Of a DNA stretch of 44,883 nt, positions 1 through 44,883 are shown in pieces. The translations under genes and the position numbers were made by a program. The notes below the pieces were generated by a model, which saw only the letters and a list, made by a program, of their open reading frames with translations, had not been told where the DNA came from and made no database searches. Source of the stretch: Candidatus Treponema caballi (GTDB lineage Bacteria; Spirochaetota; Spirochaetia; Treponematales; Treponemataceae); assembly GCA_018066285.1 (NCBI GenBank), contig JAGHRS010000047.1, forward strand, positions 1-44,883. The letters are read 5' to 3'. Position 1 is the first letter of the stretch. Every line of letters begins with the position of its first letter.

Positions 1-2
1 AT

Positions 3-221
3 CAAGAATTTGATACAGAATCTATACAACAATATGAATCTCTTTTTCAGATTTATATGACCATTATTTCAAGTTTTTTTAAGGGAGTATATTTGGGAGT
101 TTTAAGAAGTCCCCCAAAAGACCTTCATAATAAAGCAAGAGAGCTTAGGATTAATTATACACGAGGCCAATTAATATTCATTGATGTCTATTGTGACATG
201 CTGAATGGCAGAAGTATTTAA
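3..221 (+). CDS. Hypothetical protein, 3' end only (cut by window edge)
   Basis: An open frame runs from the first bases of the window to a TAA at 219-221, giving 72 residues of a C-terminus. I do not recognise the family. It holds a short hydrophobic stretch (around MTIISSFFKGVYLGVL) followed by a mixed charged tail ending in GRSI. An ATG at 57 could start a shorter protein of 54 residues, but it has no ribosome binding site, so I read this as the tail of a longer gene beginning outside the window. The stretch is AT-rich compared with the housekeeping genes further right, which fits an accessory region. It points towards the small minus-strand operon at 311-600. Confidence 0.45.
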   Translation, partial: QEFDTESIQQYESLFQIYMTIISSFFKGVYLGVLRSPPKDLHNKARELRINYTRGQLIFIDVYCDMLNGRSI

Positions 222-241
222 ATGTGAAAAGACATAAATAG

Positions 242-274
242 GTATAACGACCCGCAATTTTGGAGGGTCGTCAA
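242..274. repeat. Hairpin repeat copy 1 (attC-like?)
   Basis: GTATAACGACCC, an 11-nt loop, then GGGTCGTCAA. The arms 247-253 and 265-271 form a perfect 7-bp stem. A near-identical element lies at 783-812 in the same orientation. On the minus strand the element ends in GTTATAC, which resembles the GTTRRRY core of integron attC sites. A standard long attC with a matching inverse core is not evident. Confidence 0.5.
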
Positions 275-305
275 ACAAAAGCCCCGTACCAGTTCAGTAC
301 GGGGC
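273..305 (-). terminator. Rho-independent terminator of the 600-311 operon
   Basis: Perfect 9-bp stem GCCCCGTAC (281-289) / GTACGGGGC (297-305) with a 7-nt loop. Read on the minus strand it is followed by TTTTGTTT. It begins 5 nt after the stop codon of the gene ending at 311. Confidence 0.8.
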
Positions 306-310
306 ATCTG

Positions 311-514
311 TCAGAGCCTTCCAGCTTCTTTCAAAGCAAGCTCAACAAGATAGCGGCTGACGGTTTTCCCGGCAGCGGCTGCCAGCTGTTCTATAACTTC
401 ATACTCAGAAGTTCTTGCTGACATGGAGAACTTCTTGGTCGGATCTCCGGACTTTGGCCGCCCGGCACCTTCGCGGAATCCGCCGCGCCGTGATTTGTCA
501 GCCGCATCCATCAT
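311..514 (-). CDS. Small basic protein, ribbon-helix-helix (CopG/Arc-like) DNA-binding candidate
   Basis: 67 residues. The N-terminus is basic and carries a GGFREGAGRPKSG motif, common at the start of small mobilome and cassette-borne DNA-binding proteins. It is followed by a KKFSMSARTSEYEVIEQLAAAAGKT-type strand-helix-helix pattern and a final helix, consistent with an RHH fold. A GGTGGTGAA ribosome site precedes two tandem ATGs at 514 and 511. The start overlaps the stop codon of the membrane peptide at 600-511, so the two are probably translationally coupled. A strong terminator follows. A role as autorepressor or antitoxin is inference from size and fold only; no toxin is recognised with certainty. 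Confidence 0.65.
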   Translation of the reverse strand: MMDAADKSRRGGFREGAGRPKSGDPTKKFSMSARTSEYEVIEQLAAAAGKTVSRYLVELALKEAGRL

Positions 515-600
515 TTCACCACCAGAAACACAATCAGCAGCACAAGAGCTGCGAGCCGAAAGATTATAGAAAGCACATTTACAGTCTTTTTATCAAGCAT
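511..600 (-). CDS. 29-residue single-pass membrane peptide
   Basis: The minus-strand ATG at 600 is preceded by AAGGA with an 8-nt spacer. The product starts MLDKKTVNVLS, continues as one uninterrupted hydrophobic helix (about residues 10-28) and ends in VVK. Its TGA (511-513) overlaps the ATG of the RHH-like gene, the usual arrangement of a coupled operon. The good ribosome site, start overlap and clean transmembrane helix argue for a real gene despite the length. Peptides of this kind include type I toxins, holin-like peptides and small membrane regulators. Nothing in the sequence decides between these. Confidence 0.55.
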   Translation of the reverse strand: MLDKKTVNVLSIIFRLAALVLLIVFLVVK

Positions 601-611
601 TGACAACATCC

Positions 612-902
612 TTATGTTGATTTATGAATGTAAAGAAAATGCAAGGTGGCGAGTCTTTCCTTTCCTTTTGTTACTTCTGAATCTTTTTTAAGAATCAGAG
701 CCAGAAGCGCAACAACGAACAAGCCGAAGTTGATTATCAAGTTTACGACGTCTGACCAACTCGGTTTGTCGTTCTTGCTTTTGTATAACGCCCCGCATTT
801 TTGGGTCGTCAATCTACAACATATTCTAGGGAATAAATCCTGCTTTTTCGTCTGTAGCTGGAAGTAGCTGGTCGCCGCTGTAAACAATGCTGCAGTTTTC
901 AT
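612..902 (-). CDS. Possible small membrane protein (holin-like toxin type?), start uncertain
   Basis: The frame gives 96 residues from the ATG at 902, but that ATG has no ribosome site and the first half (to about residue 42) looks non-coding. The second half is more protein-like: SWSDVVNLIINFGLFVVALLALILKKDS, an acidic/aromatic lead followed by one transmembrane helix and a basic tail. That layout resembles the short holin-like or type I toxin peptides of Firmicutes. A real product may begin at an internal non-ATG codon, for example the TTG in VVNLII. The repeat at 783-812 lies inside the frame. I include it because it fills an otherwise empty 310-bp stretch directly upstream of the 29-residue peptide gene. 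Confidence 0.25.
   Translation of the reverse strand: MKTAALFTAATSYFQLQTKKQDLFPRICCRLTTQKCGALYKSKNDKPSWSDVVNLIINFGLFVVALLALILKKDSEVTKGKERLATLHFLYIHKST
783..812. repeat. Hairpin repeat copy 2 (attC-like?)
   Basis: GTATAACGCCCC, a short loop, then GGGTCGTCAA. It has the same ends and orientation as the element at 242-274. On the minus strand it also offers TTGACG and TTATAC hexamers 18 nt apart, so this copy could act as a promoter for the small minus-strand ORFs. Confidence 0.5.
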
Positions 903-926
903 TAAAACACAAGATTAGCGACGCCA

Positions 927-3005
927 TTAAAATTCTTTCTTCTTTTTGTAAAGGCTCGCGTTTCCAGTCTTTTCGTCAGAGCGGCGCTCAATGCCGGGAA
1001 CTCCGCGGCCGTTAAAGCTCTTTTTGCTTTTCTTCTCACCACGTGCACTCTTCTCAAAGCGGTCTTCGCGTCTGTCGTTTCTGTCGCGCCGCCAGCCTCT
1101 TCCGCTTCGTGAATCACGCATGCCGTCGCGGCCTTCACCACCGCTTTCCTTCACATCAACATGCATGTGCGGCAGCGAGCGGTCTTTCTGAGAGCGCTCG
1201 AGCACATCACGGGCAAGATTTGCAGGAAGACTTACAAGGCAGAAGTCCTGCGCGACGTCTATCCGGTCAACAAGGCGCTGCGGGATATGCAGCAGCTGGC
1301 TGAACCACACGGAAATCTCGCGGGCACCGAAGCCGTCGCGGCGGCCCATCTGCACGTACAGGCGGACCTGGTCTTTTCCGGCGAAATCTGCGTCTGAAAT
1401 GCGGACGTTGCCGCTTCTTCCGGAGCGGCCGCCAACAGCGCGCTCACCATCACGGCCGCGCGGTCTTATTTTTACGATTGAGCCGTAACGGGAACCGTCC
1501 AGCTGTTTTCCAAAATGAAGCTGCAGGACGCGTGCGAGCATCTCTTCTGCAGGATAGTTTTCTGTAAGTTCTTCAGCCAGCTGGACGTACTGCTTGCGGA
1601 GGCGTGGCAGCTTGGGAAGCGTCGGCGACTCAGGAGTCGCCAGCGCGGCCGCGCAAGCCTTATCAGCATCTGGAGCCTCGTCAGCAGTCTTAGCTTCTGG
1701 AAGCGAACCGGCGGCAGGTGCCTGCTCAGCGACAAGAGCCTCTTCTGCAGACTCAGTCGCTGAAAGCGCAGTCTCAGCTGTCTTTCCGGCCTCGTCAGCA
1801 AGTGTCAGACCGAGCCCTTTCTTGAGCTCGTCGAAAATGCGCGTGCGTTTTACGGCGAGGACATCTTCCACTTCTGGAATGTCATCCTCCATCATGTCGC
1901 CTTTCGTCGCCTTTTTTGACGCGCGCTTCAGGTACTCAAGCTTACGCCGCTCTTCAGGGCGCACGAACGTGTACGCCAATCCACTTGCTCCAGCGCGTCC
2001 CGTTCGTCCGATGCGGTGGATGTATGTGTAGGAATCTGTCGGCATTGAATAGTTGACGACGTGAGAAAGACCTTCAATGTCGATACCGCGCGCTGCAACG
2101 TCAGTTGCAACCAGGATGCGTGTCTTTCCGCTTCTGAAACGGGCGAGAATCTTCTCACGCTGGCTCTGCGGAATGTCTCCGTGCAAAGCAGCTGCCTCGT
2201 ATCCGCGCTCATCAAGCTGCTTTGAAACGGCGTCCGCGTCAACCTTCGTCTGCGTGAAGACAAGGCCGTAAAAATCAGGGGATATGTCTATCAGGCGGAC
2301 AAGCGCCTCAATCTTTTCGTATTCGCGCACCATCCAGTAGTGCTGCTCGGTCAGGATAGGCTCTTCGGGCTTTGCTTCTTCCTCGACGATTTCGTAGTCG
2401 CCCATGAAGCTTGATGCAATCCGTAAGATTTCCTGCGGCATTGTCGCGCTGAACAGGAGCACGCGGCTTTCTGCATTCGCTTTTGCAAAGATGTACTCAA
2501 TGTCTTCAATGAAGCCCATGTCGAGCATCTCATCCGCTTCATCAAGAATGAAGTAGCTGATTTTCGAAAGGTCAAGCGTGCCGCGGTCAATGTGGTCCTT
2601 GATGCGTCCAGGAGTTCCGACAACGATGTCGAGTCCGCGTTTCATCTCGCGGATCTGTGTCGCATACGAGGCACCGCCGTAGACAGCGGCCATCCGAGGG
2701 AACTTGCCGTCAGTAAAAGACTCGACTTCCTTACAGACCTGCATGCACAGCTCGCGGGTCGGTGTTAAGATGAGCGCCTGCGGATATCCTTTGTCCTTGC
2801 GGATTGTCTGCACGAGCGGCAGGCCGAACGCGGCGGTTTTTCCAGTTCCAGTACGTGCTTTTGCAATGATGTTCGCATCCCCGTTCAAAAGGCGCGGGAT
2901 AGCGAGAATCTGGATTGGAGACGGGGTTTCAAAACCCTTTGCACGAACAGCCTCCAGGGTCTGCTCATCAAGTCCCAGATCCTCAAATGAGATTTCTTCT
3001 TCCAT
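927..3005 (-). CDS. deaD: DEAD-box ATP-dependent RNA helicase, DeaD/CsdA type
   Basis: 692 residues. ATP-dependent remodelling of structured RNA, typically in ribosome assembly, cold adaptation and mRNA decay. The helicase core shows the Q motif GFETPSPIQ (about 24-32), motif I ARTGTGKT (50-57), PTREL, TPGR, DEAD (155-158), SAT (186-188), VATDVAARGIDI and HRIGRTGR (330-337). An Ala/Glu/Pro-rich linker (about 405-470) follows, then a DbpA-like RNA-binding domain (VRLYVQMGRRDGFGAREI onwards), then an Arg/Gly/Asp-rich tail ending in KKKKEF. The long tail is typical of CsdA-like helicases that hold RNA loosely. A GAGGA site lies 11 nt before the ATG. It is the last gene of a minus-strand run and sits 24 nt after the acyltransferase gene. 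RNase Y is encoded elsewhere in the window; a link between them is only possible. Confidence 0.93.
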   Translation of the reverse strand: MEEEISFEDLGLDEQTLEAVRAKGFETPSPIQILAIPRLLNGDANIIAKARTGTGKTAAFGLPLVQTIRKDKGYPQALILTPTRELCMQVCKEVESFTDGKFPRMAAVYGGASYATQIREMKRGLDIVVGTPGRIKDHIDRGTLDLSKISYFILDEADEMLDMGFIEDIEYIFAKANAESRVLLFSATMPQEILRIASSFMGDYEIVEEEAKPEEPILTEQHYWMVREYEKIEALVRLIDISPDFYGLVFTQTKVDADAVSKQLDERGYEAAALHGDIPQSQREKILARFRSGKTRILVATDVAARGIDIEGLSHVVNYSMPTDSYTYIHRIGRTGRAGASGLAYTFVRPEERRKLEYLKRASKKATKGDMMEDDIPEVEDVLAVKRTRIFDELKKGLGLTLADEAGKTAETALSATESAEEALVAEQAPAAGSLPEAKTADEAPDADKACAAALATPESPTLPKLPRLRKQYVQLAEELTENYPAEEMLARVLQLHFGKQLDGSRYGSIVKIRPRGRDGERAVGGRSGRSGNVRISDADFAGKDQVRLYVQMGRRDGFGAREISVWFSQLLHIPQRLVDRIDVAQDFCLVSLPANLARDVLERSQKDRSLPHMHVDVKESGGEGRDGMRDSRSGRGWRRDRNDRREDRFEKSARGEKKSKKSFNGRGVPGIERRSDEKTGNASLYKKKKEF

Positions 3006-3029
3006 AAAATAAAATGTCCTCGGGAGAAA

Positions 3030-3917
3030 TTATGCTTTTTCTCCGTTATGCAGCCTGTCCAAAATAGCCATGACTTCATCAACGATAACCTGCTTCTTGT
3101 CACCGTCGTAATCGTCGCCAAGTTTCTCAAGAATGGCGTTTCTAAAAGGCTTACACTCTACAGGCTTTCCAAAAGTGTAAACAACCTTGTCGGGCACTAC
3201 GCGGTCATGAGCCATGTTCTTGGGATCATCCTCAGAAATACGCAGACAGTTGCCGTTGATGGAAACCGGCAGGAACACATCTGTCAGGCGGAGATATGAG
3301 TCAATTTCGCGTACGCCACGCTTTGTATCAGGCACACCGGGGCGATAACGTGTTCCTGACGGGAATACCATGATGACCTGACCGCGGCGGCGGCACTGGT
3401 CCAGGTAGCGCATGGAAGCGAAGTTTATCTTCTTGCTGCGGGCTTCTTCCTCTGCGCGCTTTGCAGGGTCTTTTATGGATGCGAGACTTCTGCTTGGATA
3501 AATAACGATGCGGCTGAATGCTTCTGCCAGGGCACTGACCATGGCATTATCCTCATTCAGTTTCATACCGGCAATGGCGACCAGCTTATCCGCAAGTTCC
3601 TTTCCATCTTCACCACCATCCTTACGCAGGATGTAGTGAAGACCCGGAAGGTCGAAGTTACTGTAATGCTCACAGAGTACAAGTCCGTGTTTTCCGTTTC
3701 TCACCTGTTCCATAAAAGCAGAGATGTTGTTGCGTCCGACAACGCCTGAACCAGGCAGGAAGTTTTCTGCAAGCATTCTGTCAACAACAGGAAGCATATT
3801 CGGATTTGATTCCTGATAAATATTGGTGTCATCAATCTTATTCTGAGCACGGATAACGCTTTTCAGCTCATCTACGAGATAACCATATTTTTCATCAAGA
3901 CGTGTACCTTCGTCCAT
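3030..3917 (-). CDS. PlsC-like glycerophosphate acyltransferase
   Basis: 295 residues. It probably transfers an acyl chain to glycerol 3-phosphate or lysophosphatidic acid in phospholipid synthesis at the inner membrane. The acyltransferase signature HX4D is present as HYSNFD (84-89), and the substrate-binding block is FPSGTR (185-190), a variant of FPEGTR. There is no obvious transmembrane helix, so it would be a peripheral membrane enzyme. The N-terminal 60 residues before the catalytic block make it longer than a minimal PlsC; soluble GPATs have a similar layout, so sn-1 specificity is possible. GGAGG lies 4 nt before the ATG. It sits between an aminopeptidase and a helicase, with no lipid-synthesis neighbours to refine the call. 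Confidence 0.8.
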   Translation of the reverse strand: MDEGTRLDEKYGYLVDELKSVIRAQNKIDDTNIYQESNPNMLPVVDRMLAENFLPGSGVVGRNNISAFMEQVRNGKHGLVLCEHYSNFDLPGLHYILRKDGGEDGKELADKLVAIAGMKLNEDNAMVSALAEAFSRIVIYPSRSLASIKDPAKRAEEEARSKKINFASMRYLDQCRRRGQVIMVFPSGTRYRPGVPDTKRGVREIDSYLRLTDVFLPVSINGNCLRISEDDPKNMAHDRVVPDKVVYTFGKPVECKPFRNAILEKLGDDYDGDKKQVIVDEVMAILDRLHNGEKA

Positions 3918-3960
3918 ATATCCTCCAGGATTAACTTTTTACCATCGCTATTTTGACGAA

Positions 3961-5076
3961 TTATATCAATTTGTCAGGGTTAAGGCAATCGAGTTCAGGC
4001 AGTACGAAAATGCCGTCTTTGCGGATGAGCTTATCGTCAAACCAGATTTCGCCACCACCGTACTCAGGACGCATGATGAGCACCAGGTCCCAGTGAAGTG
4101 AAGATTTATTGCCGTTGTCACAGTCGTCGTACGAATTGCCCGGTGTAAAGTGGATGGAGCCCGCAATCTTCTCATCAAAAAGCGTTTCCTTCATAGGTTC
4201 AAGAATGTACGGGTTCACACCGATTGCAAACTCACCGACATAGCGGGCGCCCTCATCTGCGTCGAGCACGCGGTTTATGCGCTCATTGTCGTTGCTTGTC
4301 GCCTTTATGATCTTGCCGTCCTTGAACTCAAAGCAGATGTTCTCAAAAACGAAACCGCTCTGCAGGCTCGGCGTGTTGTACGTAATTTTTCCGTTTACGG
4401 AACCACGGACAGGCGCCGTGTACACTTCTCCATCCGGGATGTTCATGACGCCGTCGCACTTGATGGCAGGAAGGCCCTTGATGCTGAACGTCAGGTCAGT
4501 TCCCGGAGCGACAAGGCGGACTTTGTCCGTTCTTTCCATGAGGGCCTTGAGCGAGTCCATGGCGCGGCTCATCTTTGCGTAATCGAGGTTACAGACGTTG
4601 TAGTAGAAGTCTTCAAAGCCTTCCTCGCTCATGTTTGAAAGCTGCGCCATCGCTGCTGTCGGATAGCGGAGAACCACCCAGCGCGTCTTGTTGAGGCGCT
4701 GCTCCATGTGCACTTTCTTGTAGCAGATGGTGTTGAACAGCTCCATCTTTTCAGCGGGAACATCACAGAGCGCGTACAGGTTTTCGTGCGCCGTAAAGCC
4801 GATGTAGCAGTCCATCTTCTCCATCTCGGCAAACTCAATTTCCGCGCGGATACGCATGGATTCCTCAGTTGCGCCCATGTACAGCTCGCGTTCAATCGTC
4901 TTGTCGCGCAGTGACACGAACGGATATGCTCCTGCCGCATATACTTCGCGGACAAGCGCCTTTATGAGATCCGGCGCGCTGTTGTTCGCCTGGATGAGCA
5001 CTTTTTCTCCAGGCTGCGCATTGATTGAATAGGTAACTAAAGTATGGGCAAGTTTTTCAATTCTAGGGTCCTTCAT
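3961..5076 (-). CDS. Aminopeptidase, M29 family (AmpS/PepS/AmpT type)
   Basis: 371 residues from the ATG at 5076, chosen because AGGAG lies directly upstream. A frame 21 codons longer exists but lacks a ribosome site. The family is a cytoplasmic, two-metal exopeptidase that removes N-terminal residues from peptides. The C-terminal half shows the family's metal-site blocks: a GEFAIGVN segment with a ligand Glu, a GSIHFTPGNSY segment with His and Tyr, and an HWDLV segment with the His-Asp pair. Length is within the usual range for M29 (about 370-415). It lies 59 nt after the DUF2007-like gene and 43 nt before the acyltransferase, in a same-strand run. The likely role is peptide use, which suits an amino-acid-fermenting or host-associated treponeme. 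Confidence 0.88.
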   Translation of the reverse strand: MKDPRIEKLAHTLVTYSINAQPGEKVLIQANNSAPDLIKALVREVYAAGAYPFVSLRDKTIERELYMGATEESMRIRAEIEFAEMEKMDCYIGFTAHENLYALCDVPAEKMELFNTICYKKVHMEQRLNKTRWVVLRYPTAAMAQLSNMSEEGFEDFYYNVCNLDYAKMSRAMDSLKALMERTDKVRLVAPGTDLTFSIKGLPAIKCDGVMNIPDGEVYTAPVRGSVNGKITYNTPSLQSGFVFENICFEFKDGKIIKATSNDNERINRVLDADEGARYVGEFAIGVNPYILEPMKETLFDEKIAGSIHFTPGNSYDDCDNGNKSSLHWDLVLIMRPEYGGGEIWFDDKLIRKDGIFVLPELDCLNPDKLI

Positions 5077-5135
5077 GTTTTTTTCTCCTGGATGTATTTT
5101 ATTCTCCAAATCCCATATTGGCAACATGAAGAAAA

Positions 5136-5735
5136 TCAACGCTGCTTTTCTTTTGGAAACACAGTAATACCGAAAATCTGCTGTGATTTTGACAGTGGAG
5201 ACGGAGTTGCTAAAAACGCCAGAGCTTCCAGTGCTGCTTCTTTTGCAGCAGAATCCCGTTCTCCCAGCGCCTGAATCTTCTCGCGCGCATAATCACGGAC
5301 AATCGCCAGAGCCGCATCATAATCATTCTGCAGGATATACAGTCTGATGCAGAAAATGCCTGTCGCCGCACTAGCCGTTCCACCATAGATTTTGTTCATA
5401 ATGTCAGAATCAATTCTGCTTGGAATGGCTGCTGAATAAAGCAGACTCTGAAGGATTGCGGCATCCTGCTGGGATGCAAGATTCAGGAAATGCTGCTCTT
5501 CTTCTCCCTGCTGACACCGGGCAAAAAACGCTTCCTCAAAATCAGGCGCTTCATCATCTGCTGCGTCATCAGATGCAGCAGATGATGACCCAACTTTTGC
5601 AGAATCATCATAAAATTCAGCATCGTAGTCTGTTTCCTCATGCTTTTTCGCAGTTTTTCTCTTCCGTAAGAAAAGGATGCAAAGCATGACCAGCACAACT
5701 GCACCAAACAGCAGTATCATTGTTTTGTCTTCCAT
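5136..5735 (-). CDS. Membrane-anchored protein with DUF2007-like domain
   Basis: 199 residues. One transmembrane helix (about residues 5-24) is followed by a basic stop-transfer RKRKTAKKH, an acidic Ser/Ala/Asp-rich linker (about 35-75), and a compact domain. That domain contains LLYSAAIPSRID, NKIYGGTASAATGIFCIRLYILQNDYD and AALAIVRDY. The pattern of a buried strand, Gly-rich turn, strand and helix resembles DUF2007, a small putative signal-transducing domain. The orientation is probably N-out with the domain in the cytoplasm. AGGAGAG lies 7 nt before the ATG. It is 26 nt after the phosphodiesterase gene. Function unknown. Confidence 0.6.
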   Translation of the reverse strand: MEDKTMILLFGAVVLVMLCILFLRKRKTAKKHEETDYDAEFYDDSAKVGSSSAASDDAADDEAPDFEEAFFARCQQGEEEQHFLNLASQQDAAILQSLLYSAAIPSRIDSDIMNKIYGGTASAATGIFCIRLYILQNDYDAALAIVRDYAREKIQALGERDSAAKEAALEALAFLATPSPLSKSQQIFGITVFPKEKQR

Positions 5736-5761
5736 TTTTTCTCTCTCCTTTTTATTCTCTT

Positions 5762-6319
5762 TCAGTACTCAAGCGTCTTGTACGTCGTGCCGGTATCAAG
5801 TTCACACAGACTGATGCTCCGCGCGTCAGTGTCGATGACTGCGTACCCCGCTTTTGAGCCGCCTTTTGGAAGCGACACCGAACCCGGATTCAAAAACACG
5901 CGCTCATCCCGCTTTTCGAGCACTGCGACGTGCGTGTGCCCCGAAATGACGATGCTGCCTTCAGCACACCATGACGCAATCTGCTCTTCGGTAAGCGTGT
6001 GGCCGTGGTGCATGAAAAGCGAAGTGCCGTCTGCGAGAAGCTGTCTCGTGTATGGTGCGAGCATCGGGAAGGTGAGCAGCATCTGGTCGACCTCGCTGTC
6101 GCAGTTTCCGCGGATGCCGATTATGCGGTCTTTGTATACGTTAAGAAGCTCAGCAACGGCAGGGCCGTCGTAGCCTTCGTGCACGCCGTTCCGCGGGCCG
6201 TGGTACATGTAGTCTCCGGTAATAAGAAGCGCGTCTGCACCGGAAGCATCGAAAGCAGCAAGGGCTTTTTTAAGAGCGGCCGGATAGCCGTGAATATCAG
6301 AAATAACAAACAGTTTCAT
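5762..6319 (-). CDS. YfcE/MJ0936-type metallophosphodiesterase
   Basis: 185 residues from the ATG at 6319. A longer frame reaches 6409 but its first 30 residues are non-coding in style. Calcineurin-like fold motifs are in order: SDIHG (Asp and His), GDYMYHG (Asp), GIRGNCD (Asn), HHGHT and SGHTHV (His ligands), so a di-metal phosphoesterase is well supported. The in vivo substrate of this family is unsettled. The start has no Shine-Dalgarno sequence. Instead TATACT (6326-6331), with a TG one base upstream, stands 6 nt before the ATG, implying a leaderless transcript. It heads the minus-strand run that continues into the DUF2007-like gene 26 nt downstream. Confidence 0.85.
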   Translation of the reverse strand: MKLFVISDIHGYPAALKKALAAFDASGADALLITGDYMYHGPRNGVHEGYDGPAVAELLNVYKDRIIGIRGNCDSEVDQMLLTFPMLAPYTRQLLADGTSLFMHHGHTLTEEQIASWCAEGSIVISGHTHVAVLEKRDERVFLNPGSVSLPKGGSKAGYAVIDTDARSISLCELDTGTTYKTLEY

Positions 6320-6325
6320 GTGAGC

Positions 6326-6331
6326 AGTATA
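6326..6331 (-). promoter_or_regulatory. Extended -10 box of the phosphodiesterase gene (leaderless)
   Basis: TGC-TATACT on the minus strand with 6 nt (6320-6325) to the ATG at 6319. The -35 region is poor, as expected for an extended -10 promoter. Confidence 0.5.
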
Positions 6332-6440
6332 GCATATCTCCCGCTCGCTGCGGTAGAGTCGCTCACTTTGTTCGCTTCCGGGCTTTGCAAGCAAACCCCG
6401 CGGGATCATTTCCCTTTATAAGCGAACATCTCCCAGCGCA

Positions 6441-6468
6441 GGAAGTGTGCCACGGATGGCACACTTCC
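6441..6468. repeat. Perfect 11-bp hairpin, hexaloop ACGGAT
   Basis: GGAAGTGTGCC (6441-6451), loop ACGGAT, GGCACACTTCC (6458-6468). It belongs to the hexaloop hairpin group also seen at 6522, 8333, 28683 and 37265. Confidence 0.8.
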
Positions 6469-6485
6469 GAGCATGTCTTTGTCCG

Positions 6486-6520
6486 TTTAGTTTTGATTCT
6501 TTGTAAAAATCAAAACTAAA
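6486..6520. repeat. Perfect 13-bp AT-rich inverted repeat
   Basis: TTTAGTTTTGATT (6486-6498) and AATCAAAACTAAA (6508-6520) around a 9-nt loop. It lies directly between two hexaloop hairpins and may act as a second terminator for the tRNA transcript. Confidence 0.7.
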
Positions 6521-6521
6521 A

Positions 6522-6553
6522 AATAAAGGTCACCATGGATGGTGACCTTTATT
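6522..6553 (-). terminator. tRNA-Ala terminator, 13-bp stem with ATGGAT loop
   Basis: Perfect stem 6522-6534 / 6541-6553 around ATGGAT. It starts at the tRNA discriminator base, so the RNA would end in a stable hairpin whose 3' arm ends in CCTTTATT on the minus strand. The stem sequence is unrelated to those of the other hexaloop hairpins. Confidence 0.65.
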
Positions 6554-6625
6554 GGAGTAGAACGGACTCGAACCGTCTACCTACAGATTGCGAACCTGTC
6601 GCTCTACCAGGTGAGCTACTACCCC
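6553..6625 (-). tRNA. tRNA-Ala, anticodon CGC (reads GCG)
   Basis: The minus-strand sequence folds as a full cloverleaf. The acceptor GGGGTAG / CTACTCC has a G3-U70 pair, the classic alanine identity element. The D stem is GCTC/GAGC with a GG-containing loop. The anticodon loop TTCGCAA places CGC at 6590-6592. The T arm has TTCGAGT. The 3' CCA is not encoded; the base after the acceptor is A, then ATA, so CCA must be added by the nucleotidyltransferase. It has its own strong promoter and hairpin terminator and is transcribed alone. Confidence 0.93.
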
Positions 6626-6635
6626 GTTCTTCATG

Positions 6636-6664
6636 ATGATATAAGGCTGACAGAAAAGTGTCAA
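6636..6664 (-). promoter_or_regulatory. tRNA-Ala promoter
   Basis: -35 TTGACA (6659-6664), 17-nt spacer, -10 TATCAT (6636-6641). It ends 10 nt before the first base of the tRNA. Confidence 0.8.
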
Positions 6665-6681
6665 GCGACGTATTTTGAATA

Positions 6682-6710
6682 TTGATTTTTGGCAAATATT
6701 CATTGATAAT
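6682..6710 (+). promoter_or_regulatory. Promoter of the 6717 gene (leaderless)
   Basis: -35 TTGATT (6682-6687), 17-nt spacer, -10 GATAAT (6705-6710), then only 6 nt to the ATG at 6717. Confidence 0.6.
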
Positions 6711-6716
6711 GGTAGT

Positions 6717-8252
6717 ATGTCAGGTGAAAATATTTTTCAGAAGTTGTTTTCGTCTCTCTTCCATTCAAATGATGCAGATGCAGAGAAAAAGCGGCAGCTT
6801 AAAGCCATTGCAAAGAATCTCAGCAAACAGAGATACAAGTTTTACAAACCTCAGTCTAGTCAGGTACTTCCCGGTTATGCAAACTTCCTGTTTGACATTT
6901 ATAAGCTCGTCGGCCCTCTTCAGGCCATGTTCAATGGCATTAAAAATCCTAACACATACAAGAACTGGGTTATTACATCCGTGCTTACTCCTGAACAGCA
7001 CACCATGTATGAAGAACTTTCAGAAGAGGCAATTCTTGAAGCAGCAAAGCAGCAGGATTTAAGTGCCGTTGTTGCAAGTACAAGACAGAAACTGAACGCA
7101 TTTACATCATCCTTTACTCAGGAAATCGTTGACAGCATGGATTCTACCTATAACACACTCATGCTGCTGCAATCCTTCAGTAATTATGATTATTTCTTCA
7201 CACTTAAAAAGTTCTATTCATCGCTCAGAGAAAACGATTTCAACATTACACCGAAATTCGAAGCTCTCGACGCTGAATATCTGACTGATGACCTGAAGGA
7301 TTTTGCCGTTCTTTTCGTGTCCATTCCGCTTGAAGCTCAGGCTTGGACAGAAGTATTTGCCATTATAAAGGAACACAAGGGCTTTGATCCTATTCCGGCA
7401 AATCAGTGGAATAAGCTCCTGAACAGATGCCGCGACATCAAGCTGAACAATGTCATTGATATGATGATTCAGCTCATTACAGACAATCCTTCTTACGTTA
7501 CCGCATACAGAGAACGCGGCGAGCATATCGCTGACTCTTTCGTTGACAAACTCAGAAACGATACGGATGCTCTTCTCAGAAAGCTGCAGAGCGAACAGAG
7601 CCTTTCAAAGAACAACAGCCTGCTTACCCAAATTTTCGGAAGCACGGACATCGTAAGACTTAAGTACTACAACGAAGCCGGAAACGAAATGTTCGCAAAG
7701 CGCGGAATTCCTGGTTATTCACTGTATAAGCCGCTTAATTACCTCAAAGCATTCCTGCTTGACTATGTCAAAAAGGATGTGCGTGATTACTGCGAACTGG
7801 TGCTTGTCCGTGGAAAATGGATTGCAACACAGCAGGCTTCCCAGATGTCAGACGCCTACAACAACATCATTCAGGCAGCTGAAAAGGTATCTGCGTTTGA
7901 TGAAACACTTGCTGACGGACAGGAACTCAACACAAAGATGAAATCATACTGCCTTAGGGCAGACAGGGATATGGAAGCCCGTAAGGTTGTCCAGACTCTT
8001 TTGAATGACGTAAACACAGAAGCCCGCGACCTTATCGTCAAGGCAACACAGCAGCTTGTCATTATCGGTAGATATACAAAGTCCCTTCTTGAAGACTATG
8101 AAAAGCCGACAAAGGAACTGCTCATGAACTGGAAAGAACTTGAGCACTTCTCTGACGGTTCCATCAAGGAACAGGGAGTTGCTCTTTACAAGAAGGTCTA
8201 TCTGTTCGTCCAGCTTATGCAGATGAACCTGAAAGGCCCGGGCGCAGAGTAA
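6717..8252 (+). CDS. Spirochaete-type hypothetical protein, DUF5312-like
   Basis: 511 residues. Start set at the ATG at 6717 (MSGENIFQKLF) because a good -10 lies 6 nt before it; a frame 14 codons longer would begin inside the promoter. No signal peptide or transmembrane helix. The sequence is helical throughout, with conserved-looking blocks YKFYKPQSSQVLPGYANFLF, IKNPNTYKNWV and SLYKPLNYLKAFLLDY. It resembles the large soluble proteins of unknown function restricted to spirochaetes (DUF5312 as I recall it; not verified). There is no catalytic motif I can identify. It stands alone between tRNA-Ala and the convergent metNIQ operon, with terminator-like hairpins after it. Confidence 0.7.
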   Translation: MSGENIFQKLFSSLFHSNDADAEKKRQLKAIAKNLSKQRYKFYKPQSSQVLPGYANFLFDIYKLVGPLQAMFNGIKNPNTYKNWVITSVLTPEQHTMYEELSEEAILEAAKQQDLSAVVASTRQKLNAFTSSFTQEIVDSMDSTYNTLMLLQSFSNYDYFFTLKKFYSSLRENDFNITPKFEALDAEYLTDDLKDFAVLFVSIPLEAQAWTEVFAIIKEHKGFDPIPANQWNKLLNRCRDIKLNNVIDMMIQLITDNPSYVTAYRERGEHIADSFVDKLRNDTDALLRKLQSEQSLSKNNSLLTQIFGSTDIVRLKYYNEAGNEMFAKRGIPGYSLYKPLNYLKAFLLDYVKKDVRDYCELVLVRGKWIATQQASQMSDAYNNIIQAAEKVSAFDETLADGQELNTKMKSYCLRADRDMEARKVVQTLLNDVNTEARDLIVKATQQLVIIGRYTKSLLEDYEKPTKELLMNWKELEHFSDGSIKEQGVALYKKVYLFVQLMQMNLKGPGAE

Positions 8253-8281
8253 GCCCCACACAGAACTATCACGATAATAAA

Positions 8282-8314
8282 AAAAAGCCAGCTCAAAAAC
8301 TGAACCAGCTTTTT
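8282..8314 (+). terminator. Terminator-like stem after the 6717 gene
   Basis: AAAAAGC (8282-8288) pairs with GCTTTTT (8308-8314), with a secondary CAG/CTG stem inside. The T-run follows on the plus strand and a T-run also exists on the minus strand, so it may work both ways. Confidence 0.5.
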
Positions 8315-8332
8315 ATCTAACATTAGTGTTTG

Positions 8333-8360
8333 TAAAAAATGCCATGAATGGCATTTTTTA
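8333..8360 (-). terminator. Perfect 11-bp hairpin with ATGAAT loop after metQ
   Basis: TAAAAAATGCC (8333-8343), loop ATGAAT, GGCATTTTTTA (8350-8360). It abuts the metQ stop codon and carries T-tracts in both directions, so it can end both convergent transcripts. It belongs to the hexaloop hairpin group. Confidence 0.65.
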
Positions 8361-9158
8361 TTAGAAGACCAGAACAACTTCTCCGTTAGGATATGTTGTT
8401 GTGATGTATTCCTTGATTTCATCACTCTTCAGAGCCTTGACGAGAGCCTGAACCTTAGGATCATTCTCATTTCCAGCCTTAACTGTGATGATGTTTACGT
8501 ATGGAGAATCTGCACCTTCAACGAACAGACCGTCCTTTGCAGCACTGAGGCCTGCAGGAATAGCGTAGTTACCGTTGATGATTGCAGCATCGACATCACC
8601 AAGAACACGTGGAAGAGAAGCAGCTTCAATTTCTGTGAACTTCAGGTTCTTTGAGTTGCTTGTAATGTCGAGCGGAGTCGCCTCAATGCCTGCAGCAGCA
8701 TTCAGAGTAATAAGTCCTGCACTCTGGAGAAGCAGAAGTGCGCGGCCTTCGTTTGTCGGGTCGTTTGGAATAGCAATTGTTGCACCGTCTGGAAGAGCAG
8801 CAAGTGAAGTTACCTTCTGTGAGTACAGTGCAATAGGCTCAATGTGGATACCGCCTGCATTTACCAGGTGATAGCCCATTTCTGCATTCTGTGAATCCAT
8901 GTATGGAATGTGCTGGAAGAAGTTGGCATCAATCTGGCCATCTTCAAGAGCCTTGTTTGGTGTTACATAATCTGTAAATTCAACAATCTCGAGTGTGATT
9001 CCCTGAGCTGCCAGGTCATCCTTTACCAGGTTAAGCATAGAAGCATGTGGCTCCGGAGTTGCTCCAACAGTAAGGACATTTCCCTTATCCTTCTTTCCAC
9101 CTGCGAACAATACTGCGCACATAAGAACGAGTACTGCAATTGTGAGTGCTTTTTTCAT
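8361..9158 (-). CDS. metQ: Methionine-binding protein MetQ (NlpA family)
   Basis: 265 residues. Periplasmic substrate-binding protein delivering methionine to MetNI. Family blocks: VGATPEPHASML, EFTDYVTPNKALEDGQIDANFFQHIPYMD, IAIPNDPTNEGRALLLLQSAGLI, and DAAIINGNYAIPAGL. The N-terminus MKKALTIAVLVLMCAVLFAGG is a signal sequence. The usual lipobox is not clear: the only Cys (residue 14) is preceded by VLM rather than a small residue, while an FAG-G site would suit signal peptidase I. It may therefore be soluble or atypically lipidated. GAGGAG lies 6 nt before the ATG. It is the last gene of metN-metI-metQ, 53 nt after metI. Confidence 0.92.
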   Translation of the reverse strand: MKKALTIAVLVLMCAVLFAGGKKDKGNVLTVGATPEPHASMLNLVKDDLAAQGITLEIVEFTDYVTPNKALEDGQIDANFFQHIPYMDSQNAEMGYHLVNAGGIHIEPIALYSQKVTSLAALPDGATIAIPNDPTNEGRALLLLQSAGLITLNAAAGIEATPLDITSNSKNLKFTEIEAASLPRVLGDVDAAIINGNYAIPAGLSAAKDGLFVEGADSPYVNIITVKAGNENDPKVQALVKALKSDEIKEYITTTYPNGEVVLVF

Positions 9159-9211
9159 TTTAGTCTCCTCTATTCATTTTCAGGATGAAAATCATCCTGC
9201 TGAGATTCTGT

Positions 9212-9877
9212 TTAGCGGCGCGCCATAAGGTGTGCGCTTATCTTTGTACCAATTATCTGAATGACTTCAACCAGTACAAGAATTACAACAACGGATACAA
9301 CCATGATATCCGTTCTGAAACGCTGATATCCGTAGCGGATGGCCAGGTCACCAAGACCGCCACCACCGATTGCACCAGCCATGGCAGAATAGCCGATCAG
9401 GTTGATGATTGTCAGCGTAATGCCCGCAACCAGAGAAGGCATACTCTCAGGCAGCAGGACTTTTGTTATTATCTGGAAGTTCGTGGATCCCATTGCGCGG
9501 GCGGCCTGAACGACCCCCGGATCCACCTCCTTCAAAGCTGTTTCTATGACACGTGCAACAAACGGCGCTGCAGCTATGGACAGCGGAACGATTGTTGCTT
9601 TTGTACCGATACTTGTTCCCACAATGATGCGTGAAAGCGGGAACAGCAGAATCATCAGGATGATGAACGGGAACGAGCGGAGCACGTTGACGATTCTGGT
9701 AAGGATCTGATTCAGCAGAGGCTTTGGCATGATGCCGCCCTGCGGGTCAGTCACGCACAGCAGGATGCCGAGCGGAAGCCCCAGGATAAGCGAGAAGACC
9801 GTGGAAAAGAGAACCATCTCGAGCGTCTGCAGTGTTGATGTTCCAACAAGTGATATGATCGTCTGAATGTTGCTCAT
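9212..9877 (-). CDS. metI: Methionine ABC transporter permease MetI
   Basis: 221 residues, with about five transmembrane helices. I choose the ATG at 9877 because GGGAGG stands 7 nt upstream; a TTG two codons earlier overlaps the metN stop. The EAA-type coupling loop is visible as ALKEVDPGVVQAARAMGSTNFQIITKVLLPES. The early segment LGLPLGILLCVTDPQGG is a typical MetI feature. It forms the membrane channel with the MetN dimer on the cytoplasmic side and MetQ outside. The gene starts 2 nt after metN ends, so the two are translated together. Confidence 0.92.
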   Translation of the reverse strand: MSNIQTIISLVGTSTLQTLEMVLFSTVFSLILGLPLGILLCVTDPQGGIMPKPLLNQILTRIVNVLRSFPFIILMILLFPLSRIIVGTSIGTKATIVPLSIAAAPFVARVIETALKEVDPGVVQAARAMGSTNFQIITKVLLPESMPSLVAGITLTIINLIGYSAMAGAIGGGGLGDLAIRYGYQRFRTDIMVVSVVVILVLVEVIQIIGTKISAHLMARR

Positions 9878-9879
9878 TC

Positions 9880-10893
9880 TCAAGCCTCCCCTTTCGTAAG
9901 CTTCTCAACAATAACGCCTTCGCTTTCAAGATACTTGATGGCGGCGTCCACCTCGCTCTTCTCACCGGTTATGTCAGTAAGCAGCGTGCCTATTTCGTTT
10001 TCAGGAAGTTTCTGAATACCCCCTGCGCGGATGTTGAACTCTACATTGAACCTGCGTGACAGCTTTGAGAGAACAGGCTCGCCCGTCTTGCTGCCTACAA
10101 AGCGCAGTGCGTATTCGCCGCCTTCTTCTGACCAGCGGACAAGTTCACCATCATCAGATTCCGGTGCAGACAAATGAGCGAGGAAATCCTTTGTCACTGC
10201 TGACTTAGGATGCGTGAAAATCTCTTCTACAGTGCCCTGCTCGACGACTGAGCCTGAATCAAGGACAGCGACAAGGCTGCATGCGTCGCGGACTACTTCC
10301 ATCTGGTGGGTAATCATGACGACAGTCAGGTTCATCTTCTTCTGGATGTCACGGATAAGTTCAAGGATTGAGCGGGTTGTCTGCGGATCAAGAGCGCTTG
10401 TTGCCTCATCGCAGAACAGGATGTCCGGCTTTGTGGCAAGTGCGCGTGCAATGGCAATTCTCTGCTTCTGGCCGCCTGAAAGCGTACTGATTGGGGCATC
10501 TCCGCGGTCAGCAAGACCAACAAGCTCAAGAAGTTCCTGAACGCGCGGTGCAATCTCTGCTTTTGGAACGCCGCAGATTTCAAGCGGATATGCTATGTTT
10601 TTGGCTGCTGTTCTTGAACTGAACAGGTTGAAGTTCTGGAAAATCATGCCGATTCTGCGGCGGCGCTGAATGAGAGCGTCTTTTTCAAGACCGTCGACAC
10701 GCTCGTCATCGTACCAGACTTCGCCAGAATCAGGCTTTTCAAGCAGGCTGATTAGGCGTACAAGAGAAGATTTTCCTGCACCGCTTTTTCCAATGATACC
10801 GAAAATGGTGTTTGATGGGATGTTAAGACTGACATTTTGAACCGCATGCACCGTACCGTATGTCCGGTTAAGCGATTCCAGACGAATCTGCAT
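9880..10893 (-). CDS. metN: Methionine ABC transporter ATPase MetN with C-terminal NIL domain
   Basis: 337 residues. Drives methionine uptake by ATP hydrolysis. Walker A GKSGAGKS (35-42), signature LSGGQKQR, Walker B ILFCDEATSALDP, and the switch His in MITHQME are all present. After about residue 250 comes an ACT-like NIL domain (SRRFNVEFNIRAGGIQKLP, GTLLTDITGE). In MetN this domain binds methionine and inhibits the transporter when the cell is replete, so feedback control is expected. No methionine riboswitch is visible in the roughly 35-nt leader. First gene of the operon, with a good promoter at 10928-10957. Confidence 0.95.
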   Translation of the reverse strand: MQIRLESLNRTYGTVHAVQNVSLNIPSNTIFGIIGKSGAGKSSLVRLISLLEKPDSGEVWYDDERVDGLEKDALIQRRRRIGMIFQNFNLFSSRTAAKNIAYPLEICGVPKAEIAPRVQELLELVGLADRGDAPISTLSGGQKQRIAIARALATKPDILFCDEATSALDPQTTRSILELIRDIQKKMNLTVVMITHQMEVVRDACSLVAVLDSGSVVEQGTVEEIFTHPKSAVTKDFLAHLSAPESDDGELVRWSEEGGEYALRFVGSKTGEPVLSKLSRRFNVEFNIRAGGIQKLPENEIGTLLTDITGEKSEVDAAIKYLESEGVIVEKLTKGEA

Positions 10894-10927
10894 GTTCCAC
10901 GACCTTACTGAATTAGATTGTTTCCTA

Positions 10928-10957
10928 TATATAACATTGATAAGGCGGTAAGGTCAA
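10928..10957 (-). promoter_or_regulatory. metNIQ promoter
   Basis: -35 TTGACC (10952-10957), 18-nt spacer, -10 TATATA (10928-10933). The leader to the metN ATG is about 30 nt and contains AAGG near the start. Confidence 0.6.
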
Positions 10958-10967
10958 TTATTGAAAA

Positions 10968-12923
10968 TCAGTCTGAAAGAACGGATTCTACAAGATTCTT
11001 GAATTCAGCATCCTGATGTACTTTTGATGTATCAATATTGTCCGTTATGCGGAATACGCCATCTTCTTCCTGAATGGGAATTACTTCCGGCTCAGGCTCA
11101 ATCTCAACAGCAGTTCTGCTGAAATGTGACATGATTCCCCGGATAAACGAGAACTCGCGGACCTCTTCAACTGGGAGCAGTTCTGCCTCCGGCTCAGGTT
11201 CTTCAGCTGGCTCTGGCGACTCATCAACCGCTGGCGCGTCTGGTGCAGGACTATCAGCTTCCGAAAGTTCTGCTACTTCATCAAGAGGCTCAGTTTCCTC
11301 AATTGCTTCTACTTCATCGAGTGACCCGGCTTCCTCAATCTCTTCTACTTCATCGAGTGTTTCGACTTCGCCTAACTCTTCGACTTCATCAAGTGACTCA
11401 ACTTCATCGAGCTCTTCGACTTCATCAAGTGGCTCAGCTTCCTCAATCTCTTCTACTTCATCGAGTGTTTCAACTTCGCCTAACTCTTCGACTTCATCAA
11501 GTGTTTCAACTTCGCCTAACTCTTCGACTTCATCAAGTTCTTCGACTTCATCAAGCTCCTGTACTTCTTCAACAGGAGCGGCTGCTTTTGTGGCTTTAGG
11601 AGCAGGCTTTGCTTTTGGAGCTGCAATACGGGCAGGACCAGCGGCTTCTGTCTTGGCGACAAGTTCTTCAAGCATGGCACGGATTTCCGCCGTATCCACA
11701 CTGACAGAAACTGGCTGCTGAGTGCCAGCCTGTACAGGCGGCTTTCCAAGGGCTATGAAAATGTCGTTCCAGCTTTTTTCGAGCAGCGCATCAACTTCAG
11801 CTTCATGACGCTTACCGCGTTTTGCAAGACTCTGCTTTACTTCAAGCATGACATCGTTTTTGCGCGCCTCAATTTCCTTTGAGACTTTATCCCAGTCCGG
11901 CTCTTCCTGCTTATCAAGATATTCACTGACAAGCGCAAACTGAAAGCGCTTGATTCTGTCACGGATGATGACCATATCATCCTGCTTGATGCTGAACAGC
12001 AGAAGGATGACAAGGAACAACGTCAGAAACACAGCTGCAAGAAGCAGGATTTTCACGAGCTGTGAGAAAACGAACATATCCTCGTTTTCAGCGCAGCTCA
12101 GCATAAGGCGTTCAGTTTCACAGGAAATGACAACCCAGGTATCTTCTCCGGTAGAAATAAGCGGAGCAGCGTTGATTTTTCCAGAAGCCCACGAATCAGT
12201 GATGGAGCCGACAAACGCATCTATTGCCGTCTTTGGCAGACCGAAAATGTAGCCGAAATGCGTTCCGTCACCCGCGAAAAGGCCCGTGTTGTTCACCGTG
12301 ATAAGGCGTCGTGTCAGAAGGAAGCGGTTGAAGTCATCAGCGTCGGTGTAAAAAAGGATGGAACCGCGGTACGCTTTATAATTGTCGAACATCGGGAACA
12401 CGTAAATGATACGGTACCGGTCAGTGTCATAGAAAATGATGCCGTCTGAGCTTTCAGGAGCAAAGAGGCCCGCGCTGTCAATTTCTTCAAGCTGCGGATA
12501 GTTCTTGTATGCTATTGCGGAATCTGATTCCTTGAGGATGTCCCCGTTAAAAGTACTGAAATGAACATGGTTCTGGTTTGAGTCAAGGATGCGGATACCG
12601 AGCAGGGCCGGAGTTTCAAGCATGAGGCTGCCGGTTAAATCAGTACGGGCAACTATTCCATCTGATGAAAGGGTCGAATCAAGGCTTGCCTTAACATCAG
12701 CGGATTGTGCATATCCCCTGAACCGCTCAAGATACAGGTCAGAATACTCAACAAATGCTTCTCCTATGGAAGAAAGCTGCTTTTCAATGCCGGACACTAC
12801 TACAGGCTGATAAAAGCGGGTCTCAATAACATCAAAAAGCCCCGAAAAAGCCAAGACCGCAAAAGCAGAAAAGAGAATAATGGAAATGAGCAGACTGAAC
12901 GCAGTTTTCTTACCGGAAGTCAT
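10968..12923 (-). CDS. Two-helix membrane protein with sensor-like ectodomain and acidic hexapeptide repeats
   Basis: 651 residues. A first transmembrane helix (about 10-30) leads into a periplasmic region of about 260 residues with a Cache/PAS-like feel (LLGIRILDSNQNHVHFSTFNGDIL; RIIYVFPMFDNYKAYRGSILFYTD). A second helix follows (about 290-315), then a charged coiled region and an Ala/Pro/Lys linker. Next are about 17 imperfect repeats of six residues based on ELDEVE, then a short conserved-looking tail. No kinase, HAMP or MCP signalling motif is seen, so it is not a standard chemoreceptor. The acidic repeat may bind basic partners or act as a spacer. The promoter at 12935-12963 shares its -35 with the divergent fliL-like gene. 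Function unknown. Confidence 0.7.
   Translation of the reverse strand: MTSGKKTAFSLLISIILFSAFAVLAFSGLFDVIETRFYQPVVVSGIEKQLSSIGEAFVEYSDLYLERFRGYAQSADVKASLDSTLSSDGIVARTDLTGSLMLETPALLGIRILDSNQNHVHFSTFNGDILKESDSAIAYKNYPQLEEIDSAGLFAPESSDGIIFYDTDRYRIIYVFPMFDNYKAYRGSILFYTDADDFNRFLLTRRLITVNNTGLFAGDGTHFGYIFGLPKTAIDAFVGSITDSWASGKINAAPLISTGEDTWVVISCETERLMLSCAENEDMFVFSQLVKILLLAAVFLTLFLVILLLFSIKQDDMVIIRDRIKRFQFALVSEYLDKQEEPDWDKVSKEIEARKNDVMLEVKQSLAKRGKRHEAEVDALLEKSWNDIFIALGKPPVQAGTQQPVSVSVDTAEIRAMLEELVAKTEAAGPARIAAPKAKPAPKATKAAAPVEEVQELDEVEELDEVEELGEVETLDEVEELGEVETLDEVEEIEEAEPLDEVEELDEVESLDEVEELGEVETLDEVEEIEEAGSLDEVEAIEETEPLDEVAELSEADSPAPDAPAVDESPEPAEEPEPEAELLPVEEVREFSFIRGIMSHFSRTAVEIEPEPEVIPIQEEDGVFRITDNIDTSKVHQDAEFKNLVESVLSD
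11250..11565 (-). repeat. Tandem 18-bp coding repeats (acidic hexapeptide)
   Basis: About 17 in-frame repeats of 18 bp encode variants of ELDEVE: ELGEVE, TLDEVE, EIEEAE, PLDEVE, SLDEVE. Higher-order blocks recur (ELGEVE-TLDEVE-EIEEAx-xLDEVE twice), showing expansion by duplication of multi-unit segments. Copy number is likely to vary between strains. Confidence 0.85.
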
Positions 12924-12934
12924 AATCCTTCATT

Positions 12935-12963
12935 ATAGTATCGGCAGATGAAGACCCTTGCAA
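12935..12963 (-). promoter_or_regulatory. Promoter of the acidic-repeat membrane protein
   Basis: -35 TTGCAA (12958-12963), 17-nt spacer, -10 TACTAT (12935-12940), 11 nt to the ATG. The palindromic -35 is the same six bases used by the divergent promoter. Confidence 0.6.
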
Positions 12964-12986
12964 TAGCATTTGACTGCTGATACTAT
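12958..12986 (+). promoter_or_regulatory. Promoter of the FliL-like gene (leaderless)
   Basis: -35 TTGCAA (12958-12963), 17-nt spacer, -10 TACTAT (12981-12986), 6 nt to the ATG at 12993. It shares its -35 with the opposite promoter. Confidence 0.65.
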
Positions 12987-12992
12987 AATTAT

Positions 12993-13475
12993 ATGTCGAA
13001 ATTCTCCACTGTCCAGAAAGTATTGATATATTGCTGTATCTTCATTCTCGTATTCGTTCTCATAACAACACTCGTCCTTGTCTTTTCCGGCAAGTTTGCA
13101 CCAGGAAAAAATTTCAGAAAAGCTGACATTACGCCAGCAAAACTTGAAAAGGCTGATCCAACCGGAAACACAGAAGTGTTCACCGATTTAGGCACCATCA
13201 GGACAGGAACACGGGATGAGCCCTCTGTTCCCATCGTACTGAAACCGTACTTCTCATATCCGGCAGACGACACAGAATACTATGAGGAACTGTGCAGAAA
13301 GACACGTAAGATACAACTTCTCATAACCCAGTATTTTGCTGATTTTACAAAAGAACAGCTGATTGATAACGGAGAACAGAAAGTAAAGCAGGACCTGCTC
13401 CGTCTGATAAACGATGAACTCGTTCTCGGAACAATTCCTGCCATCTACTTTGAGCAGTATATTTTCTTTGATTGA
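12993..13475 (+). CDS. FliL-like flagellar basal-body-associated protein
   Basis: 160 residues. A short cytoplasmic N-terminus, one transmembrane helix (about 9-32), then a periplasmic domain. The start of that domain (FTDLGTIRTGT...VPIVLKPYFSY) and its end (DLLRLINDELVLGTIPAIYFEQYIFFD) match the FliL pattern of a strand-rich core closed by 'L-N-L-G-I-YF-'. FliL proteins sit around the stator (MotAB) of the flagellar motor and affect torque. It is not in a flagellar operon here, so it is likely a second, FliL-related paralogue. The start has no ribosome site and lies 6 nt after a -10 box. It converges with the M23 gene with a 4-nt gap. Confidence 0.7.
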   Translation: MSKFSTVQKVLIYCCIFILVFVLITTLVLVFSGKFAPGKNFRKADITPAKLEKADPTGNTEVFTDLGTIRTGTRDEPSVPIVLKPYFSYPADDTEYYEELCRKTRKIQLLITQYFADFTKEQLIDNGEQKVKQDLLRLINDELVLGTIPAIYFEQYIFFD

Positions 13476-13479
13476 GGAC

Positions 13480-14493
13480 TTATCCCCAAAGCGAAGCCGG
13501 ATTTACCGCAACACCATTCTTGTACACAGTAAAGTGCAGATGCGGGCCCGTACTCAATCCGGTAGAACCGACATATCCCAGAACCGTAGTTGTTTTAACA
13601 TGCTGGCCAACTTCAACTGATGGCCATTTAATCATGTGACCGTACAGCGTCTTGTATCCGGAATGATGTGTCACGATTACGTGATATCCGTAGGTATCAT
13701 TATAGGCAACGGATGAAACTGTTCCTGCAAGCGCACAATAGATTTTCGTCTCGTTTGAACAGGCGAGATCAATGCCTGAGTGATATGAACGTGCGCCGGT
13801 AAACGGACTTGCGCGCCATCCGAAGTATGATGAAATACGGTACGATGAATGAATCGGCTTGTGGAACAGGTCACCGTTGATTTCCTGACGGGTTACCCAA
13901 TCCAGCTCAGCACCCGGAACAAAGAGCGTCGTTCCGGCGGTAAGCTCATCCGCAAGAGCCAGCTCGTTTATGCGGGCACACTTATCTGCATCCACCTCAT
14001 ATTTTGTTGCAATCGATTCAAGCGTTTCGCCGTCTTCACGGACTGTGTAGACAATGCCCGCCATGTTCGGAATGCGGATGTAGTCACCCGGCTGTATATA
14101 GCGCGTCTGCTTTATGTTGTTCACGCTGATGAGCGTATCCTGAGTAACGCCGTAATCTTCAGCAAGGAAACCGATCATGTCGCCTTTCCGGATGCGGTAC
14201 ACCGTGTAAAAAAGCTCATCAGGCTCTGTCGGCGTTACAGGCACAATCTCTGAAAACTCATCACTGTACAAGGCGGTTCCACTGAAGTTTTCGTAACCTC
14301 CCTGTCCTGAGAAAGAAGTTTCTTCTGTTGCTTCAGCAGCAGAAACGGCTTCGGTATCTGTTCCGGCTTTTACAGGAGCAAGTTCACTGCTGACAGAAAC
14401 AGCCGCTACAGACAGTTCATCAGTTTTTGAACAGCCCGCCAGCACAAAGAGAAAAACAGATAAACCACAGATGATTACAGATACTTTCTTCAC
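13480..14493 (-). CDS. LysM and M23 peptidase lipoprotein (peptidoglycan-binding)
   Basis: 337 residues. Signal peptide with lipobox LAGC (Cys 21). A Ser/Ala/Thr-rich spacer is followed by one clear LysM (YTVYRIRKGDMIGFLAEDYGV...IQPGDYIRIP) and a second (YTVREDGETLESIATKYEV...LFVPG). The C-terminal M23/LytM domain has HSGIDLA (His, Asp), YGHM and GPHLHF (catalytic His and zinc ligand), so the zinc site looks intact. It could be a DD- or LD-endopeptidase cleaving peptide cross-links, anchored in the membrane facing the wall. Its start overlaps the rlmE stop by 4 nt. Confidence 0.88.
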   Translation of the reverse strand: MKKVSVIICGLSVFLFVLAGCSKTDELSVAAVSVSSELAPVKAGTDTEAVSAAEATEETSFSGQGGYENFSGTALYSDEFSEIVPVTPTEPDELFYTVYRIRKGDMIGFLAEDYGVTQDTLISVNNIKQTRYIQPGDYIRIPNMAGIVYTVREDGETLESIATKYEVDADKCARINELALADELTAGTTLFVPGAELDWVTRQEINGDLFHKPIHSSYRISSYFGWRASPFTGARSYHSGIDLACSNETKIYCALAGTVSSVAYNDTYGYHVIVTHHSGYKTLYGHMIKWPSVEVGQHVKTTTVLGYVGSTGLSTGPHLHFTVYKNGVAVNPASLWG

Positions 14494-15080
14494 TTTTTGT
14501 TTATCCCTACCAGATACGTTTCGAAAGATTCATTGCGGCAGGCTTCAGGCTTGAAACCACGCGCAGAAGTGAATATCCCACGCATGCTTTTCAGGAAGGA
14601 CTGCTGGTCCCCGCCCTGGAAAATCTTGACGACAAAATTTCCGCCGGGTTTCAGCATCTCCTGAGCATAGTATATAGCAAGTTCCACGAGTCCGGAAGAC
14701 CTTGCCGTATCAACAACGCGGTTTCCTGTTGTCGGAGGAGCTGCATCGCAGATGACGCTGTCATACGGCCCGAGTGAAAGTGCCTTTGAGCGTACTTCCG
14801 GGTCATACATATCACCCTGGATGAATGTGAGGAAATCGCTTTTTACGTCTTTTGAAAGCGGGTTCAGGTCAATGGATGTGACATAGCCCGTTCCATCAAG
14901 CGTACGCAGGGCAAACGTCGTCCAGCTGCCAGGCGCGGCGCCCAGATCAAGAACGCGGAAGCCTTTTTTGAGCATGCCGAACTTTTCATCAATTTCCTGA
15001 AGTTTATATACTGACCGTGCCGGATATCCTTCGCTGAAAGCCTTGCGGCTCCAGAAATCCGGCTTTTCATAGCTGTTCAT
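14490..15080 (-). CDS. rlmE: 23S rRNA 2'-O-methyltransferase RlmE (FtsJ)
   Basis: 196 residues from the ATG at 15080 (MNSYEKPDFWSRKAF). The product methylates the ribose of U2552 in the A-loop of 23S rRNA using SAM. The SAM site reads RVLDLGAAPGSW. The catalytic K-D-K-E set is visible as ARSVYKLQEID (Lys), VICDAAPPTTGN (Asp), FVVKIFQGGD (Lys) and NESFETYLV (Glu). Length matches the family (about 200). No ribosome site precedes it; GATAAA (15087-15092) is 6 nt before the ATG, so the mRNA may be leaderless. Only 38 bp separate its ATG from that of the divergent prenyl synthase. It overlaps the M23 gene. Confidence 0.93.
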   Translation of the reverse strand: MNSYEKPDFWSRKAFSEGYPARSVYKLQEIDEKFGMLKKGFRVLDLGAAPGSWTTFALRTLDGTGYVTSIDLNPLSKDVKSDFLTFIQGDMYDPEVRSKALSLGPYDSVICDAAPPTTGNRVVDTARSSGLVELAIYYAQEMLKPGGNFVVKIFQGGDQQSFLKSMRGIFTSARGFKPEACRNESFETYLVGINKK

Positions 15081-15086
15081 GTTTTC

Positions 15087-15110
15087 TTTATCGGTGAAAA
15101 CTGTTATACT
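15087..15110. promoter_or_regulatory. Interlocked divergent -10 boxes for rlmE and the prenyl synthase
   Basis: Minus-strand GATAAA (15087-15092) lies 6 nt from the rlmE ATG. Plus-strand TATACT (15105-15110) lies 8 nt from the ATG at 15119. The -35 of each promoter must fall within or past the other's -10, and both -35 matches are weak. Confidence 0.5.
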
Positions 15111-15118
15111 TTTTAGCA

Positions 15119-16174
15119 ATGAATGAACAATATTTAGCACGTCTTGAAAAAATTGAAGCCGTTCTCAAAGAAAAACTGCCTGCTTCTTTCAGTGCAGAGT
15201 GGAAGGCCGCATCCTACGGAAAACTGCCTGATGCAGTCTCTGACGAAGACCTTTCAAAGCTTGCAGCTCCGTGTACGGAACTGGTCTCACTTGGCGGCAA
15301 ACGCTGGCGCCCTCTTCTGCAGGTTCTTTCCGCAGAAATGGTTTCTGGGCGGAAGGAAGATGATCCTGCACTCAGCGCCGCATACAGGCTTACTCCGCTC
15401 GTAGAATTCGTGCACACCGCAAGCCTCATTCATGATGACATTGAAGACAACACTGACATGCGGCGCGGAAAGCCCGCCGCTCATCTTACCTACGGCCTTG
15501 ATGTTGCGCTTAACGCAGGCTCCTGGCTTTACTTTCAGGCGGCCCGCTGCATACATGACGAACCGCTTTCAACAGAGCTTAAGAACACGCTCTACAACAT
15601 GTACCTGACAGAGCTCCGCCGCCTGCACCTCGGACAGTCACTCGACATTCAGTGGCACCGCGACAAGCCGTTCATTCCAGAGCAGGACCAGTATCTTGCC
15701 ATGACGCGGCTCAAGACAGGAACACTCGCTTCTCTTGCAGCCCAGACAGGCGCGCTTGCAGGAGGCGCAACAGCAGATGAAGCCCGTTTCCTTGGCGAAA
15801 CAGCCGCATCAATAGGAATCGGCTTTCAGGTCCTTGATGACGTCATCAACCTGACGAGCGGCAACAAGGGCAAAAAGCGCGGAGACGACATTGTTGAAGG
15901 AAAGAAAAGCCTGCCGGTCATCCTGCATTTAAAAGAAAATCCGGGTGACAAAAAGCTCATTACTGACTATTTTAATAGAGCAAGCGTTGAAGGCCCGGAC
16001 TCCCCTGCCGTAGAAAAATGCGTCACCCTACTCAATGAGTCAGGTGCAGTCGCAAAGGCGGCAGAGATAAGCAGAAAGCTCATCACCGAGTCATGCGGCG
16101 CTATTGTTGAGCACTGGAACGGAAACGAGGCAGCAGGCCTCATCAGTGCCCTTTTCACAGGAATGCTTGCATAG
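15119..16174 (+). CDS. Polyprenyl diphosphate synthase (trans-isoprenyl type)
   Basis: 351 residues. Chain elongation of allylic diphosphates with isopentenyl diphosphate, giving precursors for quinones, undecaprenyl or other isoprenoids. Motifs: GGKRWRP near residue 60, the first Asp-rich motif HDDIEDN (DDxxD) near 105, LKTGTLAS, and the second Asp-rich region QVLDDVINLTSGNKGKKRG. The second motif reads DDVIN where most family members have DDxxD. Product length cannot be read with confidence. It starts 8 nt after a TATACT box without a ribosome site. First gene of a three-gene plus-strand operon with the TPR and RseC-like genes. Confidence 0.88.
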   Translation: MNEQYLARLEKIEAVLKEKLPASFSAEWKAASYGKLPDAVSDEDLSKLAAPCTELVSLGGKRWRPLLQVLSAEMVSGRKEDDPALSAAYRLTPLVEFVHTASLIHDDIEDNTDMRRGKPAAHLTYGLDVALNAGSWLYFQAARCIHDEPLSTELKNTLYNMYLTELRRLHLGQSLDIQWHRDKPFIPEQDQYLAMTRLKTGTLASLAAQTGALAGGATADEARFLGETAASIGIGFQVLDDVINLTSGNKGKKRGDDIVEGKKSLPVILHLKENPGDKKLITDYFNRASVEGPDSPAVEKCVTLLNESGAVAKAAEISRKLITESCGAIVEHWNGNEAAGLISALFTGMLA

Positions 16175-16186
16175 GATGACAGCGGT

Positions 16187-16726
16187 ATGACAGTTAACTC
16201 AGATGTACTCAATTCACAAGCAATAGATCTAGCCTCACACGGTGATTATCCTGAAGCCATCGCCTGTTTCATCAGTGCACTCAAAATGGACAGGGGTAAC
16301 TATCTTCTCTGGTACAATCTGGGCGTAACATACCGTGACGCCGGAAATCTGGAAGCAGCCAGGGAAGCGCTTCTTGCCGCCTATAAACTCAATGACAGTG
16401 ACGAGGATGTACTCGACAGTCTTTCCCTCGTCCTCCTTGCCATGGACAGAGAAGCAGAAGGCTTCAAGTATCTTGAGAAAGCACTGGAAATTAATCCACA
16501 CAGCCCGCATTTATGGAACAACACGGGCGTCTTCTATTTCCATCAGGGAGAGTATGCAAAAGCATGCGACGCTTTCGAGCATGCCGTTTCCCTTTCTCCG
16601 CACTACTACGACGCCCTGTACAATCTGCGCGACACCTACACAGAGCTTGGCAATAAAGTCGGTGCAGAAGAATGTGCCCGCCGTCTCAAAGAGCTGAAAG
16701 ACATTCAGGGAGCGCCAGATGCGTGA
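16187..16726 (+). CDS. Tetratricopeptide repeat protein
   Basis: 179 residues, cytoplasmic by appearance. About four TPR units in series: GDYPEAIACFISALKMDRGNYLLWYNLGV, GNLEAAREALLAAYKLNDSDEDVLDSLS, MDREAEGFKYLEKALEINPHSPHLWNNTGV and GEYAKACDAFEHAVSLSPHYYDALYNL. The canonical small-residue positions are kept, so it should form a right-handed helical scaffold for protein binding. It begins 12 nt after the prenyl synthase and overlaps the RseC-like gene by 8 nt. The partner is unknown. Confidence 0.85.
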   Translation: MTVNSDVLNSQAIDLASHGDYPEAIACFISALKMDRGNYLLWYNLGVTYRDAGNLEAAREALLAAYKLNDSDEDVLDSLSLVLLAMDREAEGFKYLEKALEINPHSPHLWNNTGVFYFHQGEYAKACDAFEHAVSLSPHYYDALYNLRDTYTELGNKVGAEECARRLKELKDIQGAPDA

Positions 16727-17141
16727 CAAAGCCCTCGTCGTTTCTGTCACCGGAAACAAAGTCCTTGTAAAGCCACTGATTACCGGTGCATGCATAAACT
16801 GCAAGAAATCTTCATGTGCTCAGCAGGGAACGCCTTTCCGCGTAGCCAATCCGGAGCATTTCACTCTTGCAGCCGGCTCTGTCGTCACGCTTACAGCCTC
16901 AAAAACCGCTCAGGCGTTTCAGGCGCTTTTCGCACTACTCTTCCCCATTGCGTCAGCAATCGCAGGTTACATGGTATCTCCTGAAAACGAAAAAAGCCGC
17001 GCCATCTGGTCGATAGCCGGCTTTATACTTGCTTCAGTAATCGTGTTTATTGTAACGCGTCTGTTTCCTCCACGCGAAAGCAGCATTGCCGGCGTGGAAG
17101 AAAGCGTACCGCCTAGCGATGAAGAACAATGCTGTTTATAG
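16719..17141 (+). CDS. RseC/MucC-family membrane protein
   Basis: 140 residues. N-terminal cytoplasmic part with the family's cysteine cluster (ACINCKKSSC), a small barrel-like segment, two transmembrane helices (about 65-85 and 92-112), and a Cys-Cys near the C-terminus. RseC proteins are linked to the SoxR-reducing (Rsx/Rnf) system and to sigma-E control in proteobacteria. In anaerobes the gene often accompanies electron-transport complexes, but no rnf genes are seen here. It overlaps the TPR gene by 8 nt, and its last 29 bp overlap the 3' end of convergent cheB. Confidence 0.8.
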   Translation: MRDKALVVSVTGNKVLVKPLITGACINCKKSSCAQQGTPFRVANPEHFTLAAGSVVTLTASKTAQAFQALFALLFPIASAIAGYMVSPENEKSRAIWSIAGFILASVIVFIVTRLFPPRESSIAGVEESVPPSDEEQCCL

Positions 17142-18330
17142 CATCTGCCATTTCAGAAAGCGGAACCTGCTTCTGAACGCCACCCAATTCCCAGGCAACC
17201 TTAGGCATACCGTAAACAATTGAACTTTCCTCATCCTGCCCAAGCGTACGGGCACCCTGACGCCGCATTTCAGCAAGCTGTGCAGCTCCGTCGCGTCCCA
17301 TACCGGTCATGATTATTCCCAGAGCATGATTCTGGAAAGCTGCGGCGACAGATTCGAACAGCACGTCGACAGATGGTCTGTGTCCGTTTCTCTGTTCTGT
17401 ATCTGTAACGCGGACAATTGTTGCCAGCGATTTCTTCTCAACGATAATGTGGTGGTTTCCAGGGGCAATGAGGATGCGTCCTGGTTTCAAAAGGTCTCCA
17501 TCCTGGGCTTCCTTTACCTCAAGCGGACAGATATTGTTCAAACTTGCTGCAAACTCTTTGGTAAAGCCAGCCGGCATATGCTGGACGACAAGCATCGGCA
17601 GCTTGATGTCAGGAGACAGTTTCGCGAATACTTCGCGCAGCGCATTAGGTCCGCCTGTTGAAATACCGAGCGCAATGACTTCAAGCTCACCTGGCTCCCT
17701 GAGCGGAGTAATGACTGCTGGCTCCTTTTTCGAGCTTGCCCATGTGGGTGTCATGAAGTGAAGCGGAATAAGTTTCTCAGCTTCTTCACGCGGAGTAACG
17801 CCTGCTTTGTCCTCAAGTTTCGGCATGACAAGCTTTTTAGGCTCGACATTCTTATCAGGAGCATCTTCTTCAGTCGCAAGATAAGTATGCAGCACAGAGC
17901 CTGAAAGGCCTCTCTTTTTCTTTGCATACTGTCCGCCATAACTGGTCAGAAGGCTTGTCAGACGGCTTGCAACTTTCTGAATATCAAGGGAAATGGAACC
18001 TGACGGTTTCTGAACAAAATCACTTGCGCCCATTTCAAGACAGCGCATAGTAACAGCAGCACCTTCAGAAGTAAGACTTGAAAGAACGACGACAGGAATA
18101 TCAATACCCAGCTTCTTTCTTTCCTGAAGGAAATCAAGACCGTTCATAACCGGCATTTCAATATCGAGAACAATTATATCAGGATTGCAGGATGGTAATT
18201 TTTCAAGTGCAAACTTACCATTCATAGCTGTTGCAACGGTGTGGAGATTTGGAGAGGAATCGATTATACGTGAAACCAGATTCCTCATAAGAGCGGAGTC
18301 ATCAACTACCAATACGGAAATCTTATCCAT
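17113..18330 (-). CDS. cheB: Chemotaxis response regulator / protein-glutamate methylesterase CheB
   Basis: 405 residues from the ATG at 18330, where GGAAGG lies 7 nt upstream. The N-terminal receiver domain shows VVDDSALMR and the phospho-acceptor Asp 56 in LDIEMPVMNG. A linker of about 80 residues is followed by the methylesterase with its catalytic Ser in GISTGGPNAL, His in VVQHMPAGFT and Asp in MTGMGRDGA. CheB removes methyl groups from chemoreceptor glutamates and deamidates glutamines when phosphorylated by CheA, giving adaptation. It lies 39 nt after cheR. The linker is somewhat long. The 3' end overlaps the convergent RseC-like gene. Confidence 0.96.
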   Translation of the reverse strand: MDKISVLVVDDSALMRNLVSRIIDSSPNLHTVATAMNGKFALEKLPSCNPDIIVLDIEMPVMNGLDFLQERKKLGIDIPVVVLSSLTSEGAAVTMRCLEMGASDFVQKPSGSISLDIQKVASRLTSLLTSYGGQYAKKKRGLSGSVLHTYLATEEDAPDKNVEPKKLVMPKLEDKAGVTPREEAEKLIPLHFMTPTWASSKKEPAVITPLREPGELEVIALGISTGGPNALREVFAKLSPDIKLPMLVVQHMPAGFTKEFAASLNNICPLEVKEAQDGDLLKPGRILIAPGNHHIIVEKKSLATIVRVTDTEQRNGHRPSVDVLFESVAAAFQNHALGIIMTGMGRDGAAQLAEMRRQGARTLGQDEESSIVYGMPKVAWELGGVQKQVPLSEMADAINSIVLHR

Positions 18331-18369
18331 TTTTTTACCTTCCAATTTAATTTTATATGAATATCCATA

Positions 18370-19188
18370 TTATGACACGTTTTTCTGATAAAGACAGGCC
18401 CAATCCGTTTTAAGGAACTCAAATTTCGTATCCATTCCGAACAGAGACTCAGAATGTCCGATAAACAGATAAGAATGAGGTCCAAGATCATCGTAGAATT
18501 TATTGACGACACCAAGCTGTGCGGCTTCATCAAAATAAATCAGAACATTGCGGCAGAAAATGACATCAAGATTTCTGAGTCCTGAATCATTTTTCAGATT
18601 ATGATAGTCAAACCTGATTTTTTTCATAATGTCAGATGACATCTGATAACCGCTTCCTGTCTTTATGAAGAAGCGTTTCAGATAATCATCAGGAATTCCG
18701 CCAATGCGTGATTCATCATAAAATCCCTGTCTGCCGACCATAAGCGACTTAAGGGATATGTCTGAAGCGACAATCTCGTATGTGTACGGTTTTGGAAGAA
18801 TGTCTTCCAGAATCATTGCAATGGTATACGGCTCTTCTCCTGTAGAACAACCGGCACTCCATATACGTACAACAGTATCGCCTTTTCCTTTCTTTGTTTC
18901 AAGAACATGAGGAATGACATAATTGACCAGAGCATCAAAATGAGGCTGGTTTCTGAAGAAACGAGTCAGATTTGTCGTAACCGAATCAAGGAGGAGCTTC
19001 ATTTCTTCCTTGTCTGAAATAATCATCTTATGATACTCGTGGATATCGGTAAGCTGCTTTTCCCGAAGGCGTTCCTTCAACCTGCTGTCGAGAATTGAAC
19101 GGTTTGTTTCTGAAAAAGTAATGCCACTTTCGTCGTAAATCAATTTGCGGAACAAATCAAAATCCGCATCACTTAAAAAATCTGCCAT
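18370..19188 (-). CDS. cheR: Chemotaxis protein methyltransferase CheR
   Basis: 272 residues. SAM-dependent methylation of receptor glutamates. The N-terminal helical domain (FRKLIYDESGITFSETNRSILDSRL) precedes TNLTRFFRN, the SAM site IWSAGCSTGEEPYT, and DVIFCRNVLIYFD; all are standard CheR signatures. The length is usual for the family. It forms a pair with cheB, giving matched methylation and demethylation. The start has no ribosome site; TACTAT lies 6 nt before the ATG with TTGCGG 17 nt further up, so a leaderless mRNA is likely. Confidence 0.96.
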   Translation of the reverse strand: MADFLSDADFDLFRKLIYDESGITFSETNRSILDSRLKERLREKQLTDIHEYHKMIISDKEEMKLLLDSVTTNLTRFFRNQPHFDALVNYVIPHVLETKKGKGDTVVRIWSAGCSTGEEPYTIAMILEDILPKPYTYEIVASDISLKSLMVGRQGFYDESRIGGIPDDYLKRFFIKTGSGYQMSSDIMKKIRFDYHNLKNDSGLRNLDVIFCRNVLIYFDEAAQLGVVNKFYDDLGPHSYLFIGHSESLFGMDTKFEFLKTDWACLYQKNVS

Positions 19189-19194
19189 ACCTAA

Positions 19195-19223
19195 ATAGTA
19201 TCGTCATTAATTTGACTCCGCAA
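19195..19223 (-). promoter_or_regulatory. cheR-cheB promoter (leaderless)
   Basis: -35 TTGCGG (19218-19223), 17-nt spacer, -10 TACTAT (19195-19200), 6 nt to the cheR ATG at 19188. Confidence 0.6.
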
Positions 19224-19261
19224 TAAATAATTTACACTCAAAGGTTTCAAATTACGAAACA

Positions 19262-19290
19262 TTGACAAAATCTTTGGTTGATGGAACAAT
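19262..19290 (+). promoter_or_regulatory. lptC operon promoter
   Basis: -35 TTGACA (19262-19267), 17-nt spacer, -10 AACAAT (19285-19290), 10 nt to the ATG at 19301. This implies a leader of only a few bases. Confidence 0.55.
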
Positions 19291-19300
19291 TATTTCAAGC

Positions 19301-19885
19301 ATGAAAAAACTCTTTGCGAACTCCCTTTCAGCATGTTTCCTCGCTCTTTCTGCGCTGTCACTTTCATCCTGTTATCTTGATTACAGCGTAAGACAGGCTG
19401 AAAACGCGGGCTCTCCCGAGTTTGTCTTTACAGACGCCACATTCACACGCATTGAAGACAGAAAAACAATACTGACACTTGACGCAGATGCCATTGAACA
19501 GTACGAATCCGACAGCACCATGTACGGGAAAGGCCTTTCCTTCCGGGCATTCAATGACGACGGAACCGTTTCTGTTGAAGGGACCTGCCGCCTTTTTTCC
19601 GGCAACACAGATGAAGGCGAATACTATTTTCTTGATGATGTCGAAATAGAAAGCTACACGCACGATATGTTCCTGAAATCAGAGGATGTATTCTGGAACA
19701 ACAGGACGAATCAGCTGGTGAGCTCGGAAAGCGCACCTGTCCACATCATCAAGCATGGCAATTCTCAGGTCACCATAACAGGAGAACAGTTTTCTGCAAG
19801 CGGATTCAGCAGTTCGTACGTGTTCAACGGTCCTGTCTCAGGCACTATTGAAACGCAGGATGACGGAGAGGACGCAGATGAATAG
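19301..19885 (+). CDS. lptC: LptC-like lipoprotein, LPS-transport bridge component
   Basis: 194 residues. I start at 19301 (MKKLFANSLSACF) since the longer frame begins in the -35 box. The signal peptide ends in lipobox LSSC (Cys 24), so this LptC is anchored by lipid rather than by the usual transmembrane helix. The rest is beta-rich (FVFTDATFTRIEDRKTILTLDADAIEQYES; GKGLSFRAFN; VEIESYTHDMFLKSEDVFWNN), matching the LptC beta-jellyroll that hands lipid A-like molecules to LptA. The LptC call rests mainly on position: it overlaps lptA by 8 nt, and lptB follows. Confidence 0.75.
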   Translation: MKKLFANSLSACFLALSALSLSSCYLDYSVRQAENAGSPEFVFTDATFTRIEDRKTILTLDADAIEQYESDSTMYGKGLSFRAFNDDGTVSVEGTCRLFSGNTDEGEYYFLDDVEIESYTHDMFLKSEDVFWNNRTNQLVSSESAPVHIIKHGNSQVTITGEQFSASGFSSSYVFNGPVSGTIETQDDGEDADE

Positions 19886-20540
19886 AGGACACATCACAGG
19901 CAGACTGACTGCCATCATCATCCTCATCCTGCTGGGACTGCCAGCTGCAGCCGGAACAATCAGCTTCAAGGCTGACTCAATGTCAGGCAACACAGGATCA
20001 GGTCAGGAAACGACCATTTTATCCGGCAGAGCCTGGATAAGCACGGATGACATTGAAATACATGCCGACAGGATTGAGCTTTCAGGTTCAAATTACGACA
20101 TCATAACGGCAACAGGAAACATAAACGGCACCAATTCAGATTCAGGCATTACATTTTCATCCGACAGACTGTCATACGACCGCAGGACAGACATCATCAA
20201 ACTGGAAGGAAATGTCACACTCATCGATACTGAGAACGATGTAAACGCGAAAGCATATCTCATTGAGTACAACCAGAAGACAGAAACAGCCGTTCTGCAG
20301 ATGAATGTAAAGCTCGTCCAGAAAGACTCTGTCTGTACATCTGCCCTTGCAACATGGAGAAAGGACGAGAAGATGCTTGAAATGTCCGGATCACCGAAAA
20401 TCGTCCAGAAAGATGATGTCTTTACCGCGCAGGAAATCACCTTCAATCTCGATACTGAAGAAATCACCCTGGATGGAAAAGTTCGCGGCACTGTCACAGA
20501 CACGGATGATTCTTCAGAAACTGGGGAGGAATCAGAATGA
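19878..20540 (+). CDS. lptA: LptA/OstA-like periplasmic bridge protein
   Basis: 220 residues from the ATG at 19878, where GAGAGG stands 6 nt upstream; a longer frame lacks a ribosome site. A signal sequence (TAIIILILLGLPAAAG) is followed by repeated short beta strands of the OstA type: TILSGRAWISTDDIEIHADRIELS, ITATGNINGTN, SDRLSYDRRTDIIKLEGNVTLID. LptA oligomers form the periplasmic path carrying LPS or a similar glycolipid to the outer membrane. The start overlaps lptC by 8 nt and the end overlaps lptB by 4 nt, so the three are co-translated. Confidence 0.85.
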   Translation: MNRGHITGRLTAIIILILLGLPAAAGTISFKADSMSGNTGSGQETTILSGRAWISTDDIEIHADRIELSGSNYDIITATGNINGTNSDSGITFSSDRLSYDRRTDIIKLEGNVTLIDTENDVNAKAYLIEYNQKTETAVLQMNVKLVQKDSVCTSALATWRKDEKMLEMSGSPKIVQKDDVFTAQEITFNLDTEEITLDGKVRGTVTDTDDSSETGEESE

Positions 20541-21262
20541 ACACACTCCGGGTAACATCACTGCATAAGAACTTTGGAAAGAAAAAAGTCGTCAAAGGTA
20601 TTGAATTTTCCATGCAGACAGGAGAAACAGTCGGCCTTCTCGGCCCGAACGGTGCTGGAAAAACGACTACTTTCTACATGATTGTCGGCTTTTACCGTCC
20701 TGATGCAGGAGAAGTTTTCCTGGACGATACGCTCATCACCAGAAAACCGATGTACAAGCGTGCCCGGCTCGGCATTTCCTATCTTCCACAGGAGCCCTCA
20801 GTTTTCAGGAAGCTCACCGTTGAACAGAACATCTGGTCAGTACTTGAAACAAGGCGCGACCTGACACATGCTGAGAAAAAGCAGAAGCTCGACAGCCTTA
20901 TCGAAGAGTTCTCCATAGAGCACATCCGCAAGCAGGAAGCATTCTCCCTTTCAGGAGGAGAGCGGCGGCGCACTGAAATTGCACGCGCACTTGCCATTGA
21001 ACCACGCTTTCTGCTGCTCGACGAGCCTTTTGCCGGTATTGACCCGATTGCCGTCGCAGACATCAAGAAAACGGTGCGGCTGCTTTCTGAACGGGGCATT
21101 GGCGTACTCATCACCGATCATAACGTTCGTGACACTCTTGAGATAACTGACCGTGCACTCATCATCAGTGACGGACAGATTATCGCCCAGGGAAGCAAGG
21201 AAGACATTCTCGCTTCAGAGATAGCCCGAAAAATCTACCTTGGCGAAGAGTTCACGATGTAA
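20537..21262 (+). CDS. lptB: LPS-export ABC transporter ATPase LptB
   Basis: 241 residues. Cytoplasmic ATPase that powers extraction of LPS from the inner membrane with LptFG. Walker A GPNGAGKT (36-43), Q-loop SYLPQEPS, signature LSGGERRR, Walker B FLLLDEPFAGIDP, and switch His in ITDHNV. The segment YLPQEPSVFRKLTVEQN and the ending KIYLGEEF are diagnostic of LptB among ABC ATPases. LptF/LptG are not in this window. It has a 4-nt overlap with lptA. Confidence 0.95.
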   Translation: MNTLRVTSLHKNFGKKKVVKGIEFSMQTGETVGLLGPNGAGKTTTFYMIVGFYRPDAGEVFLDDTLITRKPMYKRARLGISYLPQEPSVFRKLTVEQNIWSVLETRRDLTHAEKKQKLDSLIEEFSIEHIRKQEAFSLSGGERRRTEIARALAIEPRFLLLDEPFAGIDPIAVADIKKTVRLLSERGIGVLITDHNVRDTLEITDRALIISDGQIIAQGSKEDILASEIARKIYLGEEFTM

Positions 21263-21309
21263 CATTTTATCTGACAAATAAATAAACTTCTTTTTATAGT
21301 ATCGTTCAT

Positions 21310-21338
21310 TTGACAACTACTCTTCTCTATGGTATTCT
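21310..21338 (+). promoter_or_regulatory. rny promoter
   Basis: Consensus -35 TTGACA (21310-21315), 17-nt spacer, -10 TATTCT (21333-21338). A leader of about 25 nt carries GGAGGAG 4 nt before the ATG at 21370, so this gene uses conventional initiation. Confidence 0.8.
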
Positions 21339-21369
21339 AGATTTGGATAATTCTGTCTGGAGGAGTAAT

Positions 21370-22896
21370 ATGAATTATATGTATATAATCCTTCCGGCTG
21401 CAGGAATTGTTCTTGGATGGCTAATTCGCTGGCTTTATGCCAGATTTCAATTATCTGCATCAGAGCAGAGAGCAGAACGTGTCAAACAGGACGCGATAAA
21501 AGAAGCAGAAGCTCAGAAAACAGAGATTTTATTAAAAGCGAAAGACGAACTCATTCGGGAACGTGCCCAGCAGGAACGTGAAATACGTGAGCGTAGAGGA
21601 GAAGTACAGCGTACTGAACGCAGACTTTCCCTCAAAGAAGACGCCATTGAAAAACGCAATTCTGAACTTGATAAGCGCGAGCAGGAATTTGTAAAGCGCG
21701 AACAGGTTATTGCAAGCCGCGAAGCATCACTTACAACGGAAGAAGAAAAATACCGTCAGGAACTTGAACGCATTTCAGGACTCAGTGCTCAGGAAGCAAA
21801 AGACCTCATCATCAAGAGCCTTGAAAATGATGCAAAGCACGATGCACAGGCACTGCTCAACAAAATTGAGCAGGACGCACAGCTTTCAGCTGAGAAGAAA
21901 GCACGTGACATTCTCGTAACAACAATCCAGCGCATTGCAACTGAAACCACAAGCGACATCACCGTCGCGACAGTTTCACTGCCAAGCGATGAAATGAAAG
22001 GCCGCATCATCGGACGTGAAGGACGCAACATCCGTACGCTTGAAACACTTACAGGCGTTGACATCATCATCGATGATACACCGGAAGCTGTTGTCATTTC
22101 ATGCTTCGATCCTGTACGCAAGGAAATCGCAAAGGTCGCACTTGAGCGCCTCATTTCTGACGGACGCATCCATCCGGCACGCATTGAGGAAATCGTTCAG
22201 AAAGTCACACGCGAGATTCAGAACAAGATTTACGAAGAAGGTGAAAAGGTTCTGTTCGACCTTGGCATCCACAACCTTAGCCAGGATGGTGTCCGCGCTC
22301 TCGGCCGCCTGTACTTCCGCACAAGTTATGGCCAGAACGTACTGAACCACTCACGCGAAGTAGCAATTATTGCAGGCATGCTTGCCGCCGAAATCGGCGC
22401 AGACAGAGAACTTGCAAAACGCGCCGCTGTCCTGCACGATATCGGTAAGGGAGCTGAAAACGATTCAGACCAGAACCACGCAGAAGTCGGTATGGACATG
22501 GCACGCAAGATGGGTGAAGATCCACGCGTCGTAAACGCTGTCGGAGCTCATCATAACGACATTGAACCGACAAGCATTGAAGCAATCATCGTTCAGATTG
22601 CCGATGCCATTTCTGCAGCCCGTCCTGGTGCCCGCCGTGAAACAATGGACAACTACGTAAAGCGTCTTGAAAACCTTGAGGCAATCGCTGAAGGATTCAA
22701 CGGCGTTGAAAAAGCGTATGCAATTCAGGCTGGCCGCGAGCTCCGCGTGCTCGTCAACAACGAAAAGATTCCTGACGCAGAAGTCAAGGATCTGGCACGC
22801 AACATTGCAAAACAGATTGAAAGCGACCTGCGCTATCCAGGCCGCATAAAGATTACGATGATCCGAGAAACACGCATCATCGAATACGCACGCTGA
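21370..22896 (+). CDS. rny: Ribonuclease Y
   Basis: 508 residues from the ATG at 21370 (GGAGGAG upstream). Membrane-bound endoribonuclease that starts mRNA decay. An N-terminal transmembrane helix (about 3-20) is followed by a long Glu/Arg/Lys-rich coiled coil (about 25-150), a KH RNA-binding domain (SDEMKGRIIGREGRNIRTLE) and an HD domain with the metal pair in AVLHDIGKG and further His residues in NHSREVA and GAHHNDIEP. It ends in the conserved IKITMIRETRIIEYAR. Length and order fit the family. It has its own promoter after lptB and a hairpin terminator after it. Confidence 0.97.
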   Translation: MNYMYIILPAAGIVLGWLIRWLYARFQLSASEQRAERVKQDAIKEAEAQKTEILLKAKDELIRERAQQEREIRERRGEVQRTERRLSLKEDAIEKRNSELDKREQEFVKREQVIASREASLTTEEEKYRQELERISGLSAQEAKDLIIKSLENDAKHDAQALLNKIEQDAQLSAEKKARDILVTTIQRIATETTSDITVATVSLPSDEMKGRIIGREGRNIRTLETLTGVDIIIDDTPEAVVISCFDPVRKEIAKVALERLISDGRIHPARIEEIVQKVTREIQNKIYEEGEKVLFDLGIHNLSQDGVRALGRLYFRTSYGQNVLNHSREVAIIAGMLAAEIGADRELAKRAAVLHDIGKGAENDSDQNHAEVGMDMARKMGEDPRVVNAVGAHHNDIEPTSIEAIIVQIADAISAARPGARRETMDNYVKRLENLEAIAEGFNGVEKAYAIQAGRELRVLVNNEKIPDAEVKDLARNIAKQIESDLRYPGRIKITMIRETRIIEYAR

Positions 22897-22909
22897 TTGT
22901 AAGGCTGCG

Positions 22910-22954
22910 AAAAAAGGCCCTGTCTGGGAGATTCCGGGACAGGGTTCTTTTTTT
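22910..22954 (+). terminator. rny terminator
   Basis: AAAAAAGG-CCCTGTC pairs with GACAGGG-TTCTTTTTTT, giving a GC-rich stem followed by a T-run, 14 nt past the stop codon. Confidence 0.85.
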
Positions 22955-22996
22955 ATTAAATATGTATTCCCTCTAAAATCTCAAGATTTTTTTCAT

Positions 22997-23028
22997 TTAC
23001 AAGAAAAAAACTGCCTTTTTTCTTGTAA
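22997..23028. repeat. Perfect 13-bp inverted repeat upstream of the AraC gene
   Basis: TTACAAGAAAAAA (22997-23009), loop ACTGCC, TTTTTTCTTGTAA (23016-23028). It could be a terminator or attenuator, or an operator for the regulator that starts 62 nt later. Confidence 0.55.
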
Positions 23029-23089
23029 TTTTCAAGTAATTGCTTTAAAATAATATAAAAAGGATTACCAAATCGGTTTGAGTTTGATT

Positions 23090-24319
23090 ATGGAAAAAAT
23101 AATTGCACTGACTAAACAATACATCGAAACTTTACTTTCCATGCATGTTACCGTTGTAGAAAACACAGAGCAGTCTGGAGAAGAATTCTTCAAAATGCTC
23201 GCGCCTCCTATGGCAGGAACATCATACAGTCCACTTTCGATTGTAGAGTATCTTTCCAAACTGAACGAAGGTATCGTCTACGATATAGAAGACTGCTTCT
23301 TCCTTAAATGGATTGCAATCCGTCTGCCTGCCGATTATACTCCTGGCAATCAGGCAACTCTTATTTTCGGACCTTTCTTCTCTACAACACCGGTAGACAA
23401 TCTCACTCAGAAAGCTCTCCTGCGCAACGGTCTTCAGGCTTCCTATACATCTCCACTCAAGATGTTCTACAACTCAGTTCCTGTCTGTGCATCAACAAAA
23501 GCCATTTCAGTTGCAAGAATCTGCATTACATCTCTTTTCGACATAGATAAAGAACCGGAATGTAAATCTGTATTCCCATTCGGTTCTGACAAACAGGTCA
23601 AGCCAACTGACTACTATGCAGAAGAAGAGAACATCTATATGGCACAGACTGAGCGCCGTTACTCTCTCGAAACCCGCATGCAGGCCGATGTCACCCAGGG
23701 TAACAGTGTCGGTGCACTCCGCACATGGCGTCTGCTCCGTGTTGAGATTGACAATGCACACCGCATTAAAGATCCGCTCAGAAACGCCAAAAACAATGCA
23801 CATATCCACAATACCATTCTCCGCAAGGCAGTTGAACGCGCATACGTCCATCCGCTGTACATCGACAGTCTGTCAAACCAGATCACCTCGATGATTGAAG
23901 CAAAGAACAGTGTTGAGGAACTGCATAAACTGCAGGAAGACTGTATCCTCGAGTACTGCAAGCTTGTAACACAGCACTCATTGGTCAAATACACTCCAAT
24001 GGTACGCCAGGCTCTGAACTACATAAACACTCATCTGAGCTCAGATATTCACCTGCCTGAGATTGCAGCTGCCATCAATGTCAGTCCGAACTATCTGTCA
24101 GCCGTCTTTAACCGTGAAACACAGTCGTCTATTTCGACATATATCAACCACCGCCGTATCGACAAGGCAATGGAACTGCTTGAGACAAGTAATGCAAGTA
24201 TTGAAGATATTGCAACATTTGTCGGATTCAGCGATATGAACTATTTCACACGTGTATTCAGAGGAATTAAGGGAGTTACACCAAGTGAGTTCCGTAAACA
24301 CGGAAAAATCACGACGTAA
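23090..24319 (+). CDS. AraC-family transcriptional regulator
   Basis: 409 residues from the ATG at 23090 (MEKIIALTKQY). The C-terminal 100 residues form the two helix-turn-helix units of AraC proteins: IHLPEIAAAINVSPNYLSAVFNRE, then ASIEDIATFVGFSDMNYFTRVFRGIKGVTPSEFRKHG. The N-terminal 300 residues have no transmembrane helix and no cupin motif I can see. The family is often built this way in treponemes, with a long helical sensory part of unknown ligand. The neighbouring RACo-like gene converges with a 2-nt gap, so no target is evident. No clear ribosome site; the upstream region is very AT-rich. Confidence 0.88.
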   Translation: MEKIIALTKQYIETLLSMHVTVVENTEQSGEEFFKMLAPPMAGTSYSPLSIVEYLSKLNEGIVYDIEDCFFLKWIAIRLPADYTPGNQATLIFGPFFSTTPVDNLTQKALLRNGLQASYTSPLKMFYNSVPVCASTKAISVARICITSLFDIDKEPECKSVFPFGSDKQVKPTDYYAEEENIYMAQTERRYSLETRMQADVTQGNSVGALRTWRLLRVEIDNAHRIKDPLRNAKNNAHIHNTILRKAVERAYVHPLYIDSLSNQITSMIEAKNSVEELHKLQEDCILEYCKLVTQHSLVKYTPMVRQALNYINTHLSSDIHLPEIAAAINVSPNYLSAVFNRETQSSISTYINHRRIDKAMELLETSNASIEDIATFVGFSDMNYFTRVFRGIKGVTPSEFRKHGKITT

Positions 24320-24321
24320 AG

Positions 24322-25482
24322 CTACGAACCGAAGTTCATCCGTTCAATGTAACGGCGGGCAAAAAAGCGGCTGTCAGCAAGCTGGATAAGCTTTCCTGAG
24401 GCCGCTATTTTTTTTGCAAGCACCTTCATCCCGTCACTTACCAAAAGCCGCGCTCCAAGTTCAGCTGCATTTCCCGCGTACCGAGCCACGGACGAAAGAC
24501 CTTCCGGAAAGAGGCCGATACGCTCAGCTTCTTCTGTATTAAGCGCGCTGCCGAAATTACCGCACAGTACAAACGAACCAACGTCACCAACAGAAAGGCC
24601 TGCTTCCTGTAACAGTGTATCTACGGCAGCTGAAACAGCGCCTTTTGCCAGTTGCAGTTGCCGGATGTCATTCTGAGCGAGCAGGAACCCGCTTTCAGAA
24701 GCTGATGACGAATCCGCGTCTTCCAAAAGCAGGCCGGTTTCATCCATCGTTCCTGCTTTCAAAAGTTCTGCAAGCATGTGTACAAGCTCAGAGCCCGTAT
24801 ATCTGCCGCCTGACACGCCGCCTTCAAAAGCAGGACCGGCCGCTGTTGAGCAGCAGGTCAGACTGAGCTTATCATAAGTTCCTGCTCCCCCTTCCTCGAA
24901 AGCAGATGAAGTAAAGAGCATAATCTCTGTGTTTGTGCCGACATCTGCGAGCAGGAGCGGGAAACGGGCTTCAGGAGCTGATATTGCATACAGCGCGGCG
25001 CATACCGCATCAGCACCAAGAAACGCATCAATGCACGGCGGGAAATACGCGGGAAGCCCAAATAACACTTCTTCTGCTTCACCAAGCGAAACGGGCGTAA
25101 ACGGCGCCATCTCAAAGCCTGAGACAGAAAGGCCGCGCACCAGATGCAGCATGATTGTGTTTCCTGTAATGATGCTCCTGGAAACTGACTCAGGCTGGAC
25201 ATCAGCTGAAACACAAAGCGCTTTGAGCATATCATGAACCTGGGAAAGCACTTTTTTCTGCAGGGGCTCAACGCCGTTATGGTGCGCATAAAGCACGCGC
25301 GAAATGACATCAAGGCCGAAAACTGACTGTGCGTTCTTTTCTGAAAGCGAAGCAAGCAACGCTCCGCTGTTTCTGTCTGATCCGGTTGCTCCGGATGACA
25401 CGAGAGACGCCTTTATCGTCGTAGTGCCGATGTCTGCAATGAAGATGATTTCGTCATTATCTGGGGATGAAAGCGCGCTCAT
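24322..25482 (-). CDS. RACo-like ASKHA ATPase (corrinoid-protein reactivator type) lacking the ferredoxin domain
   Basis: 386 residues. The ASKHA-fold motifs of the RamA/RACo family are clear: IADIGTTTIKASLV (phosphate 1), FGLDVISRVLYAHHNG, ITGNTIMLHL, LLADVGTNTEIML (phosphate 2), AAGPAFEGG, and QNDIRQLQLAKGAVSA. Full-length RACo proteins begin with a [2Fe-2S] ferredoxin domain used to reduce Co(II) corrinoid to Co(I). Here the protein starts directly at the ASKHA domain, so the electron donor would have to come from elsewhere. No iron-sulfur Cys cluster is visible. Its promoter overlaps the stop codon of the radical SAM gene upstream, and the ATG is 6 nt after the -10. Confidence 0.75.
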   Translation of the reverse strand: MSALSSPDNDEIIFIADIGTTTIKASLVSSGATGSDRNSGALLASLSEKNAQSVFGLDVISRVLYAHHNGVEPLQKKVLSQVHDMLKALCVSADVQPESVSRSIITGNTIMLHLVRGLSVSGFEMAPFTPVSLGEAEEVLFGLPAYFPPCIDAFLGADAVCAALYAISAPEARFPLLLADVGTNTEIMLFTSSAFEEGGAGTYDKLSLTCCSTAAGPAFEGGVSGGRYTGSELVHMLAELLKAGTMDETGLLLEDADSSSASESGFLLAQNDIRQLQLAKGAVSAAVDTLLQEAGLSVGDVGSFVLCGNFGSALNTEEAERIGLFPEGLSSVARYAGNAAELGARLLVSDGMKVLAKKIAASGKLIQLADSRFFARRYIERMNFGS

Positions 25483-25488
25483 GACTCA

Positions 25489-25517
25489 ACTATAGAGTGA
25501 GCATGATGATTTTGCAA
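25489..25517 (-). promoter_or_regulatory. Promoter of the RACo-like gene, inside the 3' end of the upstream gene (leaderless)
   Basis: -35 TTGCAA (25512-25517), 17-nt spacer, -10 TATAGT (25489-25494), 6 nt to the ATG at 25482. The -10 includes the TAG stop codon (25490-25492) of the radical SAM gene. Confidence 0.65.
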
Positions 25518-27217
25518 GCGGATGAGACACTTGTCCTTGAAGTAACAGATGCGCCGTCAGTTCCTCCAAAAAGGAAAAGGACAGGCGTTTCTTCAGCAGC
25601 AAGCGTTTCTAGATTCACAGAAAACACATCGTAAGCGGAGTGCGCGTACGCGAGCCGTGTACTGTGCATGTCAGCATGCTGTAAAAGAGCTGCGTGGTGC
25701 GCATCCTTGTCGTAACGGCGCACGTACCAGGATGGAAAATCAGTCACTTTCTCACGCCGGATGTAATCAAAGCGGAGTAGCTCAAGCCACACGCTTTTTG
25801 AAGCAGGAAGCGCGGCAGAAAGGAAATCATGCAGGAAATCAAACCAGAAGACAGTACGGTGCGGAGAATCGAGCGCACCTTGTTCACGGGCGCGCCGCGC
25901 AAGTTCCGAGTATAGTTTCCAGGGAGTGAATGCTGAAGTACCAAGCAGCCAGCGGAACGTGTAACTGAACGCGCCTGAGTTCCCGTACGCATCAAGCAGC
26001 TTCTCCACATCCTTTAAGAAAAGCAGGTCGTTCCAGCTCATGTCAGGCGTTTCAAGCACTTCATAGGGTGGCACAGACATCATCTTGTAGCCGTTCGTAT
26101 CCGCATACGCTTCCATCTGCGTGCCAGACAGGACTTTCAGGAAACCAAGCTGCAGCATATCCGGCGCGAGCGAGACCGCGTAATCGAACGACTGCTCAAA
26201 TTCTTTCAGGGATTCATGAGGAAGACCTGCAATGAGATCAACGTGACAGTGAATGGTCTTTGGAATGCGGCGGATTCTATCAGCAAGCTTATCCACATCC
26301 GCAGTACGTCCGACTGTTTTGAGCGTCTCCTTATGAATGCTCTGAATGCCAATCTCAAACTGCACGGCGCCTTCAGGAATTGACGGCAGCATTGCGAGCG
26401 CTTCATCAGAAAGGAACTCTGCCGCTATCTCAAAGTGGAAACGCGTCTTGCCGTTCCAGTTGTCGCGGATAAACTCCCAGATACCGATATAGCGCTTCTC
26501 ATTGAGGTTGAACGTGCGGTCAACGAACTTTACAAGCTTAACACCCGCATCCATGAAACGCTTCAGGTCCGCAAACACGCGTTCAAGCGGCATGAAGCGG
26601 ACGGTCTTATCCAGGGAAGAAAGGCAATAAGAACACGAAAACGGGCAGCCGCGGGATGACTCGTAATAAAAAATGCGGGTGTCCGCTTCTTCCTGCAACT
26701 CGGCATCAGTGTACGGAAACGGCAGTGCAGCTAAATCAGGGAAAAGAGACGGCGGGTCAAATAAGGGATGAGTCTGAATACGCTCACGAAATGATGCCGG
26801 GTCAGCGTCATACGCTTTGACGAGCTCAAGAGTCGTCTGCTCTCCCTCACCACGACTGATGAAATTGAAAGCACGCTGCTCAGCAAGCACGTTCTCAGCC
26901 TGAAAGGAAACTTCAGGGCCGCCAGCTCCTATAAGGCAGTCAGGCAGCAGCTTCCGCAGTTCAGCAGCAATCTGGTATATGATGCTGCAGTTCCAGATGT
27001 ACACGGAGAAAATGACCACGCCAGGCTTTGCTGTCGTAATCTTCCGGAGAATGTCATGCAACGGCTCGCTGATAGTGCACTCGATGAACGACAGGCGGTC
27101 TGAAGGCAAGCCGTCAGAGGAAAGGGCATTGTTCACGTACCGGCAGATTGAGCGGACAGCGAGGTTTGTGTGATTGAAACGCGAGTTGACTGCTACGAGC
27201 AGAACATTCTGCTTCAT
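25490..27217 (-). CDS. B12-binding-domain radical SAM protein, DUF4080 type
   Basis: 575 residues. An N-terminal Rossmann-like domain of the B12-binding superfamily (VLLVAVNSRFNHTNLAVRSI; GVVIFSVYIWN; IGAGGPEVSF) precedes the radical SAM barrel with CPFSCSYC as the CxxxCxxC cluster. A His-containing DxHxxG corrinoid signature is not evident, so it may not bind B12 tightly. The C-terminal 150 residues match the DUF4080 style (aromatic-rich, LELLRFDYIRREK). Reaction unknown. GAGGA lies 4 nt before the ATG. It follows the outer-membrane-type gene by 7 nt. The RACo-like gene next door gives a possible corrinoid link. Confidence 0.85.
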   Translation of the reverse strand: MKQNVLLVAVNSRFNHTNLAVRSICRYVNNALSSDGLPSDRLSFIECTISEPLHDILRKITTAKPGVVIFSVYIWNCSIIYQIAAELRKLLPDCLIGAGGPEVSFQAENVLAEQRAFNFISRGEGEQTTLELVKAYDADPASFRERIQTHPLFDPPSLFPDLAALPFPYTDAELQEEADTRIFYYESSRGCPFSCSYCLSSLDKTVRFMPLERVFADLKRFMDAGVKLVKFVDRTFNLNEKRYIGIWEFIRDNWNGKTRFHFEIAAEFLSDEALAMLPSIPEGAVQFEIGIQSIHKETLKTVGRTADVDKLADRIRRIPKTIHCHVDLIAGLPHESLKEFEQSFDYAVSLAPDMLQLGFLKVLSGTQMEAYADTNGYKMMSVPPYEVLETPDMSWNDLLFLKDVEKLLDAYGNSGAFSYTFRWLLGTSAFTPWKLYSELARRAREQGALDSPHRTVFWFDFLHDFLSAALPASKSVWLELLRFDYIRREKVTDFPSWYVRRYDKDAHHAALLQHADMHSTRLAYAHSAYDVFSVNLETLAAEETPVLFLFGGTDGASVTSRTSVSSACKIIMLTL

Positions 27218-27224
27218 TGCATCC

Positions 27225-27812
27225 TCATTTTTTCAGACGGATATAAAACGAAAGATTCCTGTCTGTGAAATTATTTCCACGGGGAACTGACCTGAAACTG
27301 ATTCCGAGTGTAGGAGCAATTCCCGTAATAAGAGCAGAAAAATCATACTCAAAAAGGAAACGATAACCATTACCCCACTGAGTTGCTGACCAATGGCCAT
27401 CCTCTTCATCAACTGTTTTATTATCCAGGAAATTACAATCCGCACGCTGTCCCGTACAATATTCACAGCCAAGAATAAGTCCGCCTAATCCGGGAGTAAG
27501 ACGTACACCGCCAGAAACACCATAATCAAGATGCAGGATTGAACTTGTTCCTTTCACGTATGAATCAAGCGTCAGATATCCCATACCGACAAAATCAATC
27601 TTTCTATCAAGCTGAATACGTGCTCCATATTCTCCGGAAATAACCAGATTAACATAACTGTCTGTCTTCAGGGTTTCATGCAATTCATCAATGGCTGGAT
27701 CTCCATAAAACAGCGCAGATGTTCCCACAGACCACAGCTGATTGATATATTCACCCGCAAAACCCATTCCGGTTACGAGTACAAAGGCAATAACTGCAAA
27801 AAATTTCTTCAT
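27225..27812 (-). CDS. Exported beta-rich protein, outer-membrane barrel candidate
   Basis: 195 residues. Signal peptide MKKFFAVIAFVLVTGMGFAG with an AG-E cleavage site. The mature part alternates polar and hydrophobic residues in segments such as YVNLVISGEYGARIQLD, VGMGYLTLDSYV, LHLDYGVSGGVRLTP and RNLSFYIRLKK, consistent with about eight transmembrane beta strands. Two cysteine pairs (GCEYC and DCNF) sit in a likely loop. Family not recognised. A -10 GATAAT is 6 nt before the ATG (leaderless type). It is the first gene of a unit continuing into the radical SAM gene. Confidence 0.65.
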   Translation of the reverse strand: MKKFFAVIAFVLVTGMGFAGEYINQLWSVGTSALFYGDPAIDELHETLKTDSYVNLVISGEYGARIQLDRKIDFVGMGYLTLDSYVKGTSSILHLDYGVSGGVRLTPGLGGLILGCEYCTGQRADCNFLDNKTVDEEDGHWSATQWGNGYRFLFEYDFSALITGIAPTLGISFRSVPRGNNFTDRNLSFYIRLKK

Positions 27813-27818
27813 AATTCT

Positions 27819-27824
27819 ATTATC
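27819..27824 (-). promoter_or_regulatory. -10 box of the 27812 gene (leaderless)
   Basis: GATAAT on the minus strand with 6 nt (27813-27818) before the ATG. No convincing -35 is seen. Confidence 0.4.
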
Positions 27825-27843
27825 GATACATACAAAGTTATTC

Positions 27844-27873
27844 TTGACTATAGACGTTTTTTATTAGTACATT
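27844..27873 (+). promoter_or_regulatory. Promoter of the 27881 gene (leaderless)
   Basis: -35 TTGACT (27844-27849), 18-nt spacer, -10 TACATT (27868-27873), 7 nt to the ATG at 27881. Confidence 0.5.
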
Positions 27874-27880
27874 TAAAGGC

Positions 27881-28687
27881 ATGATTGGATTTTTCATTAA
27901 AAAGAATTTCTGCGATGGATGGGACAATCTTCTCTGGATTATCGTATTCAACCTTGTTTCCGCAGCTATTATTGTTGTTGCTTACATCGGGCTTTCATTC
28001 ATCGCCCAGATTGCAGATACTACAAGTATCTTCATGCTTCTTGGCATTCCTTTTGCGCTTGTCATGCTTTTCCTCCTCAATTGTCTTTTTACGTCAATCA
28101 GCAGGGAATGTGCACGTATAGTCAACTTTTCTTCCGTAGAATACAAAAGCGTTTTTTCTCATCTGTTTGATGATTGGAAGGATTCAGCCTACCTGACTCT
28201 TTTTACCGGAATCATTGTATTGATTGCAGTTGTCGTCATTCCATTCTATCTGAACATGGGAAATCTGATAGGCATTCTGCTCTCTGCTCTGGTTTTCTGG
28301 TTCCTCGTCATTGGAGTTCTTTCACTGCAGTGGTATTTTCCTCTTAAGTCACAACTCAACGGTGGATTTAAGAAGACGCTGAAAAAATGTTTCATCATTT
28401 TCTTCGACAACACAGGTTTTTCGCTGTTCTTTTTTGTCTACAACCTCTTCCTTGCAGCGCTTTCTCCGTTCCTTGCTTTCCTTATGCCAAGCTTCTCTGG
28501 CCTCATTATGGCTCAGAACAATGCGCTCCGCCTCAGAATGTACAAATATGACTGGATGGAAGAGCATCCGGAACTGACACAGAAGGAAGCCCGGAAGCAG
28601 ATTCCGTGGGATGAGCTTATTGCCGACGATAAGGAAACGCTCGGACCGCGTTCTTTCCGCAGTTTCATCTTCCCGTGGAAGGATTGA
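27881..28687 (+). CDS. Polytopic inner-membrane protein of unknown function
   Basis: 268 residues. About six transmembrane helices can be seen (near residues 17-42, 49-69, 103-123, 128-150, 170-190 and 195-212). A soluble, charged C-terminal tail follows (KYDWMEEHPELTQKEARKQIPWDELIADDKETLGPRSF). The pattern of an early FFIKKNFCDGWDN motif and a conserved-looking tail is typical of treponemal proteins without assigned function; it does not resemble a transporter family I know. It is divergent from the exported barrel protein with only 68 bp between the start codons, and is followed by two hairpins. Confidence 0.75.
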   Translation: MIGFFIKKNFCDGWDNLLWIIVFNLVSAAIIVVAYIGLSFIAQIADTTSIFMLLGIPFALVMLFLLNCLFTSISRECARIVNFSSVEYKSVFSHLFDDWKDSAYLTLFTGIIVLIAVVVIPFYLNMGNLIGILLSALVFWFLVIGVLSLQWYFPLKSQLNGGFKKTLKKCFIIFFDNTGFSLFFFVYNLFLAALSPFLAFLMPSFSGLIMAQNNALRLRMYKYDWMEEHPELTQKEARKQIPWDELIADDKETLGPRSFRSFIFPWKD

Positions 28688-28714
28688 AAATTGCCATCCA
28701 TGGCAATTTTCAAT
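28683..28714 (+). terminator. Perfect 13-bp hairpin with ATCCAT loop after the membrane gene
   Basis: ATTGAAAATTGCC (28683-28695), loop ATCCAT, GGCAATTTTCAAT (28702-28714). The stop codon lies in the left arm. The loop is the complement of ATGGAT, i.e. the same element on the other strand. Confidence 0.6.
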
Positions 28715-28715
28715 A

Positions 28716-28741
28716 GCGAGTTTTGCTTCGCAAAACATCGC
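28716..28741. repeat. Second hairpin, GCGA-GTTTTGC-TTC-GCAAAAC-a-TCGC
   Basis: A 7-bp stem (28720-28726 / 28730-28736) extended by GCGA/TCGC across a one-base bulge. It lies directly after the hexaloop hairpin. Confidence 0.5.
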
Positions 28742-28767
28742 GGATTAGTTAGTTTCGGTTTAAGACT

Positions 28768-30438
28768 TTACTTTGCTCCTGTTTTTTTAGCAGGGGCTTT
28801 TTTTGTTGCGCGCTTTTTGCCTGATGCGGATTTTTTGGGTTCAACAGGAGGAGGTGGCAGGAAGGAGTTTCTGTCGTAAAGGACAGACATTTCCTTGAGC
28901 CAGGCTGCACGCATGGCATCAAACATGTTGCTGCTCATACGCCACTGCCAGTTATGACCGCCCGATGTAGCAGGCATATTCATGCGTCCTGAATTATCCA
29001 CCCGGTAAATATCCTGCATTGGAATGACTGCAAAGTTGGAAACTGACGCAAAAGCCATGCGGATAAGCGCAGGTGCAAGATTTTCTTCAGAAGGTACAAG
29101 TTCATCATATCCACCGGAAACATACCGTTTCATAAGGGCATACGCTTCTGGTTCCTCAACCGGAACTCTCTTCAGCCAGCCTTCAAGTGTGTCATTATCA
29201 TGCGTTCCCGTATACACAACGGAATGCGGAGAAAACTCATGAGGCATGAATGAATTCGTACAGGCGCCGGCTTTTTCCTCTTCAGGTGTAAACGCAAACT
29301 GGAGGACGCGCATTCCCGGCAGATTGAAGTTGTCACGGAGCTCACGAACCTGATCTGTAATAACGCCAAGGTCTTCTGCAATAATCGGGATATCACCCAG
29401 AACCTCGAGGATGGCATTGAACAGCTTTCCACGCGGTCCCTTCACCCATTTTCCGTTAACTGCCGTCTGTTCCTTTGCAGGAACAGACCAGTACGCTTCA
29501 AATCCGCGGAAATGGTCAATGCGGACGTAATCGACGTTCTTCAGTGTTGCCCGGATGCGTTCAATCCACCAGGCAAAACCTTCTTCTTCCATGACATCCC
29601 AGCGGTACAGCGGATTTCCCCACAGCTGACCGTCAGCACAGAAGTAATCAGGAGGAACACCTGCAACACGAGTCGGCCGACCGTTCTTATCGAGCTGGAA
29701 CAGACGCTGGTCTGCCCATACATCAGCTGAATCTGGTGCTACGAAAATCGGAATGTCACCGATGATCCTTATACCGTTAGCATTTGCATATGTCTTGAGT
29801 GCGCGCCACTGCGTAAAGAAGAAGTACTGAATGACGCGATAGACTTCAGCTTCCTTCTTGTGGGCCTTAGCCCATTCTGCAACAGCTTTCTCTTCATGAA
29901 CGGCAAGATCATGTGGCCAGTAGGTGCTCCACATGGCGCCTTCTACTTTTTCTTCCTGAGCCTTGGCGTCATAAAACTCCTTGATGCTCATGAAAAGCGT
30001 ATAGTTATCAAGCCAGGAAGCGTTTTCGCGCTTGAAAGCCCTGTACGCTTTCTGCTCCTCAGCATCGGCTCGTTCCAGAAAATGAGCCGCCGCGGTCTTG
30101 AGAAGCGGAATCTTCCAGTACACCACGCCACCAAAGTCTATGTAGCCGTCGGAACGCATCCATTCGGGAGCAGCGGCCTCGTCTGAAGAAAGCCAGCCGG
30201 CGTCTACGAGCATGTCTATGTCTATTATGAGCGGATTACCCGCAAATGTTGAAAATGATGCATACGGAGAGTCGCCGTAGCCGGTCGGTCCATAAGGCAG
30301 TATCTGCCAGAGAGACTGTTTTGCCTCAACGAGCCAGTCTACGAAACGGTACGCCTGCTTTCCGATGGTACCGATTCCAGGAGTTTCCGGAAGTGAAGTT
30401 GGATGCAGCAAAATGCCGCTTGAACGATTCATCTGCAT
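28768..30438 (-). CDS. malQ: 4-alpha-glucanotransferase (amylomaltase)
   Basis: 556 residues. Transfers maltooligosaccharide segments between alpha-1,4-glucans, used in glycogen or maltodextrin metabolism (GH77). Family motifs: GILLHPTSLPETPGIGTIG at the N-terminus, SPYASFSTFAGNPLLID-type block, VRIDHFRGFEAYW with the nucleophile Asp, IAEDLG with the acid/base Glu, and YTGTHDNDT. The catalytic core ends near residue 527. A Pro/Lys/Ala-rich tail (PPPPVEPKKSASGKKRATKK...) of about 29 residues is unusual for MalQ. The DNA of that tail also encodes a plus-strand terminator. AGAGG lies 8 nt before the ATG at 30438. Confidence 0.94.
   Translation of the reverse strand: MQMNRSSGILLHPTSLPETPGIGTIGKQAYRFVDWLVEAKQSLWQILPYGPTGYGDSPYASFSTFAGNPLIIDIDMLVDAGWLSSDEAAAPEWMRSDGYIDFGGVVYWKIPLLKTAAAHFLERADAEEQKAYRAFKRENASWLDNYTLFMSIKEFYDAKAQEEKVEGAMWSTYWPHDLAVHEEKAVAEWAKAHKKEAEVYRVIQYFFFTQWRALKTYANANGIRIIGDIPIFVAPDSADVWADQRLFQLDKNGRPTRVAGVPPDYFCADGQLWGNPLYRWDVMEEEGFAWWIERIRATLKNVDYVRIDHFRGFEAYWSVPAKEQTAVNGKWVKGPRGKLFNAILEVLGDIPIIAEDLGVITDQVRELRDNFNLPGMRVLQFAFTPEEEKAGACTNSFMPHEFSPHSVVYTGTHDNDTLEGWLKRVPVEEPEAYALMKRYVSGGYDELVPSEENLAPALIRMAFASVSNFAVIPMQDIYRVDNSGRMNMPATSGGHNWQWRMSSNMFDAMRAAWLKEMSVLYDRNSFLPPPPVEPKKSASGKKRATKKAPAKKTGAK
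28775..28804 (+). terminator. Plus-strand terminator inside the malQ 3' end
   Basis: GCTCCTG (28775-28781), 8-9 nt loop, CAGGGGC (28791-28797), then a run of seven T. It would stop transcripts arriving from the membrane gene at 27881-28687, yet it lies within the codons for the last residues of MalQ. Confidence 0.65.
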
Positions 30439-30458
30439 GATAAGTGCCTCTTTCTGTC

Positions 30459-30464
30459 ATTATA
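30459..30464 (-). promoter_or_regulatory. malQ extended -10 box
   Basis: TGC-TATAAT on the minus strand, 20 nt before the ATG. It stands directly after the T-run of the preceding operon's terminator, so the new transcript begins just past the stop of the old one. Confidence 0.6.
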
Positions 30465-30468
30465 GCAC

Positions 30469-30495
30469 AAAAAAAAGCAGCCGTCGCCGGCTGCC
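30469..30495 (-). terminator. Terminator of the fusA operon
   Basis: GCAGCCG (30477-30483), loop of 4, CGGCTGC (30488-30494); on the minus strand it is followed by eight T residues. Confidence 0.9.
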
Positions 30496-30518
30496 TTCCT
30501 GTCTGAGTAAATCAGAAC

Positions 30519-31199
30519 TTATTTGTCTGCAATGAGCAGTGTCTTTGGATCAAGCTTGATGCAGACGTCCTTAACAGCAGCATCATGAGCCTTAGCAACT
30601 TCCATTACGATGCCGCCGGCCTTCTGTGCCATAAGAACTACAGTATCGAGCTTTGCAGCTACGTCAGCACCGAAGATCTTATCTGGATCTGTCTCGTCTG
30701 AGCTGAAGCTGAACCATACTGCAACGCCATTCTCAGCTGCAAAAGCCTTGAGGCTGTCTGCAACAGCTGGTGTAAGGGCAGCCTTTGTAAGACCGTCGAT
30801 TACCAGGCAAGCAGGCTTGATGCCGCCCTGAGAAAGAGCCTTGAGTGTATTGAATACGCGGCCGTCTGCAAGTGCTTCGAGACTGAAGTTGAGGATTACG
30901 CGGTTGCGGAAAATCTCTTCCTTTACAGTATCTGCATCAGCAATGCTGCGCTTCTTGATCATTTCGTTGAACATACCTTCGTACCAGGTGATTACATAGC
31001 TTGAATGCTGGTTGAAAGATACGTTTACAACTGCCTTATCCTGAAGGAGTGTATCAAGACCGAACTGTACGAGAACAGCAGTCTTTCCAAGACCTTCGCG
31101 GGATGTGAGAACGCCGACTTCTCCTGCTTTGAGTCCGCCGTTGATAGCCTTTTCAAAACTGCGGACAGGGCTGCGGTTTACAAGATCCTGTTTATCCAT
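30519..31199 (-). CDS. RecA/KaiC-like P-loop ATPase of unknown function
   Basis: 226 residues, soluble. A RecA-type core: LKAGEVGVLTSREGLGKTAVLVQFGLDTL gives an imperfect Walker A (SREGLGKT), and ACLVIDGL looks like Walker B. VVNVSFNQHSSYVITWYEGMFNEM precedes a helix-rich insert. It lacks the oligomerisation tail and loop motifs of RecA, and resembles stand-alone RAD55/KaiC-like ATPases. It starts 10 nt after fusA with a ribosome site (GGAG) and is followed by a strong terminator, so it is co-transcribed with EF-G. A role in translation is only suggested by this. Confidence 0.65.
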   Translation of the reverse strand: MDKQDLVNRSPVRSFEKAINGGLKAGEVGVLTSREGLGKTAVLVQFGLDTLLQDKAVVNVSFNQHSSYVITWYEGMFNEMIKKRSIADADTVKEEIFRNRVILNFSLEALADGRVFNTLKALSQGGIKPACLVIDGLTKAALTPAVADSLKAFAAENGVAVWFSFSSDETDPDKIFGADVAAKLDTVVLMAQKAGGIVMEVAKAHDAAVKDVCIKLDPKTLLIADK

Positions 31200-31209
31200 C
31201 GGTTACTCC

Positions 31210-33309
31210 TTATTTACCCTGTTCCTTAGCGCGCTGTTCCTTATACTTTGCAATAAGGTCATCAGATACGCTGTTTGGAACCTTTCCGTACTTCTCGAAT
31301 TCCATTGTGAACTCAGCCTTTCCCTGTGTGGAAGAGCGGAGGATTGTTGAGAATCCGAACATTTCAGAAAGAGGAACTTCTGCGTTGACAGTTGATGTTC
31401 CGTTTTCATCTGTTGAATCGATGATAACACCGCGGCGCTGGTTGATCAGACCGAACATGTTACCCTGGAACTCTGTAGGACCAGCAAGCTGAACCTTCAT
31501 GATAGGCTCCATGATAACTGGCTTTGCCTTTTCATAACCTTCGCGGAAAGCACCGATAGCTGCAATCTGGAATGCGTTATCGTTTGAGTCAACCGGATGG
31601 TACTGACCATCATTGATTGTACACTTAACACCAACGACCGGAGCTCCAATCAGAGAACCCTTTTCAAGAGCCTTCTTGAATCCCTTGTCGCAGGATGGGA
31701 TGTATTCGTTAGGAATTGCACCACCCTTAATGTTATCTACGAACTCGTAATCCTTATCAGCAATTGGCTCCATGAAACCTGCTACACGACCGTACTGACC
31801 GGAACCACCAGTCTGCTTCTTGTGTGTGTAGTTGAAGTCTGCATGCTGTGTGATTGTCTCGCGGTAAGCAACCTGTGGAGCACCTGTTGTAACTTCACAG
31901 TTGTACTCACGGCGCATACGCTCAACGTAAACGTCGAGGTGGAGCTCACCCATACCCTTGATGATTGTTTCGTTAGATTCAGGATCAACGTAGGTCTGGA
32001 ATGTCGGGTCTTCCTTCGTGAAGCGGTTGAGTGCCTTAGACATCTGGTCTGCAGCTTTCTTATCCTTTGGTGTGATAGAAAGAGAGATGACAGGGTTAGG
32101 AACGAACATAGATGTCATAGCGTAGTTTGTACCTGGTGTACAGAATGTATCACCTGATGCACAGTCAACACCGAACAGTGCGACGATATCGCCTGGAACA
32201 CCTTCGTTGATATCCTGCATTTCCTTTGAGTTCATACGGACAAGACGACCAACCTTGAACTTCTTTCTAGCACGTGTGTTGTACAGTTCTTCACCCTTCT
32301 TGATGCATCCCTGATAAACACGTGTATAGGTGAGCTGACCGTACTGACCGTCATCAAGCTTGAAGCCGAGTGCAACACAAGGCTTGTTGTCAACTGCTTC
32401 AAGTTCTACTTCAGCTTCGTTGTTGTCGAGGTCGAGAGCAACGTTCTTTACTTCTGGAGGAGATGGCAGGTAGCGTGTAACTGCATCGAGCAGTGGCTGG
32501 ATACCTTTGTTTACGTGAGCTGAACCGCAGAATACACCGACGAACTGCTCTGCAAGTGTTCCCTTGCGGATTGCAGCGTGGATCTTATCTTCTGCAACGT
32601 TCTCGTAACCGTTCTCCATGATTTCTTCCATGAGGTCGTCGTCGAACATTGAAGCAGCGTCGAGGAGTTCTTCGCGGAACTTCTCTGCATCAGCCTTGAG
32701 GTGTGCAGGAATCTCTGCGTAGCGGACATTTTCACCGTTTGGTCCGTCAAAGTAGATAGCCTTCATTGAAACAAGGTCTACAACACCTTCGAGCTTGTCT
32801 TCAAGACCAATCGGGAGTTCCATCATGTGTGCGTTAAGACCGAGCTTCTCGCTTACCTGTCTGCAAACGCGGATAGGATTTGCACCCTGGCGGTCACACT
32901 TGTTTACGAATGCAACGCGAGGTACATGATAGCGCTTGAGCTGGCGGTCAACAGTGATTGACTGTGACTGAACACCTGCGACAGCGCAGAGAATCATGAT
33001 AGCGCCGTCGAGAACGCGGAGAGAGCGCTCAACTTCTACTGTGAAGTCAACGTGACCGGGTGTGTCGATGAGGTTGATTGTGTAACCCTTCCATTCTACC
33101 TGGGTTGCTGCTGACTGGATGGTGATACCTCTTTCCTTTTCCAGTTCCATGTTATCCATAACAGCACCAACACCATCTTTACCACGAACTTCGTGAATAG
33201 CGTGAATCTTGTTGCAGTAGAACAGGATACGTTCAGAAGTGGTTGTCTTACCGGAGTCAATGTGGGCGCTGATACCGATATTTCTCATTTTGGAAATATC
33301 AATGCTCAT
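31210..33309 (-). CDS. fusA: Elongation factor G, mitochondrial-like spdEFG1 type
   Basis: 699 residues. GTPase that drives tRNA-mRNA translocation on the ribosome. G1 is AHIDSGKT (15-22), followed by [19 protein letters not shown] and NKCD. The N-terminal stretch ([46 protein letters not shown]) is much closer to human mitochondrial EF-G1 than to E. coli EF-G (which has 'AHIDAGKTT' and 'GAATMDWM'). That is the mark of the spirochaete/planctomycete spdEFG1 group. These species carry a second EF-G specialised for ribosome recycling, which is not in this window. GAGAGG lies 8 nt before the ATG. It precedes the RecA-like gene. Confidence 0.93.
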
Positions 33310-33379
33310 ATTGTTTTACCTCTCAAATATGGGTTTTGCAAAAAAATGCAATGATTACAAGAGTAAATCAGATTTTGTT

Positions 33380-33408
33380 ACTATATCGTAAATAAAGAAG
33401 TTGTTCAA
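33380..33408 (-). promoter_or_regulatory. fusA promoter
   Basis: -35 TTGAAC (33403-33408), 17-nt spacer, -10 TATAGT (33380-33385). It leaves a leader of about 65 nt that includes a TTGCA/TGCAA inverted repeat. The -35 overlaps the feoB hairpin. Confidence 0.6.
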
Positions 33409-33437
33409 GTGACCGCAAACACATGCAATCACTTGAA
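33404..33437 (-). terminator. Candidate feoAB terminator
   Basis: TTCAAGTGA (33404-33412) and TCACTTGAA (33429-33437) form a perfect 9-bp stem with a 16-nt loop, starting 5 nt past the feoB stop. The following T-run is weak. Confidence 0.45.
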
Positions 33438-33441
33438 ATAC

Positions 33442-35484
33442 TTAGAAAAGAAGCGCAATCGTGTATACGAGGAATGCAAAAATCCAGGCGGTGCAGCACT
33501 GGTAAACTGCAGAGCCGATGGCATGCTTTGTGCCGATTTCCTTCCTGATTACGGCAAATGTTGCGACGCACGGCATGTACAGCAGGACGAATGTCAGGAA
33601 CGCAAGAGCGGAAGCCGGCGTGAGCATGGTCGTAAGTGCAGCCGTAAGACCTGCATCGGTGCCGCCACCAGCAAGGATTGCCAGCGTACTGACGACGGCT
33701 TCCTTTGCCGTAAGGCCTGTGATGAGCGCCGTTGAGATGCGCCAGTCGCCGAAACCGAGCGGTCTGAAGATTGGAGCTATGAGAGAGCCGATTGCAGACA
33801 GAATACTCGCGGATGAGTCACTTACCAGATTCAGCTTCAGGTCAAAATGCTGCAGAAACCAGATGATGACAGTCGCCGTAAAGATGACCGTGAACGCTTT
33901 GTGAAGGAAGTCCTTTGCCTTATCCCAGATGCTCAAGCCCATGTTCTTGAGGCTCGGCAGACGGTAAGCGGGAAGCTCCAGAACGAACGGAACCGGCTTT
34001 CCCCTGAACACAGTGCCTTTCAGCAGCAGCGCCGACAGAATGGCGATGATGAAGCCGCCGATATAGAGACCGATCATGACGAGCGCCGCGTGGTCTGGGA
34101 AGAACGCCGCCGAAAGCAGAGAATACACAGGCAGTTTTGCACTGCAGCTCATGAACGGAATGATGAAAATCGTCATCTTCTTGTCGCGGCGGCTTGAAAG
34201 CGTTCTGGTGCTCATGACGGCGGGCACAGAGCAGCCGAATCCTATAAGCATCGGGACGAACGACTTTCCTGAAAGGCCGATCTTGCGCAGGGCAGTATCC
34301 ATGACGAAGGCGACACGGGCCATGTAACCGGTGTCTTCAAGCAGCGCCAGGAAGAAGAAAAGCACGAGGATTGTCGGCATGAACGACAGGACACTGGTAA
34401 CGCCCGTGCACACGCCGTCTATGATGAGCGACTTCGCTACCGGTGAGAGCTGGTACGCGGTGAGCCCCGTGTCTATGAGGTTTGTGAGCGCGGCGAGGGC
34501 GCTGCCGAAAGCGTCACTCAGGAACTTGCCGATGACGCCGAAGGTAAGCCAGAAGATAAGCGCCATGATACACAGGAAGATCGGGATGGCGGTGTATTTT
34601 CCGGTAAGGACTTTATCAATTTTATAGGAGCGCATCTGCGCCGGTGTCTCACCTACGCGGTGCACGCAGTCCGACGTGACTTTCTCGATGTACGAGTAGC
34701 GCATATCCGCAATGGCGGCGGCGCGATCAGTTCCCGCGTCACGTTCCATCTCAGTCGTAATGTGGTCGAGGATATCCGTCTCGTTCTCGTTGAGGCCGAT
34801 TGCCTCAAGCATGAGCTTATCGTCTTCAATAAGTTTTGTCGCAGCGTAACGGACCGGCAGGGAACGCGCCTCACAGTGATCCTGGATAAGGTGCGCCATT
34901 GAGTGGATGGCCTGATGGACAGGGCCGGCATCGCAGAAGTCGACTTTTAAAGGCTTCTTCTTGTTGATGGCTACATCCACGATGCGGTTCACCAGCTCCT
35001 CAATGCCATCAGCTTTGACAGCAGAAACAGGAACGGCGTCAAGCTGCATGTTGGCGCTCAACTTGTTGACGTCTATCGAGTTTCCCGCGGCGATGACTTC
35101 ATCCATCATGTTGAGTGCAAGGACCATAGGAACCTGAAGCTCTTCAAGCTGAAGCGTCAGGTACAGGTTACGCTCAATGTTTGTTGCATCAAGAATGTTC
35201 AGGATTGCATCAGGCTTTTCGTTGATGATGAAATCGCGTGTGACGATTTCTTCAGGGGTATATGGAGAAAGCGAGTAGACCCCGGGAAGGTCGAAGATTT
35301 CGATTTCAAGATTCTTTACGGGAACGTCATCCGTGTGGATGAGCGAAGACTTTACAAAGCCGCTTTTCCGCTCGACAGTGACGCCGGGGAAGTTACCGAC
35401 GTGCTGGATGCTGCCGGTCAATTGGTTGAACAGCGTCGTCTTGCCGCAGTTCTGGTTTCCGACAAGGGCAATGGTAAGCTTCAT
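33442..35484 (-). CDS. feoB: Ferrous iron transport protein FeoB
   Basis: 680 residues. Inner-membrane Fe(II) transporter with an N-terminal G domain: GNQNCGKT (9-16), FDLPGVYSL, and a NMMDE motif (N-K-D region as LALNMMDEV). A helical guanine-dissociation-inhibitor-like linker is followed by the membrane part with the Gate motifs: MPTILVLFFFLALLEDTGYMARVAF (residues near 370) and GFGCSVPAVMSTR with the conserved Cys. The total length is near the lower end for FeoB. Its start overlaps feoA by 4 nt, so both are translated together. No feoC is found. Uptake of ferrous iron suits an anaerobe. Confidence 0.96.
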   Translation of the reverse strand: MKLTIALVGNQNCGKTTLFNQLTGSIQHVGNFPGVTVERKSGFVKSSLIHTDDVPVKNLEIEIFDLPGVYSLSPYTPEEIVTRDFIINEKPDAILNILDATNIERNLYLTLQLEELQVPMVLALNMMDEVIAAGNSIDVNKLSANMQLDAVPVSAVKADGIEELVNRIVDVAINKKKPLKVDFCDAGPVHQAIHSMAHLIQDHCEARSLPVRYAATKLIEDDKLMLEAIGLNENETDILDHITTEMERDAGTDRAAAIADMRYSYIEKVTSDCVHRVGETPAQMRSYKIDKVLTGKYTAIPIFLCIMALIFWLTFGVIGKFLSDAFGSALAALTNLIDTGLTAYQLSPVAKSLIIDGVCTGVTSVLSFMPTILVLFFFLALLEDTGYMARVAFVMDTALRKIGLSGKSFVPMLIGFGCSVPAVMSTRTLSSRRDKKMTIFIIPFMSCSAKLPVYSLLSAAFFPDHAALVMIGLYIGGFIIAILSALLLKGTVFRGKPVPFVLELPAYRLPSLKNMGLSIWDKAKDFLHKAFTVIFTATVIIWFLQHFDLKLNLVSDSSASILSAIGSLIAPIFRPLGFGDWRISTALITGLTAKEAVVSTLAILAGGGTDAGLTAALTTMLTPASALAFLTFVLLYMPCVATFAVIRKEIGTKHAIGSAVYQCCTAWIFAFLVYTIALLF

Positions 35485-35780
35485 TTCTCACCTCCCCTAG
35501 CTGCCTTGCTGTACGGGCAGCTTCCTTTTGAACAGGTTTTGCAGGAATAAAGATTCTCCTGAGCGTCAATCTCAATCATGGCGGCGTCATCCTTTCGCAG
35601 GGTGAGCTCGTAGTTTCTGAGATTCAGCTCCAGAGGGTCGCCAAGGGGTGCGACTTTACGGACAAGCACTTTTGTGCCCGGCGTAAGTCCCATATCCAGA
35701 AGGTGATGGCGCAATGCCCCATCGCCGCTTACGGTTTTGATGATACCACATTTTCCAGGTTCAAGGTCTGATAACTGCAT
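35481..35780 (-). CDS. feoA: Ferrous iron transport protein FeoA with C-terminal Cys cluster
   Basis: 99 residues. SH3-like FeoA domain (LEPGKCGIIKTVSGDGALRHHLLDMGLTPGTKVLVRKVAPLGDPLELNLRNYELTLRKDDAAMIEI), cytoplasmic, thought to support FeoB. A tail after residue 75 carries Cys-x2-Cys-x4-Cys (CKTCSKGSC), which is extra to the minimal FeoA and could bind iron or a cluster. The ATG at 35780 lies 8 nt after TATAGT without a separate ribosome site. It heads feoAB. An imperfect palindrome fills its promoter spacer. Confidence 0.93.
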   Translation of the reverse strand: MQLSDLEPGKCGIIKTVSGDGALRHHLLDMGLTPGTKVLVRKVAPLGDPLELNLRNYELTLRKDDAAMIEIDAQENLYSCKTCSKGSCPYSKAARGGEK

Positions 35781-35788
35781 ACACCTAT

Positions 35789-35817
35789 ACTATAGTTAGG
35801 CAAGGTTAACTCATCAA
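35789..35817 (-). promoter_or_regulatory. feoAB promoter with operator-like palindrome
   Basis: -35 TTGATG (35812-35817), 17-nt spacer, -10 TATAGT (35789-35794), 8 nt to the ATG. The spacer plus one base reads AGTTAGGCAAGGTTAACT (35794-35811), an imperfect inverted repeat with AGTTA/TAACT ends, resembling DtxR-family metal-repressor boxes. Confidence 0.55.
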
Positions 35818-35835
35818 TACCCTAAATGCAAATTA

Positions 35836-35864
35836 TTGCTTTATTTAAAAAAATCACGCATAAT
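35836..35864 (+). promoter_or_regulatory. yhbY promoter (leaderless)
   Basis: -35 TTGCTT (35836-35841), 17-nt spacer, -10 CATAAT (35859-35864), 6 nt to the ATG at 35871. Confidence 0.6.
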
Positions 35865-35870
35865 AGGCGC

Positions 35871-36167
35871 ATGATTGAATTAACCAGCAAACAGCGCAAG
35901 GCTCTTGAGAAGCTTGCACATGACCTTAATCCTGTTGCCCTGATTGGCGGCGCGGGAGTTGAGGACGCTCAGATTAAAAACATTGATGAAGCCCTGAAGC
36001 ATCACGAGCTTATAAAAGTAAAGTTCAACGAGTTCAAGGAAGAAAAGGTTGAACTGACTCAGACCATAGCAGAGAAATGCGATGCCACCCTGGTACGCAT
36101 CATCGGCAACACCGCAATCCTCTACAGACAGGCAGAGAAACCGGAAGACAGAGTGATTAAACTCTGA
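35871..36167 (+). CDS. yhbY: YhbY-like CRM-domain RNA-binding protein
   Basis: 98 residues from the ATG at 35871 (MIELTSKQRKALEKLAH). The longer frame begins in the promoter. The single CRM domain is complete: LTSKQRKALEKLAHDLNPVALIGGAGVED with the conserved G-x-x-G loop, then ELIKVKFNEF and RIIGNTAILYRQ. CRM proteins of this type associate with pre-50S ribosomal particles. It is divergent from feoA with 90 bp between start codons. The start has a -10 box 6 nt upstream and no Shine-Dalgarno sequence. It converges on the HIRAN gene with a 15-nt gap. Confidence 0.9.
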   Translation: MIELTSKQRKALEKLAHDLNPVALIGGAGVEDAQIKNIDEALKHHELIKVKFNEFKEEKVELTQTIAEKCDATLVRIIGNTAILYRQAEKPEDRVIKL

Positions 36168-36182
36168 TTTCTCCCCTACTTC

Positions 36183-37175
36183 TTACACCACAATCTTTAC
36201 AACAACGCCGTTACGTCCATCCTGGTTGTTACCAAGACGGGCAAGCTTAGCCGGGAATGAGTACTTTACCGGATGCGCTTTCCGCAGAATGGAAGCACCT
36301 GTCGCGCGGAGATAGCCGGCTTTTGTCTTGCCGCTGCCGCCTGAAACGGCTGCTTCAAGATCATCGAACAGGACGACGATTGCGTTCGGGTCCGCCGGGT
36401 TGTACGGCTCTGCCTGGACGGCGGCTGCAGTTCCCGTAAAGAGAGCGTCCCGCGCGTCACGTACACGTGTCGTGTGCTGGATGAAATCCTCAGCGATGTA
36501 GTCTTCCATGAGCGAATCAAGGTAATCAAGGCCGTTTGCAGCCCAGTTCCGGTAATGAGCGCCGACAATTCCCAGCGTTACAGGCACATCCACGTGAGTC
36601 TTGAAATAGCGGACGAACATTGCTTCAGGCGTTTCCGTCTCAGGCTGCGGATCAAGCTCATCCTTGACGGCACTGAACAGCAGCGTAGACACATCTTCTT
36701 CAACCGGGATGCCGCGGTATGCGTTCTCGAAGTTGCTGTCGTCACTGAAGCGGCCATACACCCACGCAAAAAGCGCCGCCGCTGCAACAGGCTTCACGAT
36801 GTACTGAGTCAGTTCACCGTAGGCCTGGAAAATGCCGAAGCGGCGCGAAAGCAGCTCCGCGGCAAGAAGGCCGTCGCCTGCATCAACGGCGAGCAGAAGC
36901 GCGCCTACGTGCGTCAGAAAAGCGTACAGTTCCGGTTTGATGACCTCATCTTTCTTGCAGAGATGCACGCTGATGTCCGCACGAAGTTCTGCGGGAAGCC
37001 AGGCGTACCAGGGCTGCGACCAGTACGTGCTGGAAGCGAGAACTGACGCGCACTTGCTTTCTGAAAGTTCTTTTTCTGTTAAGGCGCCTGCAAAGTCGAT
37101 CTGGCCGGTGCGGCTCTTTGTGAATCCCCAGGCTTTCTTTCCGCTGCAGGTTTCAGCAACAATAATGTACTGCAT
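36183..37175 (-). CDS. HIRAN-domain protein of unknown function
   Basis: 330 residues, soluble. The C-terminal part (about residues 250-320: QAEPYNPADPNAIVVLFDDL...AGYLRATGASILRKA) matches the HIRAN pattern EP-NP-D-NAI-V...GYL-A. The N-terminal 240 residues are not recognised and contain helix-rich segments (LYAFLTHVGALLLAVDAGDGLLAAELLS). In helicases such as HLTF the HIRAN domain binds DNA 3' ends; here it has no fused helicase or nuclease. AGGAGG lies 5 nt before the ATG. That ribosome site is part of a 13-bp direct repeat. Confidence 0.7.
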   Translation of the reverse strand: MQYIIVAETCSGKKAWGFTKSRTGQIDFAGALTEKELSESKCASVLASSTYWSQPWYAWLPAELRADISVHLCKKDEVIKPELYAFLTHVGALLLAVDAGDGLLAAELLSRRFGIFQAYGELTQYIVKPVAAAALFAWVYGRFSDDSNFENAYRGIPVEEDVSTLLFSAVKDELDPQPETETPEAMFVRYFKTHVDVPVTLGIVGAHYRNWAANGLDYLDSLMEDYIAEDFIQHTTRVRDARDALFTGTAAAVQAEPYNPADPNAIVVLFDDLEAAVSGGSGKTKAGYLRATGASILRKAHPVKYSFPAKLARLGNNQDGRNGVVVKIVV

Positions 37176-37180
37176 AATAT

Positions 37181-37193
37181 CCTCCTATAAAGC
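37181..37193. repeat. 13-bp direct repeat, copy 1
   Basis: CCTCCTATAAAGC; on the minus strand it contains the AGGAGG ribosome site of the HIRAN gene. An identical copy lies at 37300-37312. Confidence 0.8.
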
Positions 37194-37230
37194 CTCCGTG
37201 GCAACAGCGAGCCATGGATGGCGAGAATCT

Positions 37231-37263
37231 GCAGTTTGAACATGCAATGCATGGGCAAACTGC
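37231..37263. repeat. Inverted repeat GCAGTTTG / CAAACTGC
   Basis: 8-bp arms at 37231-37238 and 37256-37263 enclose a second small palindrome (ATGCA-ATGCAT). It lies inside the cassette bounded by the 13-bp direct repeats. Confidence 0.6.
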
Positions 37264-37264
37264 A

Positions 37265-37298
37265 ATGATACAAAGTACATGGAAGTACTTTGTATCAT
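37265..37298. repeat. Perfect 14-bp hairpin with ATGGAA loop
   Basis: ATGATACAAAGTAC (37265-37278), loop ATGGAA, GTACTTTGTATCAT (37285-37298). The longest stem of the hexaloop hairpin group. Confidence 0.8.
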
Positions 37299-37299
37299 G

Positions 37300-37312
37300 C
37301 CTCCTATAAAGC
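37300..37312. repeat. 13-bp direct repeat, copy 2
   Basis: CCTCCTATAAAGC, identical to 37181-37193. The two copies bracket 106 bp of hairpins. Confidence 0.8.
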
Positions 37313-37400
37313 AGATAATGCACCGCATTAACTGCGGGCTCTTATACTTGGAGGATACAAGGGGTTGCGGGACACAAAATGTCCCGGTCAAAAAAAAAGA

Positions 37401-37740
37401 TCTAGGTAAAATACTAGAAAACATCCCGTTACCGACACAAATATCGCGCTCCTTTGGATGTGCTGTCAGTAAAATACTAGTATTCACGCATTTACTGACA
37501 CTTTTTTTCTACTTCGTGTCGGTAAAGGTTCAAATTCTAGTATTTTACCGACTCATTCTTAAAAAAGTGATTAACTTTTGGCGAGTAACATGGAAGTTTT
37601 CCTAAAAAACCAACACAGGCTCTTAAAAATAAAGAAAAAAGTGTCAGTAAAATGGAAGTTATGACATCATTACCGACACCGTTTTAAAAAAAGCAAAAAA
37701 ACGTGTCGGTAAAGCATCAAATTCTAGTATTTTACCGACA
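37401..37740. repeat. Array of six palindromic units, order F-F-R-F-F-R, period about 62 bp
   Basis: Units start near 37401, 37463, 37516, 37578, 37641 and 37703. Each is about 38 bp with ends TGTCRGTAAA and TTTACCGACAC (inverted repeats of 10-11 bp) around a 17-18 nt centre. Forward units read TGTCRGTAAAATACTAG or TGTCRGTAAAATGGAAG at the left; units 3 and 6 are the reverse complement of this form and almost identical to each other. Unit 4 is degenerate. The spacers are A/T-rich and differ. The order F-F-R occurs twice, so the array looks like a duplicated triplet of about 180 bp. Confidence 0.8.
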
Positions 37741-37920
37741 TCTAATGCTTCATCAGCACACGCAAGGCCTTATCAGCAATCAATGCCGCAGATATCGGCT
37801 GCATCTGATTATTTTTCACTGCACTCATGCAAGCAAACTGCGTCACGGATTGGAGGGGCGAGCGTCAGCGAGAACACGGCACGTGGTCGGAGGCGGGAGC
37901 CGGGGCCCCGGAAAGCCGGA

Positions 37921-37941
37921 CCGGCTGCCTTTGGCAGCCGG
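37921..37941. repeat. GC-rich 9-bp hairpin
   Basis: CCGGCTGCC, loop TTT, GGCAGCCGG. It lies in a GC-rich block (about 37850-37960) that contrasts with the AT-rich array just upstream. Confidence 0.6.
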
Positions 37942-37963
37942 GGACGCCCAGGTGCGTGAACCA

Positions 37964-37985
37964 GGGGACGGTTCTCTATTGTCAC
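37964..37985. repeat. REP-like motif GGGGACGGTTCT...TTGTCAC
   Basis: The GGGGACGGTTCT motif is recurrent in REP-type elements near RAYT/IS200-like transposases in diverse bacteria (recalled, not checked). Only one copy is present here and no transposase is nearby. Confidence 0.35.
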
Positions 37986-38003
37986 GCCCGTGTGTATTTC
38001 ATA

Positions 38004-38032
38004 TTGACAGCTATCTATGTATTAGGTAGTAT
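38004..38032 (+). promoter_or_regulatory. Promoter of the ArsR fusion gene
   Basis: -35 TTGACA (38004-38009), 17-nt spacer, -10 TAGTAT (38027-38032). Just downstream, CATAT (38037-38041) and ATATG (38054-38058) form an inverted repeat that could be the autorepressor operator. Confidence 0.65.
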
Positions 38033-38066
38033 TACACATATTGATATTCATCTATATGAGGTTTGT

Positions 38067-38783
38067 ATGACACAAGAACAGGTAAGTACCATCTGCAAGG
38101 CATTGGGAGATTCCAACCGGCTCGCAATTATAAACAGGCTTGAAAGCGGAGAACTGTGCGCATGCAGGCTTTTGGAGGCGTTTCAGATTACGCAGCCAAC
38201 GCTGTCACATCATATGAAGATTCTGGGCGGGGCGGGTCTTGTATCATCGCGTAAGGAAGGAAAATGGACGTATTATTCGGTGAACAGGGATATGCTCCGC
38301 GATTTCCGTTCATCGCTGCCGTCTGTAAAAAGCGTTGACAGTGAGGGGCATGCAGCGAAGGCTGTCAGATACTTCAGGAGAAAAAACTGCTGCTCTCAGG
38401 CGGTGCTGGCATCTTTTGCCGGTGAATGCGGACTGACAGAATCAGAGGCGTTGAAAGCAGGGGCATGTTTCGGCAGCGGCATGAGGAAAGCGGAAGTCTG
38501 CGGTGCGTGTACGGGAGCCCTGATTGCGCTGGGGCTCATGGCAGGCCATGATGAACATGATACTGATAAAAAGCAGAAGACTAATGAAATGACGGTCAGG
38601 TTTCTGGATACGTTTGCGGAAAAAAACGGTTCGTACCTGTGCCGGGAACTTTTGAAATGCGACATTACAACACAGGATGGCCACGCTTATGCTGTCGAGC
38701 ACAATCTTTTCACAGAATTCTGCCCGAAAATGGTTGAAAGCGCTGCATCCATTCTGGAAGAAATGATTTCTGAGAAGATTTAA
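38067..38783 (+). CDS. ArsR-type regulator fused to a C_GCAxxG_C_C redox domain
   Basis: 238 residues from the ATG at 38067 (GAGG 5 nt upstream). Residues 1-90 are a winged helix of the ArsR family (ICKALGDSNRLAIINRLESGELCACRLLEAFQITQPTLSHHMKIL, then SSRKEGKWTYYSVN). ELCACRLL carries the Cys pair typical of metal-sensing members. From about residue 95 there is a C_GCAxxG_C_C domain: NCCSQAVLASFAGECGL, ACFGSGMRKAEVCGACTGALIALGL, and a last Cys in TEFCPKMV. The tail domain is thought to be redox-active or metal-binding. A metal- or redox-responsive autoregulator is the likely role. Confidence 0.85.
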   Translation: MTQEQVSTICKALGDSNRLAIINRLESGELCACRLLEAFQITQPTLSHHMKILGGAGLVSSRKEGKWTYYSVNRDMLRDFRSSLPSVKSVDSEGHAAKAVRYFRRKNCCSQAVLASFAGECGLTESEALKAGACFGSGMRKAEVCGACTGALIALGLMAGHDEHDTDKKQKTNEMTVRFLDTFAEKNGSYLCRELLKCDITTQDGHAYAVEHNLFTEFCPKMVESAASILEEMISEKI

Positions 38784-38850
38784 TATCCTTTCAAGGTTTT
38801 TGGTAGTATATTAATTATTAAAGAAAGGTTGTCTACCAAAGAGGTTTCAG

Positions 38851-40110
38851 ATGAAGCTTTACACAAAGAGACATTTGTTTTTTGCGGCGGCGGGCTCGGT
38901 CCTGACGGTTCTGGCGATATTGTTTACGGTGCTTGGAATCTTCGCAACAAAGCACCCGGATGCACTTACGGCGCTTTATGGCGACCCGCTTTCCGGCGGT
39001 TCAGGCACTGGCTCAGGTTCAGCGGATGGCTCAGGTGCGCTTTCAGGCAGCAACGGCTCCAGCGGCTTTGATGCAGCAGGCGGCCGCATTCTTGATGCAG
39101 CGGCTGATGCGACATACACGACTGAGGAATATCAGAACATTTCCGTTTACGAAAGATACAACACGGCCGTCGTCAACATTTCAACGACGACAATTGCCTA
39201 CAACTGGTTTCTGGAGCCGGTTGCACAGGACGGCGGTACGGGCTCAGGCTCCATCATTGATGCGCGTGGCTACATCGTAACGAACGTGCATGTCGTTTCG
39301 GATGCATATAAGATTTACGTCACGCTTTCCGACGGCACACAGTATGACGCAACAGTCATCGGAACTGACCCGCAGACGGATATCGCCGTCATCAAGTTTG
39401 ACCCGCCGGCCGGCATGACGCTCAACACCATTCCGTTCGGCGATTCTGACACGCTCAAAGTAGGCCAGCGCCTGCTCGCAATCGGCAACCCGTTCGGCTT
39501 TGACCGTACGCTTACATCCGGCATTGTTTCAGGACTGGGCCGTCCTATCAAAAACTCAAGCGACGTGATTATCCGCGACATGATTCAGACTGACTCTGCA
39601 ATCAATCCGGGAAACTCGGGCGGCCCGCTGCTCGACACGCAGGGACGCATGGTCGGCATAAACACGATGATTTACTCCACATCCGGCAGTTCCGCGGGCA
39701 TCGGCTTCGCGGTTCCGGTAAACACGGCAAAACGTGTCGTCGCCGACCTGATTCAGTACGGCGAAGTCAAGCGCGGCAAGATTAACGGAACGCTCATCCC
39801 GCTTACGACATCAATTGCAAACTACGCAAAGCTGCCTGTCTCTCAGGGACTGCTCGTATCTGAGCTGAAGAGGGGAAGCAAGGCTTTATCCTCACTGAAA
39901 GCCGGAACCCAGGGGGTGCAGTACGGCAGCCGCTATAACGCCGTGACAATCTACCTGGGAGGCGACGTCATCACCGCAGTTGACGGAACGGCCATCACAT
40001 CTACTGCAGAACTGAACTCGACGCTTGAAAGCAGAAAGCCGGGCGACAGCGTCGTCGTAACGGTCATCCGCGACGGACAGAGTGTTGATTTACGGCTCGT
40101 TCTCGACTAA
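38851..40110 (+). CDS. htrA: HtrA/DegP-like serine protease with one PDZ domain
   Basis: 419 residues. Membrane-anchored periplasmic quality-control protease. An N-terminal transmembrane helix (about 9-32) is followed by a Gly/Ser-rich linker (48-75) and the trypsin-like domain with catalytic His 147 (TNVHVVS), Asp 177 (PQTDIAVIKF) and Ser 256 (INPGNSGGPL). A single PDZ domain follows (about 305-419, QGLLVSELKRGSKALSSLKAG...GDVITAVDGTAI). One PDZ fits the DegS/HtrA class rather than DegP with two. AGAGG lies 6 nt before the ATG. uvrB starts 9 nt after its stop, so a stress operon is possible. Confidence 0.94.
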   Translation: MKLYTKRHLFFAAAGSVLTVLAILFTVLGIFATKHPDALTALYGDPLSGGSGTGSGSADGSGALSGSNGSSGFDAAGGRILDAAADATYTTEEYQNISVYERYNTAVVNISTTTIAYNWFLEPVAQDGGTGSGSIIDARGYIVTNVHVVSDAYKIYVTLSDGTQYDATVIGTDPQTDIAVIKFDPPAGMTLNTIPFGDSDTLKVGQRLLAIGNPFGFDRTLTSGIVSGLGRPIKNSSDVIIRDMIQTDSAINPGNSGGPLLDTQGRMVGINTMIYSTSGSSAGIGFAVPVNTAKRVVADLIQYGEVKRGKINGTLIPLTTSIANYAKLPVSQGLLVSELKRGSKALSSLKAGTQGVQYGSRYNAVTIYLGGDVITAVDGTAITSTAELNSTLESRKPGDSVVVTVIRDGQSVDLRLVLD

Positions 40111-40119
40111 CATTAAGAT

Positions 40120-42117
40120 ATGCGTCCATTCAAGGTAGTATCTCCATTTGAGCCATCTGGCGACCAGCCCGAGGCAATAGACAGACTCGCCGCGGGTTTT
40201 CTTGCAGGCGACAAATATCAGACTCTCAAAGGCGTAACAGGTTCGGGCAAGACCTTCACGATGGCGAAAATCATCGAGAAAGTGCAGAAGCCAACGCTCA
40301 TCATCAGCCACAACAAAACGCTTTCTGCCCAGCTCTACCGTGAGTTCAAGAGCTTTTTCCCGGACAATGCGGTCGAGTACTTCGTCTCTTATTACGACTA
40401 CTACCAGCCAGAAGCGTATGTACCGGCGCGCGATTTGTACATTGAAAAGGACGCAAGCATAAACGACGAGATTGACCGCATGCGTCTTGCCGCCACCTAC
40501 AGTCTGATGGAACGGCGCGACGTCATTGTCGTGGCGACAGTCTCGTGCATATACGGTCTTGGCATGCCGGAACTGTACAAGGGCATGAGGCTCCACGTAG
40601 AAAAGGGAGAACCGCTTGATCTGCTTGCGTTCGCGCGTAAACTTGTGAGCCTGCAGTACGACAGGAACGACGTCGTGCTTGAACGCGGCCGGTTCAGAAT
40701 CCGCGGTGACATGATCGAGATTTTCCCTGCCTACATGGAAACTGATGAAGCATACCGCATTGAGCTTGACTGGGAAGAAGTAGTCCGCATCAGGCGCTTC
40801 AACACCATTTCAGGCGAAATAACCGGCGAGCTTGATGAAACGGTCATCTACCCGGCAAAGCACTTCGTTGTGCCTGAGGAAATGCTCAAAAGTGCAACAG
40901 AAAGAATCCGCGAGGAAATGGAAGAACAGGTAGAGCGCTTCCGCATTCAGGGCAAGCTGCTTGAGGCAGAACGCCTTAAAACGCGCACTACCTATGACAT
41001 AGAAATGCTTAACGAAATGGGGATGTGTCCCGGCATTGAAAACTACTCCGGCCCCATTTCAGGAAGAAAGCGCGGCGAACCGCCTGCAACGCTGCTCCAC
41101 TACTTTCCGGATGACTTCCTGTGCATGATTGATGAGAGCCACGTTACCGTCCCGCAGATTGGCGCCATGTACGAAGGCGACAGGAGCCGTAAGCAGAACC
41201 TGATTGACTTCGGCTTCCGTCTGCCGAGCGCGCTTGACAACAGGCCGCTTAAAGCGGATGAGTTCACCAAACTCATGAACCAGGTCATTTACGTGTCGGC
41301 AACACCGCGCGAAGAAGAAAAGAAGCAGAGTACGCGCATCGTCGAGCAGCTCATCCGCCCGACAGGACTGCTTGATCCTGAAGTTGATGTCAGGCCGAGC
41401 GAAGGCCAGATGGAAGATATCTACAAGGAGATAAAGGAGCGCGTCGCTCGCCATGAGCGCTGCCTGCTCCTGACGCTCACCAAGAAGATGGCAGAAGACC
41501 TGACCGACTACCTGACAGGGCTTTCGCTTAAAGTGAAGTACATCCACAGCGAAGTTGAGACGATTGAGCGCGTCGAGATTCTGAAAGGGCTCCGTGCGGG
41601 CGAGTTTGACGTGCTTGTCGGCATCAACCTGCTGCGTGAAGGCATCGACTTACCGGAAGTCTCGTTCATCGCCATCCTTGATGCGGACAAGATCGGCTTC
41701 CTGCGCTCAACGACGAGTCTGATTCAGATAATCGGCCGCGCCGCCCGCAACGTGAACGGCAAGGTCGTCATGTACGCTGACCGCATGAGCCCCGCAATGA
41801 AAGAGGCCATTGACGAAACAAACCACAGGCGCCAGGTTCAGCAGGCGTTCAATGAAGCGCACGGAATCACACCGCGCACAGTAAGCAAGGCAATAGACGA
41901 CATGCTCGTGCGGCAGGAAAAAGAAAAGGAAATGGATGCCGCGACCGAAATGAACGTGCTTATAAAGGCGCACAATCTGTTCAACCCGGCGGACAGAAAG
42001 AAGCTGTTCCGCGCACTCGAAAAACAGATGACCGAGCACGCAGAACGGCTTGAGTTTGAAGAAGCTGCCGCCATCCGCGACACGATGGAAGAGCTGAAGC
42101 GGCAGTATGGGGCGTAA
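40120..42117 (+). CDS. uvrB: UvrABC excinuclease subunit B
   Basis: 665 residues. Damage-verifying DNA helicase-like subunit of nucleotide excision repair. Walker A GVTGSGKT (38-45), the beta-hairpin YYDYYQPEAYVP, the DESHVT motif (DEAD-like box), GINLLREGIDLPEVS and QIIGRAARN are all standard. The C-terminal UVR domain (LEKQMTEHAERLEFEEAAAIRDTMEELK) is present, so the full UvrB is intact. There is no clear Shine-Dalgarno sequence before the ATG. It follows htrA by 9 nt. Confidence 0.97.
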   Translation: MRPFKVVSPFEPSGDQPEAIDRLAAGFLAGDKYQTLKGVTGSGKTFTMAKIIEKVQKPTLIISHNKTLSAQLYREFKSFFPDNAVEYFVSYYDYYQPEAYVPARDLYIEKDASINDEIDRMRLAATYSLMERRDVIVVATVSCIYGLGMPELYKGMRLHVEKGEPLDLLAFARKLVSLQYDRNDVVLERGRFRIRGDMIEIFPAYMETDEAYRIELDWEEVVRIRRFNTISGEITGELDETVIYPAKHFVVPEEMLKSATERIREEMEEQVERFRIQGKLLEAERLKTRTTYDIEMLNEMGMCPGIENYSGPISGRKRGEPPATLLHYFPDDFLCMIDESHVTVPQIGAMYEGDRSRKQNLIDFGFRLPSALDNRPLKADEFTKLMNQVIYVSATPREEEKKQSTRIVEQLIRPTGLLDPEVDVRPSEGQMEDIYKEIKERVARHERCLLLTLTKKMAEDLTDYLTGLSLKVKYIHSEVETIERVEILKGLRAGEFDVLVGINLLREGIDLPEVSFIAILDADKIGFLRSTTSLIQIIGRAARNVNGKVVMYADRMSPAMKEAIDETNHRRQVQQAFNEAHGITPRTVSKAIDDMLVRQEKEKEMDAATEMNVLIKAHNLFNPADRKKLFRALEKQMTEHAERLEFEEAAAIRDTMEELKRQYGA

Positions 42118-42151
42118 GAGGAGGCTCCGCAAAGCTCCCCCGTCCGCAGTA

Positions 42152-42802
42152 TTATTTCTCTTTAAAGACGAGGCGTGCACCGATGTATGCACAGAAGTGA
42201 CAGGTTACAGCGAGCGCTTCAATGAGCCAGTGAACGAGTGCGTTATCAAGGTCCATCTTGGAACCGATGCCGCTCAGTGTTGTTGAAAGCAGGAAGGAAA
42301 CGATGACAAGAACCATCGGGAATACCTTCTTCTGTCTGAGTGACTCAACACTGATGTAGATATAGATACAAACCATACCGACAAGACCGACGATGTTTGC
42401 AACGACGACTTTCTTGAAATCTGGCTTGAGCAGCTCAATAAAGAATGGCAGGTAAATCAGCAGGACAACCAGCAGGAAATACCGGACATAATTCTTTGTT
42501 TCCCACTTTCTGTCTTTCAGTGATTTTACCAGTGTAGTACCGGCAATAAAGAAACCACAGTTTACCATGCAGACAATTTCTGACGGCATGACCCAGTCGT
42601 GGAATTTAAGACCGACGATACATTTGCCCGTCGGAATAAAGAAACCGCCAAAAAGGGACATGACGGCACCAAAAGTCAGGATAACAACATCCTCTTTTGA
42701 AAGCTTACTCTTAATTGTCTTTAAAAGGAATGTAAAAAGCAGGGTGAATGCAATTGGATTACCATAATCCAACAGCCCGAGCCAGAGAGAAAATTCATTC
42801 AT
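42152..42802 (-). CDS. Polytopic inner-membrane protein of unknown function
   Basis: 216 residues. About seven transmembrane helices, with the first beginning near residue 6 and short charged loops (KSKLSKED, KSLKDRKWETKN, RQKK). Many conserved-looking Gly/Phe residues (FGAVMSLFGGFFIPTGKCIVGLKFHDWVMPSEIVCM) suggest a compact transporter or channel, but I do not recognise the family. GGAGG stands 6 nt before the ATG. It is convergent with uvrB, with a 34-nt gap, and stands apart from the gene at 42918. Confidence 0.65.
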   Translation of the reverse strand: MNEFSLWLGLLDYGNPIAFTLLFTFLLKTIKSKLSKEDVVILTFGAVMSLFGGFFIPTGKCIVGLKFHDWVMPSEIVCMVNCGFFIAGTTLVKSLKDRKWETKNYVRYFLLVVLLIYLPFFIELLKPDFKKVVVANIVGLVGMVCIYIYISVESLRQKKVFPMVLVIVSFLLSTTLSGIGSKMDLDNALVHWLIEALAVTCHFCAYIGARLVFKEK

Positions 42803-42917
42803 TATGCACCTCCAACAGTTGCTGAATTATTATGTTATCAGTGTATACCGAGATGCAGCAGTTGGAAAGGGAAAAGTTACTATTTAATTAAAAAATATAC
42901 AAATAGAGTGCTGTCGC

Positions 42918-43154
42918 TTAGTGTGCCAGCTGAGCGACAAGTGCGTCACGCAGAGAACGGAGGTCTGTCACAGCATTCTGATTTTCAGCGCCAAATTCCG
43001 GCTGCTGAATGACAGCGTCACACGAGCCATCTCTGGAAACACTGATGATTCCACCTTTTGGTACCCTACGGAGTAATGCAGCATAATATGCTTTTAAATC
43101 AGATGAGACGGCGCTGGCAGACTGCTCAGCGCCTTTAGTAAGAAGAGCTCCCAT
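42918..43154 (-). CDS. Small hypothetical protein
   Basis: 78 residues from the ATG at 43154 (MGALLTKGAEQSASA), chosen because GAGGGG lies 7 nt upstream and a good promoter precedes it. The sequence is soluble, with two helices joined by a KGGIISVSRDGSCDAVIQQPEF strand-turn. Family not recognised. Transcription starts close to the end of the upstream gene. Confidence 0.6.
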   Translation of the reverse strand: MGALLTKGAEQSASAVSSDLKAYYAALLRRVPKGGIISVSRDGSCDAVIQQPEFGAENQNAVTDLRSLRDALVAQLAH

Positions 43155-43173
43155 TTTTAATCCCCTCATCTCT

Positions 43174-43202
43174 AGTGTAAGGGGATGTGCCCGGGAAGTC
43201 AA
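43174..43202 (-). promoter_or_regulatory. Promoter of the 43154 gene
   Basis: -35 TTGACT (43197-43202), 17-nt spacer, -10 TACACT (43174-43179). The -35 contains the TGA stop codon of the upstream gene (43199-43201). Confidence 0.65.
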
Positions 43203-43750
43203 CCCAGGATTCTGCCAGCTGTCAGTTCGAGCAGCGTCAGCTTAAACGAATCGCCAGCGGTAAAACTGAACTTGTCTGTAAGGGCTGAGCAAAAGAGCGG
43301 CTTGAGTACGTTCTCGTACACAGCAAGGTCATCAGGCGTCATGGTTGCCTCAAAGCGGATAAGCTGGTCAGCCTCAGAACTCTTGCTGTGATCCATCATG
43401 CAGAAGAACGGACCGTGTTCCACTTTCGGAATGATGATATCCGTACCATCTTCCTCATGAATTCGTTCTGCATCCAAATCCGCATTCTTAAGGCCTTCAT
43501 CAAACTGTTCCCATTCCTCGCTGCTGGAAGCGGTAATACCAATTTCATAGTCAAGGTCCCTGTGAAAACCGTTAGCCGGGCCAGCGACCATATGCAGACC
43601 TGATGCGTTTATCTGCCAGCAGTGCGCTGACTCCCCAACCTGGTCAGTAACTTCATCCTGCTTCATCTCACAACCCGCTTTCTTACATGCGGCAACGAAC
43701 GCATCCAGATGCTCAGAATTAAGGAACAGTGTGATGCAATACAGTTTCAT
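43199..43750 (-). CDS. Hypothetical soluble protein
   Basis: 183 residues, no signal peptide or transmembrane segment. The N-terminal part (MKLYCITLFLNSEHLDAFVAACKKAGCEMK) looks like a small alpha/beta domain; the rest is rich in acidic residues with a central GPFFCMMDHSKS. Family not recognised. AGGAG lies 9 nt before the ATG. It is divergent from the dihydrouridine synthase (61 bp between start codons). Confidence 0.6.
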   Translation of the reverse strand: MKLYCITLFLNSEHLDAFVAACKKAGCEMKQDEVTDQVGESAHCWQINASGLHMVAGPANGFHRDLDYEIGITASSSEEWEQFDEGLKNADLDAERIHEEDGTDIIIPKVEHGPFFCMMDHSKSSEADQLIRFEATMTPDDLAVYENVLKPLFCSALTDKFSFTAGDSFKLTLLELTAGRILG

Positions 43751-43798
43751 AAATGATTTCTCCTTTTATTATATAAGGACATTTTACTATGGATCTGT

Positions 43799-43804
43799 TA
43801 TAAT
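43799..43804 (+). promoter_or_regulatory. Extended -10 box of the dus gene (leaderless)
   Basis: TGT-TATAAT, 7 nt before the ATG at 43812. The -35 is AGGACA (43776-43781) at 17-nt spacing. Confidence 0.65.
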
Positions 43805-43811
43805 CGCCATC

Positions 43812-44828
43812 ATGAAGCTTTGTCTTGCGCCTATGGCTACGCTCAGTCACGAAGCCTTGCGACGCGCCATCGCCCTTTTTGGCGAATGCGATGAGTACTA
43901 CACAGAAATGATTCACGCCCCGAGCCTTTTACATGGCGGCCAGTTCGAGCGCTTTTATCTGCTGAACGGTCCCGAGCCGGACAAGATTGTCTGGCAGCTC
44001 ACCGGCACTGAAGAAGATACGCTTGGTCGCGCGGCTTCCCAGGTTGCGGCTCTTGGCGGCATTGGCGTTGACATAAACATGGGCTGTTCGGCGCCTGAAA
44101 TCTACAAATACGGTGCAGGAATCGCCTGGATGCTGAAGCCGCTTGACGAAACACGCGCCATGGTCCGCGCCGTCCGCTCGGCTGTTGAAAGCGCCAGCCC
44201 CGCCGCTCCGCTCAGGCTCAGCGTGAAGATGCGCCTTGGCGACGAGAATTTCACTGAAGAAAAGCTTTTTGCATTCACGGATATGCTGCTTGAGGAAGAC
44301 GTAAAGCAGATTACGCTTCATCCACGGACACGGAAAGAAAAGTACACGCGCCCGCCCCGGCTGCAATATCTTGCCAGTTTCTGTAACTACGTAAAATCTC
44401 ACGCCCCGGATGTGCTTGTTGTCGGAAACGGGGCGGTAAAAGACGCTGAGAGCATGAATCGCATGATAAAGACAGCGCCAGACATTGACGGCATCATGAT
44501 TGCGCGCGCCGCCGTTCAGAAGCCGTGGATCTTCGCAGAGTTAGCCGGAAATAAGGCATCAGACGCTGATAAGGCATGCACGCCCGGCACCCGCACCGCA
44601 GACCTGTTTGCCATAGCAGAGCAGTTCACCTCTGACTTACAGCAGTACCAGCCGCCCGAGTTTTACGAGACCCGCGCGCGCCGTTTCTTCTCGTACTTCA
44701 GCGACAACTTCCAGTTCGGTCACTTCCTCAAAACGCAGATTGCCAACACATCAGACAGAGATGCGCAACTCGCTGTCCTGAACGACTATTTCAACAAAAT
44801 GCCTGATGAGCGGTACGTAAAGTACTAA
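43812..44828 (+). CDS. tRNA-dihydrouridine synthase family protein
   Basis: 338 residues from the ATG at 43812 (MKLCLAPMATLSHE). A longer frame begins 27 codons earlier but lies upstream of the -10 box. FMN-dependent TIM barrel: LAPMATLSHEALRRAI, the active-site Cys 92 in NMGCSAPEI, VKMRLG, LHPRTRKEKY, VVGNGAVKD and GIMIARAAVQKPWIF. All Dus signatures are recognisable, though NMGCSAPEI differs from the usual NxGCP. It reduces specific uridines in the tRNA D-loop. The subclass is not clear; it is nearest to DusB-like proteins by eye. It has no Shine-Dalgarno sequence. Confidence 0.9.
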   Translation: MKLCLAPMATLSHEALRRAIALFGECDEYYTEMIHAPSLLHGGQFERFYLLNGPEPDKIVWQLTGTEEDTLGRAASQVAALGGIGVDINMGCSAPEIYKYGAGIAWMLKPLDETRAMVRAVRSAVESASPAAPLRLSVKMRLGDENFTEEKLFAFTDMLLEEDVKQITLHPRTRKEKYTRPPRLQYLASFCNYVKSHAPDVLVVGNGAVKDAESMNRMIKTAPDIDGIMIARAAVQKPWIFAELAGNKASDADKACTPGTRTADLFAIAEQFTSDLQQYQPPEFYETRARRFFSYFSDNFQFGHFLKTQIANTSDRDAQLAVLNDYFNKMPDERYVKY

Positions 44829-44883
44829 GGCATTCCGCTACGCCCAAAATATAACTTTTCACTTGCTTCCGCACTTTAAATGA

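Follow-up and report, generated by a model that had tools for sequence, protein, structure and literature searches.

A RACo-family ATPase without a ferredoxin domain as the proposed reactivator of a truncated methionine synthase in Candidatus Treponema caballi

The stretch of 44,883 nucleotides analysed here (the window) comes from contig JAGHRS010000047.1 of Candidatus Treponema caballi and contains a gene for a compact RACo-family ASKHA ATPase that has no Fer2 domain. Sequence comparisons suggest that its product probably serves as reductive activator of the genome's B12-dependent methionine synthase (MetH), which is truncated, and acts with a separate low-potential electron donor. The features of the locus are listed in Table 1. 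The original prediction placed this gene and its neighbour at the correct coordinates and on the correct strands. It proposed that the two might form a corrinoid-linked system with a separate donor. A separate donor is implied because the ATPase has no electron-delivery domain of its own, but the pairing with the radical-SAM neighbour did not survive.

Table 1. Features of the RACo locus in the window.
Feature	Position	Strand	Basis
AraC-type regulator, convergent with RACo	23078..24319	+	sequence match
Compact RACo-family ASKHA ATPase without Fer2, 386 aa, proposed reactivator of MetH	24322..25482	-	Pfam Raco_middle and RACo_C_ter, AlphaFold model
Site of about 30 missing C-terminal-domain residues, RACo residues 221-226	24805..24822	-	RACo alignment
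Phosphate-1-type motif of the ASKHA ATPase, RACo residues 17-22	25417..25434	-	D17, G19, T20 and T21 without variation across the 53 rows of the RACo alignment
B12-binding/radical-SAM DUF4080 protein, 575 aa, probably outside the system	25490..27217	-	Pfam, neighbourhood comparison
195-aa protein, signal-peptide-like start by eye	27225..27812	-	homologous gene ahead of RACo at 13 of the 44 loci from relatives

In Pfam searches, the 386-residue protein matched Raco_middle (PF17651, residues 16–165) with 100.8 bits against a gathering score of 26.8, and RACo_C_ter (PF14574) with 111.6 bits against 27. Neither Fer2 nor any domain besides these two was found at E values up to 1, in agreement with the prediction that the protein starts at its ASKHA domain. 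The frame is open over 387 codons, which is the ORF plus one codon, and 7 bases separate the gene from the radical-SAM gene upstream on the same strand; therefore, no N-terminus has been missed in frame. A tblastn search of the window with 12 Fer2-bearing N-termini as queries (E 1e-3) revealed no hidden Fer2 remnant. The cysteines are scattered (residues 90, 150, 161, 210, 211, and 307), and they do not form an Fe-S cluster domain. The protein is shorter than its Fer2-bearing relatives, as would be expected if the gene were decaying or mis-called and 5'-truncated. This explanation is extremely improbable, because the frame is intact, the structural model is confident, and the architecture recurs in a whole clade of the RACo tree described below.

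The AlphaFold model (pLDDT 89.9, pTM 0.91) is most similar to residues 179–621 of canonical RACo (3ZYY chain Y, 3zyy_Y), with a Z score of 42.3, an rmsd of 3.7, 365 aligned residues, and 30% identity. The second match was 4C1N (4c1n_I, Z 35.8), and further entries scored about 16. As modeled, the window protein has a RACo-type ASKHA fold. Residues D17, G19, T20, T21, N108, D180, G182–N184, A214–G221, G308, and G311 are invariant across a 53-row RACo alignment; therefore, the ATPase site looks intact. The middle and ASKHA domains and the ATPase motifs are common to the window protein and 3ZYY. However, canonical RACo has its Fer2 and linker ahead of about residue 179, a part without any match in the window protein. 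The C-terminal domain of the window protein is also about 30 residues shorter, and the proposed client is different. The deletion in the C-terminal domain follows the AAGPAFEG stretch. It corresponds to 30 alignment columns that are filled in at least five of seven other RACos and empty in all eight compact RACos, including that of the window, and positions 38–74 of RACo_C_ter are unmatched between the two Pfam matches of the window protein. This internal loss was overlooked in the original prediction.

The curated scores for AcsV (NF040756, 122.8 bits versus 800) and RamA (TIGR04270, 56.8 bits versus 500) were not reached. The RACo/Ram-RACE domains and fold are present while an Fe-S domain is absent, so the window protein is a member of the domain family and not a canonical RACo. 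The clusters of RamA are located at the C-terminus. The earlier statement that canonical RACo and RamA proteins need an N-terminal [2Fe-2S] domain was too broad, as ATP-driven corrinoid activators are described as containing either one [2Fe-2S] or two [4Fe-4S] clusters (PMC6739815).

The genome contains a single PF14574 gene and neither a second nor a full-length RACo. Its only match to the cap domain (PF02607) is MetH, and its three matches to the B12-binding domain (PF02310) are MetH, the radical-SAM protein of the window, and another radical-SAM protein. MetH consists of 849 residues and is encoded after metF (302 aa) on a contig other than that of RACo; by their coordinates, RACo and metH are not adjacent. 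Pfam assigned homocysteine, pterin, cap, and B12 domains to this MetH, and no PF02965 reactivation domain. Nor was an activation domain found anywhere in the genome with PF02965 or with A4, a stronger profile of separate activation proteins of about 210 residues. With one cap match, one RACo, and no activation domain, MetH is the main candidate by elimination and most likely the corrinoid client of the window RACo. RACo can have other clients, since 8 of the 48 RACo genomes of the family have no MetH-sized frame (a shorter or cut cap match in six, none in two). No riboswitch was found at the window, where only a tRNA was seen, and 15 RACo or MetH loci gave no Rfam matches.

The distribution of the two kinds of reactivator was surveyed in 145 genomes of the family by profile search. 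RACo was found in 48 genomes, always with a score over the cut-off. At E 0.001, PF02965 matched in 47 genomes (30 over the Pfam cut-off and 17 under it). RACo and PF02965 occurred together only in G002, which has two MetHs, one fused to an activation domain and the other of the RACo type. Among the 94 genomes with a MetH-sized protein, defined as a cap-domain protein whose frame spans 750 residues or more, 39 had RACo only, 46 had PF02965 only, 1 had both, and 8 had neither (Fisher p 5e-17, with no correction for kinship). In the 43 genomes without a cap match, RACo was present in two (74% and 51% complete) and PF02965 in none. Profile A4, applied to 20 genomes, detected an activation protein in three of the eight genomes with neither (G008, G094, and G141) and in G040, and in none of the 11 RACo genomes. 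Five genomes are then left with neither. In G058 the MetH frame reaches the contig end, and its sequence clusters with fused MetHs. G073 and G081 (74% and 59% complete) have an Act-type MetH, and no reactivator was found in them. G068 (80% complete) has a RACo-type MetH with no RACo and no activation domain detected. G022 (99% complete) also has a RACo-type MetH, and neither RACo (two profiles) nor an activation domain (PF02965 and A4) was found; it is a real exception to the association.

The same division runs through the genus of the window. G008 and G054 have a metF-act-metH arrangement, and G000, G028, G039, G047, and G061 have RACo together with a different MetH lineage. The PF02965 domain, which is fused to MetH or forms the separate protein of about 210 residues (encoded by a gene flanked by metF and metH in genomes such as G008 and G054), thus has the same proposed job and niche in sister genomes as RACo. 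It is a SAM-binding domain and not an ASKHA ATPase. As no redox centre remains in the compact RACo and an internal segment has been lost too, the ATPase might have been reused for a non-redox purpose, such as chaperone-like cobalamin loading or remodelling of MetH. We consider such reuse improbable. The near-exclusive swap of the activation domain for RACo points to an identical job, and MetH would otherwise be left without a known route of reactivation.

The phylogeny of MetH was calculated with FastTree from 62 sequences rather than from all 94 genomes; these were L071, L124, and 60 loci selected from the survey. A single clade of 35 rows with full support contained all 32 rows from RACo-only genomes together with the second MetH of G002 and those of G022 and G068. 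No Act-only row fell in this clade. Both kinds of MetH were found within each of the genera g1, g3, g4, and g13. The FastTree phylogenies of MetH and RACo carried long-branch warnings. A single-gene EF-G tree of 54 rows, calculated with IQ-TREE in quick mode, stood in for the species tree; 7 of 61 genomes were dropped for want of a usable orthologue, and two partial sequences were kept. The EF-G of the window's own genome groups with another genus. At least 10 changes between RACo and Act were counted on this tree, and 6 of 10 contrasts lay on well-supported branches. In these six independent contrasts, on average RACo tracked the MetH lineage in 5.6, with no opposing case (median sign-test p 0.031), and Act was opposite to the RACo-type MetH lineage in 5.8 of 6 on average. 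MetH lineage and reactivator switch together within treponeme genera.

The 575-residue neighbour of RACo has B12-binding, Radical_SAM, and DUF4080 domains that all exceed the Pfam cut-offs, and it retains CxxxCxxC and, as had been noted in the original prediction, lacks DxHxxG. The absence of DxHxxG does not mark the protein as unusual, since B12-radical-SAM enzymes usually have no such motif. No NCBIfam model reached its cut-off among the 25 matches listed of 39. TokK and CysS match the sequence over the B12-binding and radical-SAM parts, and the neighbour differs from them in having the DUF4080 C-terminal domain. A literature search for DUF4080 found no paper.

The 7-base gap and the common strand would fit a two-gene system in which RACo activates this adjacent protein, and a radical-SAM gene of similar kind adjoins RACo in L226 (Lachnospiraceae), 1 of the 80 best-matching named loci. 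However, the L226 genes are in divergent orientation and the RACo there bears Fer2. Furthermore, no DUF4080 radical-SAM gene was found (phmmer, E 1e-10, fetched flanks) in the RACo loci of 44 relatives, which represent 44 of the 47 other family genomes with RACo. In the same-genus genomes G039, G047, and G061, a pfkB-type gene (identified by Pfam for G039 only) stands between a protein of about 186 residues and RACo; the pairing was therefore rejected. An AraC-like gene lies beyond RACo in these three genomes (likeness judged by eye from the N-termini). DUF4080 (PF13311) matches occur in 71 of the 145 genomes (67 over the cut-off) against 48 for RACo, including RACo-less genomes such as G008, G054, and G004. 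A similar radical-SAM gene is located beside metF-act-metH in G013, the sole case among 62 MetH loci; this adjacency and that in L226 may be due to chance. A functional pair is highly improbable, and the radical-SAM neighbour is probably a bystander that is present by chance. Of the two findings that together would have refuted the original prediction, one was made, as the pair is not conserved, and the other was not, as no full-length RACo exists elsewhere in the genome.

With MetH as the client, the reaction would be triggered when its cob(I)alamin is oxidised by accident and cob(II)alamin is formed. The window's ATPase would bind to the cap/B12 region of MetH, and ATP binding and hydrolysis would raise the potential of the Co(II)/Co(I) couple. 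A separate, soluble donor of low potential, in all likelihood a ferredoxin, could then reduce the cobalamin. The Fer2 domain tethered to canonical RACo serves as its final electron relay, and for the window protein this relay would act in trans. We infer both the activation of MetH and the nature of the donor. Flavodoxin was also considered as a donor, and it was dropped because no Flavodoxin_1 (PF00258) protein was found in the genome.

Several precedents bear on this scheme. DUF4445 proteins were reported to cofit with MetH lacking PF02965 (Price 2018, PMC5764234). These RamA-like reactivators of Phaeobacter and Desulfovibrio likewise combine DUF4445/RACo_C_ter with a PF02965-less MetH, but the Phaeobacter protein has a ferredoxin domain (PMC5764234) and the window protein has none. 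A DUF1638 (PF07796) partner belongs to the alphaproteobacterial form of that system. Reactivation of MetH by a RACo-type protein with a ferredoxin domain was already described in that work, and the absence of Fer2 is what is new here. No description of a Fer2-less RACo-type protein was found in a literature search that left subscription journals largely outside. The Acetobacterium activating enzyme with ATP shifts the corrinoid potential from −530 to −250 mV (PMC6739815); a potential raised in this way would come within reach of ferredoxin-type donors. The assay of RamQ uses ATP together with Ti(III) citrate (PMC8604678). However, the binding of RACo reportedly lowers the potential of CoFeSP, while the activating enzyme raises that of its client (PMC6739815). 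This difference argues against a uniform mechanism, and the potential-shift step is unsettled even for canonical enzymes.

The same source describes the activator of ATP-driven systems as an Fe/S protein in all known cases and the coupling of its ATP use to cobalamin reduction as incompletely understood (PMC6739815). If our proposal is true, a cluster-less activator would separate the ATP-driven step from electron delivery, and with such a natural activator both steps could be tested apart. The proposal would also supply a probable client for the gene, which might otherwise be taken for a methyltransferase accessory or a radical-SAM accessory.

The loss of the relay was followed across RACos by scoring the N-terminal cysteine motif in ORFs; Pfam was run on the window protein, L091, L110, and L235 (without Fer2), and L223 and L257 (other N-terminus) only. 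Of the 48 family RACos, 36 are without a Fer2-type motif and 12 have one. This count combines 43 proteins classified jointly (7 with Fer2 and 36 without) with G018, G041, G042, G055, and G056, whose Fer2 motifs were scored individually, that of G042 in a separate frame. G076 was 'other' by motif and was counted as Fer2-less since tblastn gave no Fer2. A CxxCxxCxxC motif is present in a short N-terminal stretch of 12 of the 36 Fer2-less proteins. Hidden or frameshifted Fer2 was not detected by tblastn at 26 non-control loci, which include 17 of the 35 Fer2-less loci of the family besides the window, and the Fer2-bearing positive controls (L089, L113, and L246) all matched.

For named RACo loci, the best 80 matches listed, a biased sample, gave 68 usable proteins after removal of nine without a RACo ORF of 250 residues, two repeats (G039 and G047), and one more that lacked the motif; the ORF caller retains the longest of overlapping frames. 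A Fer2-type motif was scored in 60 of the 68, four cysteines in 3 (Lachnospiraceae), no motif in 3, and another domain in 2. The 'none' score of L198 is unsafe because its locus begins at a contig end, and L189, scored as Fer2, has only a short cysteine-rich N-terminus. A FastTree phylogeny of RACo with 111 rows places the window protein in a compact clade of 7 rows inside a Fer2-less clade of 32 rows. Some members of genus g3 and two Clostridia (L214 and L220) lack Fer2 as well; this scatter indicates that Fer2 was probably lost more than once.

A split RACo, in which a dedicated partner Fer2 protein binds in trans and supplies the electrons, could account for the missing domain as well. The genome has two Fer2 matches, one of which is a reductase-like protein of 399 residues with a C-terminal Fer2 (nature judged by eye), and a RamA-like gene split in two was reported in one genome (Price 2018, PMC5764234). 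However, both Fer2 genes are on contigs other than those of RACo and metH, and the second encodes a 162-residue protein beside xanthine-dehydrogenase-like genes (by eye). No Fer2 sequence was found by tblastn in the window or at the 26 loci, and the neighbours with a loose cysteine pattern in L077, L090, L100, L101, and L114 look unrelated by eye. A dedicated partner is therefore unlikely, although less so than the other alternatives. In the preferred reading, the donor would be a separate one of general use. We give even chances to the further idea that the ASKHA ATPase alone shifts the potential of the MetH cobalamin and any suitable soluble donor gives the electron, the relay having been reduced within this family from Fer2 to CxxCxxCxxC in some lineages and lost altogether in others.

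Two RACos have a different N-terminal domain. The ASKHA part of L257 is joined to a domain similar to the MetH activation domain (hhalign probability 93.7), and the N-terminal domain of L223 is only weakly similar to it (40.6). These fusions hint at a link between ASKHA and MetH activation.

A gene for a protein of about 295 residues with a PSLH motif was found in 29 of the 62 MetH loci, mostly immediately 3' of metH, and all 29 of these loci fall inside the 35-row clade of RACo-type MetH. The protein appears PAP2-phosphatase-like by eye; a Pfam search with two of its members gave no family above the cut-off. Two family genomes, G000 and G028, are absent from its matches among the 62 loci.

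For G022, a genome that is 99% complete and encodes RACo-type MetH, searches for RACo and for the activation domain were both empty. Two clostridial proteins are fusions, in which a part resembling the MetH activation domain and cysteines precede the ASKHA domain of RACo. The hhalign probability of likeness to the activation domain was 93.7 for the N-terminal part of the L257 protein and 40.6 for L223, and the Pfam search gave no name for the domain ahead of ASKHA in either protein. In genus g15 (G032, locus L119, and G042, locus L120), a RACo bearing Fer2 adjoins not MetH but a small corrinoid protein (PF02607, about 215 residues) and, in G032, a gene for 348 residues that is methyltransferase-like by eye. 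The RACo frame is broken in G042.

Features discussed in the text and their positions
Feature	Sequence	Positions	Strand	Source
Protein with signal-peptide-like start, ~186-227-aa family	window	27225-27812	(-)
EF-G gene	window	31210-33309
Fer2-bearing RACo and small corrinoid protein	L119	1498-4939		G032
ASKHA fusion protein	L257	4272-6239		Clostridia
ASKHA fusion protein	L223	4362-6137		Clostridia

Thirteen of the 44 relatives' loci encode, ahead of RACo and in the same orientation, a protein of about 186-227 residues whose start resembles a signal peptide, as does the window. The radical-SAM protein of the window (25490-27217) matched the candidate-defence model PDC-M51A with 112 bits, probably because of B12/radical-SAM domains in common. 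In the EF-G tree, the window EF-G clusters with genus g4 and not with its own genus, g1, and its identity is 88% to G107 and 86% to G039. Gene transfer is a possible origin of this grouping.
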